A stretch of DNA of 64,000 nt from Lepidurus packardi (lineage: Eukaryota; Arthropoda; Branchiopoda; Notostraca; Triopsidae), in NCBI GenBank assembly GCA_023053545.1, contig JAKZAN010000002.1, positions 8,056,790-8,120,789 on the forward strand. Reading direction: 5' to 3'. The notes under the pieces were generated by a model. It searched no databases. It saw nothing but the letters and a program-made list of their open reading frames with translations, and was not told where the DNA came from. A program made the translations under genes and the position numbers. Of this stretch, positions 1 through 64,000 are shown piece by piece (position 1 is the stretch's first letter; each line of letters starts with the position of its first letter).

Positions 1-379
1 ATTGGCGTACACCAATGGTTCTTCTGTAAAAGTCCTGTCAATAATAAGAATAGTAATTGCCAAAGGTGCATTTCTTTCCACTGGACACAAAATCTAGAAG
101 TGCCTATGGCTTTTCATTTCTTGCTTTCATTTAAAAAAAAATATTTGAAAACTATTTACCTATAGATTGAATTTGAAATGATTTTGAACTATTTTAAGTT
201 CTTTTCCAATTACTTCTACTTCGCTTGTACCTTATCTTTAACATTCAGTTTGAATTAGCCTATTGTTACCTAGGCTTTAATTATCTTGTAAATCTAATTT
301 AACTAACTGTTATTTATTAATTTTATTTAACCGTTTTCTGAGAGTGGGCCTGGAAGGTTAACGTCCCAGGCAGACCTAC

Positions 380-1139
380 CAGAGATGAGCCAGACTCGGT
401 AGGCGGATCCAGATGGTGAGCAGGATGAATGCCGTCAGGAAGAGCGAAAACAAGGAAGCGCTAGTGAGACGGGTCATGTCTTTGAACAAAGACAGTGGCA
501 GGGTGAGGGTAATGGTCGCTACGCCTACCACGCACCGTCGCAGCGTTTCCGCAGTGAGTGCTTGACTGGCTGGTAAATAAGCTGCCACCACCTTTGTTAC
601 GGTATCCCCGACGATAATGTTATAGCTCAGCATGGCCACGAAGGGATACAGGAATTGCAGAAGGATAAGGAAGGCGTGACCGGCAATTCCCAAGCTGTTT
701 CGAGCCAAAGCAGCGTAGGATTGAACTCCGGCTTTTTCTGCAGCGCTCACCAACAGAATGAGGCTAAAGTCAGTTAAGAGAGCCAGTAATAACAGGAGGA
801 AGATGCCCACAACTAATCCGGCTCGTTCGAACGCAAAAGCCATGCCTATTAAACAATCAAAGGTCACCCGGAAATTGAACCTCTTTTCCATCTTATAAGT
901 AAAACCAATTCCTGACCAATAACGCCGCTGCCGATGATTGAGTTGATGTAATTAAAAGAAGCCTGGGGTAGAGAACTTCGCTGGTCCTCGCATTTCTTCT
1001 CCTCCTAAAGAAACCCAAGTAATTTAGCAAGTTGTAGAAAAACGAAGGCAAAAAGCTTTCTTGTTCTTACCTCGACGAGCGGAAGCGTTTCTCCATCTTC
1101 TTCTCCCTGAATTGAGTCTGGCTCGCTCTTCGTTTCCAT
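380..1139 (-). CDS. SLC38A11-like sodium-coupled amino acid transporter, 5' part (exons 1-3)
   Basis: Membrane transporter of the SLC38 (AAAP) family, which couples sodium to neutral amino acid uptake. Three exons join in frame: 1071-1139 (start METKSEPDS), 917-1004 and 380-845. The family's first transmembrane signature NSIIGSGVIG spans the exon 2/3 junction and continues as MAFAFERAGL. Next come TDFSLILL, the strongly SLC38A11-like QFLYPFVAMLSYNIIVGDT, and LPLSLFKDMTRL. About five hydrophobic segments are visible. An open frame beginning MEKRF just upstream of exon 3 is intron, because the exon 2 donor (CCTGAC on the plus strand) and an acceptor at 846-847 bypass it. The donor GTAGGT follows exon 3. 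The remaining helices should lie left of 380 and beyond the window. A possible exon near 1-100 could not be placed in phase. Family call is confident; the SLC38A11 subtype is fairly confident. Confidence 0.85.
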
Positions 1140-1712
1140 GGATTCCTGTTAGGTGAAAATTTTGATCCCAGGAAAAAAAACTTTCGTTTTCGCAAACTCT
1201 GCAGCCTGACCTGTGTCACCTGGCCAGAGACTTGTTTCCAAGTTTTCAGTGATCTACTTTATCCCTTCTGGATATCGCACTCTTTCTAGTGTACTATCTT
1301 TTTCTCGATCTTGAGGTTTCCGTTGTGCTGGGTCGTCGAAGGCAAAAAAAAAAAATGAGGCAAAACAGACAAGCCACTTGTTGCCAATGCGCCTCGCGAA
1401 CACTAAGCCCACACAGGCAAGAATGACGAAAAACAAACCTTGTTCTGCGCCCACTCTCTCCTTTCCTCCGTACTCTTCTTCCTAGTTTCTGAATCGATAA
1501 AACGCGGTTCGACGTCTTCCCCTATGGCAGCTCTCGCGCAGCTGTCGTTTAAAAATCGATCTCTCAACGCAAAAGAAAACAAAGCTTTTATTAGAAGGGC
1601 CAATATCGCTTTTGTTTACAGAACTGCGAGTTTCGTCAAAAAGAACGCATGGCACATGTTATGCGAATGACCAAGAACAGAGAGATAATGGGGAAGCGAA
1701 AAGTGATTGAAG
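1140..1712. other. intergenic, no gene seen
   Basis: This lies between the transporter start and the gamma-tubulin stop, both on the minus strand. Short open frames on both strands (for example 1403-1670) overlap each other and resemble nothing known. It should hold the transporter's promoter and 5' UTR and the gamma-tubulin 3' UTR. No clear TATA box or repeat was found. Confidence 0.5.
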
Positions 1713-3460
1713 TTAGGAAGATTTAGCACTGGGAGCTGAGTCAGGAATAGCCGTCCATTGCAAGTAATCAGATTTGGTAGCGGCTGTGTATTCGTCAGCC
1801 AATTGCTGGACGACCTCTCGGCTATTGTCCAGTTCATCTAGGTTATCAATGAACATGGCTTCTTTGCGGAATTGGTCCAAAAAGGCGTTGCGTTTCCGGA
1901 GCTTGTCAAACTGGGCTAGGGTTCGGTCAAACAACTAGCAAAGGAAGAAAACAAAAGCAAACGGTAAGTGGTTGGGAACAAAACATGTTTAGAAAGAAAA
2001 AATCAGAAATTTTTTACCGCTGCCATGGAAGTATGATTAGCCAACATGAGGCCGGACACCCGGTGGGCAGTGGGCACGTATGGGGATTTATGCGACAAAG
2101 CCACCTGTATGGAAGCTGGGCCCCAGGGTATAAAAGGTGCCAATTTGCGTTCTCGAATACGCTGCAAGGACTTATGCACTTGTGTGGGATCAACTTCGCC
2201 TTGGATGATGTTTAGGATAGCAATATAGCAATGTTGAACCTGCCGATCGGTGGGCGGGGACACCATCATATTCTTGGGTTGCAATAGTCGCCGCATTACG
2301 TCCAGGACTGTTGTTTTTCTCACAGACGCTTCTTGCTACGAATTAACAAAAAAATTAATATAATAACCTTACGCAATTCACATTCGTTTGACTGAAATAC
2401 TTCGTGCTCGGTGGCCAATGGAGTATAGCCTGTCATGAGGAAATGAAGTCGTGGAGTAGGAATCAAAGGGGCAATTAGGCCAATTAGATCGTTATTCATG
2501 TACGAGGGATACCTGAAAAAGATCGGGGTGAGAAAAGGAGATATTTATTAGGGTTACTTCTAAAAGTTGTTCAAGAGGACAAACCTTAGCGTAGCTGTTG
2601 AAGCCGACATGATTGTGGACACAAGCGAGTTAATTTGGGCAAAAGACGGATTTTCTAGGTGCAGTCGATCAGTTGCAATGCGATTGAGAGCGGTATTATC
2701 CAAGACAACGACGCAATCGGCATTTTGGGTGAGGCGTTTCAGGGTCAATAACGAATTGTAAGGTTGAACTACAACGTCGCTAATTTCGTCTTGATTGGGA
2801 AAAACGGAGTATGTCTGGATTAGTTTCTTGGGGTAGCGGTCCGAAAGTCGTTCCAACATGAATGAACCCAAACCAGAGCCTGTTCCACCGGCGATGGAAT
2901 GGCAGAGTGTGAAACCTTCAATGTTTTCTGACCCCTCGGCTTCTCGATCGATAATGTCGAAGATGTCGTCAAATAGCTTTTCCCCGTGACTGTGACCTGC
3001 AGCCCAATTGTTGCCAGCTCCACCACCGTGTTTGGATAAGAAAATGTTCTCTGGATTGTATAACTGTAGAAAATAAAAACAAGTGTCACGACCATCATAT
3101 AACGAAAGTCAACTTTACTTATGTCTTTTTAGCTAAACAAAAACATGTACTTTGGCGTATGGCGAGTTCATGATACTGTTGATGACCCGGGGCTCCAAAT
3201 CCAGCAAAACCGAGCGAGGAATGTAATGCTGATCATCAGCTTGGTAGAAAAAGACGTCTTTGCGATCATGGCCTTCTGTAGCAAAGTCTTCTAATACACC
3301 CTCTGGACTAATTCCATGTTCCGCACACAGTTTCTTCCAAAATTCAAACCCAACTGTAATGTAAAACATTACTATACAGTACGTAAAAAAGCAGATATGA
3401 ATGATACGAACTTTGATTTCCGCATTGACCCAGCTGCAAAGTTATAATCTCGCACGGCAT
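1713..3460 (-). CDS. TUBG1: gamma-tubulin
   Basis: Gamma-tubulin nucleates microtubules at centrosomes and spindle poles within the gamma-tubulin ring complex. Six exons: 3412-3460, 3151-3353, 2585-3063, 2401-2512, 2018-2335 and 1713-1934. Their sum is 1383 nt, giving 460 residues, against about 451 in human. The protein starts [18 protein letters not shown], the tubulin nucleotide-binding start. It also has the gamma-specific [16 protein letters not shown], the GTP loop [32 protein letters not shown] and [17 protein letters not shown]. All junctions keep phase and follow GT..AG. The start is the first ATG and gives the canonical tubulin N-terminus. It is transcribed away from the Greatwall kinase gene, with 563 bp between the two start codons. 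Nothing looks broken. Confidence 0.97.
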
Positions 3461-4023
3461 TTTTGAAAGCTTTATGTCGTTTGACTTGAAGCTGGAAGAC
3501 AGCTAGTAAAAGCACACTCCTGCAAGCTTTTCAAATGTCACCGACCAAAACAAACAACATGGCCTTGTTCCCTAGCTGTCATCTAACGGGTTGTCCAACT
3601 ATAATTTTCGAAGCTTCATGACTGTCACTAGATGCCGTTTTAGAATATTTAAACAAAAATACTCTTTAAAAGTAGCGGGTTTCCGATTCATGAGTCCTAA
3701 CTTGCTTAGTGCATCAGCTCACCTTGGGTTCAGAAAGTGACACATATCCCGTTATATACGCCAAAATGGATTCATCTTGGACAGGATTATACTAGTTTGC
3801 ATCTAACTTTCTAGTAAGTGCCCTTTTACGTATTTATTAACTGCATAAACGGTAAAAATTGATGGGTGGTATCAATTCAAACATTGTTCCTTGTTGACAT
3901 TTGTTTTGAAATGTGCAATTTCAAATAGCAGACGGTGTTTTGAAAGTAAGAGTAAGACATCAACTCGGGATACTTCTAACCTAACTATGTATGTAGTGTT
4001 TTAGGTTGCTTCAATCCAAAGCA
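3461..4023. promoter_or_regulatory. shared divergent promoter region, gamma-tubulin / Greatwall
   Basis: This 563-bp stretch separates the start codons of two divergently transcribed mitotic genes. An acceptor-like TTTTAG ends at 4004, 20 bases before the Greatwall ATG, so Greatwall probably has an upstream untranslated exon inside this interval. No TATA box or named factor site stands out. A bidirectional promoter is inferred from the layout only. Confidence 0.45.
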
Positions 4024-7000
4024 ATGAATTCCTCCATGACCCCTTGTTCAAGTCAAAGCCGCGTTGATGTTGATTTACAGCTAGCAAATACTGGTAGTAG
4101 TACCCCAGGCGCAAATCCTATTCTGTGCCAGTATGACATGGACTTTGCCAATACTGTGGCTTGTCGCATCAATCAAGTTACAGATACAACTTTAAATACC
4201 TTTCACCACCCTCCAGATCCGCTTAGAGAAGCTACCAATACTTCGAATAATGGCAGTTCTGGTCCGTTACATGTGCCCAACAATACCAACCACGGCATTA
4301 AAAAGCCAGTCGAAGCCTCTCTCTCTTGCCGTGCCAGAAATAAGTCCTGCAAGTCAGTCGCAGAAGTTCCTACCATCCAAGATTTCACGTTACTGAAGCC
4401 GATCAGTCGAGGGGCTTTTGGCAAAGTCTTTCTGTGCTGTAAGAAAGGCTTGCCTTCGCAGTTGTACGCTGTCAAAGTCATGCAGAAGTCAGAGTTGGTT
4501 CTCAAAAACATGTCTGCGCAAGTCGTCCGTGAAAGGAATGCTTTGGCTATAACTCGGAATGCTTTTTGCGTACACTTGTACTACTGCTTGCAGTCGGCTC
4601 ACAGCGTCTTCCTGGTCATGGAGTACCTCATTGGCGGGGATTTAAAGTCCCTTCTCAGCTTGTACGACTACTTCGATGAAGCTATGGCCGTTTTTTACAT
4701 CGCCGAAATCACTTTGGCCTTGGAGTACCTGCACAGCCACGGAATCGTCCATCGAGACATCAAGCCCGACAATATGCTTCTCACCGCCACTGGCCATGTC
4801 AAGTTGACAGACTTTGGGCTGAGTCGCGTGGATATTAGCAACCGTGATCTTCATATTAGTGATTTGATCGGACCCACGCCTGCTAAAGCCCGTCCCACCG
4901 CGTTGTGCTCTCGAACGCCTGGTCAGGTCTTTTCCCTGCTCTCGCATTTGTCTTTTTCTTCGAGTAAAGAACGGCGTTGCCAAGAAATGATCCCAGCTTC
5001 TCCACAGACTTCGCCAGGAGCTCACGTTTCCACCCACCCAGCTTCAAACCAAGTCGAAGCTCACTGCCACAGTTTGACTTTTGAGGCTAGCTCGTTATTG
5101 GCTCACAGCTTGGTCTCGTCTTCTGAGTCGCTGGGTAAGTTTGTACCAGCCATTCACTCACCTAATTTCTATTTATTTGTTTTCTTAATGGGATCTTTTC
5201 TTCCTTCTCGGTAGAAGATATCCAAACCAGACTACAGTTTGATCAGAGCATTTCATGTTCGCCCGACTCGGCAAACTCGTCAGTTTCCCCCATTCGAAGT
5301 CCGCATTCCAAAAGTGCCTTATCGGTTGGTAGAGAGGAAGCATCAACAACTGTTCTTTCGGCTGTTGAGCATCTTTGTACGCCCGAGAAAGGCGTGAATA
5401 CGTCAGCAGAGGCCTTAGCATCTCCAGAAGTCCTCCGGCACGACTGGAGTACGGATTGGTCCAGCTTCCGCTACATCAGCGGTCATCGACAACTGGTGGC
5501 GTCACCCGAATACCGTAGGCCGTCTCCTCCCTGCGTGACCATTCCTTCGCCTGATTTTAAAGCTCCTGCTGCTGCCAGCTCTACAGAAACATCTCACGCT
5601 GCATTCCCAATGGGTAGGAAACGTAAGTTGGCCTTGAGCAGTAGTCCCGATCCTGCGCGAGATGGGCCCTCTAAGCGACTAGCTACTGGGCATACGGGAC
5701 TCACGCAAGATCTGAGCAAATACCGTCTCTTTGAATCGCCGTTAACCCGCCTTAAAGCTCTACCTTATGTAACTCCAGTAAGGGAATCTGGAATCCCCCT
5801 GACAAGCGTTCAAGAGCGCACTCAAGTAAAATTTTGTCTTGACCGATCGACTTTTGATCGACTAGGTCGGCTTTTGGGGAGAGTGTATTAAGTAGCCGCT
5901 TTTCCGTCTGTCATCTTTTAGGTAGCTCAAAATTATACACCCATGAGGGCTACACCCAGGTTAGCCATACATCGCCGAAAACAAAGAACTCCAGAAATGG
6001 TTACTCCAGGGCGAGCTGGGAGCGAAGCTCGTTTGTTAGGTACCCCCGATTATTTGGCTCCAGAACTACTGCTGGAAAAAACACACGGTTAGTATTATAT
6101 ACAGTGGTGCCTCCGATAACGAACGCAATCCGTTCCAGGACGGCGTTCGTTATGCGAATCGTACCTTATACGGGGTGCCGTTTCCCATAGATTCTATGGG
6201 AATAATTTTGATCCGTTCCCGAGCCCGGTCCAAAATCGCGAAAAATTTTGCATTATGACATTGGATGCCACTTCTTTTCTTAAGCCCATGAAACCCCCTA
6301 TTGGCTTTGAACTCTTCTTCCTCTTGTTCTAAAGTTTTGTGAGCTTGTCCCCGGAGTGGATCTTATAAGATCTTCATACTTGACCCTAGCTTTCTGACGT
6401 ATTATTTCCAGTGTATTGATCTCCTTACATTTGCCTTTCATTAATCCAAACTAACTGCTACCTCTCCATTTCATTATCAATCAATTTTCTGTGCATCTGT
6501 GAACAAGCTCTTGAGACTCCTTTGACCACCTTAGCTCTCATGATTGATTCTCTATTGGCTAAAATTGTTCCTATGGTTGAATTGTTCACTCTATATTCAG
6601 CTACAAGATCCACAACTATAGCTCTTGAGTCATTTTTCTCTATGATTTCCTGCTTCGTTTCAGTAGTAAGTGCTTTGCTACGCTTCCCACTACTAGCGCG
6701 TTCCATATTGGTTGCACTGGTGCAATATTTTCGCACTTAGTATGTAAAGATATACACGATTGACATATACTAAGTGCCTTAAAAAATATTGCATCCGTGT
6801 AGCCAGTATTCCATTGGCTTATCTTTACATACTGAGTACGAAAATATTGCACCAGTGCAGCCAGTGGAACGCGCTATAATAAAAGCACTGAACTTTCTAC
6901 AAATTTAAGATGTAAAAAAAACGTAACATAGCGCGTGTGAGGTTCCTAATGCGGGCCCGTGTTCATTATTCGGAACGGAACATGTTCCGACCCGCGTGGC

Positions 7001-7619
7001 CGTAACGCGGGACGTTCGTTTTGCGAGGCGCTCGTTATGCGAGGCACCACTGTATATGCAGTATTGCTAGTTCTCTTCGAAAACGTATTGGAATACATGA
7101 AGCTCAATGCTTCTACTTACAGGTTGTGCTGTGGATTGGTGGTCCCTGGGCGTTTGCCTGTACGAATTCTTGCTTGGAGGACCGCCTTTCAATGACGATA
7201 CGCCAGAGGCCATTTTCGGCAATATCTTGGCCAGGAGTAACCTTTTCTTTTCTTTTTGCTTTAAATTTGCTTTGTGTAGATACTATTTCTCCTTGCTAGA
7301 CGTCGAATGGCCTCCAGAAGACGATCCTGCCCTCACGCCGGGTGCACGACAGGCCATAGAAGCAATGCTTACTTTGGAACCCGAGAAACGTGCGACGGGG
7401 CAGACTCTCAGGCATATGCCCCTTTTTAATGACGTCGAATGGAGTCGCCTTGCCACTCATGATGTAGAACCTCCCTTTGTACCCCAACCGCAGAATGAAA
7501 CGGACACGACTTATTTTCAAGGTATTCTATTGTTTCAAGTGTTTTAGAATGAAGTATAAATTTGTTATTTAGGTCGCAATGGTCTTCAGAGTCTCAACAT
7601 GTCACCACCCAGCATGTAG
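4024..7619 (+). CDS. MASTL: Greatwall / MASTL mitotic kinase
   Basis: AGC-family Ser/Thr kinase that phosphorylates endosulfine/ARPP19, which then inhibits PP2A-B55 so that cells enter mitosis. Exons: 4024-5134, 5215-5825, 5922-6087, 7123-7236, 7300-7521, 7573-7619; sum 2271 nt, 756 residues (human 879). Glycine loop SRGAFGKV near residue 127, ATP lysine in YAVKVMQK (K151), HRDIKPDN at 243-250, DFG at 263, then [18 protein letters not shown] near 613-630. The roughly 355-residue insert between DFG and APE is the Greatwall hallmark, and [14 protein letters not shown] matches the family. C-lobe: [14 protein letters not shown] and [14 protein letters not shown] tail: FVPQP...DTTYF, ending NMSPPSM. 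The exon 2 donor is ambiguous: GTAAAA at 5826 is preferred, and a GT at 5883 also keeps frame. The 1035-bp intron 3 holds a DNA transposon. Confidence 0.95.
6102..7052 (-). mobile_element. Tigger/pogo-type Tc1-mariner DNA transposon, internally deleted
   Basis: The ends are near-perfect inverted repeats starting CAGTGGTGCCTC, the terminal motif of Tigger-like elements, flanked by TA at 6100-6101 and 7053-7054. On the minus strand an open frame at 6458-6736 encodes a CENP-B/Tigger N-terminal helix-turn-helix, with [30 protein letters not shown] and a preceding SGKRSK basic stretch. The rest of the transposase, including the DDE core, is absent, so the 951-bp copy is non-autonomous. It lies wholly within intron 3 of Greatwall and leaves the splice sites intact. 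A second element is nested inside it. Confidence 0.88.
6696..6874. mobile_element. 179-bp palindromic MITE nested in the Tigger copy
   Basis: Inverted repeats of about 55 bp begin GCGCGTTCCA and contain GCACTGGTGCAATATTTTCG, facing each other around a short centre. Flanking TA dinucleotides lie at 6694-6695 and 6875-6876, as expected of a Tc1/mariner-type insertion. The centre holds a further diverged copy of one arm (ACATACTAAGTGCC... versus ACATACTGAGTACG...), so the element looks like a partial internal duplication. It has no coding capacity of its own. It sits upstream of the Tigger remnant's open frame and must be younger than the host copy. Confidence 0.8.
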
Positions 7620-8153
7620 AAAGACTATGACAACAAAATTGTCCTTTGTTCATTTGTGACTGAGGAAGAGAAAGGGATGAAACAAATCTAGCTCAGATGG
7701 ACTCAAAAGTATGATGGACGAGTTAGTAAGCGGAAATATGGTTAGCGTTTTCTTTTAATTTTTGTTCGAATTCCTAGTTTTTATCTATTGCTTGGCTCAT
7801 CGGTATAAAAATACGATTGCATAAGCCTCTTTACCTTTTCTTGCAATGCTGCAAGTAATGTAAAAGGGGCTTGGCGAAATTTCTTGTGTTTCTGTTGTGA
7901 CAGTCAGTTTTTGTTTTTTACGGATATTGGCGACGTTTACTTAAAAAGTCGTGAAAGAAATTCTAGTTAGGTTCTTTACCGTTAAATTTCTGGCGTAAAA
8001 AGTTGGAGAGGAGCGAGTATCACATGCTTAGTGAAAATCTGTGAGAAGTTTGCTAATGCCAAGACAATTTTATTGCGTACGCCAAAAACATTCACTTCCT
8101 TGTGGTATTTCCCCTTGTCCAACTACACCTGTATTTTTGACCGTGTTTCCAGA
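7620..8153. other. intergenic between convergent genes
   Basis: Greatwall and INTS4 converge here and the interval should hold both 3' UTRs. I see no gene, repeat or RNA in it. Confidence 0.5.
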
Positions 8154-11100
8154 TTACACACCTTTTTTAATCCCTTTAGGCAAGACTAAAACTCGGACTG
8201 GTTTACAGAGCTCAATAATATGCATATCTTCACCGTAGCCCCTAGGTTTCCGAAATCCATAATTGCCGTATTCAGCATCCGCCACATCTAACACAAGACT
8301 GAGCTCAACTTGACAGGATTCAGTCCACACCTGATGAGAGACCATCACTGTAGTCTGCAAGCGCCAAAATTCTTCTCCGTCGAGTCCTACTGCGCGACGG
8401 AAGTCGCTCTTGGCAAGATGTGTTAAATGACTACTTTGATCGGGATATTTTAAGCGAATGCGCAAAAATTCTGGTTTCTCCAAGTGAAAAATGCGGCATC
8501 CAACAGGAATCCCCAATAACATGCCGCCGAGAAACTTCTTCGCGGAATCCGATTCGCCAGTTGGCTCCACAACTTCTACACGCACCTTCTGAACCTAAAA
8601 ACGTAAAAAAAACACACACACAGAAACACGCAATGAGAAAAGAAGAAGAATAAAAATAAAAAGATACGGAATAAAAGTCTTACGCTTTCAGGCATGACAA
8701 TTGGCACTTTGTAGATCTCGGCCCGTAGTATTGGTAATATGATCCTTGCCAACATCCCTGGTTTGGGGTCTTCCATCTGGTGTAATTCGGTGACTACTGA
8801 GTCAATAAAAGGCTCAGCTGGAATCTTATACTCGTCGATAAACCTAACCATGGAAAACATTATACGTGTCGCAGAACAGTTTTTATTTACTTTTTATGAG
8901 CATCTATTTGCTTGATTAGGTGCTCACATAATCCCAGAGCCGAAGTGTTGCTCGCTTTGACAATGTAAACGAGCTGTAATGACAAAGCTAGCAACCTCGT
9001 CGTCTGAACAGCCGCAATTTCGGCCGGCTTTAAAGCCGAGAACAAATACTGAAATCTACACGAAACAATTAGCTCCCATTAATTAAGATTTTGTACGCCT
9101 TAACTACTAAGTGGTAGCTACCATACCCGTTAGACCTTTCATTATTGTTAATATTGTATAGTATTCTGCTGATTAGTTGTCTTATTTGTTAACATACCTA
9201 TCTTATAGAAAGTCTAACATTCAGTATACATTAACAATAGCCCCCAAAATTTAACATTGGTGAACCCTGCTGAAAACTTGCCTAACATTACTGTAGGAAA
9301 GCAAGCCAAAAGAGGAACTGAACAGGAAAAATTACATTTGATATGTTAGAAAGACATTCATTGTTGGTCCCTAAAGTAAGCGATAAAGTAACCGAACATT
9401 TACCTTAACCCCTGCTGGTTTAACCGCTCTAGATGACTGCGAAGTGTACTGGCTTGATGTGCTCCAAGGCCGGAAGGGTTTAACCAGCTGTGATTGGCAA
9501 TTGCCTAAAATAATATTGAAATTTTATTTCAGTTGTATTTTTTACGACTTTCGCGACTAGACTAAGCGCTAGTCTATTTTTATCTTAGAAATAAAAATAT
9601 AATTTGTCTCGACAATATTGGGTAGAAATATTCTTATCAAAAGAATTAAAGCTTGAGATCTCGAACTTTTCTAGCAAAATAAATACGAAAACGGTAAAGA
9701 AATACTCGAGCTTTACTTATGCATTAAAACCTTCTGAACTGATGTATATTCTGGCGCTTTCTGAAGGCAAGACAATTCAATTCTTGCAACCCGAGAATAA
9801 GAACACGTACTTTCGCTAGCTGAACATGGCAATCAAGCTGTGTTGATATGAAATCAGCTGCGTGAGCAACTGAACTATCCATTGCCGACAAACTAGCCAG
9901 ATCTCGGCGCGCAGTTTCCCACAATTCAATGCTAGGTTCTGTCGACGCCGTTAACTGCAATAAAATCGAGTCCATAACGGTCCTAGTGTTTGCCACCCGC
10001 GGATGTACAATTTCGGTGGCATTCTCCAGCAGCTAAGACAGACAAATCATGAGCCCGTACTGAACTGAATCTCAACTATTCAATACCTGAATACAAGGTA
10101 CCAAATGTGGCATCGTATCTCTTAAATAACTATAATGTTTTTTCGTATGAGCTTCAAATAGCGCCGTCAACGTATTTCTAGCCGTGCTGGCATTGAATAC
10201 GAGAATCAGGATGCTGACATCTATTAGAGAAAGAAGTACTGACAAATAAATTCATGTTTTAATTTAATCTTACACATGGGATCTTCAATTTCTGGCTCGG
10301 CAATATCATAATACGGGTGAACTAATAATAGCTCTGGTGCTAAAGCCTGTGTCAGTTCTGGATGATTGAACCCCAGCCTCTGAAAACAGTGCCAAACCGA
10401 TAATTTGTCCTAAAATTGAATATAAGCTGTTACTTCTGGAAAATAATTCAATATACAATTGGGTGACGTTTGAGATTCTCAAGCAAGTGTTCCACGCAAA
10501 GTTGTAAACAAGCCGTTGTTGACAGCTTGCAGGAGCCTAGTGTGTCATGTAGCCCTTCACGTATTTCAACATTAGAGTCCTGAATGAGCGAGAATGAAGT
10601 TAAATGTGACTTGGAATGTATATCGAATTTCTTACTTCTAACACACTTAACATGGTTTCCACTTGATCTTCCCTGAGCACAATCAGCTTACTAAGTTGGG
10701 CTATACCCTTGATTGCTTTTAATCTCACATCTTCAATTTCATCATTGAACATATCCACCAAGAAATCTAAAGAGAGATTGGCGAACTGTGGGTTGGAGAC
10801 TCCCAATTGACACAAGGAATCAATGGTTGCATTCCGAACCTCTATTTTCCGCACATTATAAAAATGAACTAAACAAATTTGTTACTTCAATTACCCAAGA
10901 ACTCATCTTCTAGTCCATGGACGAAAGCACCACACGCTCCACTGTGTATGAAACTGACGGAATCGGTATTAATCATTTCTTGCGGTTTATCGTCACCCCA
11001 TTTGGTTCCACTTGACCACTGACCAGATGTTACAGTCTTCCAATGCCGTTCATGTGCAGATCTCTTTCTCTGTGTAAGTAATATTGGCGATTATTCAAAA

Positions 11101-12567
11101 AGAAAACTGATGGATTTTACCCTCATATCGGACATAATTTTCTTATCCAAGGTCTGCTCCAGAAATTGAGGGCTGACACTTGTGAAAAGGCCCAATATCG
11201 TCGCAGCGGAGACACGCACATTGGTAGAAATATCGTTTATAGACCGGCACAATCTACTGAACGCATCGTCAACAAGGCGCATTTCTTGTGCGCTGCCAGG
11301 AAGGGAAATCAAACTAGCGGCAAAGAAACGCAAAGGTAAGTTGTATGATGTCACTTGTGCGATGCAACAGAGCTTACTGTTCAGGGTAAGTATTAGCCAT
11401 GACCCATACAAGCTGTAGAGCAGCTTGTCGAACACTCTCGTACTCGTCGTGTAGAGCCGCACAGATACCATCATAGGCAACTATCTGTAACTTGTGACCT
11501 CTGTTGTGCAAGCGAAACTACAACATTTACGTAAAAGTCTTTGAAAAAGCAGGACAGACCATTTAATACCAAAGCTTCGTAGGCAGAAGCCCTGACGCGA
11601 GGATCCTCAAATTTCGTATAACTGACAATCAATTTTAAGAGCGTTTCTTTGTGTTCAACCGGATGCGAAAGCGGTAACAAATTGCTAATTAACTGGAAAG
11701 CACGCTCTTTTACCATGTGTCCATTACCATGAAGATGCTAAACAAACGCAAAATCAACATTAAGATTGTAAAATTAAGAATAACGCTAACTGAATTTACC
11801 TCTAAAGCCGCTGATATTAACTGGGCATAGAATTTGCTGTCCTCTGCTAAATTCTTGCTTAGCTCCGTAAGGCACCACAGTAACTGAGCTTTTACTTTCT
11901 GTGAACTTTCCTTCTTCAGAACTTCAAACAAGGATATGATAACGGTCTGAAACGAATTTCTTAATATGCTGTAGGATACAATTTAAAGAAAGGTACCTGG
12001 ACATCATTTGGAAAACGACGAACTATCTCTTGCAAAAGAGACAAAGCTCTAACTTGCACGACAGCCTCGCCTTGTTGATGTAAGAGGGCAACCAGCTTTT
12101 CCACTAAAAAACTGGAGTTCTCTTCCTACACAAGACAAAAGAGAAAAAAAAACATAGTTTCAGTTTAGCACCACTGTTCGAGTTTCGAGAATATAAATGT
12201 TTTTCTTCTTTAGAAGAGCTGGGTAACGAAATATTGTTATTTAATATAATATACAATATACATGTTGTTAATAATCTATTAACTACCTGAATTAAATCTT
12301 CTTCAGACACAAAAAGGAGCCCATTTAATGCCTCTCTGGGAGAGGGTTTCCTTTCGAATGGATAGACGTAACTGGCAGCTTTATCTTCCTCGGTGCTTAG
12401 CTTCAACTGCAAGGACGAGACTTTTTTGGGTGGTTCGGCCTTGGACAAAATGTGAAAGCATAAAAGCTCAAATAAATTAATAATTATAAAATTAGATTTA
12501 AATAACTCACCTCAAGCTGAGTAACGGCAAATTCTGCTAGCGCTCTTTTCTTCAACGCTGCAGCCAT
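8154..12567 (-). CDS. INTS4: Integrator complex subunit 4
   Basis: Scaffold subunit of the Integrator complex. It forms the cleavage module with INTS9/INTS11 for snRNA 3' processing and promoter-proximal termination in the nucleus. The gene is split into many short exons with introns mostly of 50-80 bp. The first exon (12511-12567) starts [13 protein letters not shown], matching the human start MAAAHLKKRVYEEF, and its donor is GTGAGT. Recognisable blocks in order: HEAT-repeat helices such as [16 protein letters not shown], then [62 protein letters not shown], and the C-terminal [16 protein letters not shown] and [12 protein letters not shown]. The order is collinear with human INTS4. An intron at about 9060-9400 is longer than the others and contains a weak AT-rich inverted repeat. 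Exon borders were not all resolved. Confidence 0.95.
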
Positions 12568-13286
12568 TTCTTCCTAAAACTCACGAATCAAATGAATCCA
12601 CATACCAAAACACTGGAACTCTCGTCAACAAACTTGTTTATTATTTTCCGAGGAATAGCCTTGAATCTACCTCAACGAGTGTTATTTTTGTTGTGTATGC
12701 AGACAAAAGTGTGTAGATAAAATGCGAAACGCGAAGTGGTAAAAATCGAAACGGGACGCGAAAGTGAAGTGGCTTTTCTACACTAACTAACAATAGTTAG
12801 CTGTTATGGATGCGTTAAAAGAAAACAATATAAAAGACAATATAAAAACATTTTTGCGTCTTTTTCTCTTTGCTAATAGTTTCCCTGCGAATATTTCCAA
12901 GTTAATCATCTTCAGTCTCCTTCATATTGCGATTACTTAAATTCAGAAAGTTTTCGTGAAATCTTCTTACTTTATCTCGCGTTCTCTATAATCATGAGAT
13001 ATTTACCTCTCTTTTCTCAAAAAATCCCCAAATTCCAAGAACCAATTTATGAATGTATATATTTTATCTGATAACTATTCTTAATTCCTTAGAAACTCAG
13101 TCATTGTCATGTCTATATAGTCGCGTTGGTTTTTGGCAGAAAACAATCATGTAAGCTCCTTCAGAAGTTTTCTTTTGTAAACTCGTGAAATTTTTCGAAT
13201 GAAAAGCAAAAGGTGTCCGGACAAGTTCAAGAGAACTAATTCACAAGTTTGTTGCCGCTGAACGGATGTGCAGCCTGAAGCACCCC
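12568..13286. other. intergenic, no gene seen
   Basis: AT-rich sequence upstream of INTS4. It should include the INTS4 promoter and 5' UTR. No open frame, repeat or RNA gene could be supported. Confidence 0.5.
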
Positions 13287-13323
13287 TATTTAAACGCCAG
13301 TTGCTTCCTAGCAAGCAGTCAGT
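13287..13323 (+). promoter_or_regulatory. arthropod-type core promoter: TATA box and TCAGT initiator
   Basis: TATTTAAA at 13287-13294 is followed by TCAGT at 13319-13323, so the initiator A lies about 34 bases past the start of the TATA box, slightly long but close to the usual arthropod spacing. About 540 bases downstream begins the candidate three-exon gene at 13862. No gene product confirms that the site is used. Confidence 0.45.
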
Positions 13324-13861
13324 GCAGACGTACTTTTCTGCTGCGATGTTATTTAAGCTGGTAGTTAAGCTTTATAAAATAGTGAGTTAAACGTTACCAG
13401 TAGGATTAAGTGCTATCTTCGAAAACCTCCAAACAATTCAACTGCGCGTTTAAAGTGTTAATTGTGATGTTGGCAAAAGGCTTACGCCAGTAAAAAAAAA
13501 AAGTGTTGGTGTAAAGTGTGCAGTCTACTTCAGCCTAGTTCATCCCTGCCCTACATCATCCTTTGCAGTCGACACAATTTGCAACTTTAGTCTGCTAAGC
13601 TGATACTCTGCTACTTGGAGGTAGCTACGTAACCTTCTGAGGGAATCAAAAGGAACAGGTATGCCAGGAGTTAAAAGTGTTGTTGGTCAGATAGGTCTTT
13701 TGCCGCAACTTTTAACTTCCTGGGCAGAGGGAAGTCTTTGTTGTTGCCATTCACTATGTCTTTAATGGTAACAGCGAAGCTTTTCTGTGGTCAACGGCTG
13801 TGGTCTACGGGTGGTCAACGTATTTGGGGATCCACTCCCGTAGAACGAAGCCCAGGCAGAG

Positions 13862-14663
13862 ATGGAAGTTTCGAATGTGGAAGATTTGGCTGATCCTTAT
13901 GATTCCTTCGTGACCTTCTTCACTCCCTTTCAAGAGCGAAATGATTACAAGAGCGAAAAGTGTGATTTCCCTCAACTACTCAACCCATGGGGTGGAAGGT
14001 GGCGAAACGAGGAGTGGGAGGACGATTGGGGTGGCGAAGTTCATACGATGTCTCGAACGAAAAGGAAAAGTGAGGTCGACTTGGCCAACGTCTCAATCGG
14101 TGCAACTTGTGTTGTTTTTTATTTGCCATCGGAAGTCTAGAAACGCTATTCTGGACAAGTTTTAGCCTTCTCCAAATTGAAGTGGCTTTTCATACGTTTT
14201 CTGTTTTCATACTCGTTCCTCTGAGGATGTGTTTGTGGGCCTTTATACTTATTTGTAAGTTTTTTTAAATTTTGTTAATGAATTGATTTCATGCGTACTG
14301 AAATCTTTTCTCTTTTCTTCTACTCTTCGGTTGCAAAATGAAGGTGAATAGGAAAAAGCAATCCTGTGCCCAAGAGGTCAACGTCTAACGAAGCTGATTT
14401 CAGTTTAAAGGTCTTGGGGGGCTTCGGAGTGATGGTAAGAACACTTTAAATTTACAATTACAAATTTTTAGTACCTATTATTTCTTTTTCAGGCCAGCAA
14501 AAAGAAGCCTATTTTGAAGTCAATTGAAGATCGATCACAAGATTTTGTAGCCATTTTCAAGATCACTCCAAAGGACAGAAAGAAGCAGATTTACATGCAG
14601 TTTAGATTGTTGAGTTTCCTTTCAAGTTTTAAGTTTTTTCACTTTTCCCAAGTCACGCTTTAG
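13862..14663 (+). CDS. candidate small gene with a BESS-like motif, unrecognised
   Basis: I do not recognise this gene. Three segments join by GT..AG with consistent phase: 13862-14069, 14352-14434 and 14493-14663, sum 462 nt, 153 residues. The first exon is acidic and aromatic (FFTPFQERNDY, WGGRWRNEEWEDDWGG). It ends in a basic stretch, TKRKRKSNPVPKRSTS, across the first junction. The last exon has DFVAIFKITPKDRKKQIYMQ, which resembles the BESS motif of MADF-BESS DNA-binding proteins. The weak points are the first acceptor, whose pyrimidine tract lies about 20 bases away, and the lack of a clear homologue. A TATA/initiator pair lies 540 bases upstream. It could be a real lineage-specific nuclear protein, a gene fragment, or chance. 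Confidence 0.35.
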
Positions 14664-14993
14664 AAAATGCAAGAACACATAATAGTAAGCTACCAAGCGC
14701 AGTGCCCAATCACGCTGCCCGTTCTTAATATTGCCGTGGCCCTCTGTACGCACTTGCCGCACTTTGCGTAGACGACGGAATTAGATCATGCCAGCCATTT
14801 TGTTTCGGAAAGAAATCCAAATCACAAGTTCTTCTGTCAAATTGTCCTTTTGTCTGCTGCCAAGACCATACCGCGGTCAAGACTATACCTATTGGATTCT
14901 GCAGTTTTAACGCTGGAAGGACTTGTGCCAAATCTGTGACTGCATCGATCTTTTGGTAATTATACTGCCATGTGTTTACAATTTGTTACATTT

Positions 14994-15092
14994 GTTTATT
15001 TGTATATTTATTTTATTTATTTATTTTATTTGTATATTTTATTTGTATATTTTATTTGTATATTTTATTTGTATATTTTATTTTTGTATATT
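14994..15092. repeat. AT-rich tandem repeat, unit about 13 bp
   Basis: At least four near-exact copies of TTTATTTGTATAT lie head to tail between about 15024 and 15092, preceded by looser TTTATTTA units. This is simple low-complexity sequence. The open frame across it, rich in F, I and Y, is a by-product. Confidence 0.85.
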
Positions 15093-15479
15093 TGTTACAT
15101 TTGTTTATGCAGTTTTATGCAAATCAGGCTTCAAGGTAAGCTTTCATAAATTATTTAAGAATTTTTACCTTAAAAATTGATTATTTAAATTTTGTGTTTA
15201 CATTTCAAGTTTTAACCCTTCCAACAGCGACTGCTGTACTTCAAGGCAAGATTGACACATTTGAAGGTTCCCGCACGGTGTTCAGCATAGCAGCTTTTGT
15301 CTTCGACTTTTCGTTTTCCCTGTTTTTTGTTTTCTTGTAAATGTGTCCCTCCTGAACATGCACTAACGCTCAATTTTCCAAATCTGTGGGAACTTTTTTT
15401 CTGTGTCTTTTCTTAGTTCCAAAAATTAGATTGCAAAATTATGCAAATGAGACCTTTTGCTTCCCCTCAAAAAATCTAA

Positions 15480-15870
15480 TGTCATTTTTATTGTACGAAA
15501 CGTACTTTTGAAATAAAAGAGAACATTTTGGCAATGCTTGCTGAAGGGGGCGTCCTCTAAAAATAAGACGAATCCTATTGGTGAATTGGACCAAAAATAA
15601 TGTAGATTTTAAACGTAGGCAAATTAGATGTTTTGCATGCCCCGGTATTCCTTTTTTGCTTATTTATTGCACCCACACGTTCTCCATAAAATGTTGCTCG
15701 GAAACGCCCTTTTTGTTGTACTCTTCGTAATCTTTAAATAAAGGGGAAGATGTGGCAATTCTTTTTTTAGATTTTTAAAAAATGCGCCTAAAGGGTGTGT
15801 GGCCTCTGCAAATTAGACGAATCCTATTGGTTGATTGGCGTAAAAGGGGGCGTGGCTCCCAAAAGAGCTG
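15480..15870. repeat. diverged tandem duplication with paired ATTGG boxes
   Basis: Two blocks about 250 bases apart share AGACGAATCCTATTGGT at about 15566 and 15815. Each is followed by GAATTGG or TGATTGG and preceded by AAATAAA(A)G-rich and GGGGCGT or GGGTGTGTGGC segments in the same order. The core is almost identical while the flanks have drifted. ATTGG is the reverse of CCAAT, so each block carries two CCAAT-like boxes about 10 bases apart. The stretch from 15110 to 15480 holds nothing I can support. Confidence 0.55.
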
Positions 15871-16074
15871 GAAAGGCTTTTTCAGGGCTTTTCTCCATAA
15901 GGAATAGTGCAAACATAAGGGGGTCCCCTGCAAAAATCGTGAAAAAATGAGAGCCTCGCCCTTTTCCCTGGTCGGTTTCCATCCCCAATATTCACACTCG
16001 TGATGTTGCTGAAGCTTCCCAATGTCGAATAATGGGTATATGAACCAATTTCAGAGAAAGGGTGCCATGTAATA

Positions 16075-16169
16075 TTTTTTTTTTTGACGAAATAAAGTGC
16101 CTCGACCGAGTTTCGATCCCAGGACCTCTCGTTCGCCAAGTCTGCGTGTTATCCACTTGGTCACACACA
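16075..16169 (-). mobile_element. tRNA-derived SINE
   Basis: Read on the minus strand, 16169-16098 has an A-box-like TGACCAAGTGG and a B-box-like GGGATCGAAACTC with the spacing of a tRNA. A 5-bp T stem (CTGGG/CTCGG) can form. A short body and an A-run of about 11 follow at 16085-16075. The acceptor and anticodon stems are poorly paired and the anticodon loop lacks the U33 pattern, so this is not a working tRNA gene. No clear target-site duplication was found. Confidence 0.65.
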
Positions 16170-17579
16170 TATATTCAAAAGGTGAGAAAGTACTATAAAT
16201 ACAATATGTACAAGACAAGGCTAGTGTACAGTGAACGTGGGTACCATCCATCTTCTGCTCGATTTATACAAGCGTAACGCTTTGCCTGTACCCATACCTT
16301 GTATACCCTATAGTTTACATTATTATAGTTACTTATTAAGTCTATATATTTATATTGTATTTTCTTATGTGTTTAAAATATAATAAAAAATAATTAATTT
16401 TTGTTTACGACTCAAACTCATTCACAATAATTACAAGGGCTTGTGTTTGGTTTAAATTTTTTTATTGAAAGTTCGCACATACAATATATATTTTCAATTT
16501 ACCCTTACAGTTCACAATTCAAATAACCTGTACAAGACTGGAGTTGCTCAAGTGGTGGGGAACATATAACACCGAGGATGGCGTGACTACACCTTTGGTA
16601 TGTTGGACACCGTTGAGGCACTGCCGATACTTATTTTCAGGAATTGTGCACCAATTTTTTCGATAAGGTGTCAGTAAAGTTAAGGATCAGATGTAAACAT
16701 TTTGCAAAGCATGTCTCAAGCATGTAAGGTTCCACTTAGGTCTAAAAGGAACCTGACCAGTTTGAAGCAAGCATGTAATGTTTTGTGTGAATCATATTTT
16801 TTTAAATATCTCTGTAACATCAATTGACTTCTATGTGTTTTTATCTATATGCTTATTTCTTCGCGAGTGCTTTGGCGACTTCAGGAGCGCTTTCTGTGAG
16901 CTATATTTACGAAAGCTGGCAACAGTGTCTTCGTCAGCGGCAGTATTTCCAATTTTCCATGGCCTCTTACGAGTAGTGGACATCGTCCGTACGCTGTTCA
17001 ATTCTACGTATTTAAGAAAGAAAAAAAAACTTAGCTGAGAAACTGAACTTTTGCCTTCCCTATCACAATAACTGTCGTCATCTAAATTAAAATAAAGAGA
17101 TTCAGCAATTGGTCTTATTTCGGAGGATTAACTCGTTTCGCTCAAAGGTGTGGGGTATAGACTATAGTGAACACAAATGGAACTGGATGCGAACTGTCAT
17201 GTTTGAAATTGCCCAAATACACTTTCGAATTATGAAAAATAAAGTTCTTCCTTTGACAAGTCTCACGTTGTTTAACTATGCTCTGGGGTACTTTAAAAAT
17301 CATCTGGGGTACAAAGAAATTCAACGTAATGTTTTTCTACAATGCGCAGAAAAGGAAGAAAAATCAGTTTAACCAAGAAAAGCGCAAGACATGTAACCAA
17401 ACAATAGATAGTGCTTGAGGAATTCAATACACTCTGCAGAAAAAAATTAATGATTTTAAATAAGTTGCAGCAAAAAATAAAATAACTGTAAGGCGTAGGA
17501 ATAATTATTCGTCTAAATTAAGCGATAAGACATTCAGAACAAACAAAGAAGTAATAATAGAAAAAAGTTAGACAATGTC
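16170..17579. other. gene-poor interval
   Basis: About 1.4 kb between the SINE and the POGZ-like stop codon. An open frame of 87 codons at 17109-17372 and one of 86 codons at 16778-17038 have no recognisable domain and compositions typical of AT-rich noncoding DNA. Nothing else could be supported. Confidence 0.45.
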
Positions 17580-20500
17580 TTAGTCCTTTTTCCTTGTCCG
17601 TTTAACTTTCCCCAAAGTTTGTGAACCTTCTGACTTGAGAACTTTTACACTGCCATTCGATTGCTCACACGAACCAATGTGTTGAACTGAGAACGAAAAA
17701 TTCGTGTTAGCATTTTTAATCCAGTAAACATCACGTCATTTACCCATTGTGTTGCAATCAGTTATCTGAAATCCGCAGGCACACACAGCGACTTCCGAAA
17801 TATGAAAAATGGGACCGCATCTCGACAGAATACCTTTTGCGTGGTTTTCCAGGCGATGATTTTCCATAGTTGCCATGCAGCATGTTGTAAAATTACATTC
17901 CGTGCAACAAGTGTAAGCTCTACAATAACGGTACAAAAAGACCAGTTATGCTTACACAAAATTACTTTACATACACGTAACACTCGATTACTTACGCGAA
18001 ATGATTTTCACTGCTCAGAAGCTGACCACATTCAATGCAATTCATGTTTGGAGGTACAGTCACCTTCATTCCAGGGAAGTGTTTGATAAAATGGGCTGAC
18101 TCAATAATGCTAGGCTTCAGACGAAAGACGTGTTGATTATTCGTAGACGACATTGATTTGGCCAATGCCAAGTTGGGTCCGTAGGATCTAACACCTGTTT
18201 GGTGAAATTGAAAATATTCGCTAATTGAACATATTCTTTCAAACCATATCTTAAATTTAAATGTACCTGGAGTTCCACGCAAGCTCTCGTGACAAAATTT
18301 CATATGCTTTCCTAACATTGACGCTGTGACAAACTGCAATGTACAAGATCTACAATCGTACTTCTTCAACTGCGACTTGATGATGTAATGCTCCTACGCA
18401 CATAAATTACAATGAAATAATGAAAAACATTACATTGAAAAACTACACTATTCTACCTTCAAATGACTCATGAAAGTTTTCTGCATATCCTGGATACTTT
18501 TCGTGGCACCAAAGCACTCCAAGCACATAGGGCACATTAGGTAGCCGCTGACATGATGAACCTAATAGGGTCGAATTAAGATCTAAAGAAGTAGTAAATA
18601 AGTTAAAAAAGTTAAATAAGCTACTTTAGCGAAGTGATCCAGAGCATCTTTTTTCTTAGAAGAGCGAAACTTGCAAACAGTACAGACGTAAGGTAATTCC
18701 AATGGAACATGTGAATTTCGCAGATGCTCCAGTAAGTTAGTATTCCTTGCAGAATTTTGTTCGCATATTTCACAAACATGCGCGCCAAGTTCGCTATGAG
18801 CTTTCTAAAAAGCAGAGAAACTCACCGTATAAGCAAATTTTCTTGCTTAAGCTGCAAAGTACCTTAACATGGATCTCAAGCTCCTTGTCTGAAACCGCCG
18901 ACTCGATGCAGTAAGGGCAAAAGAGATTTTCCTTCCCGTATCCAACTAGCTGCTCCAAAGCATGTCCAAGGAGATGTTCCACTGCTTCCATATTGTCTCT
19001 AAAAACAGCGCCACAGTTTTCAATCTAAGAAAGAAATAATACTATCAAAGTAAAAATTGTAAATAACGTTGTATACCACACAGTATGCCGTCATTGGAGA
19101 TTCCCGAGCTTTTTCGATCAACTGTGCAGAACCAGGCAGAACACCGTAAAAGCTGTAAAAGCCCTCAGAATCAACGCTTGTTTCGCCCTGGTATATTTCC
19201 CCTGCTTCGGCTTCCGACCACTCCACGCTAAGAGGAAGCTCTCCTATGCTACCAGCCAATCCAACCGTCTCGTCATCGTCGTCTTCGGAGAATCTTAGTA
19301 CCTTGGATATAGTTCCAGTGCCTACTCCAGTGCATAGTAGCTTTTCGCCTAACAAGAATAGCGATTAATTTTTAGGTAAACTATACCACTCTTTATTAAT
19401 CTCAGTACTGGACTTTGCCAGTGTAAATGCTCTAGAAGGTAAAGGCTTGGCTATAACCCCTGGCGAATCGAAGCCACCAGTTTTGTATTTCTTTAAAACT
19501 GGAGCAGTATTGGCACCTTCTGATTTTCTTTTCCCACCAGTTGCTGCCAATACAGAGGACGAGGTACTCCTTTCGCTGTCCTTTGGAGTACCCTAATAGA
19601 ACATCACGTAAAATATAGCGAGCAACTAGAAATAATTGCGCGAATTACTTCCAAAGATATAGGGGCAGACACGGCGTTTAGAACTGCTTTGGAAACAGTT
19701 GCAGGCGTTACTAGTGACTCGACGGCTTTGATTGCATGCGAAGGTAATGCCCAATCTTTCATTGGATCAGCTGCAGCAGAAGCTAGGCGATTCATTAACG
19801 AAGTTCCTGAAAGAGTCCAATTTAACCAATTAAAATTCAATCAGTTCTTCCAACGCATCAAGACGAAGTACTATACCCAGGTCGACACGTGTCTGCATAC
19901 TGATGTCGCTGATGATGTTATTGAAGGCATCCAGTGAGGTAGTGCCGCACCTTTCGCGCCATACTAACTCGTCCAGAAACTGTTGTATCATACCAAGACT
20001 GAGCATAGATAAAGCACTCTATTGAACACCAAATGCAAAAATCGAAATATTAGATGACATTTCGAAACTGACAAAATAAACTTACCTGAAATATCCGTGG
20101 CACGACACGTCGCAGGTAATCCATAACAATACGGTTACACAGACTATCATTAGGCCCAACACTCTTCAATGACTTTTGGATTACACTATTAAATCCCAAC
20201 TCCTTTAATACACCTCGGTCCAATGTAAAATCTGTCAAGATCGTTGCCTATTAAGAAACAGATTTTATTAAACAAATTAGATTACTTAACGACATTTTCC
20301 CCTTCTATTTTTACGAATTTCAAACTAGATTAATTCACTCAATTGTTTTTCTTTATTTTGAGTCAATTATTCATTTTAAATGTGTTACTAAATACAGTAG
20401 ATGTCACTTATCGTGATCACGCCTGTCGATTAATATTGTTTCTATTAAGCAGAGATTCTAATAACCGAAAATCGGATATATGCAATAAAGTGCTGGGATT

Positions 20501-23500
20501 AATCGGCGCATGAAACGAACTGGCTTGTTCAAATAGAAGAAACAAAGCAACGTCTACTGTTCGACACTTTCCCACACGTTTTCTTTTTCTAGATTTACTA
20601 CATCTACTATTGTTTATTATCGTAACGATTTTTCAACACTTTGGATGATTAAGGAATTCCTAACATAACGACCGCTTCTCTTTGTGGCAAATCTTTCAAA
20701 TTGAACTTGTCATAATTTTCCATTAGCCGCAACTTCTCTTTTACATTTAAATCAACTCTTTTCTTGTTTGTCATCATTTTTATATAACCACACGTCTAAA
20801 GCATAACTAATACTGCGCCTTTGAAGCCTATTCCTACGCTTAGTTAGGGTTCTTAACACGATATCCTTCTATTTTTTTCCACTCAGTTAAAGGAACTGGT
20901 CATTCAATTGAAGAACCTGCTCATTTAATGAACTGGGGAGCTTAGAAGGGATTTCCCCCTAAGCGTAGACGTAGACTGCAAATGCCAGGATTGGTCAAAA
21001 AGACGTAAAAGCAATGTCACTAGTCAATATGCAAAGTCCATGTAGCACTCACTACGGTGTTTCGTTACTGTACACGTGAGGATTCTTTTGAAATTGATTC
21101 TAATACCCAAAAGTGATTCTAACAACCGATTAAATGCTATGAATTGTGACATTGTAAACGGTCCTTTAAGGGGCCACAGCCTCCAAATCGCATATTGAGA
21201 TTTTGATGGATTCTTTATTGTACACGTTATTCTAAGAACAGAGAATTTTGTTTCAGGTTTTTCTGAGTAGCCGTTCCCGAGTTATTGACTTGCAAATTTT
21301 CACCACAGACTTGCTAAGGCTCACCAAAGCAGCGTCACAGGGCCACGTGACCGCGCGGGGGCCAATGGCAAAAATGCCAGATTTGAATTCTAGGTTTCTT
21401 CTTTTTTTAAGATAATTTTTTTTTTTGGTGGCTATTGCCCTTTAAAGTTTTCTTCCATAAAGCGGCTGATTCTAATAACCATGGTGATCACAATAAGCGA
21501 CATCTACTGCAGTATTCATATGGATTTTTCTTACCTCAGTGGTCACCCAATTTCTCATGGGCTCCAAAATACGCAAAAATCGAACGCGACTAATTTCGCC
21601 AAAATTCGGCTGGCAAGCGCGTAGACGCATTTGCTTGGTTGAGTGATCGTAAATCCCCAAAACTTCTACTTTCACATCACGACGCTGCCCATCAGTGTTT
21701 GTTGTACCCAAACTAATTATCCCAACCTGAAAATTCGCTTTAAAATGTACACAAAATGCCCTGAACTTAAAAGTGCTTACTTCAACGCGACGATTTTCAG
21801 TCGAGCCTAGCACTGGGGTGCGTGTATGAAGAGAAACGGTGCAGACGGCACGTAGCATTGTATAAAACGAACGTAAGTACGTACGATCCACCTTGACCCA
21901 CAGCTCTACGTTATGGATGGAAGTTTGGCAAGCCCAATGATAGAGCAGCTTCACCAAAGAAGCTGGGGGATGAGGGGCTGCTTCAAAGATGGAATTGACG
22001 AATACCGAAGTGAAAGTGGACGCACAGCAAGGCATGATCCATACGTAGCCGCCACTATGGGGAAATTTGCCTTCATCCGTAGCCATTCCTAGCTGCATAG
22101 GATGGGTAGTAATACCAACAGCGTGTCTAAGACAGCTGCCACGCTGTACGCTTCGCAACAAGCCTAGCTGTAGAAGCCATTCCGTAAACTTCCTTGGGTT
22201 CAAAACAAGCTTCGACTTGACCAGTGCATCTGTGTGAAAAGCAAAATTGCATTATGATGCAGGTACTTCTTTTAATGTGACAGTAGTTACCTAGTTCTTG
22301 TCGTTTCTTCAAGGCTAAACGCAACGGTGCAGCACTCTCTGGTTTAACTAGTACATTCAAGGAAGGATAAGTTTTTGAGGTCGGTGGAGATGTGTCTAAT
22401 TAGAAAAAAATAAAGAATTCGAGATAACAGGAGACAATATTGTCGTACCTTTCGTGAACGGCGCTGGAACATTTACTTGCGAAGCAGTGGGTATTTTATC
22501 AACGACAGAACGCACATCTGTGATAATTGGCATGGAAGTTTCACTAGTTTTAACTGCGGCGGCAGGCTGGGCAGCCAACGAAGGCTGAACCGTTGACGTC
22601 ACTCGCATCGGTTGTGTTTGTACCAAGCTAGTTTTTGCGATAGGTCCTACAGGTTTTATAGGTATAAAACGGATGTCAGCAAAGGTATTCAAAACTGGAT
22701 ACCTCTCTGCATTGTTCGAGGAAGGTTACCGGCAGGGTTTGAGACATCCTTGGCCGTTTCACTGCATACACGTGGAGCCATGAGTTGTTCTACTGGTCGC
22801 AATTGTACTTGCGTTGGCTGAGGCATTACTACGAACAACTGAGACGTGGGAGCGGGAAGAGTGGCTGGAACAGTGCGCGCTAACAAAACCGAGGCGTTAG
22901 GCGTAACCGTTAATGGAGTTAGTGACGCTGAATGCAGCAATACGTTATTTGGATTTGATTCCAATTTAGGTTGTGTTGGGGTGGAAGTCAGAACATTAAT
23001 GCTTTTCGTAGCAGCAGAATCTTGCAAACGAGACAACGGAACTGGCTCGATCGCTTTCTTAAACGCTACCAAGCTGGTGGGGTTTTGTACTGATTTTCGA
23101 GCGATGGAAATACTTGAATGTAACTCAGAGGAATGTTGACTTGTTACCTATAGCCAGAGAAACATACTCGAATCATAATGCATACGCACACAGAAAATAA
23201 CCTATTAATTAGTTTTGTTCTAAAGGTAAATAAAAAAAAAAGCTGAATTGATTGTTTGGATATTACTTACATTGGCTTGGTCTTTAGCCTGATTAGCAAG
23301 TACTGATTTGGACTCCACTGGGGAGATTTTAACAGACATGTTGGTTTTAATAACCCATGTAAAAGGGTCCACCTGATTGACACTAACATTTGGATCTAGG
23401 GAAAAACAGAAAATTAGTTTTCTCTTTATTTATAGTACAAACGACGTATATAACGAAGTCACCTTTGTGGAATTTCTCTAGTTCATCCGTGACCCGTTTC

Positions 23501-23637
23501 CACGCAGTCAACCGATTGTTGTAATGCGTTTTTTGTACTTCAGAAAGCTCTTCCTCTTCACACTCGCAGATAAAACTGTATGCATTCGCGCTATAAGAAG
23601 CGTCCTTTTGCATCCCTGTAGAATTTATCCCGGCCAT
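17580..23637 (-). CDS. POGZ/ZNF280-family zinc-finger protein with an ISXO2-like transposase-derived domain
   Basis: Probable nuclear chromatin protein; vertebrate POGZ binds HP1. The start MAGINSTGM leads to CECEEEELSEVQK, matching the ECEEEELEPWQK start of human POGZ. A Ser/Thr/Pro-rich region follows (23.4-22.3 kb). Then comes a domain of about 350 residues that follows the ISXO2-like/IS1595 transposase pattern: SIFEAAPHPPASLVKLLYHW, RVEVGIISLG, RFLRILEPMRNWV, ATILTDFTLDRGVLKELGF, FLDELVWRERCG. After a basic and an acidic linker lies a POGZ-type C2H2 array: FCPYC, VCEICEQN, PYVCTVCKFRSSKKKDALDH, LMCPMCLECFG, YDCRSCTLQFVT, NCIECGQLL, CCTECNFTTCCMATMENH, AVCACGFQI. The protein ends in KVKRTRKKD. 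Human POGZ instead ends with a pogo DDE domain, which is missing here. The first catalytic Asp appears replaced (VEVG for VEID). A pogo remnant sits in the intron at 20.25-21.53 kb. Confidence 0.85.
20395..21512 (-). mobile_element. pogo-type DNA transposon remnant in an intron
   Basis: Inverted ends CAGTAGATGTC(A/G)CTTAT and GTGATCAC face each other at 20395 and about 21509, with TA at 20393-20394 and 21513-21514. On the minus strand a 42-codon frame at 20649-20777 begins MMTNKKRVDLNVKEKLRLM and contains NLKDLPQREAVVMLGI, a pogo/CENP-B-type N-terminal helix-turn-helix. No other transposase part is open, so the copy is non-autonomous and decayed. The interior repeats the motif GATTCTAA(T/C)AACC several times. 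It lies within an intron of the POGZ-like gene, next to the exon at 21534. Confidence 0.8.
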
Positions 23638-24479
23638 ATTAAACGTTTAAACGAACACCGGGTGATTGGGTAAGTGCTTTTACACGAATAAACGGTGAAC
23701 ATGTAATACTAGTCACATTAAATAAACGACCATTCCTTTTGACTAGATATGGCTAATAACAACAATCGCCAATATATTGAACACAAAGGAATTTATGTCC
23801 GAACTTTTGAATTATTGAAAGCAAAACAAACACAAGCATGAACCACGGGCCAAGCTACGGGCTGATCTATCTAAGTTTTGAACAATGAAACATGACCCAT
23901 GAACCATGAACCAAGAGCTGGAATTTAATTGGTTCGGCAGTTCACTGTTTCAGACTGGCTCAAGCTAACTCAATTCTTTCCTAGATTGTTAACAGATTTA
24001 CGCTACTACACAAGTCGCCCTGATTTCGAGAAACTTTTTTGTGGGTCCTATTTTCGATATATAGGCATAAGACTCTTGCGATCCCAAGAAAACGTTTAAA
24101 ATGGGCCACTTTGGCCCCACGTTCACCCTAGTAGAGATTGAAAACCTCGTTTATGAACACCGGGCTATGGAGGAACCGGGTCAGTTGTTACGACATTATT
24201 CTGCTGGGATTTCCCATATTTGTAAACAAAACTGCTTCGAAAACCTGGGCGACAAATATCGTAGTAAATAAACATATTGGTTTGTACACGTATTATACAC
24301 TCCCAAGGAACATTTAGAAATCCAAGCCCGTCAACTTTTTTCTTCATTTTTGGTTGAGAATACCAAGCAGTTTCTATATTAGGCTCCAGAGCACCAATTT
24401 CTGCCTGTTCTTTACGCAATTTGTTACAGTGAAACAGTGACATCTATGCAATTCATATAATTGCATAGATGCAGCAATT
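23638..24479. other. intergenic upstream of the POGZ-like gene
   Basis: Presumed promoter and 5' UTR of the POGZ-like gene. A 92-codon minus-strand frame at 24165-24443 is not recognisable and is not called. No TATA box or repeat stands out. Confidence 0.45.
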
Positions 24480-24600
24480 AGGCTATATAGACCTATCTTC
24501 TAAGGGGCGCCGCGCGAGCTACGAAGATGTTCCGAAGGGCGCCGCAGCGAATTGGGTATACTGCTAGTGTGCCGAGAACGAAAAAGTTTGAGAATCCCTG
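24480..24600 (-). mobile_element. one end of a hAT-like DNA transposon
   Basis: Read on the minus strand from 24600 the sequence begins CAGGGATTCTCAAACTTTTT and continues to CTGCGGCGCCC and CGCGGCGCCCC. That order (CAGGG..CTCAAACT.. CGCGGCGCCCC) is typical of hAT/Charlie-type termini. The opposite terminus and an 8-bp target duplication were not found, so this is a solitary end. A perfect palindrome, TAGGTCCCTGTAGGGACCTA, lies just beyond at about 24670-24690. From 24720 to 25057 I see only the MSL2 5' region. Confidence 0.5.
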
Positions 24601-25057
24601 CGCTAGAGTAATATCTAGGTAACACCTGGGCGGGACCAAAGGGCTTTCCCCTGGTGGGAGAAAACCTTTTAGGTCCCTGTAGGGACCTAGGATGTTAATA
24701 TCAACCATAATGAATTATTACGCCAAATCATAGTTTTTCATTGTTATTTTAATGATTATTGGTAACATTCCATGTTACTATTTACGATCATTAATATATG
24801 ATGCCATCATGAAACTTTGCACTAAAAGCATTATTTTTTAACCTTTCAATTAGCTGAGCGTTGAATTTCAGTTCGGAAAAGTACAACTGATGGCGCTACT
24901 TTCGTTTTCACAACGACGCCAATAACAACATACACTAATCCGACCTTGTTTGATACTCCTCATCAATGTTGTTTTCAATTAAAACGTCTACACTTTGTTT
25001 TTAAAAGCTTTAAAGTGTCCGCGGAATCTATGTCGAACACGTTTTAACATAGCAAAA

Positions 25058-26413
25058 ATGAATGCAACGAGTTTGTATGTTTCTACATGTAGATTAGTGA
25101 TGCAGGGAGATGTCCACAACTCGTCATGGTGCGATTTGTACCGTCTTCTACCTTACCTCCGTCAGTCGCTGGCATGCACTGTTTGTCACAATCTTTTAAT
25201 CGAGCCGTATACGCCTGCAGATAGTAAGTGTCAACACCACGTGTGCAAAATGTGTAAAGGAGGGAAGAAACGACTTAAACCGTCCTGCAGCTGGTGCAAA
25301 GATTATGATGAATATTACGAGAATATACAACTACGTATACTGCTCCAGTGTTTTAAGAAACTCTGCGAGTACATGTCCAGCACTGTGATTTACATGGAAA
25401 TTCAGAAAGCAATGACGAATGGATGTAACGAACTTATTGACATTATTCGTGAAGGGGCTGGGTTACGAGATGAGTACAAGACTTCGTTTGGACTCAGTAA
25501 ATCTGCCTATTCAATCCTGCCCTGTGTCTTTGCCCCCACTGCGTCTGCTGCAACTCAGACTACATCAACTGTTCTGGCGGCACCTTTTAGAGGCAAACTG
25601 GTAGCCCAACAGAAAAATTCCGTCACTTCCAACAGCAGCGTAGAAGCTAGTGGTTGCAGCAGCTCTGAAGCGACCCTAAATACAAACAGTCTCTTCACAC
25701 ATTCCAATACAACAAGCAGGCCTGTGCCCATAAAGAAAAAGAAAGTAACCGTAAGTTCCCGGCCAACTTCGAGTGATTCAGTCGAGCAGGTGAGCAGCAG
25801 TCCTGCTTCCACTGCTTTTACCGCTGTTCCGCCACCTGAAATGTTAAAGAAGTTGCGAGTCAAACACGCCAAACATGCTAAACCCAAGCGTAAAGGGTGC
25901 CGTTGCGGCAATGCTACGGCCACCCCGGGCAAGTTGACCTGCTGTGGGCAACGGTGCCCTTGTTACGTAGAAGCGAAAGCATGCATCGATTGCCGTTGCC
26001 GGGGGTGTCGAAATCCACATCGTCCGGGAGGCAAAAAGGTGCGCCCTATTATTGCAGAAATAGAACTAAACCGTCAAAAGACCCTGGTTGCGGATTACAA
26101 GCTGGGAAACAAGACAGAGCAAAGTTCTGTTCAAGGAGACGAAACTAGCAGTAAAAGTGTGTTGGAATCAGGTCACATTCAGGCAAATTTCCTAGTTTCG
26201 CCCAAAAATTTGCCACAAATAGCGAGAAAAACACAAGTGAACCAAATCTCCTTAGCCAATGCCAGCTTAAATTACGTCGTCTCTCATACGTCTACGCTTT
26301 ACTCAACCCATCCGCCGTTGTTTGTAGAGCCGGTGGAAGATGTGCCTACCACCTTGTTAGTAGATGACGAAAAATCTGATTCTGACAACAGTGATATTGA
26401 CATTGATGTATGA
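25058..26413 (+). CDS. MSL2: MSL2, E3 ubiquitin ligase of the MSL complex
   Basis: RING-type E3 ligase and DNA-binding subunit of the male-specific-lethal histone H4K16 acetyltransferase complex. A single exon encodes 451 residues. The start MNATSLYVSTCRLV matches human VNATALYISASRLV, so the ATG at 25058 is chosen although the frame stays open upstream. The RING finger is at residues 40-80: C40, C43, C58, H60, C63, C66, C77, C80, in CTVCHNLL...CQHHVCKMC...CSWC. A Ser/Thr-rich linker with basic KKKKVTVSS follows. The CXC domain is at about 279-322 (GCRCGNATATPGKLTC, CGQRCPCYVEAKACIDC, RCRGCRNP), the part that contacts DNA in flies. The tail is acidic. It lacks introns although most neighbours have many. 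It is convergent with TPP2, with 88 bp between stop codons. Confidence 0.96.
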   Translation: MNATSLYVSTCRLVMQGDVHNSSWCDLYRLLPYLRQSLACTVCHNLLIEPYTPADSKCQHHVCKMCKGGKKRLKPSCSWCKDYDEYYENIQLRILLQCFKKLCEYMSSTVIYMEIQKAMTNGCNELIDIIREGAGLRDEYKTSFGLSKSAYSILPCVFAPTASAATQTTSTVLAAPFRGKLVAQQKNSVTSNSSVEASGCSSSEATLNTNSLFTHSNTTSRPVPIKKKKVTVSSRPTSSDSVEQVSSSPASTAFTAVPPPEMLKKLRVKHAKHAKPKRKGCRCGNATATPGKLTCCGQRCPCYVEAKACIDCRCRGCRNPHRPGGKKVRPIIAEIELNRQKTLVADYKLGNKTEQSSVQGDETSSKSVLESGHIQANFLVSPKNLPQIARKTQVNQISLANASLNYVVSHTSTLYSTHPPLFVEPVEDVPTTLLVDDEKSDSDNSDIDIDV

Positions 26414-26501
26414 TGCCGTGTGAGAGAAGCTGTCGCATTTATGGATTGTTTGTATTGTTCAATACAAAACCTTGCATTGTTATAACTTGATTGTACGCAT
26501 T

Positions 26502-29500
26502 TTAAAATGGATGGTATGCAGGGGGGAAACGTACGGGATGATTCTTATTTAAAAGCTGGAGACAATGGGTCCATCCCAACTTGCTGTATAACTCCGCAAT
26601 CTTTTCTTCATTTTCCAGTGAAACTTTTTCTTCGCAAAGCTTCATAACATAACGTAACGCAAGGCCATAAAGACTTTGAGCAATTGAAGCGCAGATGAAA
26701 AACTTGATAACCTAAGCAAACAATTATTAAGCAACCATATAACTAAACACGTCATTCGACAAAGAAGATTAAAACTCGTCTTTCTTTTTAACTTAAACTT
26801 AAGTGTCGTTTTTACCTTTGAATCGGTCGGATCTGAAAACATTTGTATCGTATTACTGACAACAGCCAAACCTGCAAGTTTGCTGGCATCCGTTTTGCCG
26901 TCAGCTAATGCTGTTCCTTTCTTTACTAAAGCTTCCAACAAAATTGACTTTCGTTTATCAGTTTGCCTGCCAAATTAGAAACTCCATTAAAAAAACAGTC
27001 TACGTCGGTTGCTATACAAAGTATCTTACGTTTTGATCTTGGTCGCATCTGGTCGATTATCATTCTTCAGACCGTAGAAACTTAGCAGCTCCTCGATGTT
27101 AATGCTCTTAATAATGCTGTCAGCCAAGGTGATAATTGACTCTTTGGGAGTGTCTTTATCAGCAGCCAGACCTTGCAGACGTGCTAAATGTACCGGCAAA
27201 GGTTCGCTTGCGCCAGCCAATAACTCTTCGTATAAACTGGCGCCTAATGTCCCATCCAATTTAGCTAGCCACGATATCTTCAAGTCACGGACAGCATCAA
27301 CGAATTCTTCATTTTTCGGCTTTTCTTTCTCTTTGTTTCCTTCCTTTGTCGCATCTTTGCTGGCCTTCGGAAGCTCTGTTAAAATGTACTTAAAATCATA
27401 CGTATCCTGAAAAGGCAAAACGTATGTGGAATCTCTCCTTAATCCTATTATCGTAATTTTTCGCTTACGGCAGATTTCCCTAGTTCGTTTTTTGCGTAGG
27501 TTACAGAACCGCTCAGATATTGCCCTGGCACAATCGTTTTAGGTAGTCTGTAGGGCAACCCAAGTTGGATTAGATCGTTGGATTAGATTTTTTTTTCGAA
27601 TATTGTTGTACTTCTCTGTTGGTAGCGGTGCTATGTAGAATGGGTATGTGCTGCCCCTAAGCACAGTCGGAAATGACATTTTCTTGCCTTGGATCAATGC
27701 TTGCCCGTGGTGATTATAAATGTCCATATGAATCGACGAAGGTAAATTTTGACCAATAAGCGTAACCAAGTCCGTCAGCTTGTCCAAAAGTTCCTTCCTT
27801 TCATGTCGCACGTGCATACGTAACACATAATCACCTTTTTCTAGTTTCACAGAATACTACAAGAACAGATAAAGTTCGTATTCTTAAAAACTGATCCAGT
27901 ACTACAGATTTTGAAGCGTGTTTGACGAAACCAGTACTACACTATACCTTAGATGGAAAGGCATCTCCACAACCCATGAGCTGCTTTTGGGCGTTAAAAA
28001 TCATCCAGAGTTGCGACTCAAACTCAGATTCGTAGAGTAATTCAGCAAAGTACGCACTTTAGCAAATTCATAATTCAATGCAAGTGTTGTTCTTTTAATA
28101 AATGAGTCGGTATACCAGTTGGGAGTGACGTCCGTTGATTTAGACACATTGAATTCATAAGTCAGTTGCAACTCGTAAATTTGCCTTCCTTCGGGAATTA
28201 CGTCACGAGAGCCTAGCGGGACTAGTTTTGCTTCCGTTGGTCTCCACATACCAAAGGGTCAAAGGAAATTAAAATTAAGGAAACTACAAGGCAAATTAAA
28301 AACCTTAAGGGCTGGACTACGCTTTTCAAAGTGACGTAAGGAAATAGCTCTTCATCTTTTAAGCCAGAAAAGACGTCCATACGCAGTATTCCTTCCCCTC
28401 CGTGCATTACGACATGCGGCGTACTTGGCTTCAAACCATAGAATACGAGCCGGTAATTTAAGACACCTTCGCCCAGGCTTGCCCACCATTTGGCTACGTC
28501 AAGCTCAAGAACGCGTCCACCCTAAACAGTACACAATCTACATTGCACTGACGGATACATCAATTGTTATTTACTTTGACGGGAAAAGCCAGTGTCTTAT
28601 CTCCTTGACAATTTAGATTAATAATTTTGTGGAATTCGACAGTTTTACTGCGCATCTTCGGAAGGATCTGAAGCGCGTGAACAACATAGCGAGCATTAAC
28701 TACTGTGTTTGCACTCAGCGGTTGAAATTCCAGACCTTACAAAAATAATCATTAAGTTCTTACTTTATAAAAGGTATAGCGTAATATTACATGCCCACGT
28801 AGCATTGTCGGGGACATTAATAAAATTGCGACAGACGGTGCCTGGCTTAAAAACTTGTTCCAGACGCTCAAGTTTCCAGCCCTGCTTCTGGGAAACTGTT
28901 ACGGGTTTGATCACTGTAATCGGAACTTCAAAGAGATGACCCTTGTTAGGACAAGACACGTCATACGCTTTAAGGCTAAGCCGAAGGAGTAGAAAGTAGA
29001 AGTTTTTTTTTAAATGGGAAGAAGTAATAAAAATATTAACTCGAACAAGACAGCTCTCGTTTGAGTTAGTACTTTTCAATGATACTTTCATGACGATAAG
29101 TACCTAGTAAAATGTGCCCCCGGGGCTAATGCAGAAGGATCGACTTTGATGGTAAAACTTCGCTCCATGTACATTAAATTCATATGGGTCGGGTATTGTA
29201 CCCAAGATGCATCGCAAACAAAGCTCAAACACACGTCAAAGTTGATTTTCAAAGCAGAATCTGCAAAAGAAAAAAATCAGTTATTTTTTTTAACATAGTA
29301 AAAGGTTTGGTAAGGGACCGTACCAACATGTTTGGGGTTAAGAAAAACAGGTTGCACTACTACGTTAAATTCATGACTAATTTCTGCATCCATGTCTCGA
29401 ATATGAACGCCTTTACAATAGCCCAAGCCACCAGTAGACTGGCTAGATGTGCCGTGCGATACCTCTACACTAAAACGAACATCCCTTGCTGGGCATGTCG

Positions 29501-32153
29501 AGTACTTTTTCAGATGTTCAAATGCTTGGTCGACATGGAGCAATCCATGACCTTGGGCGAAATCTTCCACATGAGTCAAGTGGCTAGCCGTATTTTCAAT
29601 CGCTCGTTTAACACTGAAAGGGGAGAAAGGAACCTCCAGTGCTTTTAATCCTGACACCAACAATGCTGAAAAAGAAAGAGATGAGGAAGCCTATTCGAGA
29701 ATAACAAAACAGATGACTTACCTACGGCACCAGTTACATGAGGTGCAGCCATTGAAGTTCCGTTCATTAATTGACTCCCGCGGTGTAAAAAGTTGGAAAC
29801 CGACGCAATTGCCGCCCCCGGAGCACACACAGTTACTCCTCTCCCTCCTGAAAGAGTCGGACCTCGAGAAGACCAGCTGAATGGCATGGAAGGGTTCTTT
29901 TCTCGTAAGGAAAACTCAGCTGTCATCATCTCCGGGGAGACATACGCTCCAACACCTATGGTTTTCACTTATAAAACTGATCTGAGGGAGCGATAACGCA
30001 ATAACTCACTAATTAGCACATCGGTTTTGATATCAGGGGGAGAACCAATTGTGCAGAGAGCTGGCCCATCATTGCTGGCTGAAGCGACCCATATGACACC
30101 GTTATCATTTACGACTTCGCCTATCAAATCGCCTAAACGCCTAAAATCCAAACTTAGCACCAACCAGAAGCAAAAAACAACAACAGTGACTCGATTTTAC
30201 CCAGCATTTGACCAATGCGCGTGTTCACCATAACTCATGTTCAGTACGTCGACTTTGTAGGATTTGGTTTTCATTACATGAATCATGCCTCGAACCAGCC
30301 CAGTGCCAGTTTCCATTGAGCCAATTCGGTTATCACCTAAATATATATGCGTATAAAATGCAATAATAATACAACTTATGCAAAAGATGGTTCAGTGTTT
30401 AGTTACCTATGGTTATGGAAACAATTTGAGCGCCAGGAGCTAAACCGTTGCGTTCGGGTTCTTCCGGGAAATTAGCAGCAGCAATGGAAGCAACATGGGT
30501 CCCATGTGCGGCTGTAACACATGATTTAATGTGGTTCAGTCAACTGCTATTCAAAAATGTCTTTTTTTGGGACACATATAGCGCATAATTTGACGTAATT
30601 TTTTTTTAGTTTCTACACATATTAAAAAAGCTAGAAATTTTTCACGTACTCTTCTTACATGTTCACATGAGAGAATAAGGTAGTAACTTACAACACATAG
30701 TGACGATTTCCAGCAAATTTCCTTGCTCATAAATATTCACTGTATAATTCATCATATCGAGATCCGATATTGTGCCGATCTGGAAGGTTTCGGAGTAATT
30801 GCCTAACACTAGGCATGACCTTAAGTCGCCTTTAAACGAGGTGTCCAGTACAGCTCTTGAAAGACGTTTATTGTTTGCAATACGAAAATTAAAATTAAAC
30901 TACCTCCACATTATTCCATCATGAAATACAATGCAATCCATAGCGTCCCCGGCATCATTATACTTCTTTTCCAAATTTCCTAGCAACTCCACCTGAGCTT
31001 CAAGATCCTTTTTTATAAGAGCTTCTTGCCCTGTAGGATTCTTATTCTGTGCATTGAAGTCCTAAAGTTAAGAGGATTTGAACGTTAACCAGGTCCAGGA
31101 CGGTAAAAATAAAACCTGTAATTTTCTGTGTGTCTCTGCTACGACAATTTTATGTTCAGGGTCCCAGTCTCTTTCCTTCATTCGTTTCACTACGCGGTTC
31201 CTCACTTGTTCGGGGTACAAAAGGTGCACATTCTTTATACCTAAGTGGTAATTTCCAGACGGATTTTTCCAAGATTCAGGTATCTAACAACTCGAATTTT
31301 AATCCAACTCCGATGCGCCGATAAATTTTAATATCTTAAAGCAATACAACACCTCTAGTTTTCTTCCACTAAGTCCAGTAATTTCTCCTTCTTTGGCTTG
31401 CACGATGACGGAGGTTACAACATCGCCTGCACCACTAGCATCAATGCGATCAATAATTTTAGGTTTACCATCCGTAGTAACCTATCAATCAAATGGTATA
31501 AGAAACGCTTATTTGAATGAAGAAGATTCAAGACGCCACTTCTTTTGAAATTAAGTAAAGTGCTACAACAACAAACACTAGTCGATCCAAGTAATTTAAG
31601 CTTGCACTTTTGTCTCGGGCTCATTTAAGTTCAAGACTAGAAAGTAGTTATTATATAACTACCGTATATAAAATGCGAGAGGCCGCGGTAGTTACGAAAA
31701 AGGTCGCAAATAAGGAAAATTGTATATACTTAATCTGGTAATCCTAATACTTAAAGTTTAAGGCGAACGTCTACTTTACTTTGCGAAAAGATAAATGAGG
31801 CAATTTTTACGATTTCCTGAAGTTTCGCTTATACTCCCCGCTTTAAGGTTTGAAATACGATGCAATTGCCATCTATGGAACTAATAAGTATCTATGATCT
31901 ATTGTCATCGTGCTGTTTCTGCATGAGGCGACTAACCCAGCTTGATATTATTAAATTTAAAATCTAGTAAGTATTACTTATAAAATAATATTACCTGCAA
32001 ACCAGGCGCTAAGGGATCAACTCCTGAATCAAATATGGCAATGACAGTACCTCTACCGTCAAATTCAGGGTATTTTACTAAAAAATTTAGAGCACCAGTT
32101 TCTTTTTTTGGTAGCAAGTGCACTGTTGGGAAATTAACATCAATATTAGCCAT
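26502..32153 (-). CDS. TPP2: tripeptidyl peptidase II
   Basis: Giant cytosolic subtilisin-family exopeptidase that removes tripeptides from peptides released by the proteasome. Many exons run from the start [20 protein letters not shown] to the stop at 26502-26504, after [15 protein letters not shown] and FPPAYHPF. The catalytic residues are all visible: Asp42 in [10 protein letters not shown]; His in [12 protein letters not shown]; the oxyanion Asn in [16 protein letters not shown]; Ser in [35 protein letters not shown] precedes the serine. The C-terminal half has the family's long beta-rich and helical regions, for example [17 protein letters not shown]-like sequence (27.0-27.4 kb) and [12 protein letters not shown], which matches human KTDPRPDAATIKN. 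A plausible 5' UTR intron has its acceptor just before the ATG and a donor near 32725. Individual exon borders were not all resolved. Confidence 0.95.
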
Positions 32154-33764
32154 GTCTTAAAATAATTAGTGAAGACCTTCACTGCACCAATAACAAAGGA
32201 TTGGAATGACAACACAGAGTAGTGGTGGAGACGAACAATCAGCATTTAGACAGGAGTGAAAAATTCATAGGAAGCTGGTTCCAGACGGCAAGTATCGCCA
32301 CCTATGACTTACAGCGATAATATGCGAGTCAAATGGTCACAACGATCCTCATACCAAACGATTTATAAACTAGCAATGAGCAGATGCTCACGCTGATTAA
32401 ATATAGAAAAAACGATTTATTACCAAATCCTTTAACAGCTTGTGAACCAATTGATTCACTTCCTCAAAATAGACAAGGGCAATAGGCAGTTAGTACAAAG
32501 AAAAGAAGACTAAAATGACAACTTAAGTTTACAAAAACTATCCTTTGTGGCAGGCTATTTCTATATGATAAGAAACACTTCAAGGAAATACTTTCTTCTG
32601 GCCTGTTGTCGATGTTTATGTATAAAATACGAAGAAACTATTTTACTTAGATAAATTTTAATGTAAAAGGAATTAAATAAATTATTTTTTTAAAGAATAA
32701 TTATTATTAGACTGTTTTATTACCTGTTCCGGATGGAATCCGCAAATACACGTTAATTGTCCAGAGACAAACTAATTGTGAAAGCCCGGGCCTTGCTGAC
32801 TTTTTTGCTTAATTAGTGATTGTAGCTCCCTTGAGACCAAAACTTTATGAGTATATTATTCTGGTGACAAGGAAAATGAGCTTTTTGCTAATTAATGAAA
32901 GTACTTGTTCTCCAACTCTCGTAACTGTCGCTTTCGAACTCTCGTTACATTCTGTCGAACCCTTGCATCATTCGAACCAGGATTGCTTTCGAAACTCGTC
33001 GAATCATTCTAAAACTCGTGCGGCATTCATTCTCGAACTCTCGTACCATTCGAAAGTGGTAAAAACATTGTGTTTGTTAAGTGTAGAATTATTTTAAAAT
33101 AAGCGACCTCGTTATCCTTCGAGAATTCGTTCGTCCCGTGCATTACATTACCGTTCTCCGTTACATTACCAACTCGTTTCATATCAATTCTTCTGCCTTC
33201 GTGATCTGTAGACGGATATAAACCTGTGTAGCACAAGTAATGCCAAGATTCCCTTCAGTGCCGACACATGTGCCGTTGCTAACGAGGTATACAGCTACGT
33301 AGCTTCGTGCACTGATATTATTTAGATGTTCGTATAAGTGAAATTGTTTACCATGAGAAAGTTTTTAATGTAAATGCTCTTCGTCTCGTCTGCGGAGCTG
33401 GCTTAGTTGGTGATCAAAGGTATATAAGTGCGGTTAGTTTAATATTTTCGTTAAGCTGTATTATACCACTAAATTTAGCGGGTTTCCTTAAAAGAAAGCA
33501 AGGTGTCGTGGATCGTTTTTATCTAGACCCGAGATGCTTACGACTAGTACCGACTGGGTACCCCAATAAGTCACCTCTTTATGAATTATGTGAAACTTTT
33601 TTCACTTATACTGTCAACAATGTAGTACAGAAACGGGTTTATATTGGGGTCTTATTTATTGACTTCTTGTGATGACAAAATTTTGTAGTAAAAAAATCTT
33701 CAGAGGCAGTCTGCCCATCTTAAATATGAGCAGAGAACTAAACTACCGTATTTTTTTCCGGATA
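32154..33764. other. intergenic, with a degenerate TCGAACTCTCGT repeat
   Basis: Upstream of TPP2. A minus-strand donor (GGAACAG then GTAATA) near 32725 suggests a TPP2 5' UTR exon at about 32730-32780. Between 32910 and 33060 the motif TCGAACTCTCGT and truncated forms (TCGAACC, CGAAACTCGTCG, TCTCGTACCATTCGAA) recur five or more times in the same direction, spaced irregularly. No protein-coding frame was recognised in 33100-33764. Confidence 0.45.
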
Positions 33765-36700
33765 TCAGTGTACAAATTTAAGCAGCGCTATCCAAAGACT
33801 TAGGAAAACGGTCAGTACGGAAGCTACCTGTAATGTAGCTTTATTGCACAGCATTCCAGTATGAGCGAAAGTAAAGCGAATTTGATCCGGGCTTAGGCAG
33901 TTGTTGTCTGCAAGAAGAAATGGACAGTATGTTAAGAGTCATTTACAATTTTTTTTATAAATATTTTGATGCTAAACATGATTACGTAAACTTCATAAAA
34001 TTTTGAAAGCTTGAAATAGAGAACATAAAGTTTACCAGAGCATGGAATTCCGTCGTCCTGGTCTTCAGCTTTGATAGCAATATAAATGGGTGAGCAGCCA
34101 GTTGGACTTCTTGCTCTGCCGCAAGGCGAAGTAATTTCGAACTGCACGCTGGAGCCAGATTGGCTAACTCTCTTACAAGTGTCTGCACTTGTTGGATTTT
34201 CATTGTTTCTTGACATGCAGACGTCAGCGTAACCATATAAGACAGTAAACTATCCAATAAAAAGCGTTATTCCTAGCTTTTCTGCATGAAATTTTAGCTA
34301 TTGTTACCTTAAGTGTTATGACAGATGAAGAGAAAAAGTAATCCGGTCGTACCATGAAGTACTGTATTGTACCTTGGCTGACATAGCTTGTATACTGATA
34401 GGAAGTCTCGTATGGTGTTGAATTCATAATTGTGGCATTTTGTGTATTACAGTTCGGATGAGTTAGTCGAGCGGGAACTAGGGATTATAAAAATTTGGTT
34501 TGTATAAATTTAAATTCAAATGAAGGAAAGTATTACCTAATACAAGTCGATCTCTTATCGATTTGATGTAGGTTTCACCCTCCTTGTAATTGTAGATCTG
34601 AAGTATGTCCTTGTCATAGTTGGTGACAAAGTCTTTATATTCTTCTTTACTTCCAGTGGTAACGAATAATATTCTCACGTCTGCAAAAGAAGAAAATATA
34701 TTGCTATTATAGACATAAGCGTCTAAAATTCGTTACCTGGTATGTCACGTGCCCAAAGTGTTTGTTCTGTTCTCATAAGGTCTTTCTCGTTACTTACTGG
34801 ACTGCCATTACCCGATAGGAATAGCACTACTCGAGCATTTCCTCCACTAATAGTAGAATTAATCTCTTCCCGACGCTCAACTACGATACGGTTACGCAAT
34901 GCACTCATGACAGAACCAAAAAGACGACCACCGGAACCTAAAAAGCAAATAGGTTTAGAGCCTGTAAAAACTCTCTGTTAAAATTGTCTCACGGATATTA
35001 GTATTAAGGACATCGCATGCCAATTGTGCCTTATTGAGTGTTTGGTTCAAGCTCATGTAGGGCGTACCATCTTCGCTAGATATCAGTTCTAAGCGACTTC
35101 CTCCCGGCTGAATGTTTAATTGCGCAGCTAGGTATCTAGTTTTAAACGGTTGTAAAAGATGTTGTAAATTCTACTAGTAAGTGGCGTACGCGATGGCTTG
35201 TTTTTGAGTCCAAATGCTCCTGTCGTCGTTGTATTGGTCAATGACAACGGTCAAATCTGTGTAAGTGGCAGGTATGTTGGTGGTGTTGGTTATTACTGGC
35301 GCTCCCGTGCATTGCTGAAAATCGTTGCTGGTTTCGTCGTTACTACCTGATTTATAGTAAAACAATCACATCAGTTCATGTAACTGAAATCTTTTTTATC
35401 AGTTACGCAAGTATGTACGGAGAAGGTCATAAGTGTATGACACCCACTTGTCAATGGCATCTAAAACCTGATTGTTTGGTATAGAAGGTGATTCTGCCAT
35501 TCCTTTCACGAAGTACGCCAAAGCACAACTAGTACTCTGGTTGATAAATCAAATTTAAGTAATTCTGTTCCAAAACTTAAACATTTGCTATATACAAATT
35601 ACCTGCTCCTTGAGGAGATTTGGGTCAAATACAGATGTGTCCTTTATAACGCTCAGACGGTTGCACGCACGAAGGCTTTTATCCCAAGTGATACCACGGT
35701 CCGAATAGTACATACTGAGCAAAGAAGATAGCCGTATGTAATCTTTATCCCAAGTTGCTCTTTTGAGCGACAGGATCAGCCCTATAAAAATTTCGCTCAA
35801 GTCCAACGTTTGATTTTCGTATTTTCGTTTTAACTACCGTCAATACTGCCGTAAATTTCCGCAGTGGTTAAGTATGAAGGATCCGATTCTTCTAAGGCAT
35901 ATTCTTTTGGACATGCGGTATTATTCCAACTACCACGTGGTCCCGTTGCAGACATGTCAGGAGGTCGCCTGAGTAGGGCCGTTTGACCCAAGTTCCCTGT
36001 TATTTTAACATACTAATTTTTAACCCGGTAGCAAACCAACCCTTTTAAAAATCCACAAATGACTCTTTGCACCTAAATTAAACCGCTTAATTGGTGACGA
36101 AAGTAGAGCTTAAGATCCATAACACGGATCAGGATTTTAACTCTGACTTGCTTATATGATCAAATCTAAAACTTAATAATACTATCGTGTAAATACTTAG
36201 TAACTTACCAGCCAAAGTGACAGCCCAGCGACTGTCAATATTTCTTTCCAGAACGTTCAGGGGCCAGTATTGGACCGCACTGGCAGGTAACAGTTTCCGT
36301 ATCTGGATGTAGTGGTAAAATTCTCAGTTTTAACAGATCCTTTAAAATCCCTCCCGATGCTTTCTTTACCGATATGGTTTGTGGTGCTAATCCTGTTAGG
36401 ATTCCGGCCAATACGTTTCCGGCGGACACTGTACCCGATGTGGTGTATACCACCCCCATTTCTAGGGGTGAAGCGCTCAGCGGCAAACTACTATATAGGC
36501 TTTCGAATTCGGGTCCCCTGTAATAGAACACAAATATTTTAGAATATACTTGCTGGGTTTATATATAATCAAATGCATCGCATGCATATTTCATTACCTG
36601 TATGGCATTTGTTCTATGACATTTACGGAACTGTCACTTAGGCGTGCGTACGGCGATTGGCGTACTTGTCGCTCTTCCGATCGTTGCGTCCGGTTGACGG

Positions 36701-37636
36701 AGTATGACAAAATCCAGTGCATGGTACACTGAAATTTGTTGGAGTTATAATTACGACATTGGTTACATGGATCGAAAAAACACCTTTTCTTCCAGCGTTA
36801 GAGAGTCTTCTGGGAAGTCAAAGGGCTGGCCAGGAAGTAGAGACCACATCAGCTTGTATTTGTCGTTTTCCACCTCTTCTTTGGTGATCGGTGTCACGTA
36901 AGCATTCGATCCTGGCGCGTCTTTTATGCCATCATATCGAAATCTGGCATATAATCTTTATACAAATCCGCTTTGAAAGAAGGATAGTAGAAATAAAACC
37001 TTCGTAAAATGACTCCAGTAAGTTTTTGTACGGTCCATCTTTGAGCTGTCGGATGGGCTTCCACTTTGCGAACTAAGGCAATTAATTCATCCATACTGAA
37101 TGGTCCGCGGTTGTATCGATTATTTAGAGTGGCATTGTAATAACAGTCCGTAATGTTTGACGGAATAGAAGCCGGAAAGTCAACTTGGGCCGCAATACCT
37201 GACAATGTTTTGGTATTAGCCAAGGTTTTCAGTTTTAACAGTGTTTAAGAGTTTAAGATCACGTCACTCTGTCGTGTAGGGGCTACTATTTCTTTATCAA
37301 ATCCTTTTCTTCTTAAAAATGTTTTAGAGCAAAGCTTGTAGTAGCAAAACAAGTTGCATGAACTCTTTTTTTGAAAAAGAAATTGTAAAACGACAAACTA
37401 GTAAGTAATTATACCCTTGTACTTGGCGCAGAAATCAAATCTTTTGAGTAGCTCTACGCACGTTTTCTAACGTGATGGGTTTACGAAACCTTTTAGCGTG
37501 AGTACCCCAGTGGAACGAGCACCCAGTAGCGGATGTATGACTCGAAAGCAGTTGTCTCGTTGCCGAGAATAAAAACGGAAACAAACTTACCAACAATGCA
37601 AACGGAAAGAACAAAATACACCTCTCGAGGAATCAT
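33765..37636 (-). CDS. secreted VWA-like protein A, uncharacterised family
   Basis: Function unknown. The first exon ends at a GTAAGT donor and joins the second in frame to give MIPREVYFVLSVCIVGIAAQ, a signal peptide. Then come a cysteine-containing segment (TDCYYNATLNNRYNRGPFSM, LIALVRKVEAHP), RFRYDG, HWILSYSVNRTQR, SPLEMGVVYTTSGTVSAGNV, DSRWAVTLAG-like sequence, GPRGSWNN and LTTAEIYGSIDG. A von Willebrand A-like fold follows: TDLTVVIDQYNDD, GGNARVVLFLSGNGSP, DVRILFVTTGS. Next is a C-terminal domain with paired Cys (VPARLTHPNC, CMSRNNENP, SPCGRARSPTGCSPIYIA, SPDQIRFTFAHTGMLC). The final hydrophobic VASVLTVFLSLWIALL suggests a GPI-anchor signal. The MIDAS DxSxS is not conserved (DQYND). All exons are collinear with paralogue B immediately upstream. 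Confidence 0.8.
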
Positions 37637-38541
37637 TTTATTCCTTATAAGTTGTAGGCTTGAGGTCACTTGTAACGTCGTAAGTTAAGTATGGAACTAT
37701 ATCTTTAGAATCAGAACTCGCCTCTGGACAAGAGCTAGTAGGCCACTTCGCTTAGTTAACGTTTCCATGGAACGCTGATTACGTTCTTGACATATCTGAA
37801 CTTTTACCTTTCTATGCTATACTTGATGCTTCATCTTATCAGGCAAAGGCGGCTTTATCAGGCATGCTCTGTCCACCGAAGTTGATAAGCCATATTGCTC
37901 ATGTAGCCACGTAGCAAGTCAGATTTTTGAACGGACTAATATCCAACCGTTTTCGAAATTGAGCAACACTTTTATCAGCATACAAACAAAACTAAAGAAA
38001 GTTAAGATGCCATTTTATTCTTGAACAACAACGGAAATGACAGGGAACAAATCGATTAAAACAACTATGTAACATCTTTAACATCTATAGGTAACTTTAC
38101 CATGGCACTCTTCTATTTTTCGTAGGATATGAAAAATAATAAAAAAAAATTATTAAGTCATGCGGCACAGAATTTACATAGCAATTATAAAAAACACCCT
38201 TCACTTTAAAAGACTCCCGTATTTTTTCTCGACACTTCAGTCCTAATGTCCTTTTTTGCTATGATTTTAATATTACAATTTTGAGATAACTTCCTGTCGA
38301 AGGTCAGACGAGAGCGAGCTTATTAGAATAGCTTTCATAGTTGCCTTTTGTCTCCGGAAAAGGTCGTCTTAAACTCATATTATTTTCCGAGTTTTTAAGA
38401 TCAGTGAAACTTACATTCAGTAAATAATTTTTATAGAAGTAAAGGAACAGGACCTAATGTATTTCGAGCAGACAGGAAATGAATCGTATGGAAAACTTTC
38501 AAAATAAGTACTAATTTAGACCAACACAATTGTAATGGCCG
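37637..38541. other. intergenic between the two VWA-like paralogues
   Basis: AT-rich sequence holding the promoter of gene A and the 3' UTR of gene B. A run of closely spaced A/T tracts lies at 38100-38300. No gene or named repeat seen. Confidence 0.5.
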
Positions 38542-41500
38542 CTAACGAACGTAGCTGATCAATAGTAGCACAAGTCCTAATGCGTACGGTACTGCCAGCT
38601 TCTTTGCGCCATTGCAGAGCATTCCATTATGCGAAAAGGTAACTCGGGTTTGATCAGGTCCTCTACATGCTGGGTCTGAACACGGGTTTCCGTCAATTTG
38701 TTCAAAAGCTTTCATGGCAACGTAAACAGGTTGACATTGCCCCAAAAGGCCACGAGGTCCACATGGTTGGCTAATGACAAAGCTGGTTTGATAGTTTGTT
38801 GCATCCAAAAGGTTGCAGTTGTCTGTAAAGCTGGGATTTTCCTTAGCACGACTGAGACAGATTCGGGAAGAGCCGTACAACGTCGTAAACTATATGTTGC
38901 ATGAAGATAGGTTGCATTGACTTCAAGGGTAGTATTAGAAAATCTTACCTTTAATGTCATCTGAGGAGACGTGAAAAATTGCTCTGGACGAATCTGGTAG
39001 TATTGTGTTGTCCCTGGCTCCAGATAAGTTGTATAGGTGAAAGACGCTTCCGAGATACTTGTCATGCCAGTAACGTTTTGCGATTTGCAGCCAGGATGGG
39101 TGAGACGAGCGGGTACTAGTAGTGTATCAACACATGTATTAATAATGAAGCTTGTCTGCTACTGAGACCTTACGCGTAACGATCCTGTTGAGGATTTTGG
39201 TTGCAATATCGCTGGAAGTGGTGAACTGAATTATGTCGTTGCTCGGATTGACAACGTACTTTCTCCAAGGATCCGAGCTGCCCTGCGTCACGAACAACAA
39301 CCTTACATCTATTAAAAAAGCCCAAAATTGTATTAAGGTAATTATAGAATGTTAGCGTCCGCACCAGGAATATCCTTTGCCCAAAGAGCAAACTCGGACT
39401 TCATGGCAGCTTGGTTTTCGTCAACGTTCATTTTGGGGCCAACAATCATGAGAACGATCCTAGCATTACCTCCGCTAGTAAAGCGAGTTATTTCATTTGT
39501 TCGCGAATTAAATATACTTCGTCTCAGTGAACTCATAACCTTCGGAAAGTTTCGTTCACTATAAGCTGTTAAGCAAAATCTAGTTACGTTGGCTTGAACT
39601 TTTAAAATACTAAATTGTTACGGATAGTAGAGTTCAGAACCGCACAAGCCAGTTGGGCTTTGTTGACGGTGTAATTCAGTGCTACAATAGGTCTACCGTC
39701 ATCGCTTGCCACGACTTCAAGTCGGCTACCCCGGGAATAAATATCCATTTTGGTTGCCAGCAAGCTATGGGAAAAATTATAGTTTTAAAATATAGTGTTA
39801 AAGGCAGTTTTTGCCAGGCTTACGCAATGGTTTCCTTTTCCGTTTGAATAAATGGGTCTTCAGCAAATTGATCAATGACAACGGTCAGGTCAGTGTAAGT
39901 GGCTGGGAGCTCGGTTGTAGTGGAATCGACGGGGACACCCGAGCAAGAAGTAAAATCTTGACCAGTTAATGTGGAATTGCCTGTTCGTGCATTTTTGTTT
40001 TAAAGAAAAGCATAGATACAAACAAATAACTACACTACTACCTATGTATTCAAGCAAGGCGCCGTAGGTGTTAGTCACGTAGTTGCTAACGGTGCTAACG
40101 GCGTCTCCAGGGTTCAGTTCGGGAGCACCCGGCATGCCTTTAATGTAGTACACCAAAGCGCAACTGATACTCTTGAATGGAAATGAAAATGAAAGCATAA
40201 GAATATATTCGAAGAAGGGGCAATGTGAATACTTGTTCCTGTAAGATATTCCCCTTCTGAGATAAGAAATCGTTCACGAGATTGAGCCGGTTACAAGCCC
40301 GAACGGAACGATCTTTAGTAAGACCCCTTTCAGAGTAGTACATTTCTAACACGGACGAGAGCTTAGAGAAATCTTCGTTCCAGGTCGCAACCTTGTTCGT
40401 GATTAATAGCCCTATTGATTACCAAAGATAGTAAATTTTATTAATCATTTTCATTCAAATTTGATTCATTCCTTCGTCATTTTCTTACCATCGATACCAC
40501 CATAAATTTCTGCCGTAGTCAACAGACTGACATCCTTAGAAGCGAGACTGTATTCACGAGAGCATACTTGGTTGTTCCAGGTTCCACGCGGTCCAAGTGA
40601 GGAGTCAGCGCTCGAACCTCGTATTAGAGCACTTTGTCCAAGATCTCCTGCAGGTACAGATATATTAGAATCTCCACTACAGTAAGGTTCAAATAGCTGT
40701 GTAAAAGAGCTTGTAACGCACCAGCAAGAGTGACAATCCAACGACTATCAATCGTACGCTGTAAGACTGTTTCATCCCACTTACTGCGTTCTGCTTCTTC
40801 AATGACATCGTTAATCTGTGAGACACCCAAAGGGGAGGGTAATGTTAAACACAAGTTACCTTAATCGAAACTTAAGGGTAGTTATTTGTAATATGAGGCT
40901 TACCTTCAAGACTTGTGGTTTAATACCAGTAAAAATGCCAGATAAAAGCGAGCTTGCTGATACGGTGCCCCACAAGGTGCGTACAACACCCATTTCTAGC
41001 GGAGCGTCACTAACCGGGATGTCGCGACGGACGCGAGCAGATCGCTTTCGACGGTCCTCGTTTTCCCTACGATTAGTAGAAACCAGCTTTCTATAAGTAT
41101 GGAAATATATTCTAAACATAGTCAATAGCTCACGTCGAATCATCCTGGTCATCCGTTTCTGCTTTATCTTCGTTCTCTTGTACTTCAGGCGTGTCTCCCT
41201 CGCTGTGGATGTGAGTATCGTCTATGTAGTCTTTATCGACTTCTGTTGGGGGAATATCGTCGACCGGGGGTTTCGAGAATCCTTTCGATCTAAGGAAGAA
41301 GGAGACTGTTTCTTCTGCTCTTCGCGTCCGGTTTACGCTGTAGGAAAGCATCCAGTGCAGGGCACACTAGCAGAGCCGTGTTATTTAACCTTGTTCATTT
41401 CCTGTTAAATGCGTTACCTTTTCTCCTGTCGTTAATGCGTCTTCCGGAAAAGCGCTTCCATTGGCAGGCAGCACAGACCATATTAAGCTATACTTTGCGT

Positions 41501-41951
41501 TTTCAACGATGTCTTTTTTTACTGTAGCTGCTCCTGGAGCTACTGTCCCAGTATCCACAATTCCGTCGTAACGGAATCTTTGATTTCGTGCAATAAGTTA
41601 GTATATTTTGTATAAAGAAAAATGAGTTGGTTCATGTTCAAACAGGGGCATGTTACCTTCGTAGTAAGACTCCAGCCATTTGGTCTATTGACCATGTTCG
41701 GCAGGTATTGTGAGCTTCAACTTTGCGAATCAGAGCAATTAAGTTATCCATGCTATAGGGACCGCGATTGACTCGATTGTTCAAGTAGGCATCTTGGTAA
41801 CAGACCTTGAGATTATCCGGTATGTATTTGGGGAAGTCCGATTGGCCTGCAATAACTAAAAATTCTTTTTATATAGGGGTTTGGAATTATAGGGTTTTAG
41901 AGATTTACCAGTAAAGAACAGGCCGAAAGCAACTACAGTTTTGGTTAACAT
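38542..41951 (-). CDS. secreted VWA-like protein B, paralogue of A, with acidic insert and furin-type sites
   Basis: Same family and exon order as gene A. Signal peptide MLTKTVVAFGLFFTGQSDFP crosses the first junction (exon 1 about 41909-41951). Then LNNRVNRGPYSMDNLIALI, RFRYDGIVDTG, HWMLSYSVNRTRR, APLEMGVVRTLWGTVSASSL, TIDSRWIVTLAG, GPRGTWNNQVC, LTTAEIYGGIDG, YSERGLTKDRSVRACNRLNL. The VWA-like region has TDLTVVIDQFAED, GGNARIVLMIVG, VRLLFVTQGSSD. The C-terminal Cys domain has VPARLTHPGC, SQPCGPRGLLGQCQP and RVTFSHNGMLC. The C-terminal hydrophobic LAVPYALGLVLLLISY looks like a GPI signal. Unlike A, it has an insert at about 41020-41351: an acidic run (VDKDYIDDTHIHSEGD) followed by DRRKRSARVRRD, two overlapping furin-type sites. 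It is separated from gene A by 0.9 kb. Confidence 0.82.
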
Positions 41952-42832
41952 TGTAACCTTTTCACTCCAAACAAGGGAATGTCCACGCCTAACACTATGG
42001 CGAAGAAAGAGTCCGTTGGAAGACATACACTCTGAACGTTAGTGGACATTCACTGCCAAAAGCATTGGCTGCTTAAAGCGTAACCTTATCTCACTGGTGT
42101 GATAAGGGGAAAAGGGCAAACAGCAAGCTAGAACTGATAAAGCTTTGTTATTTCAATGAATATTGCTAAACTTTGATTAAAAAATCAAGATTAACTTAGC
42201 TTGCCTATAGCTATGTTTTAGCATTGCATAGTTGTATTATGGACCGGAATTCCGTTGGGGTTGGTATCGACTTTGAGTCACATATTTCCTCTAAAAGCGT
42301 TCGGTGTCACCTACCCTTTATTTGCGTGACGTAAATTAATGTACAAACAGTCATATCAGGATAGATAATTCACATACTTTCACAAAGTCTACAATTATTC
42401 CCTTTACCTTCGTGAGAAAGTTTTTTTCAGATAAGGAGAATTTATAAAGCAATTACGAACAGCGAAGGTAATGAAAGAAACATCGTTTGTAGAAACTTAT
42501 CTTCGTTTCTGGAATTACGTTGCCTTTGCAAGTTTTTTTGCTTGAAGCAAATTGGTTTATTAGGTTCTTGTTAACAAACAAAGTATATATATCAGAACAA
42601 AATTAGGTTAAGCTTTCAATATATAATTTGGCATATCAAAGCTATCAACATAAGATACGTAAGACATTAAAGGAACTAGTGTGAAGAAATAATCAAGAAT
42701 AGAATTGTCACATTTGACATTTGACTTTTTCACATTTGACTATAGCTTTTGCAAAAACACTATTTATTATTCCAAATGTTAATGATGCTGTTTTGTATTA
42801 CGTATTTCCCGATACAGATTTCTTCTCTTAAC
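41952..42832. other. intergenic, no gene seen
   Basis: Presumed promoter of VWA-like gene B and 3' UTR of the group-7-allergen-like gene. Around 42700-42735 the motif CACATTTGAC(A/T) occurs three times in direct order. Nothing else was found. Confidence 0.5.
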
Positions 42833-43910
42833 CTACAAAGTGTTCAAGCTAGCGATAGCTTCGAGTAGCAAGGCACTTATCTGCGTCTCAAGGACTTCGG
42901 TCAAGGTATCCCTGACGGTGTTAATTACCAGTTCAATAACAATATCTGCAATCCAATTCAGAGGACCAAGACCTGTGATTTCCACGTCAATGTGGCTAAA
43001 AAAAAGAAATATAAAAAAAAAAGATAAAGCTTAGATAGCGGTAGAGTTTTTTTTTGGCTTTTTTACCCAATTTCCAAAACGTCGAACTCATCCATGGTAT
43101 AATTTCCGGAAGTAAAATTGAAACCAGCTGAGAAGTAGACATCGACATTGCGGACTAAACCGTAAACTTCAGCATCAGGACCAATGCCTTCAAATTCAGT
43201 AGAACATTTGTATCCAAGCTGAGTTAATCATACTTTAGTTAACTAAACCGTAGGAATTAACTAAATAACCTGGAGGTTAGTCCAACCAATGTTGCCAGAA
43301 AATGTAACTTTGTCGTCAGGGTAATCCAAAGTTGCGTCACCGGAACGATGAACATAGGACAAGCCCATCAGATAACCCATGTATAAAGTGGCGTGTCCAT
43401 ATGTAGTAATGCCCAAAGTCTATAACATTGAGAAAATAATTTCAGTCTGTTTCGTATCAAGTTCTCCCGTTTATTTAACTGTCCTGGTCTTACGGTTTGT
43501 GAAAATTCCGCGGTGGCGTCAGGTAAAGCCAAGGGATCCAAACCGGCATCCTTGATCAGTGGACGCAAGTTGGCCAATACTTGATCCAAGTAATAATTAG
43601 CATTGCCGTCATCTTTTACCCTAAAGAAAGTATAGAGATTGTGACTTGATTTAGCTGCCTACTAAAACTGTACCTGGCGACGGCTTTTTCGATAGTTTGC
43701 CTTAACAGGGGTTTAAGCACGTGGTCTGCGAAAGTAAGCTGTTTATTAACCATAACGTAGATAAATATAGGCAAAAGCCTGCTGATAATACATGCATTTC
43801 GAAACTTAGCCCTTAAGCTTACCGTGCGATTTTCGCGAAATTTGTTTCGGTAGTGCATCCAAACCTGAGACTGTCAATACAACTAGAAGTAATAACTTGA
43901 TGTACCACAT
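42833..43910 (-). CDS. group 7 mite-allergen-like secreted protein (TULIP/BPI-like fold)
   Basis: Secreted lipid-binding-type protein of the Grp7 allergen family (Der p 7 fold, related to BPI/LBP and takeout/JHBP proteins). Exon 1 gives a signal peptide, MWYIKLLLLVVLTVSGLDAL. Then LLRQTIEKAVA, YLDQVLANLRPLIKDAGLDP, LPDATAEFSQT, TTYGHATLYMGYLMGLS, HRSGDATLDYPDDKVTFSG, FEGIGPDAEVYGLVRNVDV, and the family's HIDVEITGLGPLNWIADI. The last helix is VINTVRDTLTEVLETQIS, ending ASLNTL. About five introns of 50-90 bp break it, with in-frame junctions at each visible donor. The ligand is not known. It lies next to the two VWA-like secreted genes on the same strand, but nothing shows a shared role. Confidence 0.85.
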
Positions 43911-44456
43911 TTTTAACAGAGCTTTTTCGGTTTGCGCTAGGAAATATTGGATTGAATGCGAGAATATAGTTTTGTGTAAATGAGTTGCTTTTCCCCATAA
44001 TCTAGCTCGAGCTTGCTTTATACTTGCTTGTCGAAGCAGAAGCCGTACAGCATGTGGACATGTTCCCGAGCTCTTTATCTAATTTTTTTTGGCTGTATTG
44101 CCACAGTAGGGCAGAGGATCGCACGAAGTGCCCGACGGTTCTTACTTCCGTGTTCATATACGTATTTTTTTATGATAAGAAAAGTTGAAAAGCACTAATC
44201 AAACAATAAATACGCACTTGTGTGCTTCAGAAACACACAAAAAGCTTACACTATCTTTCTCAGATTTTTCGTTATGCACAGTTTTAAACCATTGTTGTAT
44301 ATTCTCCAGCGGATTGCTGCGGTTTCATAGCGGCTTGAAGAAGCCCTTTCGGTAACTGTCGCGGGTTAAAGCGGTTTTACACGCGAACATCGAAGATACT
44401 GATAGTAGAAGCAAAGGAGAGCATTCTGTTCTGTTATTTGTTTTTGGTTTGCAAAC
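43911..44456. other. divergent intergenic region
   Basis: Between the start codons of the group-7-like gene (-) and ASCC1 (+). It must hold both promoters. No gene or repeat recognised. Confidence 0.5.
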
Positions 44457-46155
44457 ATGGATGTTCTCCAACCGGAACTGCATTGGATAAATGGTATTTG
44501 TTACAGAATAAACCCTATCAAGACAGAACGATTTAAGTCATTACCACGTGATCAGTTTGCTGAAGAACCTGGTATGAATAACCCTTAGTCACATTATGCT
44601 GCAACGGCATCATTCCTAATAAGTCAGTAGTGTCGCTCAGATGTCGTACCGGTACTAGCGTCCCTATATTGTTAATTTATTTTTATGATTTGTTCGTATG
44701 CCGATCTCTATTTATTATAGTTTTATATTTTTTAAATTAGTTTACAGTTACCTAACTCACTATAGACTATAGTGATTATAGTGTATTCCCGGAATTATAT
44801 CCGCGATTTTAAGCATTTCGATATAATAGTAATAAAGTAAATTGTACTAGAGCATAAGTGTATAATATAATTCCGCGAATAGTTGCAGCGGACAATCCCC
44901 TATTTTATTTCCCCTATTAGATTTTTCTTTTCTTCGCGTTGGTTTATGGCAAATATACTGTATAATGTTAAAAAATAGGAGACGACTTTAGAAAAGGAGA
45001 GGAATCTTGCGAAGACGACACAAATTTGGATATTCAGTTACTTGAAGATGGACGATTCCGCTTGCAGTTGCCGATTGCCGTGTAGGTCTATAGCTTGCTT
45101 GTTGGCAAACAGTTACTAAGAAGATTTTTTAAGGGAATTTTATGCTCACGTAATCGGCTCTAAAGGAGCTACCAAAAAACGTCTTGAAACTGAATACAGT
45201 GTTCAGATACGAGTTCCCAAACAGGGCCAGTCTGGCGACGTAGGTATAATAGAAATGTTAGTAAAGTAACCGAATGTACTTAAAAATTTTCATTTTGGTT
45301 AGTCATTACTGGCGGCAAACGTGTAAACGTCGTTAGCGTATACAATCAGATTACCTTGCTTGTGAGTAACGTTCGAAAGAAGCTGGCGTTTACCCACTTC
45401 TTGTCTGTCCCTTTGGCTTCAAAGCTAATTAGCGAGAACTATGCACAGTTCCAGGCATGTTTCCATTAACTTCTAAAAAGTTTTTGAATAACGGGACATC
45501 GAAATAGGAGGGCTTACGGACGCTAAAAATTGACGAAAAGCTGCTTCAGAATTCGGAAAAACTTCATCTTACGTTGGGAACATTAGTTCTTATGGATGAT
45601 CGGGAACGTGAAGAAGCAGCCTGGATATTACAGGATGCGAAGAAAGAGTAAGTGACATAAAACAGAGTGTCTTTTTTGCGTTAATATCTAGCATATCTTA
45701 GCAACCTGTTTTCAGAGCCCGTCGAAGTGTTAATCGAAGGTCTTGAAATAATGAACGATGACCCGAGTGCTGTTGACGTTTTGTATGCCCAAGTAAAAGA
45801 CATTCGTGGTGGAAATCGTCTTCAAAAAATGGCTACGGCCTTAGTGGATGCTTTCGTGAGAAAAGGATTTGCATTTCGACAGTTTGAAAATTTGAAATTG
45901 CATATGACGTTACTAAGCACAACTTTTAAAGATACGGGTAATGCTTCGAAAGTAACCTTCGACGCTCGACCCATCCTTGAGGTAGTTTTTCTTTCATTTA
46001 ACATAGTATCAATATCCTAATTATATTTGTACTAGAAATTTGGCAAGTTCTACTTTGGTAAAGACATCGTTAATGTAATTCACCTGTCTCAACGCTACAG
46101 CACCGGTTCGGACGGATACTATAAAAGCACTGCACAATTAAGTCTCTTGCAGTGA
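44457..46155 (+). CDS. ASCC1: ASCC1, activating signal cointegrator 1 complex subunit 1
   Basis: Nuclear protein of the ASCC complex (with the ASCC3 helicase), which helps recruit ALKBH3 for repair of alkylated DNA. Start MDVLQPELHWINGICYRI. Exon 1 ends at 44571 and joins GDDFRKGEESCEDD across a 0.4-kb intron. KH domain: FYAHVIGSKGATKKRLETEY, VQIRVPKQGQSGDVVITGG, where VIGSKG is the GxxG loop. AKAP7/2H phosphoesterase-like domain: FTHFLSVPL, first HxT in LHLTLGTLVLM, EYMNDDPG-like IMNDDPSAVDVLYAQV, and second HxT in LHMTLLSTTF. Both HxT motifs are present. Protein ends STAQLSLLQ. A poly(A) signal AATAAA follows at 46188. It is convergent with the PPM1L-like gene, 133 bp between stops. Confidence 0.94.
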
Positions 46156-46288
46156 CAGCTTCCATTGTGTATAAATGATGCTCACAGAATAAAGATTTAA
46201 CTTGCGTAATAAATCTATTTATAAACTTTGTCCAATTTGCCTTCATAAATATGCAAAGTGTTGTTATTTTGAATCAAACGGTAGGTTA

Positions 46289-48869
46289 CTACGTTAAAGC
46301 TATTGAAGGGTTTTTGAAGTCCACTATTAGTACAGTAATATTATCAACAGAACCTCGTTGGTACGCTTGCGTCGTTAAATTTTTTGCTGCTACCATTGGA
46401 TCATGTATGTGTGCTTTCGCAAAGGCTACTGCTTCGTCATTACTAAATGTATCCCATAAGCCGTCGGAGGCGAGTATCATAAACTGGGCATTGTGGTCTT
46501 TAAGGTCAAAGGTTAGTACATCCGGTTCGGCCGTCAGCAAATTACGATCTTTTAAAGGAAAATCGCCTAACGCTCGCGATGTAGCCAAAATCCCTGCAAC
46601 GCGCCAAACACCATTGAATGTGACGAACCCTCCTGCTTCTTGGATCCTCCGTCGTTCTTTTAACTATACAGTGAAACGTTTGTTTATAACAAACACGGTT
46701 TACATGGTTTAAAATAGTTTACCTGTTGCGGTTTATGATCGAAAGACAGCGGTATCGCTTTGCCTTTTGAATCGCACATAACACCACGCGAGTCTCCAAC
46801 GTTCGCCACGGCCAAACGTCCTTTTTCGCGGTCAAGGATAGCGACTAATGCGGTACTTCCTATGACATATTTATGTATCCGTAATGGTTAGTCATGTTGT
46901 TAAATTTTAAATGGTTACCTGCAACATCGTTCTGCTTCTTCGCCTCAACTAATAATGCTTTATCTGAATCCATTATAGTTTGATACAGTTCCTGAGAAAT
47001 ATCCCAACGATCTTCGCGTGGACGTTGTGGTGCTGGCGTAGTGGGTACAGCAAAGGTTGAATCTTTAGCTGGCCAGCGAGATGTTCGTTTTTTAATGGGA
47101 TTTGTCGATTCAGTTTCTTCCTGGTCAGTATTAGCGTTGTCTTTATTTGAACCCGTACGAGAAACTTTGATGATTGCTGGAGTATTGCTATTTTTGCTGT
47201 TATTTCTTCGAGGCGAAAGCGGAGTTGCTGGTTGCTTTTTTATGTCATTCATTTCGGCTTCCGCTCTTTCAGAAACGTTCGCCAGTCGATCTTGACTGAT
47301 TGCTCTTGGTATCTTTGTTGACGGTTTTCTACTCAACTGAAATAACCTTTCGGGTAAGCACTTGAAGAGCCATTTTTGTACATATTCCGCGGCAAACTAG
47401 CAAGAGTAGAAACAAGACACTACGTCAAATAATTCATTGCTAACCAAGGTTGACGTATAAATAGCTCTACCCCTTGCAAACAGTATGCTAATATGACTTC
47501 GAAAGAAACAAAGCAGAGGTAGGAACTGCTGTCCTAGAAACCTAGTTTGCAAGCATTAGTTAGCCTAAGATAAAGGTCATTAAAAAACGTGAATACTTCT
47601 TGGTGCCAAATCTTAAAGCATTCACGTCTCCTCCAAATGCCTTTCACTGCGAAAGACAGTTACGTGATACTTTGCACGAAGTACTGATCTGGTTAATAAG
47701 GAAACTTCATGATTTCTTCATCTAGCCTATGTACCACGTTTTGAAATAAACCACAGAAATGTTACGTGGTAAACAACGAACGAAATGGGAAAAGAGCTAT
47801 TTGGACGTTAATAGCCAGTCTATATGGTCGTAAGAAAGACGTCTGATGCACGATAAAGAGAACGCCTATAAATATAAATATTTTGGTAAGAGTTCCAGGA
47901 TATGCTAGAAATACTTTAAAAAGAGGAATATCTGAAAGTGCCATAATTTGACACACATCGAACATGTAAGAAATTACTAATAAACCTTGAAAATATCATG
48001 ATTAGATTATCAAGTTTGAAGAATAATTAAGTATGAATTTTACTTCGAATGTAAGTTATTTTGGTTAATTAATTTAAGGCATTGTCTATTTTGCGCAACA
48101 CCAGAGTTTCGGTCCTTAACGAAACCCTAATACACATTGCCAAGATTTCGTCACGTTGCTTCACAAATAGACGATTTCGTTAAACGGCTTTCTGACCTAC
48201 AGGAGTTCGGTTGGAATAATAATTTCTCCCAATTCTACAATAGCTCGGTATGCAAATGTATACGTGGGGAAAGTATCCGGGGGCTTCTATTGATTTCTGC
48301 TGTCTGTGTACTACCAAACTTGGAAATTCTAGTACACCTGTTTTCTATCCTATAGCTGCTTTGCTTAAATTGATTCTTACCTCTCCACCGTGGCCGTCGT
48401 AAATGGCGAAAAGAGCTAGGTTACGGTCACCAGGCAAGCGTTCTTGCAATGTGAATCGATCTTCCATATGTGGCCTTCTACCTTGAATTGCATAACAAGC
48501 AGCTCCTGCAAATTTTGCTTCCCAACAAGCGTTTGGATCAGCGGATGTCAGAAATAAGGTGCCCACATTTAGTGATGGCTGTGTTCGACCAACACCCGCA
48601 AGTTTTGCAACAGCACGCAGGCGCCATCGTCTTAATTTTTTCGCTATAATCCAGGCCCATTTTTCCAGTTTGTAACGGCAAACCCAAACCGTAAGAAAGA
48701 GGGCTACAATTGGGAGAAATATCAGCGGTGAGAATAGGCTCGTGACTGCTGGTCCCAGTCGAATGTTAGGAAGAACCCATTGAACCACGTCAGTAACCTG
48801 ACGTCGAGCGCCCAAGCAAAGGATAGCGATAGCGTCATACACCACTTCACTTTCAAGTAGATCGTCCAT
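46289..48869 (-). CDS. PPM1L: PPM1L-like membrane PP2C phosphatase with a disordered insert
   Basis: Metal-dependent Ser/Thr phosphatase of the PPM1L type; the vertebrate protein acts at the ER on CERT and stress kinases. One N-terminal transmembrane helix at residues 44-65 ([18 protein letters not shown]). PP2C motifs: [107 protein letters not shown]. These align closely with human PPM1L, including GGFISFNGSWRVQGIL. Unlike human, about 100 extra residues rich in Ser, Pro and Lys ([29 protein letters not shown]) sit between [13 protein letters not shown] and the [19 protein letters not shown] helix, encoded at 47.0-47.34 kb. The first intron (about 47.4-48.38 kb) is long for this window; I see nothing in it. 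Confidence 0.92.
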
Positions 48870-49592
48870 TCTTGCACAAATTCAGGGTTGTCGTTCACAA
48901 TTTAAATCCGATGTAATTCACAAAGGTGAATTTTTTTACAGGTGCAGCACGGGCGAAGACAGTAAAACTTGTGCTTTTTGAAAGCGAATGGGCTGGAGAC
49001 CCGTGACTGTTGCAACAACGGCTGAAGAAAAGTGTATTAATAGATAAGCTTAGCTTGGGAATATGCGCGCACGGAGCCGAGCAAATTTGTACTCCCGGTT
49101 ACTGCCCCTTAGCTTTAATAAAGTAACGAGGTCGTCAAGTATGAAATATGCTACTTAATGCATGTGTTCCAGCAACGCTGGTGAAAATGTTTAGATTTTG
49201 ACCTCTTATACAAGCTTAAAAGCCAATTCCAAAAGTTACAATCAAAAGTTATAATAGAACACCAGTTACGGCATTAATAATTTCTTTTATTGAATTATTG
49301 GGTAGGTTTAACCGTCAGTGCAGCAGAATGTAAAGCAACGTAGAGCTTTTGCAATTGTTGAAAAAATCAAACCTTTAGAGATTCAGAAAAGGTAAAAACA
49401 ACCAACACAGTTAGTATGCATACTCAAGGTTATAGTTCCGAGTACGGTATAAGTAATAATGTATTTGGATAAGTACGGGATAATTACGGAGAATCTACGC
49501 AGGCCAACCCGCTAAGTTCAGTGCCGTGGTTTACTGCGGGTTGTGAGACCTTGTATCGAACAGAATTGGGAAAGCGGGTTTGGTGCCGAGTG
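48870..49592. other. intergenic, no gene seen
   Basis: Upstream of the PPM1L-like gene. Presumed promoter and 5' UTR only. No open frame of note and no named repeat before the inverted-repeat element at 49593. Confidence 0.5.
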
Positions 49593-49873
49593 TAAAAGCC
49601 TTTTCCAGCGACGGTTCAATTGTGCTGTGCCACGATTGTGCAAGGAACAAGCTGTTCCAACGTTTTTGTGCGTGCTTTTTGTGCCGCGCAATCTTGTTCC
49701 AGCGACTGTGCCTTGGACTGTGCGTCCAGTTGTTCCAGCGCTTTTGCTGGCACACAACAACAAATGTCTGAGAAACGCAAACATTGTGCCGCACAGTTCT
49801 GTTCCAGCGACGAACATGTAAACAATTGTGACGGCACAACGCACAATTGAACCGTCGCTGGAAAAGGCTTTAA
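49593..49873. mobile_element. MITE-like inverted-repeat element, about 280 bp, GC-richer than surroundings
   Basis: The ends are inverted repeats of about 38 bp, AAAGCCTTTTCCAGCGACGG then TTCAATTGTGC(T/G)..GTGCC, at 49594-49632 and 49832-49872. They are flanked by TA-rich sequence (GTGTA left, TTTAAATAA right), so a TA or TTAA target is possible. The interior repeats TGTTCCAGCG four or more times among GTGCC/GTGCG units. Because stop codons are scarce, open frames of 60-108 codons run on both strands in several frames; none resembles a protein. No transposase is encoded. Confidence 0.75.
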
Positions 49874-50102
49874 ATAAGGCTAGCAGAACGTAAATAGAGT
49901 AACGGGAAGAGAAGCCAATCTGTGTTGTGAAAAATATTGCTGTAAAACATCCACTTCATTATTCTATACAGGTTAAGTATAACATGTTTTGAAGTAAAGT
50001 TATAGCACATTTGGGTTTACATGTATTTTTTTTAAATTCATTAATTAGACGGTATACATTTTCAGTATATTTACTAGGCATCACCGGATATAAAGCAAAG
50101 AA

Positions 50103-51659
50103 ATGGAAATTACGGGCGCTGTGCAAAAGTATGCATGGGGCAAAATCGGTTCTTCGAGTATTGTCGCTCGTCTTTCCCTTCGGCAGTCACAAGTAGTTGT
50201 TGAAGAAGATCCATATGCAGAATTTTGGATGGGTACCCACCCCAGTGGTCCTTCTTTGGTTATGAATTCTGGATTGTTGCTAAGTAGCTGGATTGAAAAA
50301 CAGCCCAGTGCATTAGGAGCTGGTGAAAAAGAGAGGTTTGGAGGAAAATTATCTTTTCTATTCAAAGCGTTATCCGTCAAAACGGCTTTGTCAATCCAAG
50401 CACATCCAAGCAAGGTAATACCCAAAAGGCATTTGTAAGTAAATCTAAAAAAGGTATATTCATTTCCTAAAACGACTACCTTATCTTTTTCCTTTTCTTG
50501 CAGTCTTTATTTATGTATATTTGTTATAGGATCATGCCGAAGAACTACATAGAACTCGTCCAGATCTATATAAAGACGATAATCATAAACCAGAAATCGT
50601 CGTCCCTTGCTTTGGCCCGTTTGAGGCTTTGTGTGGTTTCCGCCCCTTAGAGGAAGTAAAAGAATTTCTCAACTGTAAGTTAACCTTGGCTTTTGGTGGT
50701 ATATTTTGTAATTACGCTAGATTGTGTTTCAGTAATTCCAGAACTTACTAAACTGGTAACGTCAGAAATTGCCAATGCCATCATTGAGGCGCAGACTGAC
50801 GCTGACAAGGAATTAGCTTTAAAAAAGGCATTCAACGCATTAATGAATTGTCCTGAAGAAACGGTCAAGGAAGTGTCCAACACTTTTGTAACTCGTCTTG
50901 CTGGAGAGGGTAGGATTTTTCAGTTTTTTTCTGAAGGATTTAAAATTTTTTATTTCGTAATGCTATAGGTTTGGAGGGAAAAGTTCAGTGTTTAGCTGAC
51001 CTTTTTCTAAGGATATCCGATGATTTTCCAGGAGATGTAGGGTGTTTTTGCATTTATTTCTTAAACTACGTTGTGTTGCAGCCTGGAGAAGCCATGTTCT
51101 TAGGTCCAAATATTCCCCACGCGTACATCTCCGGAGGTTCGTCGATTTCCTTAGTTTTTTCGCCTGTTACAGCTGGTCTCAATTTTTGTTTCAGATTGTT
51201 TGGAGTGTATGGCTTGTTCGGATAACGTCGTAAGAGCTGGCTTAACTCCAAAATTCAAAGACGTAGAAACCCTGTGCGAGATGCTTTCATACAAGCAAAG
51301 TAAGGCTGATGTATATAAACAACCATGGGTGCGAGAGAATGAGTGGACTGAGCGATGCTTCCCGCCGGTTCCTGACTTTGCTTTAGCACGTATACAAGTA
51401 AACGAGTTCTTCAATTTTTGTGGCAAATTTAAATGTTTTTGAAATCCTTTTTACCTTCAAGGTTGGTAGCGATAGTGAGCTGGAAATAATTCCCCGTTTG
51501 AATGCGAGCGTGCTAATTGTGATTGAAGGGGAAGCAGAGGCAAACGGGAAAATAATTGGCTTTGGAACTGTGTTGTTTTTAGCTAGTGAAGAGACACTTG
51601 CTCTGAAAGTTGACGTAGGCAAGTCTTTCACTGCATACCAAGCGTTTTGCAACGTGTGA
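50103..51659 (+). CDS. MPI: mannose-6-phosphate isomerase (type I)
   Basis: Zinc enzyme that interconverts fructose-6-phosphate and mannose-6-phosphate in the cytosol, feeding protein glycosylation. Exons: 50103-50414, 50530-50674, 50733-50909, 50969-51136, 51195-51397 and 51462-51659; sum 1203 nt, 400 residues (human 423). All introns are GT..AG and keep phase. Start [19 protein letters not shown]. Signatures: [96 protein letters not shown]. The zinc ligands are visible: Gln and His of IQAHP, Glu of KPEI, His of NIPHAY. Protein ends QAFCNV. Convergent with PPP2R3. Confidence 0.97.
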
Positions 51660-52096
51660 TTTTGCACGCACTACCTGGTTGAGATGATCCGAGTCTTAAT
51701 TAGCAACCTTGCCGTGTTCTTTCATTTCCTCGCTCCTCAATTTTAACTGTTACGTTTTCCTGTATACGATTGATTATTGTGAAAATTAAGCACTAGTCTA
51801 TAAATGACATATGGTATTATGGTAGCACCGATATTGGTTCCCTGACATGGGATTAGAAAATGTACCAGTGGTTTTTAAAATACGTATTCTGCAGTGAACT
51901 GTTGATGGCATATATGTGTATATATATATACAAAATGTACATCTCATGTAACAGTCAAATAAGAAACTCCCTTTTAACCACATAAGACTGTGTAAGAACG
52001 TTTAAGGCACCATACACCATACACTCTTCGAAATTAGGAAAGAAATATTAATGCTTTGGTTATACTATTCAATAAGTTAGTGCTTTGATACGTAGT
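51660..52096. other. 3' intergenic between convergent genes
   Basis: Contains the 3' UTRs of MPI and PPP2R3 and a short TATATATA run near 51915. No gene seen. Confidence 0.5.
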
Positions 52097-55000
52097 TTAT
52101 CTGCTGCTTAAAGGAATATGCTGCTCAACCGGAAATGAATGCTCGTCACCAAAAGTATCCATTGTCATATCAGCATCTCCATCGTCTTGACAATATCTAG
52201 AGAAAAACGATCGATTAAGTATTACCCATTGACAGAATAATTTTAGCTTTCTGATATTTCTACAGTGAAAAATACACGCAAGGTTTTTTAAAAAAAAATA
52301 TCAACAAACTAGGAAACTAACTACAACTTATAGCGAAGGGCACGCCTTTGACTGGTTGCTTTGCATTCTGCTCGTTGGGGGGTTATACCAAGCCAAACAT
52401 CTATTATAACATGCATCTGAACGTACTTACTTTCAACACCTATTCCTCCTACGTATCCTGGTCTCTGCTTCAATTAATGTCCACTATCTTCCATTTAAAC
52501 CGAGTAACAATTTTATGCTGTATAGAACTTGCTGCCAATATACTTACATGTCATCTACTTGGTCACTCCCGCTCTCTTCCGCCACCAATAATTCGTATTC
52601 CTCAGCTGCGTACCGATCCCAATCCGATATCTGCGATATTTCCCAAGAAAAGATCGATTAGTTCATACAATGAAAGTGTAGAACTGCTTTTAAATGCATA
52701 CCTGCTGGCTTGGATCTGTTTGACAGGCAAAAGGATCCCTTTGTTCGTGGTCCAGAAATTTATCCAGGTTAAAGAATGTGTCAAAAAACACTGGACAGAG
52801 TCTACACTGCCGTAGATCCCTTAGAGAAATTTTACCAGGTATAGCTGGACGGACCATATCTAACATCTAAGATGAACCAAATATAGTTAAATACAAGTTG
52901 TACGCAAAAAAGGAAAAGAAAAAATTACCTGGCACAAACAATCTTCAAATGGCAAACTTTCTATTCCCAATGTCTCCATCCTCTGCAGTTGCTCCTCGTA
53001 GAAATACTCCAATTCATACATGGACAAGTATCCATCTCCGTCAAAATCCATGCAACGAAACCAATACTCAATAGCTGTGGGGTGACGTTTATCCTCTTCT
53101 GCGACCAAAAACCAAACGAACTCGGTATAGCTCATACGGTCTAAGCTTTGGCCTTGTTTTAACGTCCCTTGACGATGAGGACCACCTCTTGTTACCGCAC
53201 CGGAAAATATACGGTCAACAATTCGCGAAGACAAGGCTAAAAATCGTAAAACAAAAGGTCGTTAACTATAAATTTCCAATCAATTTTTAAAAATTATACC
53301 ATGCTCGTTATGGCGGGCAAGATCTTTCCGATCAATAAATAGATCATGGTCACGGTCCAGCTCCCAAAATTTGCAGTAAATGACATAGAAATGTTCATAG
53401 CTAAAGTAATCAGTAATTTGATTGATGTCTTCCTCTTCTTCCAACGAACGGATGACTTCGAGCAAATTGGAGTGACGGAGTTCTGTTAAAGTAATGCGCC
53501 CAGACCAAGATCGGTTGACACAATAAAAAATGCGTGCAATGACCTAGTATTGCCAAATAAAAGAAAGGAAATAGTCAACTCGTTTTGCAATAGAACTTAA
53601 ATAGTAATTAAAATAAATTAGAATTACTGTATGAATATAACGACTGTGAAACTCGGAGGCAGCTTTAAGAAAGGTTAAACCAGGATGAGATTCTACTACA
53701 TCTTGCAGCAGCGGTATGAAATCATCTGGAAGCAAGTAATTGTTGGGACCTTTATGAATCTCTTTGGAGGGAAGGGCAGAAGTGAGTATAAACATAAAAC
53801 GCGAAGCTTCATCATGATATTGTCGTGTGATCCTAAAGATAGAAAATAACTTTATAATACAGTATCGCAAAACACAATAGAACAATTTACTTTTGCCAAA
53901 ACTCAAGGAAAACGTCTGATGTGAGGTAGCCTAGCTTTTCCCCTCCGGCAGCTAGAAACAAAGGTACCTTCCAATACAAAGGCACACCGCATACCTATTT
54001 AAAAGTGGAAACTATTAACACCATGTATCATTTGAGACTAAATACAATTGACTCTTCAGAGATCACTTTTATAAAAAGTTCTTTTAATCTAGTTTGGGTA
54101 GAGTTGCCAGCAACTGTCCGAGCTGAAACTACGACCTACAACAGCAACCTTGGCACACATTCCTTGAAGTAATTCCACGTGCTTCAGCTGAGAAAACAAC
54201 AGCGAAACAAAAGAGCTCCAAAACTTTCCCTCTACAACACACCTGTTTCACTTTTCGCCATTTACCACTCTTATTTAAGATCAAATTTAACCGAGGTGAC
54301 TCTGATTTGGCTTGGAAGACAAAAAAGCAAACCATACAGGGCAATGTGGAAGTAAACTTTTGAAAACAAGAACTGGATTAAGGTTAAATCTAACTATCCT
54401 GGCTGCTGTTGCTGGCCTTCACCCGGATGGCTCGAAAAGACATTTCATTACCACACGTAACAAATGGTTCCAGCATACGGCTGGACAATCTACACGGTTT
54501 TGAAATGGTTCGAAAGACCTTAACCCGTTCGTGTCAGTCGGGTATCTTTGACAAGGAACTTGGAACTCGTTTCCTTTCTCAGAAAGGCAATGTTATCACT
54601 CCGTAAGAATCTAGCGACTATGGTAAAACCCAACTACGTTTAACGCTAGAAACCATAGAAAACATTATCGAACCTACTTTGACAATTTTTCCAAACAGCT
54701 GACGAGTGGCTTGATTGCCTGGTAAGGCTTGGAATGCCTGGGCAATACGAGACACCTGTCCAGCATCTCCGCCGGCTAAAATGGGACGTCCGAAAGGAAA
54801 ATGAAACCTAAAGAAAACACATTAAAAACTCTAAGCGCAAACGAAAGAGTAGCGGTGTTGCAATACTTTGGTATATTGTTCCGTGGGTTAGTTTTGGCTT
54901 CACGTCGCAGCGTGGATCCAGGCGAAACCAGTGACGTTTCCGAGAACAACGGCCGATTCTCCTTATCGGTGTTACTGTAATTCTGCAAATGCAAATCAAA

Positions 55001-58000
55001 GATAAACAAATTCTAATGAAACACGCTCGTAAACAGCTGGTAAACATTCTTCTCACAGAAATGACGCAACCAAAAACCAAGAGAGCAAGGAAGCACAGTA
55101 CTACAGTTTTTCAAAACATGCATCCTTATGAAGCAAAACTCCGTAAGGATAGCTAAAGAAGGCCGAGTGCCAGGGAACCCATATACAAATATTCCGCTTT
55201 ATACCACTATTACCTTATTATACGATCGGGGTCTTTTCTGAATGGGGGGTCTGTAAGGAAATCTAGGGCTGAGCCCTATTGTTTGGCTAGTATTATGGCT
55301 GTGGTCGAGTAGACTGTCCCAGTCGCCGAACCCAAACCCAACAAGTCGATTACTCTTAGGTCGTGGCCGACAGTGCAATATAATATTCTGGTTAACTCCA
55401 AACAAATTAGATTTGTTGGCTGACAGAAGTCTGTACTTGGCTTGACAAGCCGGACACCTAACATGCACCATTGTTCTTTGCGTTTTAGCAATCCAAATCA
55501 AGCTCACAATATCGCAGATGAATTCCAAAACGTTGTTGTTTTCACTATGTGATTGTGGTAAGCTTAAACTTCATTATCACAATTTGGCTAGGCAAGATTT
55601 CGTGGACGGTTTAAAAGACATATGTGCTTGTGTTTGTGCCTTGTCTGGGTATAAACTGCTCGCACATTAGGTTGTCGTTCCTCTTTGATGTCACGTAGGT
55701 TGGCAGACTACCCAATCTTATCATGCGACTCTAGCTGTTCAGTACCACGCCACGCAAAAATAAAAGAACAGAAACAAGTTTACGTCAAAGAGTTTAACGT
55801 AACGGGTAAACGGATATGCCACATTTTAGTAACGATTGTAAAATGATTTGATGATCTTCTCACAGCGCTTTAACACACAACCACGTTGGCTTTTCTGAAC
55901 TGGGCACGAGTATTGTTAAGGATGTTAAGGATGGACCGTTGGGTCGTTTCTTGGACCCCACTTCAGGATGGGAGCTCACGGGCTACATAAGATGAATAAA
56001 TTGTCTCGGCTAGGGCAAGAAGGTGAGGCGAGGCGTCGCTCGCATAGGAAACAAGACTCAAGCCTGCTTATCCGATGTCTGCGGAACGACTCTTGCGTGA
56101 GCGCTTACCTTTTGCGGGAAGCAAGGGGGAAAAGAAAGAGAAAGTTTACAGGTCTGCGTGCAAAGCGAAACCGGTTTCACGCCTCCAGACTTGGTCGGCC
56201 GACCTTGCGTGGCAGTTGAATCGAATAATGAATGCCTGAAACTCGATCGCGACTAAAGAAAACCGGACATCTTTTGCTTGGCGACTTGGTAATACAGTAC
56301 AAGCATCCTCACGAAAGAAAATTCAACGACAGAGACAAGAACCGAGTCGCAAACGATCGCTTACATTTTATCGCTCCAACTGCGACTTTTTCTTGTTTTA
56401 CCTTCACATTTCCATCTGTTCATTTTTCTTTCAACAATGAAATAGGAGCTTGAACTAACAAACTGTACCTGCCAATCCCTGTACCTGTCAGTCCTGTCAG
56501 TCCTTGTAGTCAATAATGAATTTTTTTTTAGACTGACCTACAAACTTAGAAACAAAAGTTGACTGGTTTTTCTAACTGATACCGCAAGGAAATACGACTC
56601 AACCACATCTGTCGTATGTGGTTGCTGCATCCAGTGTCTACTGGTCTAGTGTATTCGTTTGGCAGGAAAATCAATTAGAAAATAGAACATTTGTCAATTT
56701 GCTCATCTAGGAAGTTAGCTAAGCTTCATTTGCTGCAGTTACTGTACTCTCGCAAGAGTAGCACTCCGTTAGCATCGGTAGTGTAGCATTCATAAAATAT
56801 TCCCAACTAGAAGACGTGCTAACTTGTACGATACCATCACGTTATCTATCGTCCTTAGCAGCTGGACGGAGAAAAGGCAAAGCTAAAGCAGCCTGATAAA
56901 GCTGAGCTGCGAAATTGAAAGTAGCTCCTCTTTTTGGCCACACCTTTCATAGTGTCGCATAACTTCGACGCCTTTTTCAACAAATACGAACACATAAGAT
57001 AAGAGACTAAACGATCAAGATAAGACACTGACCCCAACCCTATCCAAAGGAAGCCAAGCCCTCTTTTTACTTGCAAGGTTATATCAATTATACGAACTTT
57101 GTAAGTAGCAGCAAGTCATGTAACTTTTTCTCAAATCAATTCATTAGTTAGACTCCAAGCCTGCCCAAAGAAGGAAACTCGCAAAAAATAAACTAACTAC
57201 TAGTTAATATAATGTTACTCTCGCAAGTCCTGTCTCGCAAGCTAGAAACGCCACTTACGAAACTTGAAATTTAACGTTTGAAATTTCGCTATTCTTTCCT
57301 AATTGATGCCGGATCGTGACCAAAGCGAATGCACAGATCTACCGCCATTCCATCCGTATTCCATGCAGTTATACAGGACTCATGTGCGTCAACGCATTGG
57401 AACACGCTTTTATTCCAGGGAAAAATATTAACCATAATTTGCATACAAAAATGGAAATCTTTTTATTAAGGATTTTCCAAGTCTTGTTTTTTATTATTGT
57501 ACTTTGGTAAGGAAGGTACGGCCATACGCTTTCCCTAGAGCTAAAAGTAAAAACTCGTGGTATTACTTCGGCTTGAAACAGGTTTCCTAAAACAGAAAAG
57601 AAAGAAAAAGTCCACAATGGAAATTCTAGGGATCTACCCTATGAATTGTTGGCGGTACCTCCTGCTAGAGGTTCTTAACTTCTCCACATTTGCATACTTT
57701 CAGGTCAAAGCCATTCTAGAAGTGCTCAGGCTTCATTCTAGAATGGATCTTTCCTTTGGAATAAAAAGTTCGAAAGTCCATAGCTGGAAAGTTACTACTA
57801 AGAGGCAAAATTATTTTAGGCAAACACTTAGCTTTAAAAAAATACTTCTCTTGAAACTAAATCTTGATCCACGGTGCATAATCTAAGTAACATAATTCAA
57901 GCAATTGAAAAAGATTCTTGTGATATCCCAAAGGGTAAAAAAGAAAATTGCCTGCAAGGTGTTCTAATACAGTCGTTAACCGTAATTAAACCTTAGACCA

Positions 58001-61000
58001 TATTTTACTATTTAGAATAAATTAATTAAACTTGACAGCGCATCAAGTGAAAAGAATATACTGGCACCCACTGCGGCGGCACGGAAAACTCCTAATTTAT
58101 GCAACAATAACCTTGACAATAACACCAACCAGTCCCTAAATGCCCCACCTTCTTCGCTCATGCCTTGAGTTAGGCTTTTTAAGGTTCTTTGAAAAATAGT
58201 AAAAAATAACCCATAACGCATTGCTTCTGTAATTACGCAGTGACTTGTACCCTGACCTAACCACGAGAGGAAGTTCCGAGAAAACTGGCATAAGCAATCT
58301 CATTTGTACGCTAAATCAATTAATTACAGAACTTGACCCCAAAATCGCATTAATTTTTTCACAACATTTATACCGATAACAGTAAACAAATTTTTGTGAA
58401 AATGCAACTTGTAGGAAGAGTACCATTATTATTTGTTTCAGACAGCCCTATATAAGTTGCTCCGATCAAAAACGAATGAACGAGATGTCCTAATAGGTAT
58501 CACGCACCATACGTCACCTCTAAACATTGAGCATTCGACTTTGTTGGACTTGATTGACGACCACAGCAAATACCGACAAAAGGATAATGAGCATAACAAT
58601 GAAACATAGCTGAATAAGGTACAGTTTGCATGTAATTCGTGGCACAAAAACGCCAGAAGGCTTTAAAACCTAAATGATTTATAGCTGTGCGGTTAATTCA
58701 TAAATCTCATGTTCCCTTTTACGTTGTGACATTTGGAAAATCCAAGATCATTGTCAAAATACCTTCTTTTTTACTCCTGTTGTAAGGACATGCTCCCTTT
58801 GTATTTAGCTGTATTAGTAGCATGCAAATATTTGTACTCTTGGTTAGTTTGCTGAACCAAGTAATCAAGCAAAGAGGGAAGCATTAGAACATATATTACC
58901 GCCGTCTTGGTTTGGGAACCACCCAGGGAAAGAACCCGCCAAAACTAAAATAAAAATCCGACGTTGTCAATCCCACATTTAACATTTGAGTTAACGCTGG
59001 CTAACGAAAAATTATGATCGATCTGGAGTAGATTGAAGTTTTCGCCTAAGTAGGGGCTCGTTTACATTAACAACGTGATTAGATTCAGCCTCTGGGAGCT
59101 GCAAAAGATTCCTATGCTTGTTGAACGATTTCAAATAGCTTAAATATCCCTCGAGGTAACAGTAATACTACTGCATTAATATAATACTGATACACTGCAA
59201 AAAAAGTTGACTGCGATGAAAATCGAGTGTAAATTTGGCAACAAAACTCATAATTCCATTTAAGTTTATCACGACCGTTAGAAATTTGCACAATATGATG
59301 TAGCACGCACGGTCTTATTGCAAAATAGCTAAAAATATTTTTTTGTATTACTAGCCAACTGTACTACTTCATGCATCGTGCGCAAATTGAACAACTATAA
59401 TGAAAAATCTAGTAGTCTAGTTCTGTGCCGCAGCTTTGTGACATCATAAACTGCATGTTAGTACGGAAAACCTTCTACAAAATCATAAGTTTTGGCACTT
59501 ATCCCAAAGTTTTTTACAGTTCTGCAAAGGAAGGCAATGTCGGATTTTTTTCTTCCCCGACACCGTAAATTACGACATCTGGAAAGCTATACATACTCCC
59601 AGCAAGCCTGGTATGCTCCCTTTCAAGAAGATATTTTTACTTTCCCGAACGCTGAGAGCAGCCTGAGCTGTTCAACGTAATATATCCTACTCAGACCGAA
59701 AACCCTTTTACTCGACTCCAGACCGATTATTGAGGGATTGAGAAAGCTTTTTCTTTTCGGTTTATCTCGCGCCAAACATGCATCTCAGACCGCTAGAAAT
59801 TTACACATCCTTAGCAAACCGCCCGTAATAGAAAACGAAGATTTCTGAGAGATATAGGAACATTTATTAGTAAAGCTCGTCGTTAAAAGTTAGCGGCACA
59901 GATCATGTAGTAGTTTTTCCTAAGAAATCGATCAGCTTGCGTGTATTTTATCATTCAGTCGCAAGCATACAGTTTAAGCCACGGTGTTTTCAAAAATAAA
60001 TAAAATAGAAAGACTGACCTGCGCTTTGATCTGGATGTCACTGCTACTGTTCCAGGAGACCGGCGTCGTTTTCCGCTTTTCCGCCAAATTCAGGAAGCCG
60101 GTTTTGTCACGGAATTCCATGGCTGACGGCGCTTTCTCGAACAGCAAAACGCGTTCGGCTACCGACCCACGTGTAAGAAACGGACGAATCGGTACGCCAC
60201 ATGAGCTATTTCCTTGACCTCCGACTCCCACCAGTAAGTTTTCATTTTGTTGTTGTTGCTGTTGCTGTATGCTGCGTTCCCGCAAGTGCTGCTTCTGTTG
60301 TACCGTCAACTCCGGATGAGGCAATGCTGCAGGTGTAGCCGTACCGGGACCATCCGTTTCGGGTACTTTCCTGGATTTCCTGCCTTTTTTGCGCAGAATA
60401 TTCGCGAATTCTGGTGCTTCTTGTGGAGGGGCGTTATTTTCTGGTACCCGAGGTCCTGGCAACGATTCTTGCGCTTGTTGGTGATGTCGACCCGGTACCC
60501 ACTCCGACCGCCATTGGGAATCTGGGATGTTGACTTGCCCATTTTCAAACCGATGGCGCGTTTCCATTACCAAGTTGGCCGTCATGTTGGCTTTCTTGTT
60601 GACAATGCGATTCTCTTCCATACGCTGCTGAGTCAGGGGATACGCTTGGGCGTTTTGGTATCGGACTTTGGCATAATTGACTGCCGACAGATTGGGCGGT
60701 ACACTGTCGGACAACTTCGGGACCTGTCCCTTTGACGGGGAGTTTTCTCGAGTGAAACGTGGGCTGGTGGTGACATTCGAGTTAGGAAGTTCGCGACCTA
60801 GCGACGCGGCTCGAGACGATGAACTATCATTTTGATTTTGTAGCGATCGAAGCTTATCTACCAACGTTTCGAGTTCTTCTTCGCCCAAATAGGCACTCGG
60901 TGCTGAACCGGGTCTTCCGTAGGGCGCCGACCAGCGATTTGAGATGACTTTCTGAGTCGGGGCAATACTGTTGTCGATTTCCGAGCTCCTGCTTCTCAAG

Positions 61001-62622
61001 AAGTCGGATTTTTCAGGAGATTCCTCCGGGTACCGACCCGATTTGAGTGCGTTAATGAGTCGCTGTTCTTCCTGATCCACTTGCGAGGCGGCGCTGTTTA
61101 CAGCGGCCGTTGAAGTGTACGTTTTGGTCGCTACCTTGATAGGTGACGGCTCTTCGAGTAGTTTAACTCCGTCTACAGACTTTCTGGGTGAGAACGTCGG
61201 CGGGTGTTCTACGAGACCTTTTTCAAGCGGCCAGGTTCCTATTCCTGGAGCCTTGTCTTGCGAATCTACTTGTTTGGCAAACCTGGCAGCGCGTAGTTTG
61301 ACAGTGTCCCCCGTCAGCGGGTCCTCCAAACGAGGGTTTTTATGACGCGCGTAATGTACTGCTGACTGAAACGTAGGTGACGGCGGAGTCACCATGGCGG
61401 TGGTGCCAGCTTCTTCCTCGCGAACTGCAGCCGTCGTAGGGTTAAGGGAATTGTTTTTATCGGTAGTTTCTTGGTTAGCGAATGGGCTCATTGGTGATTT
61501 ATTGGCTGCTTCGGGAACTCTAGGTGCTTTAGGATCGAGTTTTCTATTCATAGACGGTGGGGATGGTGCACTGACGGTTGAACTGGACGGAGAAACAGAG
61601 CGCACAGATCGGGCAGGTGAATTCCGCTGCCGGGCTAATCGGGCTTTGTCTTCTTGCACAAAATTATTCACTAATACTTCCAGGTTAACTTCCAAGGACG
61701 GCGACGCCAAAAGATCCACCGGGGACAGCTTCGACGGCGGCTGACTGGCCCCACTTTGAGCTTTCGCGACTTTAGGACTAGGCTCCGCTGCTGCGACAGC
61801 TGTCTTGCTCGACGCTACACTAGGGGCCAAACCCGGAGACGTTAGCGAAGTTATGGGACTATTGGGCACGTTGGGTAGTGCACTGGCAGGCGATCGCCCG
61901 CTTAATACTGTGTTATGGTAGTGCAAAAGCTCCACCGGACTAAGCCCTTTGGCTTTCCACGTTTGGTAAATGACTTCGGCATGGTCCGAAATCTGCTGGG
62001 CGATCGCCTGAATGTCTTGTTCTTTGGAGGAGCCAGGTAGCATAATCTTCTGGAAGACTTCATTAGGATCCACAGGCATATCGGAAGAGGCTACTGGATC
62101 ATTCAAAGCGGAAACGGAGGAAATGGAGGGAACAGAGGTGGCTAAGGGCGGTACAACACTGCCAACGGCAATCAGATCAGGGTGATGGTTCAAGAGGTAG
62201 CCGGCAGTGTGCGGATCGAGTTCAGCTTCACTGTCAAAGACCACTTCGACGGCGTCTGGCGTAGCGGCAGGTACGATTTTTACCGGAATAGCATAGCCGA
62301 AGTGAGCTGTTTTGCAGTCCACCACTTGCTGACGTCCTTCGTGTACCAAACACGCATTCAGGTTAGGGTAATGTATGACACGGGTGGGACTAGAGTCCAC
62401 CACACAGCTCTGGTATGGGTGCAGGGATGAAGCTATAAAAATACAAGGAACACTTTTTAAGCCAGACTTGTCATTGCCTTTCAGGCTCTCTTTATCAGGC
62501 TTATGGCAACTATCACGTCGAGCAATATTGGTCAGGTTATCTGCAGGCAACGAGGTGCCCTTGCTGGGTTGCAAATAGCACGCTGTTGTCGTATTGCCTA
62601 AACCGCGTTGAACAACAGACAT
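52097..62622 (-). CDS. PPP2R3A: PP2A regulatory subunit B'' (PPP2R3, PR130-like long form)
   Basis: Calcium-binding B'' subunit that directs PP2A to substrates. The first coding exon, 60019-62622, holds 868 codons from the first ATG (MSVVQRGLG); it is Ser/Pro-rich with a seven-Gln run near 60255 and ends SDIQIKAQ. A 5036-bp intron follows, then 54982 onward: NYSNTDKENRPLF, FHFPFGRPILAGGDAG, VCGVPLYWKVPLFLAAGGEK, DDFIPLLQDVVESHPGLTFL, FHSRYIHTVI, EEEEDINQITDYFSYEHFYV, EF-hand 1 DRDHDLFIDRKD, SSRIVDRIFSGAVTRG, EF-hand 2 DFDGDGYLSMYE, YFYEEQLQRMETLGIE, NLDKFLDHEQRDPFACQ, SDWDRYAAEEYELLVAEE. It ends HIPLSSR, stop 52097-52099. Both EF-hands keep their acidic ligands. The frame stays open to an acceptor-like TTTTTAG near 62762, so more N-terminal exons may exist. 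The tail and EF region match human PR130/PR72 closely; which human paralogue is nearest is less sure. Confidence 0.93.
54983..60018 (-). other. 5-kb intron of PPP2R3, possible internal promoter
   Basis: By far the longest intron in the window. It contains no recognisable gene or transposon. A GC-richer block at about 55900-56250 ends, on the minus strand, in a good splice donor (CGCAAAAG then GTAAGCGC near 56110). That would suit an alternative first exon for a short PR72-like isoform, as in vertebrates; no in-frame ATG was found there, so this is only a possibility. Open frames on either strand within the intron are short and unrelated to known proteins. Confidence 0.4.
57711..57746. repeat. 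perfect 11-bp inverted repeat with two TTCTAGAA heat-shock-type units
   Basis: CCATTCTAGAA and TTCTAGAATGG are exact reverse complements around a 14-base loop. Each arm contains TTCTAGAA, the inverted nTTCnnGAAn unit bound by heat-shock factor. It lies within the long PPP2R3 intron. It could be a hairpin, a regulatory site or chance. Confidence 0.4.
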
Positions 62623-64000
62623 TGGAAAATGAACCCCTGTCGTCGGGGCTGCTTTGCACGTCTTTTCAAATCTTAAAAACCCCGCCCATTCTCTGTTAAT
62701 TTGTGTACTGCTTCCCTGGCTTCCTTTGCGAACACAACCCGCTAAGGTTTTTCTGCTGCTAAAAATAGCCAATACTTCTATTTCTATTAAAATGGCATTA
62801 GCGAGGTTATCCTGCCAATCACAACACTAAGCTCCAAACAACACTGAATCACTCAGCCAAGAAAACTAGTAAAAAGCAGTGACGAAAACAAAGACCAACG
62901 GCTAAAAAGATTGTAGGTTGAAGAGAAAGATGTAGGTTTCAGAGTTGAAACGCACACAGACGTGAAGGTTCTGTCGTTTGCTCGCTTACATCCTCATGCG
63001 ACTGTGCTCTAGGATCGACATCGTTACTGCCCAGTGGCAGCAGCTTTTGGCATGCACATTTCAATCCGAGTTGTCCTCGACTCCGATGCATTTATTTCAG
63101 TATTAAACAAGACCCACCAACGCGAAAACCAAACTACGATAGAGCTGGCGACTACGTACCCACTCCACACAACGTTGCCTCCTACTATACCAATGTTTAA
63201 CAAATACGTCAATCGAGATACCTCAACTTTTAAAGTTAAAACGTCACGAAAAAGGGGTAAATAACAATATCTTGCCCCAAACACAGTCCCGAGCTTTCGC
63301 TGACTAGAAATCTGCGCCTTTACTAGCTCCCAAATATGCATCTTTCCGGAAATTCTAATTATATCCCAGGGTTCTCTCAGAGTATGCCATACTTGGCCAG
63401 GACCAAGCGTCTCCCGATTTTTGGCCACCGCCATACCAAAACGCTCCAATGGGCGTCTACCGGTGCTCGACGTCAGCACACTCATTTCACTGGAAAGTTT
63501 ACATCGCGTTGACTTTAACCCAACTTTTTGTGCTCAAGATTCTACAGTTCAAGTTAAGAAAGTCACGCAATTCGAATACAATACGATAACCAATAATGCA
63601 TGCAACTACAGATATACGCATGTTTTTTGTTTGTTTTTTTGCCCCGAGTACACATGGGCCAAACAAGATGGGTACGAAAAGGTCATTGAACGGTACTCAT
63701 TCGCTAATTAGTTCGCCAGCGTGCAGTGCCTTAAATGTAATGTTCATGGCATAAAAAGAAGACAGAACATAAAATGTCAAATGAGTTGTGCTCACTGAAA
63801 AGAAATGAAAAGAAAAGAAAAGAAGAAAAACTTGGCAACACAGCACATGCTCAGAGAATCAGCAACATTAATTCCTTGCTTTAGTTTGCTTGAGATTATT
63901 TGGGACCAAAAGAGTACTAGAACAGACCCACGTAAGCTTTACACCTTTATAGTCCTAAAAATGATAAGCCAGGAATGCTTTGAATTCTTTTCCTCTTGAG
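62623..64000. other. upstream region of PPP2R3, no supported gene
   Basis: Contains the continuation of the PPP2R3 frame to about 62761 and presumed promoter sequence. Minus-strand 63024-63485 is open for 153 codons, starting MSVLTSSTGRRPLERF, and plus-strand 63421-63711 for 96 codons. They overlap and neither has a recognisable domain. The minus one could be an upstream PPP2R3 exon or chance. A purine run of GAAAAGAAAAG units lies at 63795-63825. Confidence 0.4.

Follow-up and report, generated by a model that had tools for sequence, protein, structure and literature searches.

POGZ is a neurodevelopmental disease gene that owes its name to its transposase part, and the locus of Lepidurus packardi analysed here raises the question of whether a protein of the same type carries an unrelated transposase in another position. 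An original prediction had placed, in the window (the whole 64,000-nucleotide stretch of DNA under analysis), a member of the POGZ family whose N-terminus and zinc fingers are separated by an IS1595/ISXO2-like domain and which has no pogo DDE domain. Should a POGZ-type protein indeed hold an unrelated, probably inactive transposase before its fingers, the fingers would represent the old core, one and the same protein would have captured transposases on more than one occasion, and the roles of the captured domains would be comparable between lineages.

Gene model and the POGZ-type parts of the protein

The POGZ-like gene lies on the minus strand at 23637-17580, with an ATG at 23637 that is preceded by in-frame stops and a stop codon that ends at 17580, so that the predicted boundaries were reproduced exactly. 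On the basis of reading frame and splice consensus, it is predicted to comprise 19 exons and to encode a protein of 1220 aa. The exon joins are predictions, the splice sites having been picked to keep the frame; all 18 introns are of the GT-AG type, 17 of the 18 donors start with GTA, and 17 introns measure 52-123 bp, versus 1,287 bp for intron 7. No AATAAA is present within 380 bases downstream of the stop codon. The features of the locus, with the evidence for each, are as follows.

23463..23637, minus strand: exon 1, ATG and the N-terminus with the POGZ-like ECEEEEL...QK (sequence, splice model, upstream in-frame stops)
22291..23395, minus strand: exons 2-5 (23395-23271, 23147-22703, 22646-22449, 22395-22291), Ser/Thr/Pro/Gln/Asn-rich linker (splice model, frame scores)
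21781..22229, minus strand: exon 6, first half of the IS1595/Merlin-like domain, with its ribbon-like and HTH-like part, stopping just before the first catalytic block (profile positions 62-124)
21535..21726, minus strand: exon 7, opening of the RNase H-like core, with VEVGI where the family has VEVDE and hence Gly in place of the first catalytic Asp (alignments, structure model)
20395..21509, no strand assigned: decayed transposon in intron 7 (26-nt terminal inverted repeats at 20395-20420 and 21484-21509; stops)
20086..20247, minus strand: exon 8, second catalytic block with its TD intact, the third acidic residue being missing or displaced (alignments)
19877..20018, minus strand: exon 9, block FLDELVWRE... 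at the C-terminal end of the domain (profile positions 255-286)
19077..19806, minus strand: exons 10-12 (19806-19649, 19592-19409, 19348-19077), linker to the fingers (splice model)
17744..19024, minus strand: exons 13-18 (19024-18863, 18804-18625, 18561-18457, 18393-18267, 18194-17996, 17919-17744), POGZ-type zinc-finger array (zf-POGZ match, colinearity with an approximate human POGZ sequence)
17580..17686, minus strand: exon 19, basic C-terminus and stop, with no pogo DDE after it (splice model, six-frame search)

Codon usage, scored after training on 1,545 codons of other genes, favours the predicted frame both in exons 6-9 (+35 bits versus -103 and -103 in the other frames) and in the finger exons 13-18 (+33 versus -94 and -113); exon 19 scores slightly negative (-0.14 per codon), yet its predicted frame is the best of the three. 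The stretch of aa 60-349, ahead of the central domain, consists of 45% STPQN.

Membership in the POGZ family is upheld by the spliced protein, in which zf-POGZ (Pfam PF25429) is matched at aa 1110-1149 with E=2.4e-10 and 41.2 bits against a curated cut-off of 27; searched without splicing, the exons give only weak values for this pair (0.019 and 0.011). The zf-Di19 family also exceeds its Pfam cut-off in this protein. The fingers named in the original prediction, PYVCTVCKFRSS, CPMCLECF, CRSCTLQF and CCTECNFTTCC, as well as the N-terminal ECEEEEL...QK, are all present in a single spliced frame and in the order that it gave. The comparison sequence of human POGZ is an approximate one, but can serve as a positive control because Pfam finds zf-POGZ, DDE_1, HTH_Tnp_Tc5 and a Z280C/D-type finger in it. 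The finger region is colinear with this approximate sequence (phmmer E=4.9e-25, 496-833 to 870-1188), and the ECEEEEL...QK N-terminus is one that we take to resemble the human letters. A PDB sequence search with the finger part returned generic zinc fingers only (best ZNF524, E=6.1e-9), and a scan of the viral contigs with the finger array yielded no relative.

The predicted absence of a pogo DDE domain was borne out as well: Pfam reports no match to HTH_Tnp_Tc5, DDE_1 or the Z280C/D-type finger in the spliced protein, and the pogo part of the approximate human POGZ matches none of the 1,599 six-frame pieces of the window. Since the Z280C/D-type finger of that human sequence is not reported here, the HP1-binding region may have changed; one strict PxVxL-like site is present in the protein, PNVSV at aa 60. 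The exon 12 motif SVDSEGFYSFYG was considered as a counterpart of the LEDGF-binding motif near the human POGZ C-terminus, and was dropped: by eye, it aligns with the human VDDFYYGRDGG just before the fingers, a pairing that rests on eye alone, given that the phmmer alignment starts at human residue 496.

Other genes in the window encode gamma-tubulin, Integrator subunit 4, tripeptidyl peptidase II and MSL2, a set indicative of animal DNA. The MSL2 gene (24983-26413, plus strand) consists of one open frame with RING (E=1.2e-31) and CXC (E=3.6e-17) matches and forms a head-to-head pair with the POGZ-like gene at a distance of about 1.3 kb. A gene at 3997-7544 on the plus strand encodes a protein kinase, possibly greatwall/MASTL, whose kinase domain is divided among exons that lie far apart; the first part of it gives Pkinase at E=2.1e-35. 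At 59977-62826 on the minus strand, an open frame of 950 codons, for which Pfam gives no match at E 0.01, lies in the 2-kb stretch with the highest G+C content of the window (0.525). Rfam returned nothing over the window.

The central domain and the IS1595/Merlin family

The central domain spans aa 350-664, encoded by exons 6-9, and is of a very divergent IS1595/ISXO2 type. Here the original prediction stands in part. Pfam returned nothing for the unspliced ORF, the 403-aa central region or a 298-aa version of the domain, NCBIfam nothing for the 403-aa region, and the curated cut-off of DDE_Tnp_IS1595 was not reached by the domain. The prediction was to be given up if profile searches produced no IS1595-type match, and, read literally, the plain Pfam scan of the whole domain is such an outcome. 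By contrast, a 161-aa DDE piece, chosen after wider pieces had failed, has PF12762 as its sole Pfam family (E=0.13, 12.7 bits versus a cut-off of 27), with residues 55-144 of the piece placed on positions 64-152 of the 153 in the model, and a purpose-built profile recovers a match across most of its length. In an animal, the fitting class name is Merlin rather than IS1595/ISXO2, inasmuch as PMC8101967 describes Merlin as eukaryotic elements that have DDE_Tnp_IS1595 in common with IS1595.

The purpose-built IS1595 profile draws on nine plasmid records, 80 genome-contig loci and 80 viral-contig loci (169 loci, 134 proteins used). Against aa 351-720, it scores 8.5 bits (best domain 7.7) over model positions 62-285 of 297, a value reached by one of 20,000 composition shuffles of the same residues, with the reversed sequence at -2.8; hhalign gives P=5e-4 over 265 columns at a probability of only 31%. 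With the 1220-aa protein as the target, the summed score falls to -3.6 and the best domain to 4.1 bits, and off-target scores amount to 5.0 bits for the fingers of the approximate human POGZ and 5.4 bits for an unrelated piece of the window. Outside its fingers, this human sequence has no IS1595 match.

Dissection by exons locates the signal. Exon 6 falls on model positions 62-124 (49/10,000 shuffles as high), exon 9 on 255-286 (6/10,000), exons 7-9 together on 173-285 and exons 6-9 on 62-285 (1/10,000 in both cases), while exon 7 alone does not stand out (992/10,000) and exon 8 alone is under the reporting limit. The flanks lack a match, with 832/10,000 shuffles as high for aa 1-349 and exons 10-12 under the reporting limit; the match is therefore restricted to exons 6-9 and consists of two distinct parts that follow the order of the model. 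An approximate Merlin sequence scores 8.4 bits against the domain, with 1/20,000 shuffles as high, but its match is broken into three fragments, one of them out of place, and is taken as supporting evidence only. The viral contigs, scanned with this Merlin sequence and with the central domain, contained no relative, and a PDB sequence search with the unspliced domain ORF returned nothing. Judged at the level of sequence, the colinear resemblance of the central domain to IS1595/ISXO2 is beyond chance but faint.

State of the domain and its large intron

In the profile alignments, the first catalytic Asp of the family block VEVDE is replaced in VEVGI, the TD of the second block is retained, and the Glu of the third block corresponds to Val if the alignment is ungapped, or to an Asp two residues on in the HMMER placement. 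With the catalytic positions altered, cleavage is unlikely, and the sequence thus suggests that the central domain is probably non-catalytic; the broken triad is a point absent from the original prediction. Three introns, of 54, 1287 and 67 bp, interrupt the domain, and we found no terminal inverted repeats with target duplication framing the transposase: among seven inverted-repeat pairs in 19300-22750, the sole perfect-looking pair frames the intron-7 element only. Internal introns and the lack of framing terminal repeats are more in keeping with a long-established host domain than with a mobile element. When exon 7 was modelled in AlphaFold from its single sequence, the model came out as beta-beta-beta-alpha (mean pLDDT 62), as expected of the start of an RNase H core; in Foldseek, it produced 272 matches at E up to 10, the best at E 1.0 and none meaningful. 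The model of exons 6-7, in which the in-frame 54-bp intron was read through, has a pLDDT of 36 and is given no weight.

Intron 7 (21534-20248) lies inside the IS1595/Merlin-like domain and houses the decayed transposon, whose 26-nt inverted repeat has no other copy in the window. The element includes a stop-broken remnant of an HTH-like ORF (20795-20649, minus strand), for which Pfam returned nothing. It is possibly a pogo/Tigger relic, an origin that is our own reading since the HTH-like piece has no Pfam match. The intron also carries four sense-strand AATAAA hexamers, which make a shortened isoform possible, and the frame of exon 7 remains open for 20 codons into it.

Origin of the domain and comparison with known systems

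We consider it likely that a POGZ/Row-type gene acquired a Merlin (IS1595/ISXO2-class) transposase in the distant past and has kept it as a non-catalytic domain between the disordered N-terminal part and the fingers. The ancient uptake would have involved a chromatin zinc-finger gene, and the captured domain, retained ahead of the finger array, would have lost DNA cutting. Its ribbon/helix-turn-helix part and RNase H-like core may form a DNA-binding and self-association module, which could help to position the finger protein on chromatin. POGZ and fly Row suggest, by analogy, a possible transcriptional role with HP1-type partners. In vertebrate POGZ, the transposase is an unrelated one of the pogo/Passer type, located at the C-terminus.

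This explanation has to be weighed against the notion that the IS1595 resemblance stems from chance or from a fold that is similar but of separate origin, with exons 6-9 being a POGZ/Row region of other ancestry, which would account for the absent or sub-threshold family matches, the hhalign probability of 31%, the missing catalytic residues and the lack of a structural match for the exon 7 model in Foldseek. Such an origin is nevertheless unlikely, given that exon 6 (49/10,000) and exons 7-9 (1/10,000) each fall on the corresponding part of the model, whereas the flanks and the reversed sequence have no match; the fragmentary match of the approximate Merlin sequence, partly out of order, adds support on the same side. 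We find it very improbable that the locus holds two genes or isoforms, with exons 1-7 encoding a short protein that ends in intron 7 and the finger exons belonging to another transcript. The size of intron 7 (1,287 bp versus 52-123 bp for the other 17), the transposon and the four sense-strand AATAAA within it and the 20 open codons after exon 7 would all suit such an arrangement, but the profile blocks cross the intron, with exon 7 stopping immediately ahead of the TD block and the remainder carried by exons 8-9, the domain has the POGZ N-terminal motif on its upstream side and the fingers on its downstream side, and a short isoform made alongside the full one would be compatible with the full protein.

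A different account accepts the Merlin-like domain and sees in it, rather than a lineage-specific capture, a long-standing feature of invertebrate POGZ/Row proteins that was lost or replaced in vertebrates. The strong divergence and the three introns of the domain suggest age, and the recruitment of pogo to POGZ in the lobe-finned fish ancestor, as summarized in PMC7386202, would leave room for such a replacement, although the approximate human POGZ lacks an IS1595 match outside the fingers; we treat this account as a serious possibility, if one that we lean against. Beyond the capture of Merlin by a POGZ/Row-type gene, a wider reading would be that different animal lineages independently fused the POGZ/Row chassis to transposases of two unrelated superfamilies, Merlin here and pogo in vertebrates, and that the chassis has repeatedly profited from capturing a non-cutting transposase that serves in chromatin targeting and self-association; for this generalization, we see the balance as even.

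Compared with known systems, the window protein shares with human POGZ, in its approximate sequence, the zf-POGZ pair, the ordered finger array and the acidic ECEEEEL N-terminus. Human POGZ differs in having HTH_Tnp_Tc5 and DDE_1 after the fingers and a Z280C/D-type finger, none of the three being found here, whereas the window protein has an IS1595/Merlin-like domain before the fingers. According to the account in PMC7386202, the POGZ transposase was derived from Passer/pogo. Drosophila Row (Relative of WOC, CG8092) is paired with POGZ as its fly counterpart, at 21.1% (PMC10948934), and is described as a zinc-finger partner of HP1c that is required for HP1c on chromatin (PMC9078007).

With Merlin transposons and the IS1595 family, the central domain shares the colinear profile match, the VEV- and TD blocks and the FLDELVWR block, but it differs from them in its altered triad, in the lack of detected framing terminal repeats, in the introns inside it and in being part of a larger protein. 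Judged by titles and abstract openings, no POGZ-Merlin protein appears among the matches listed in the open-licence literature. A parallel is a Caenorhabditis brenneri protein in which DDE_Tnp_IS1595 is followed by WD40, mentioned in PMC8101967, which also cites host-transposase fusions and leaves the case between degeneration, misassembly and a functional chimera. In this Merlin chimera, the domain sits in a different host protein, and the POGZ-Merlin arrangement would itself belong to the known class of host-transposase fusions.
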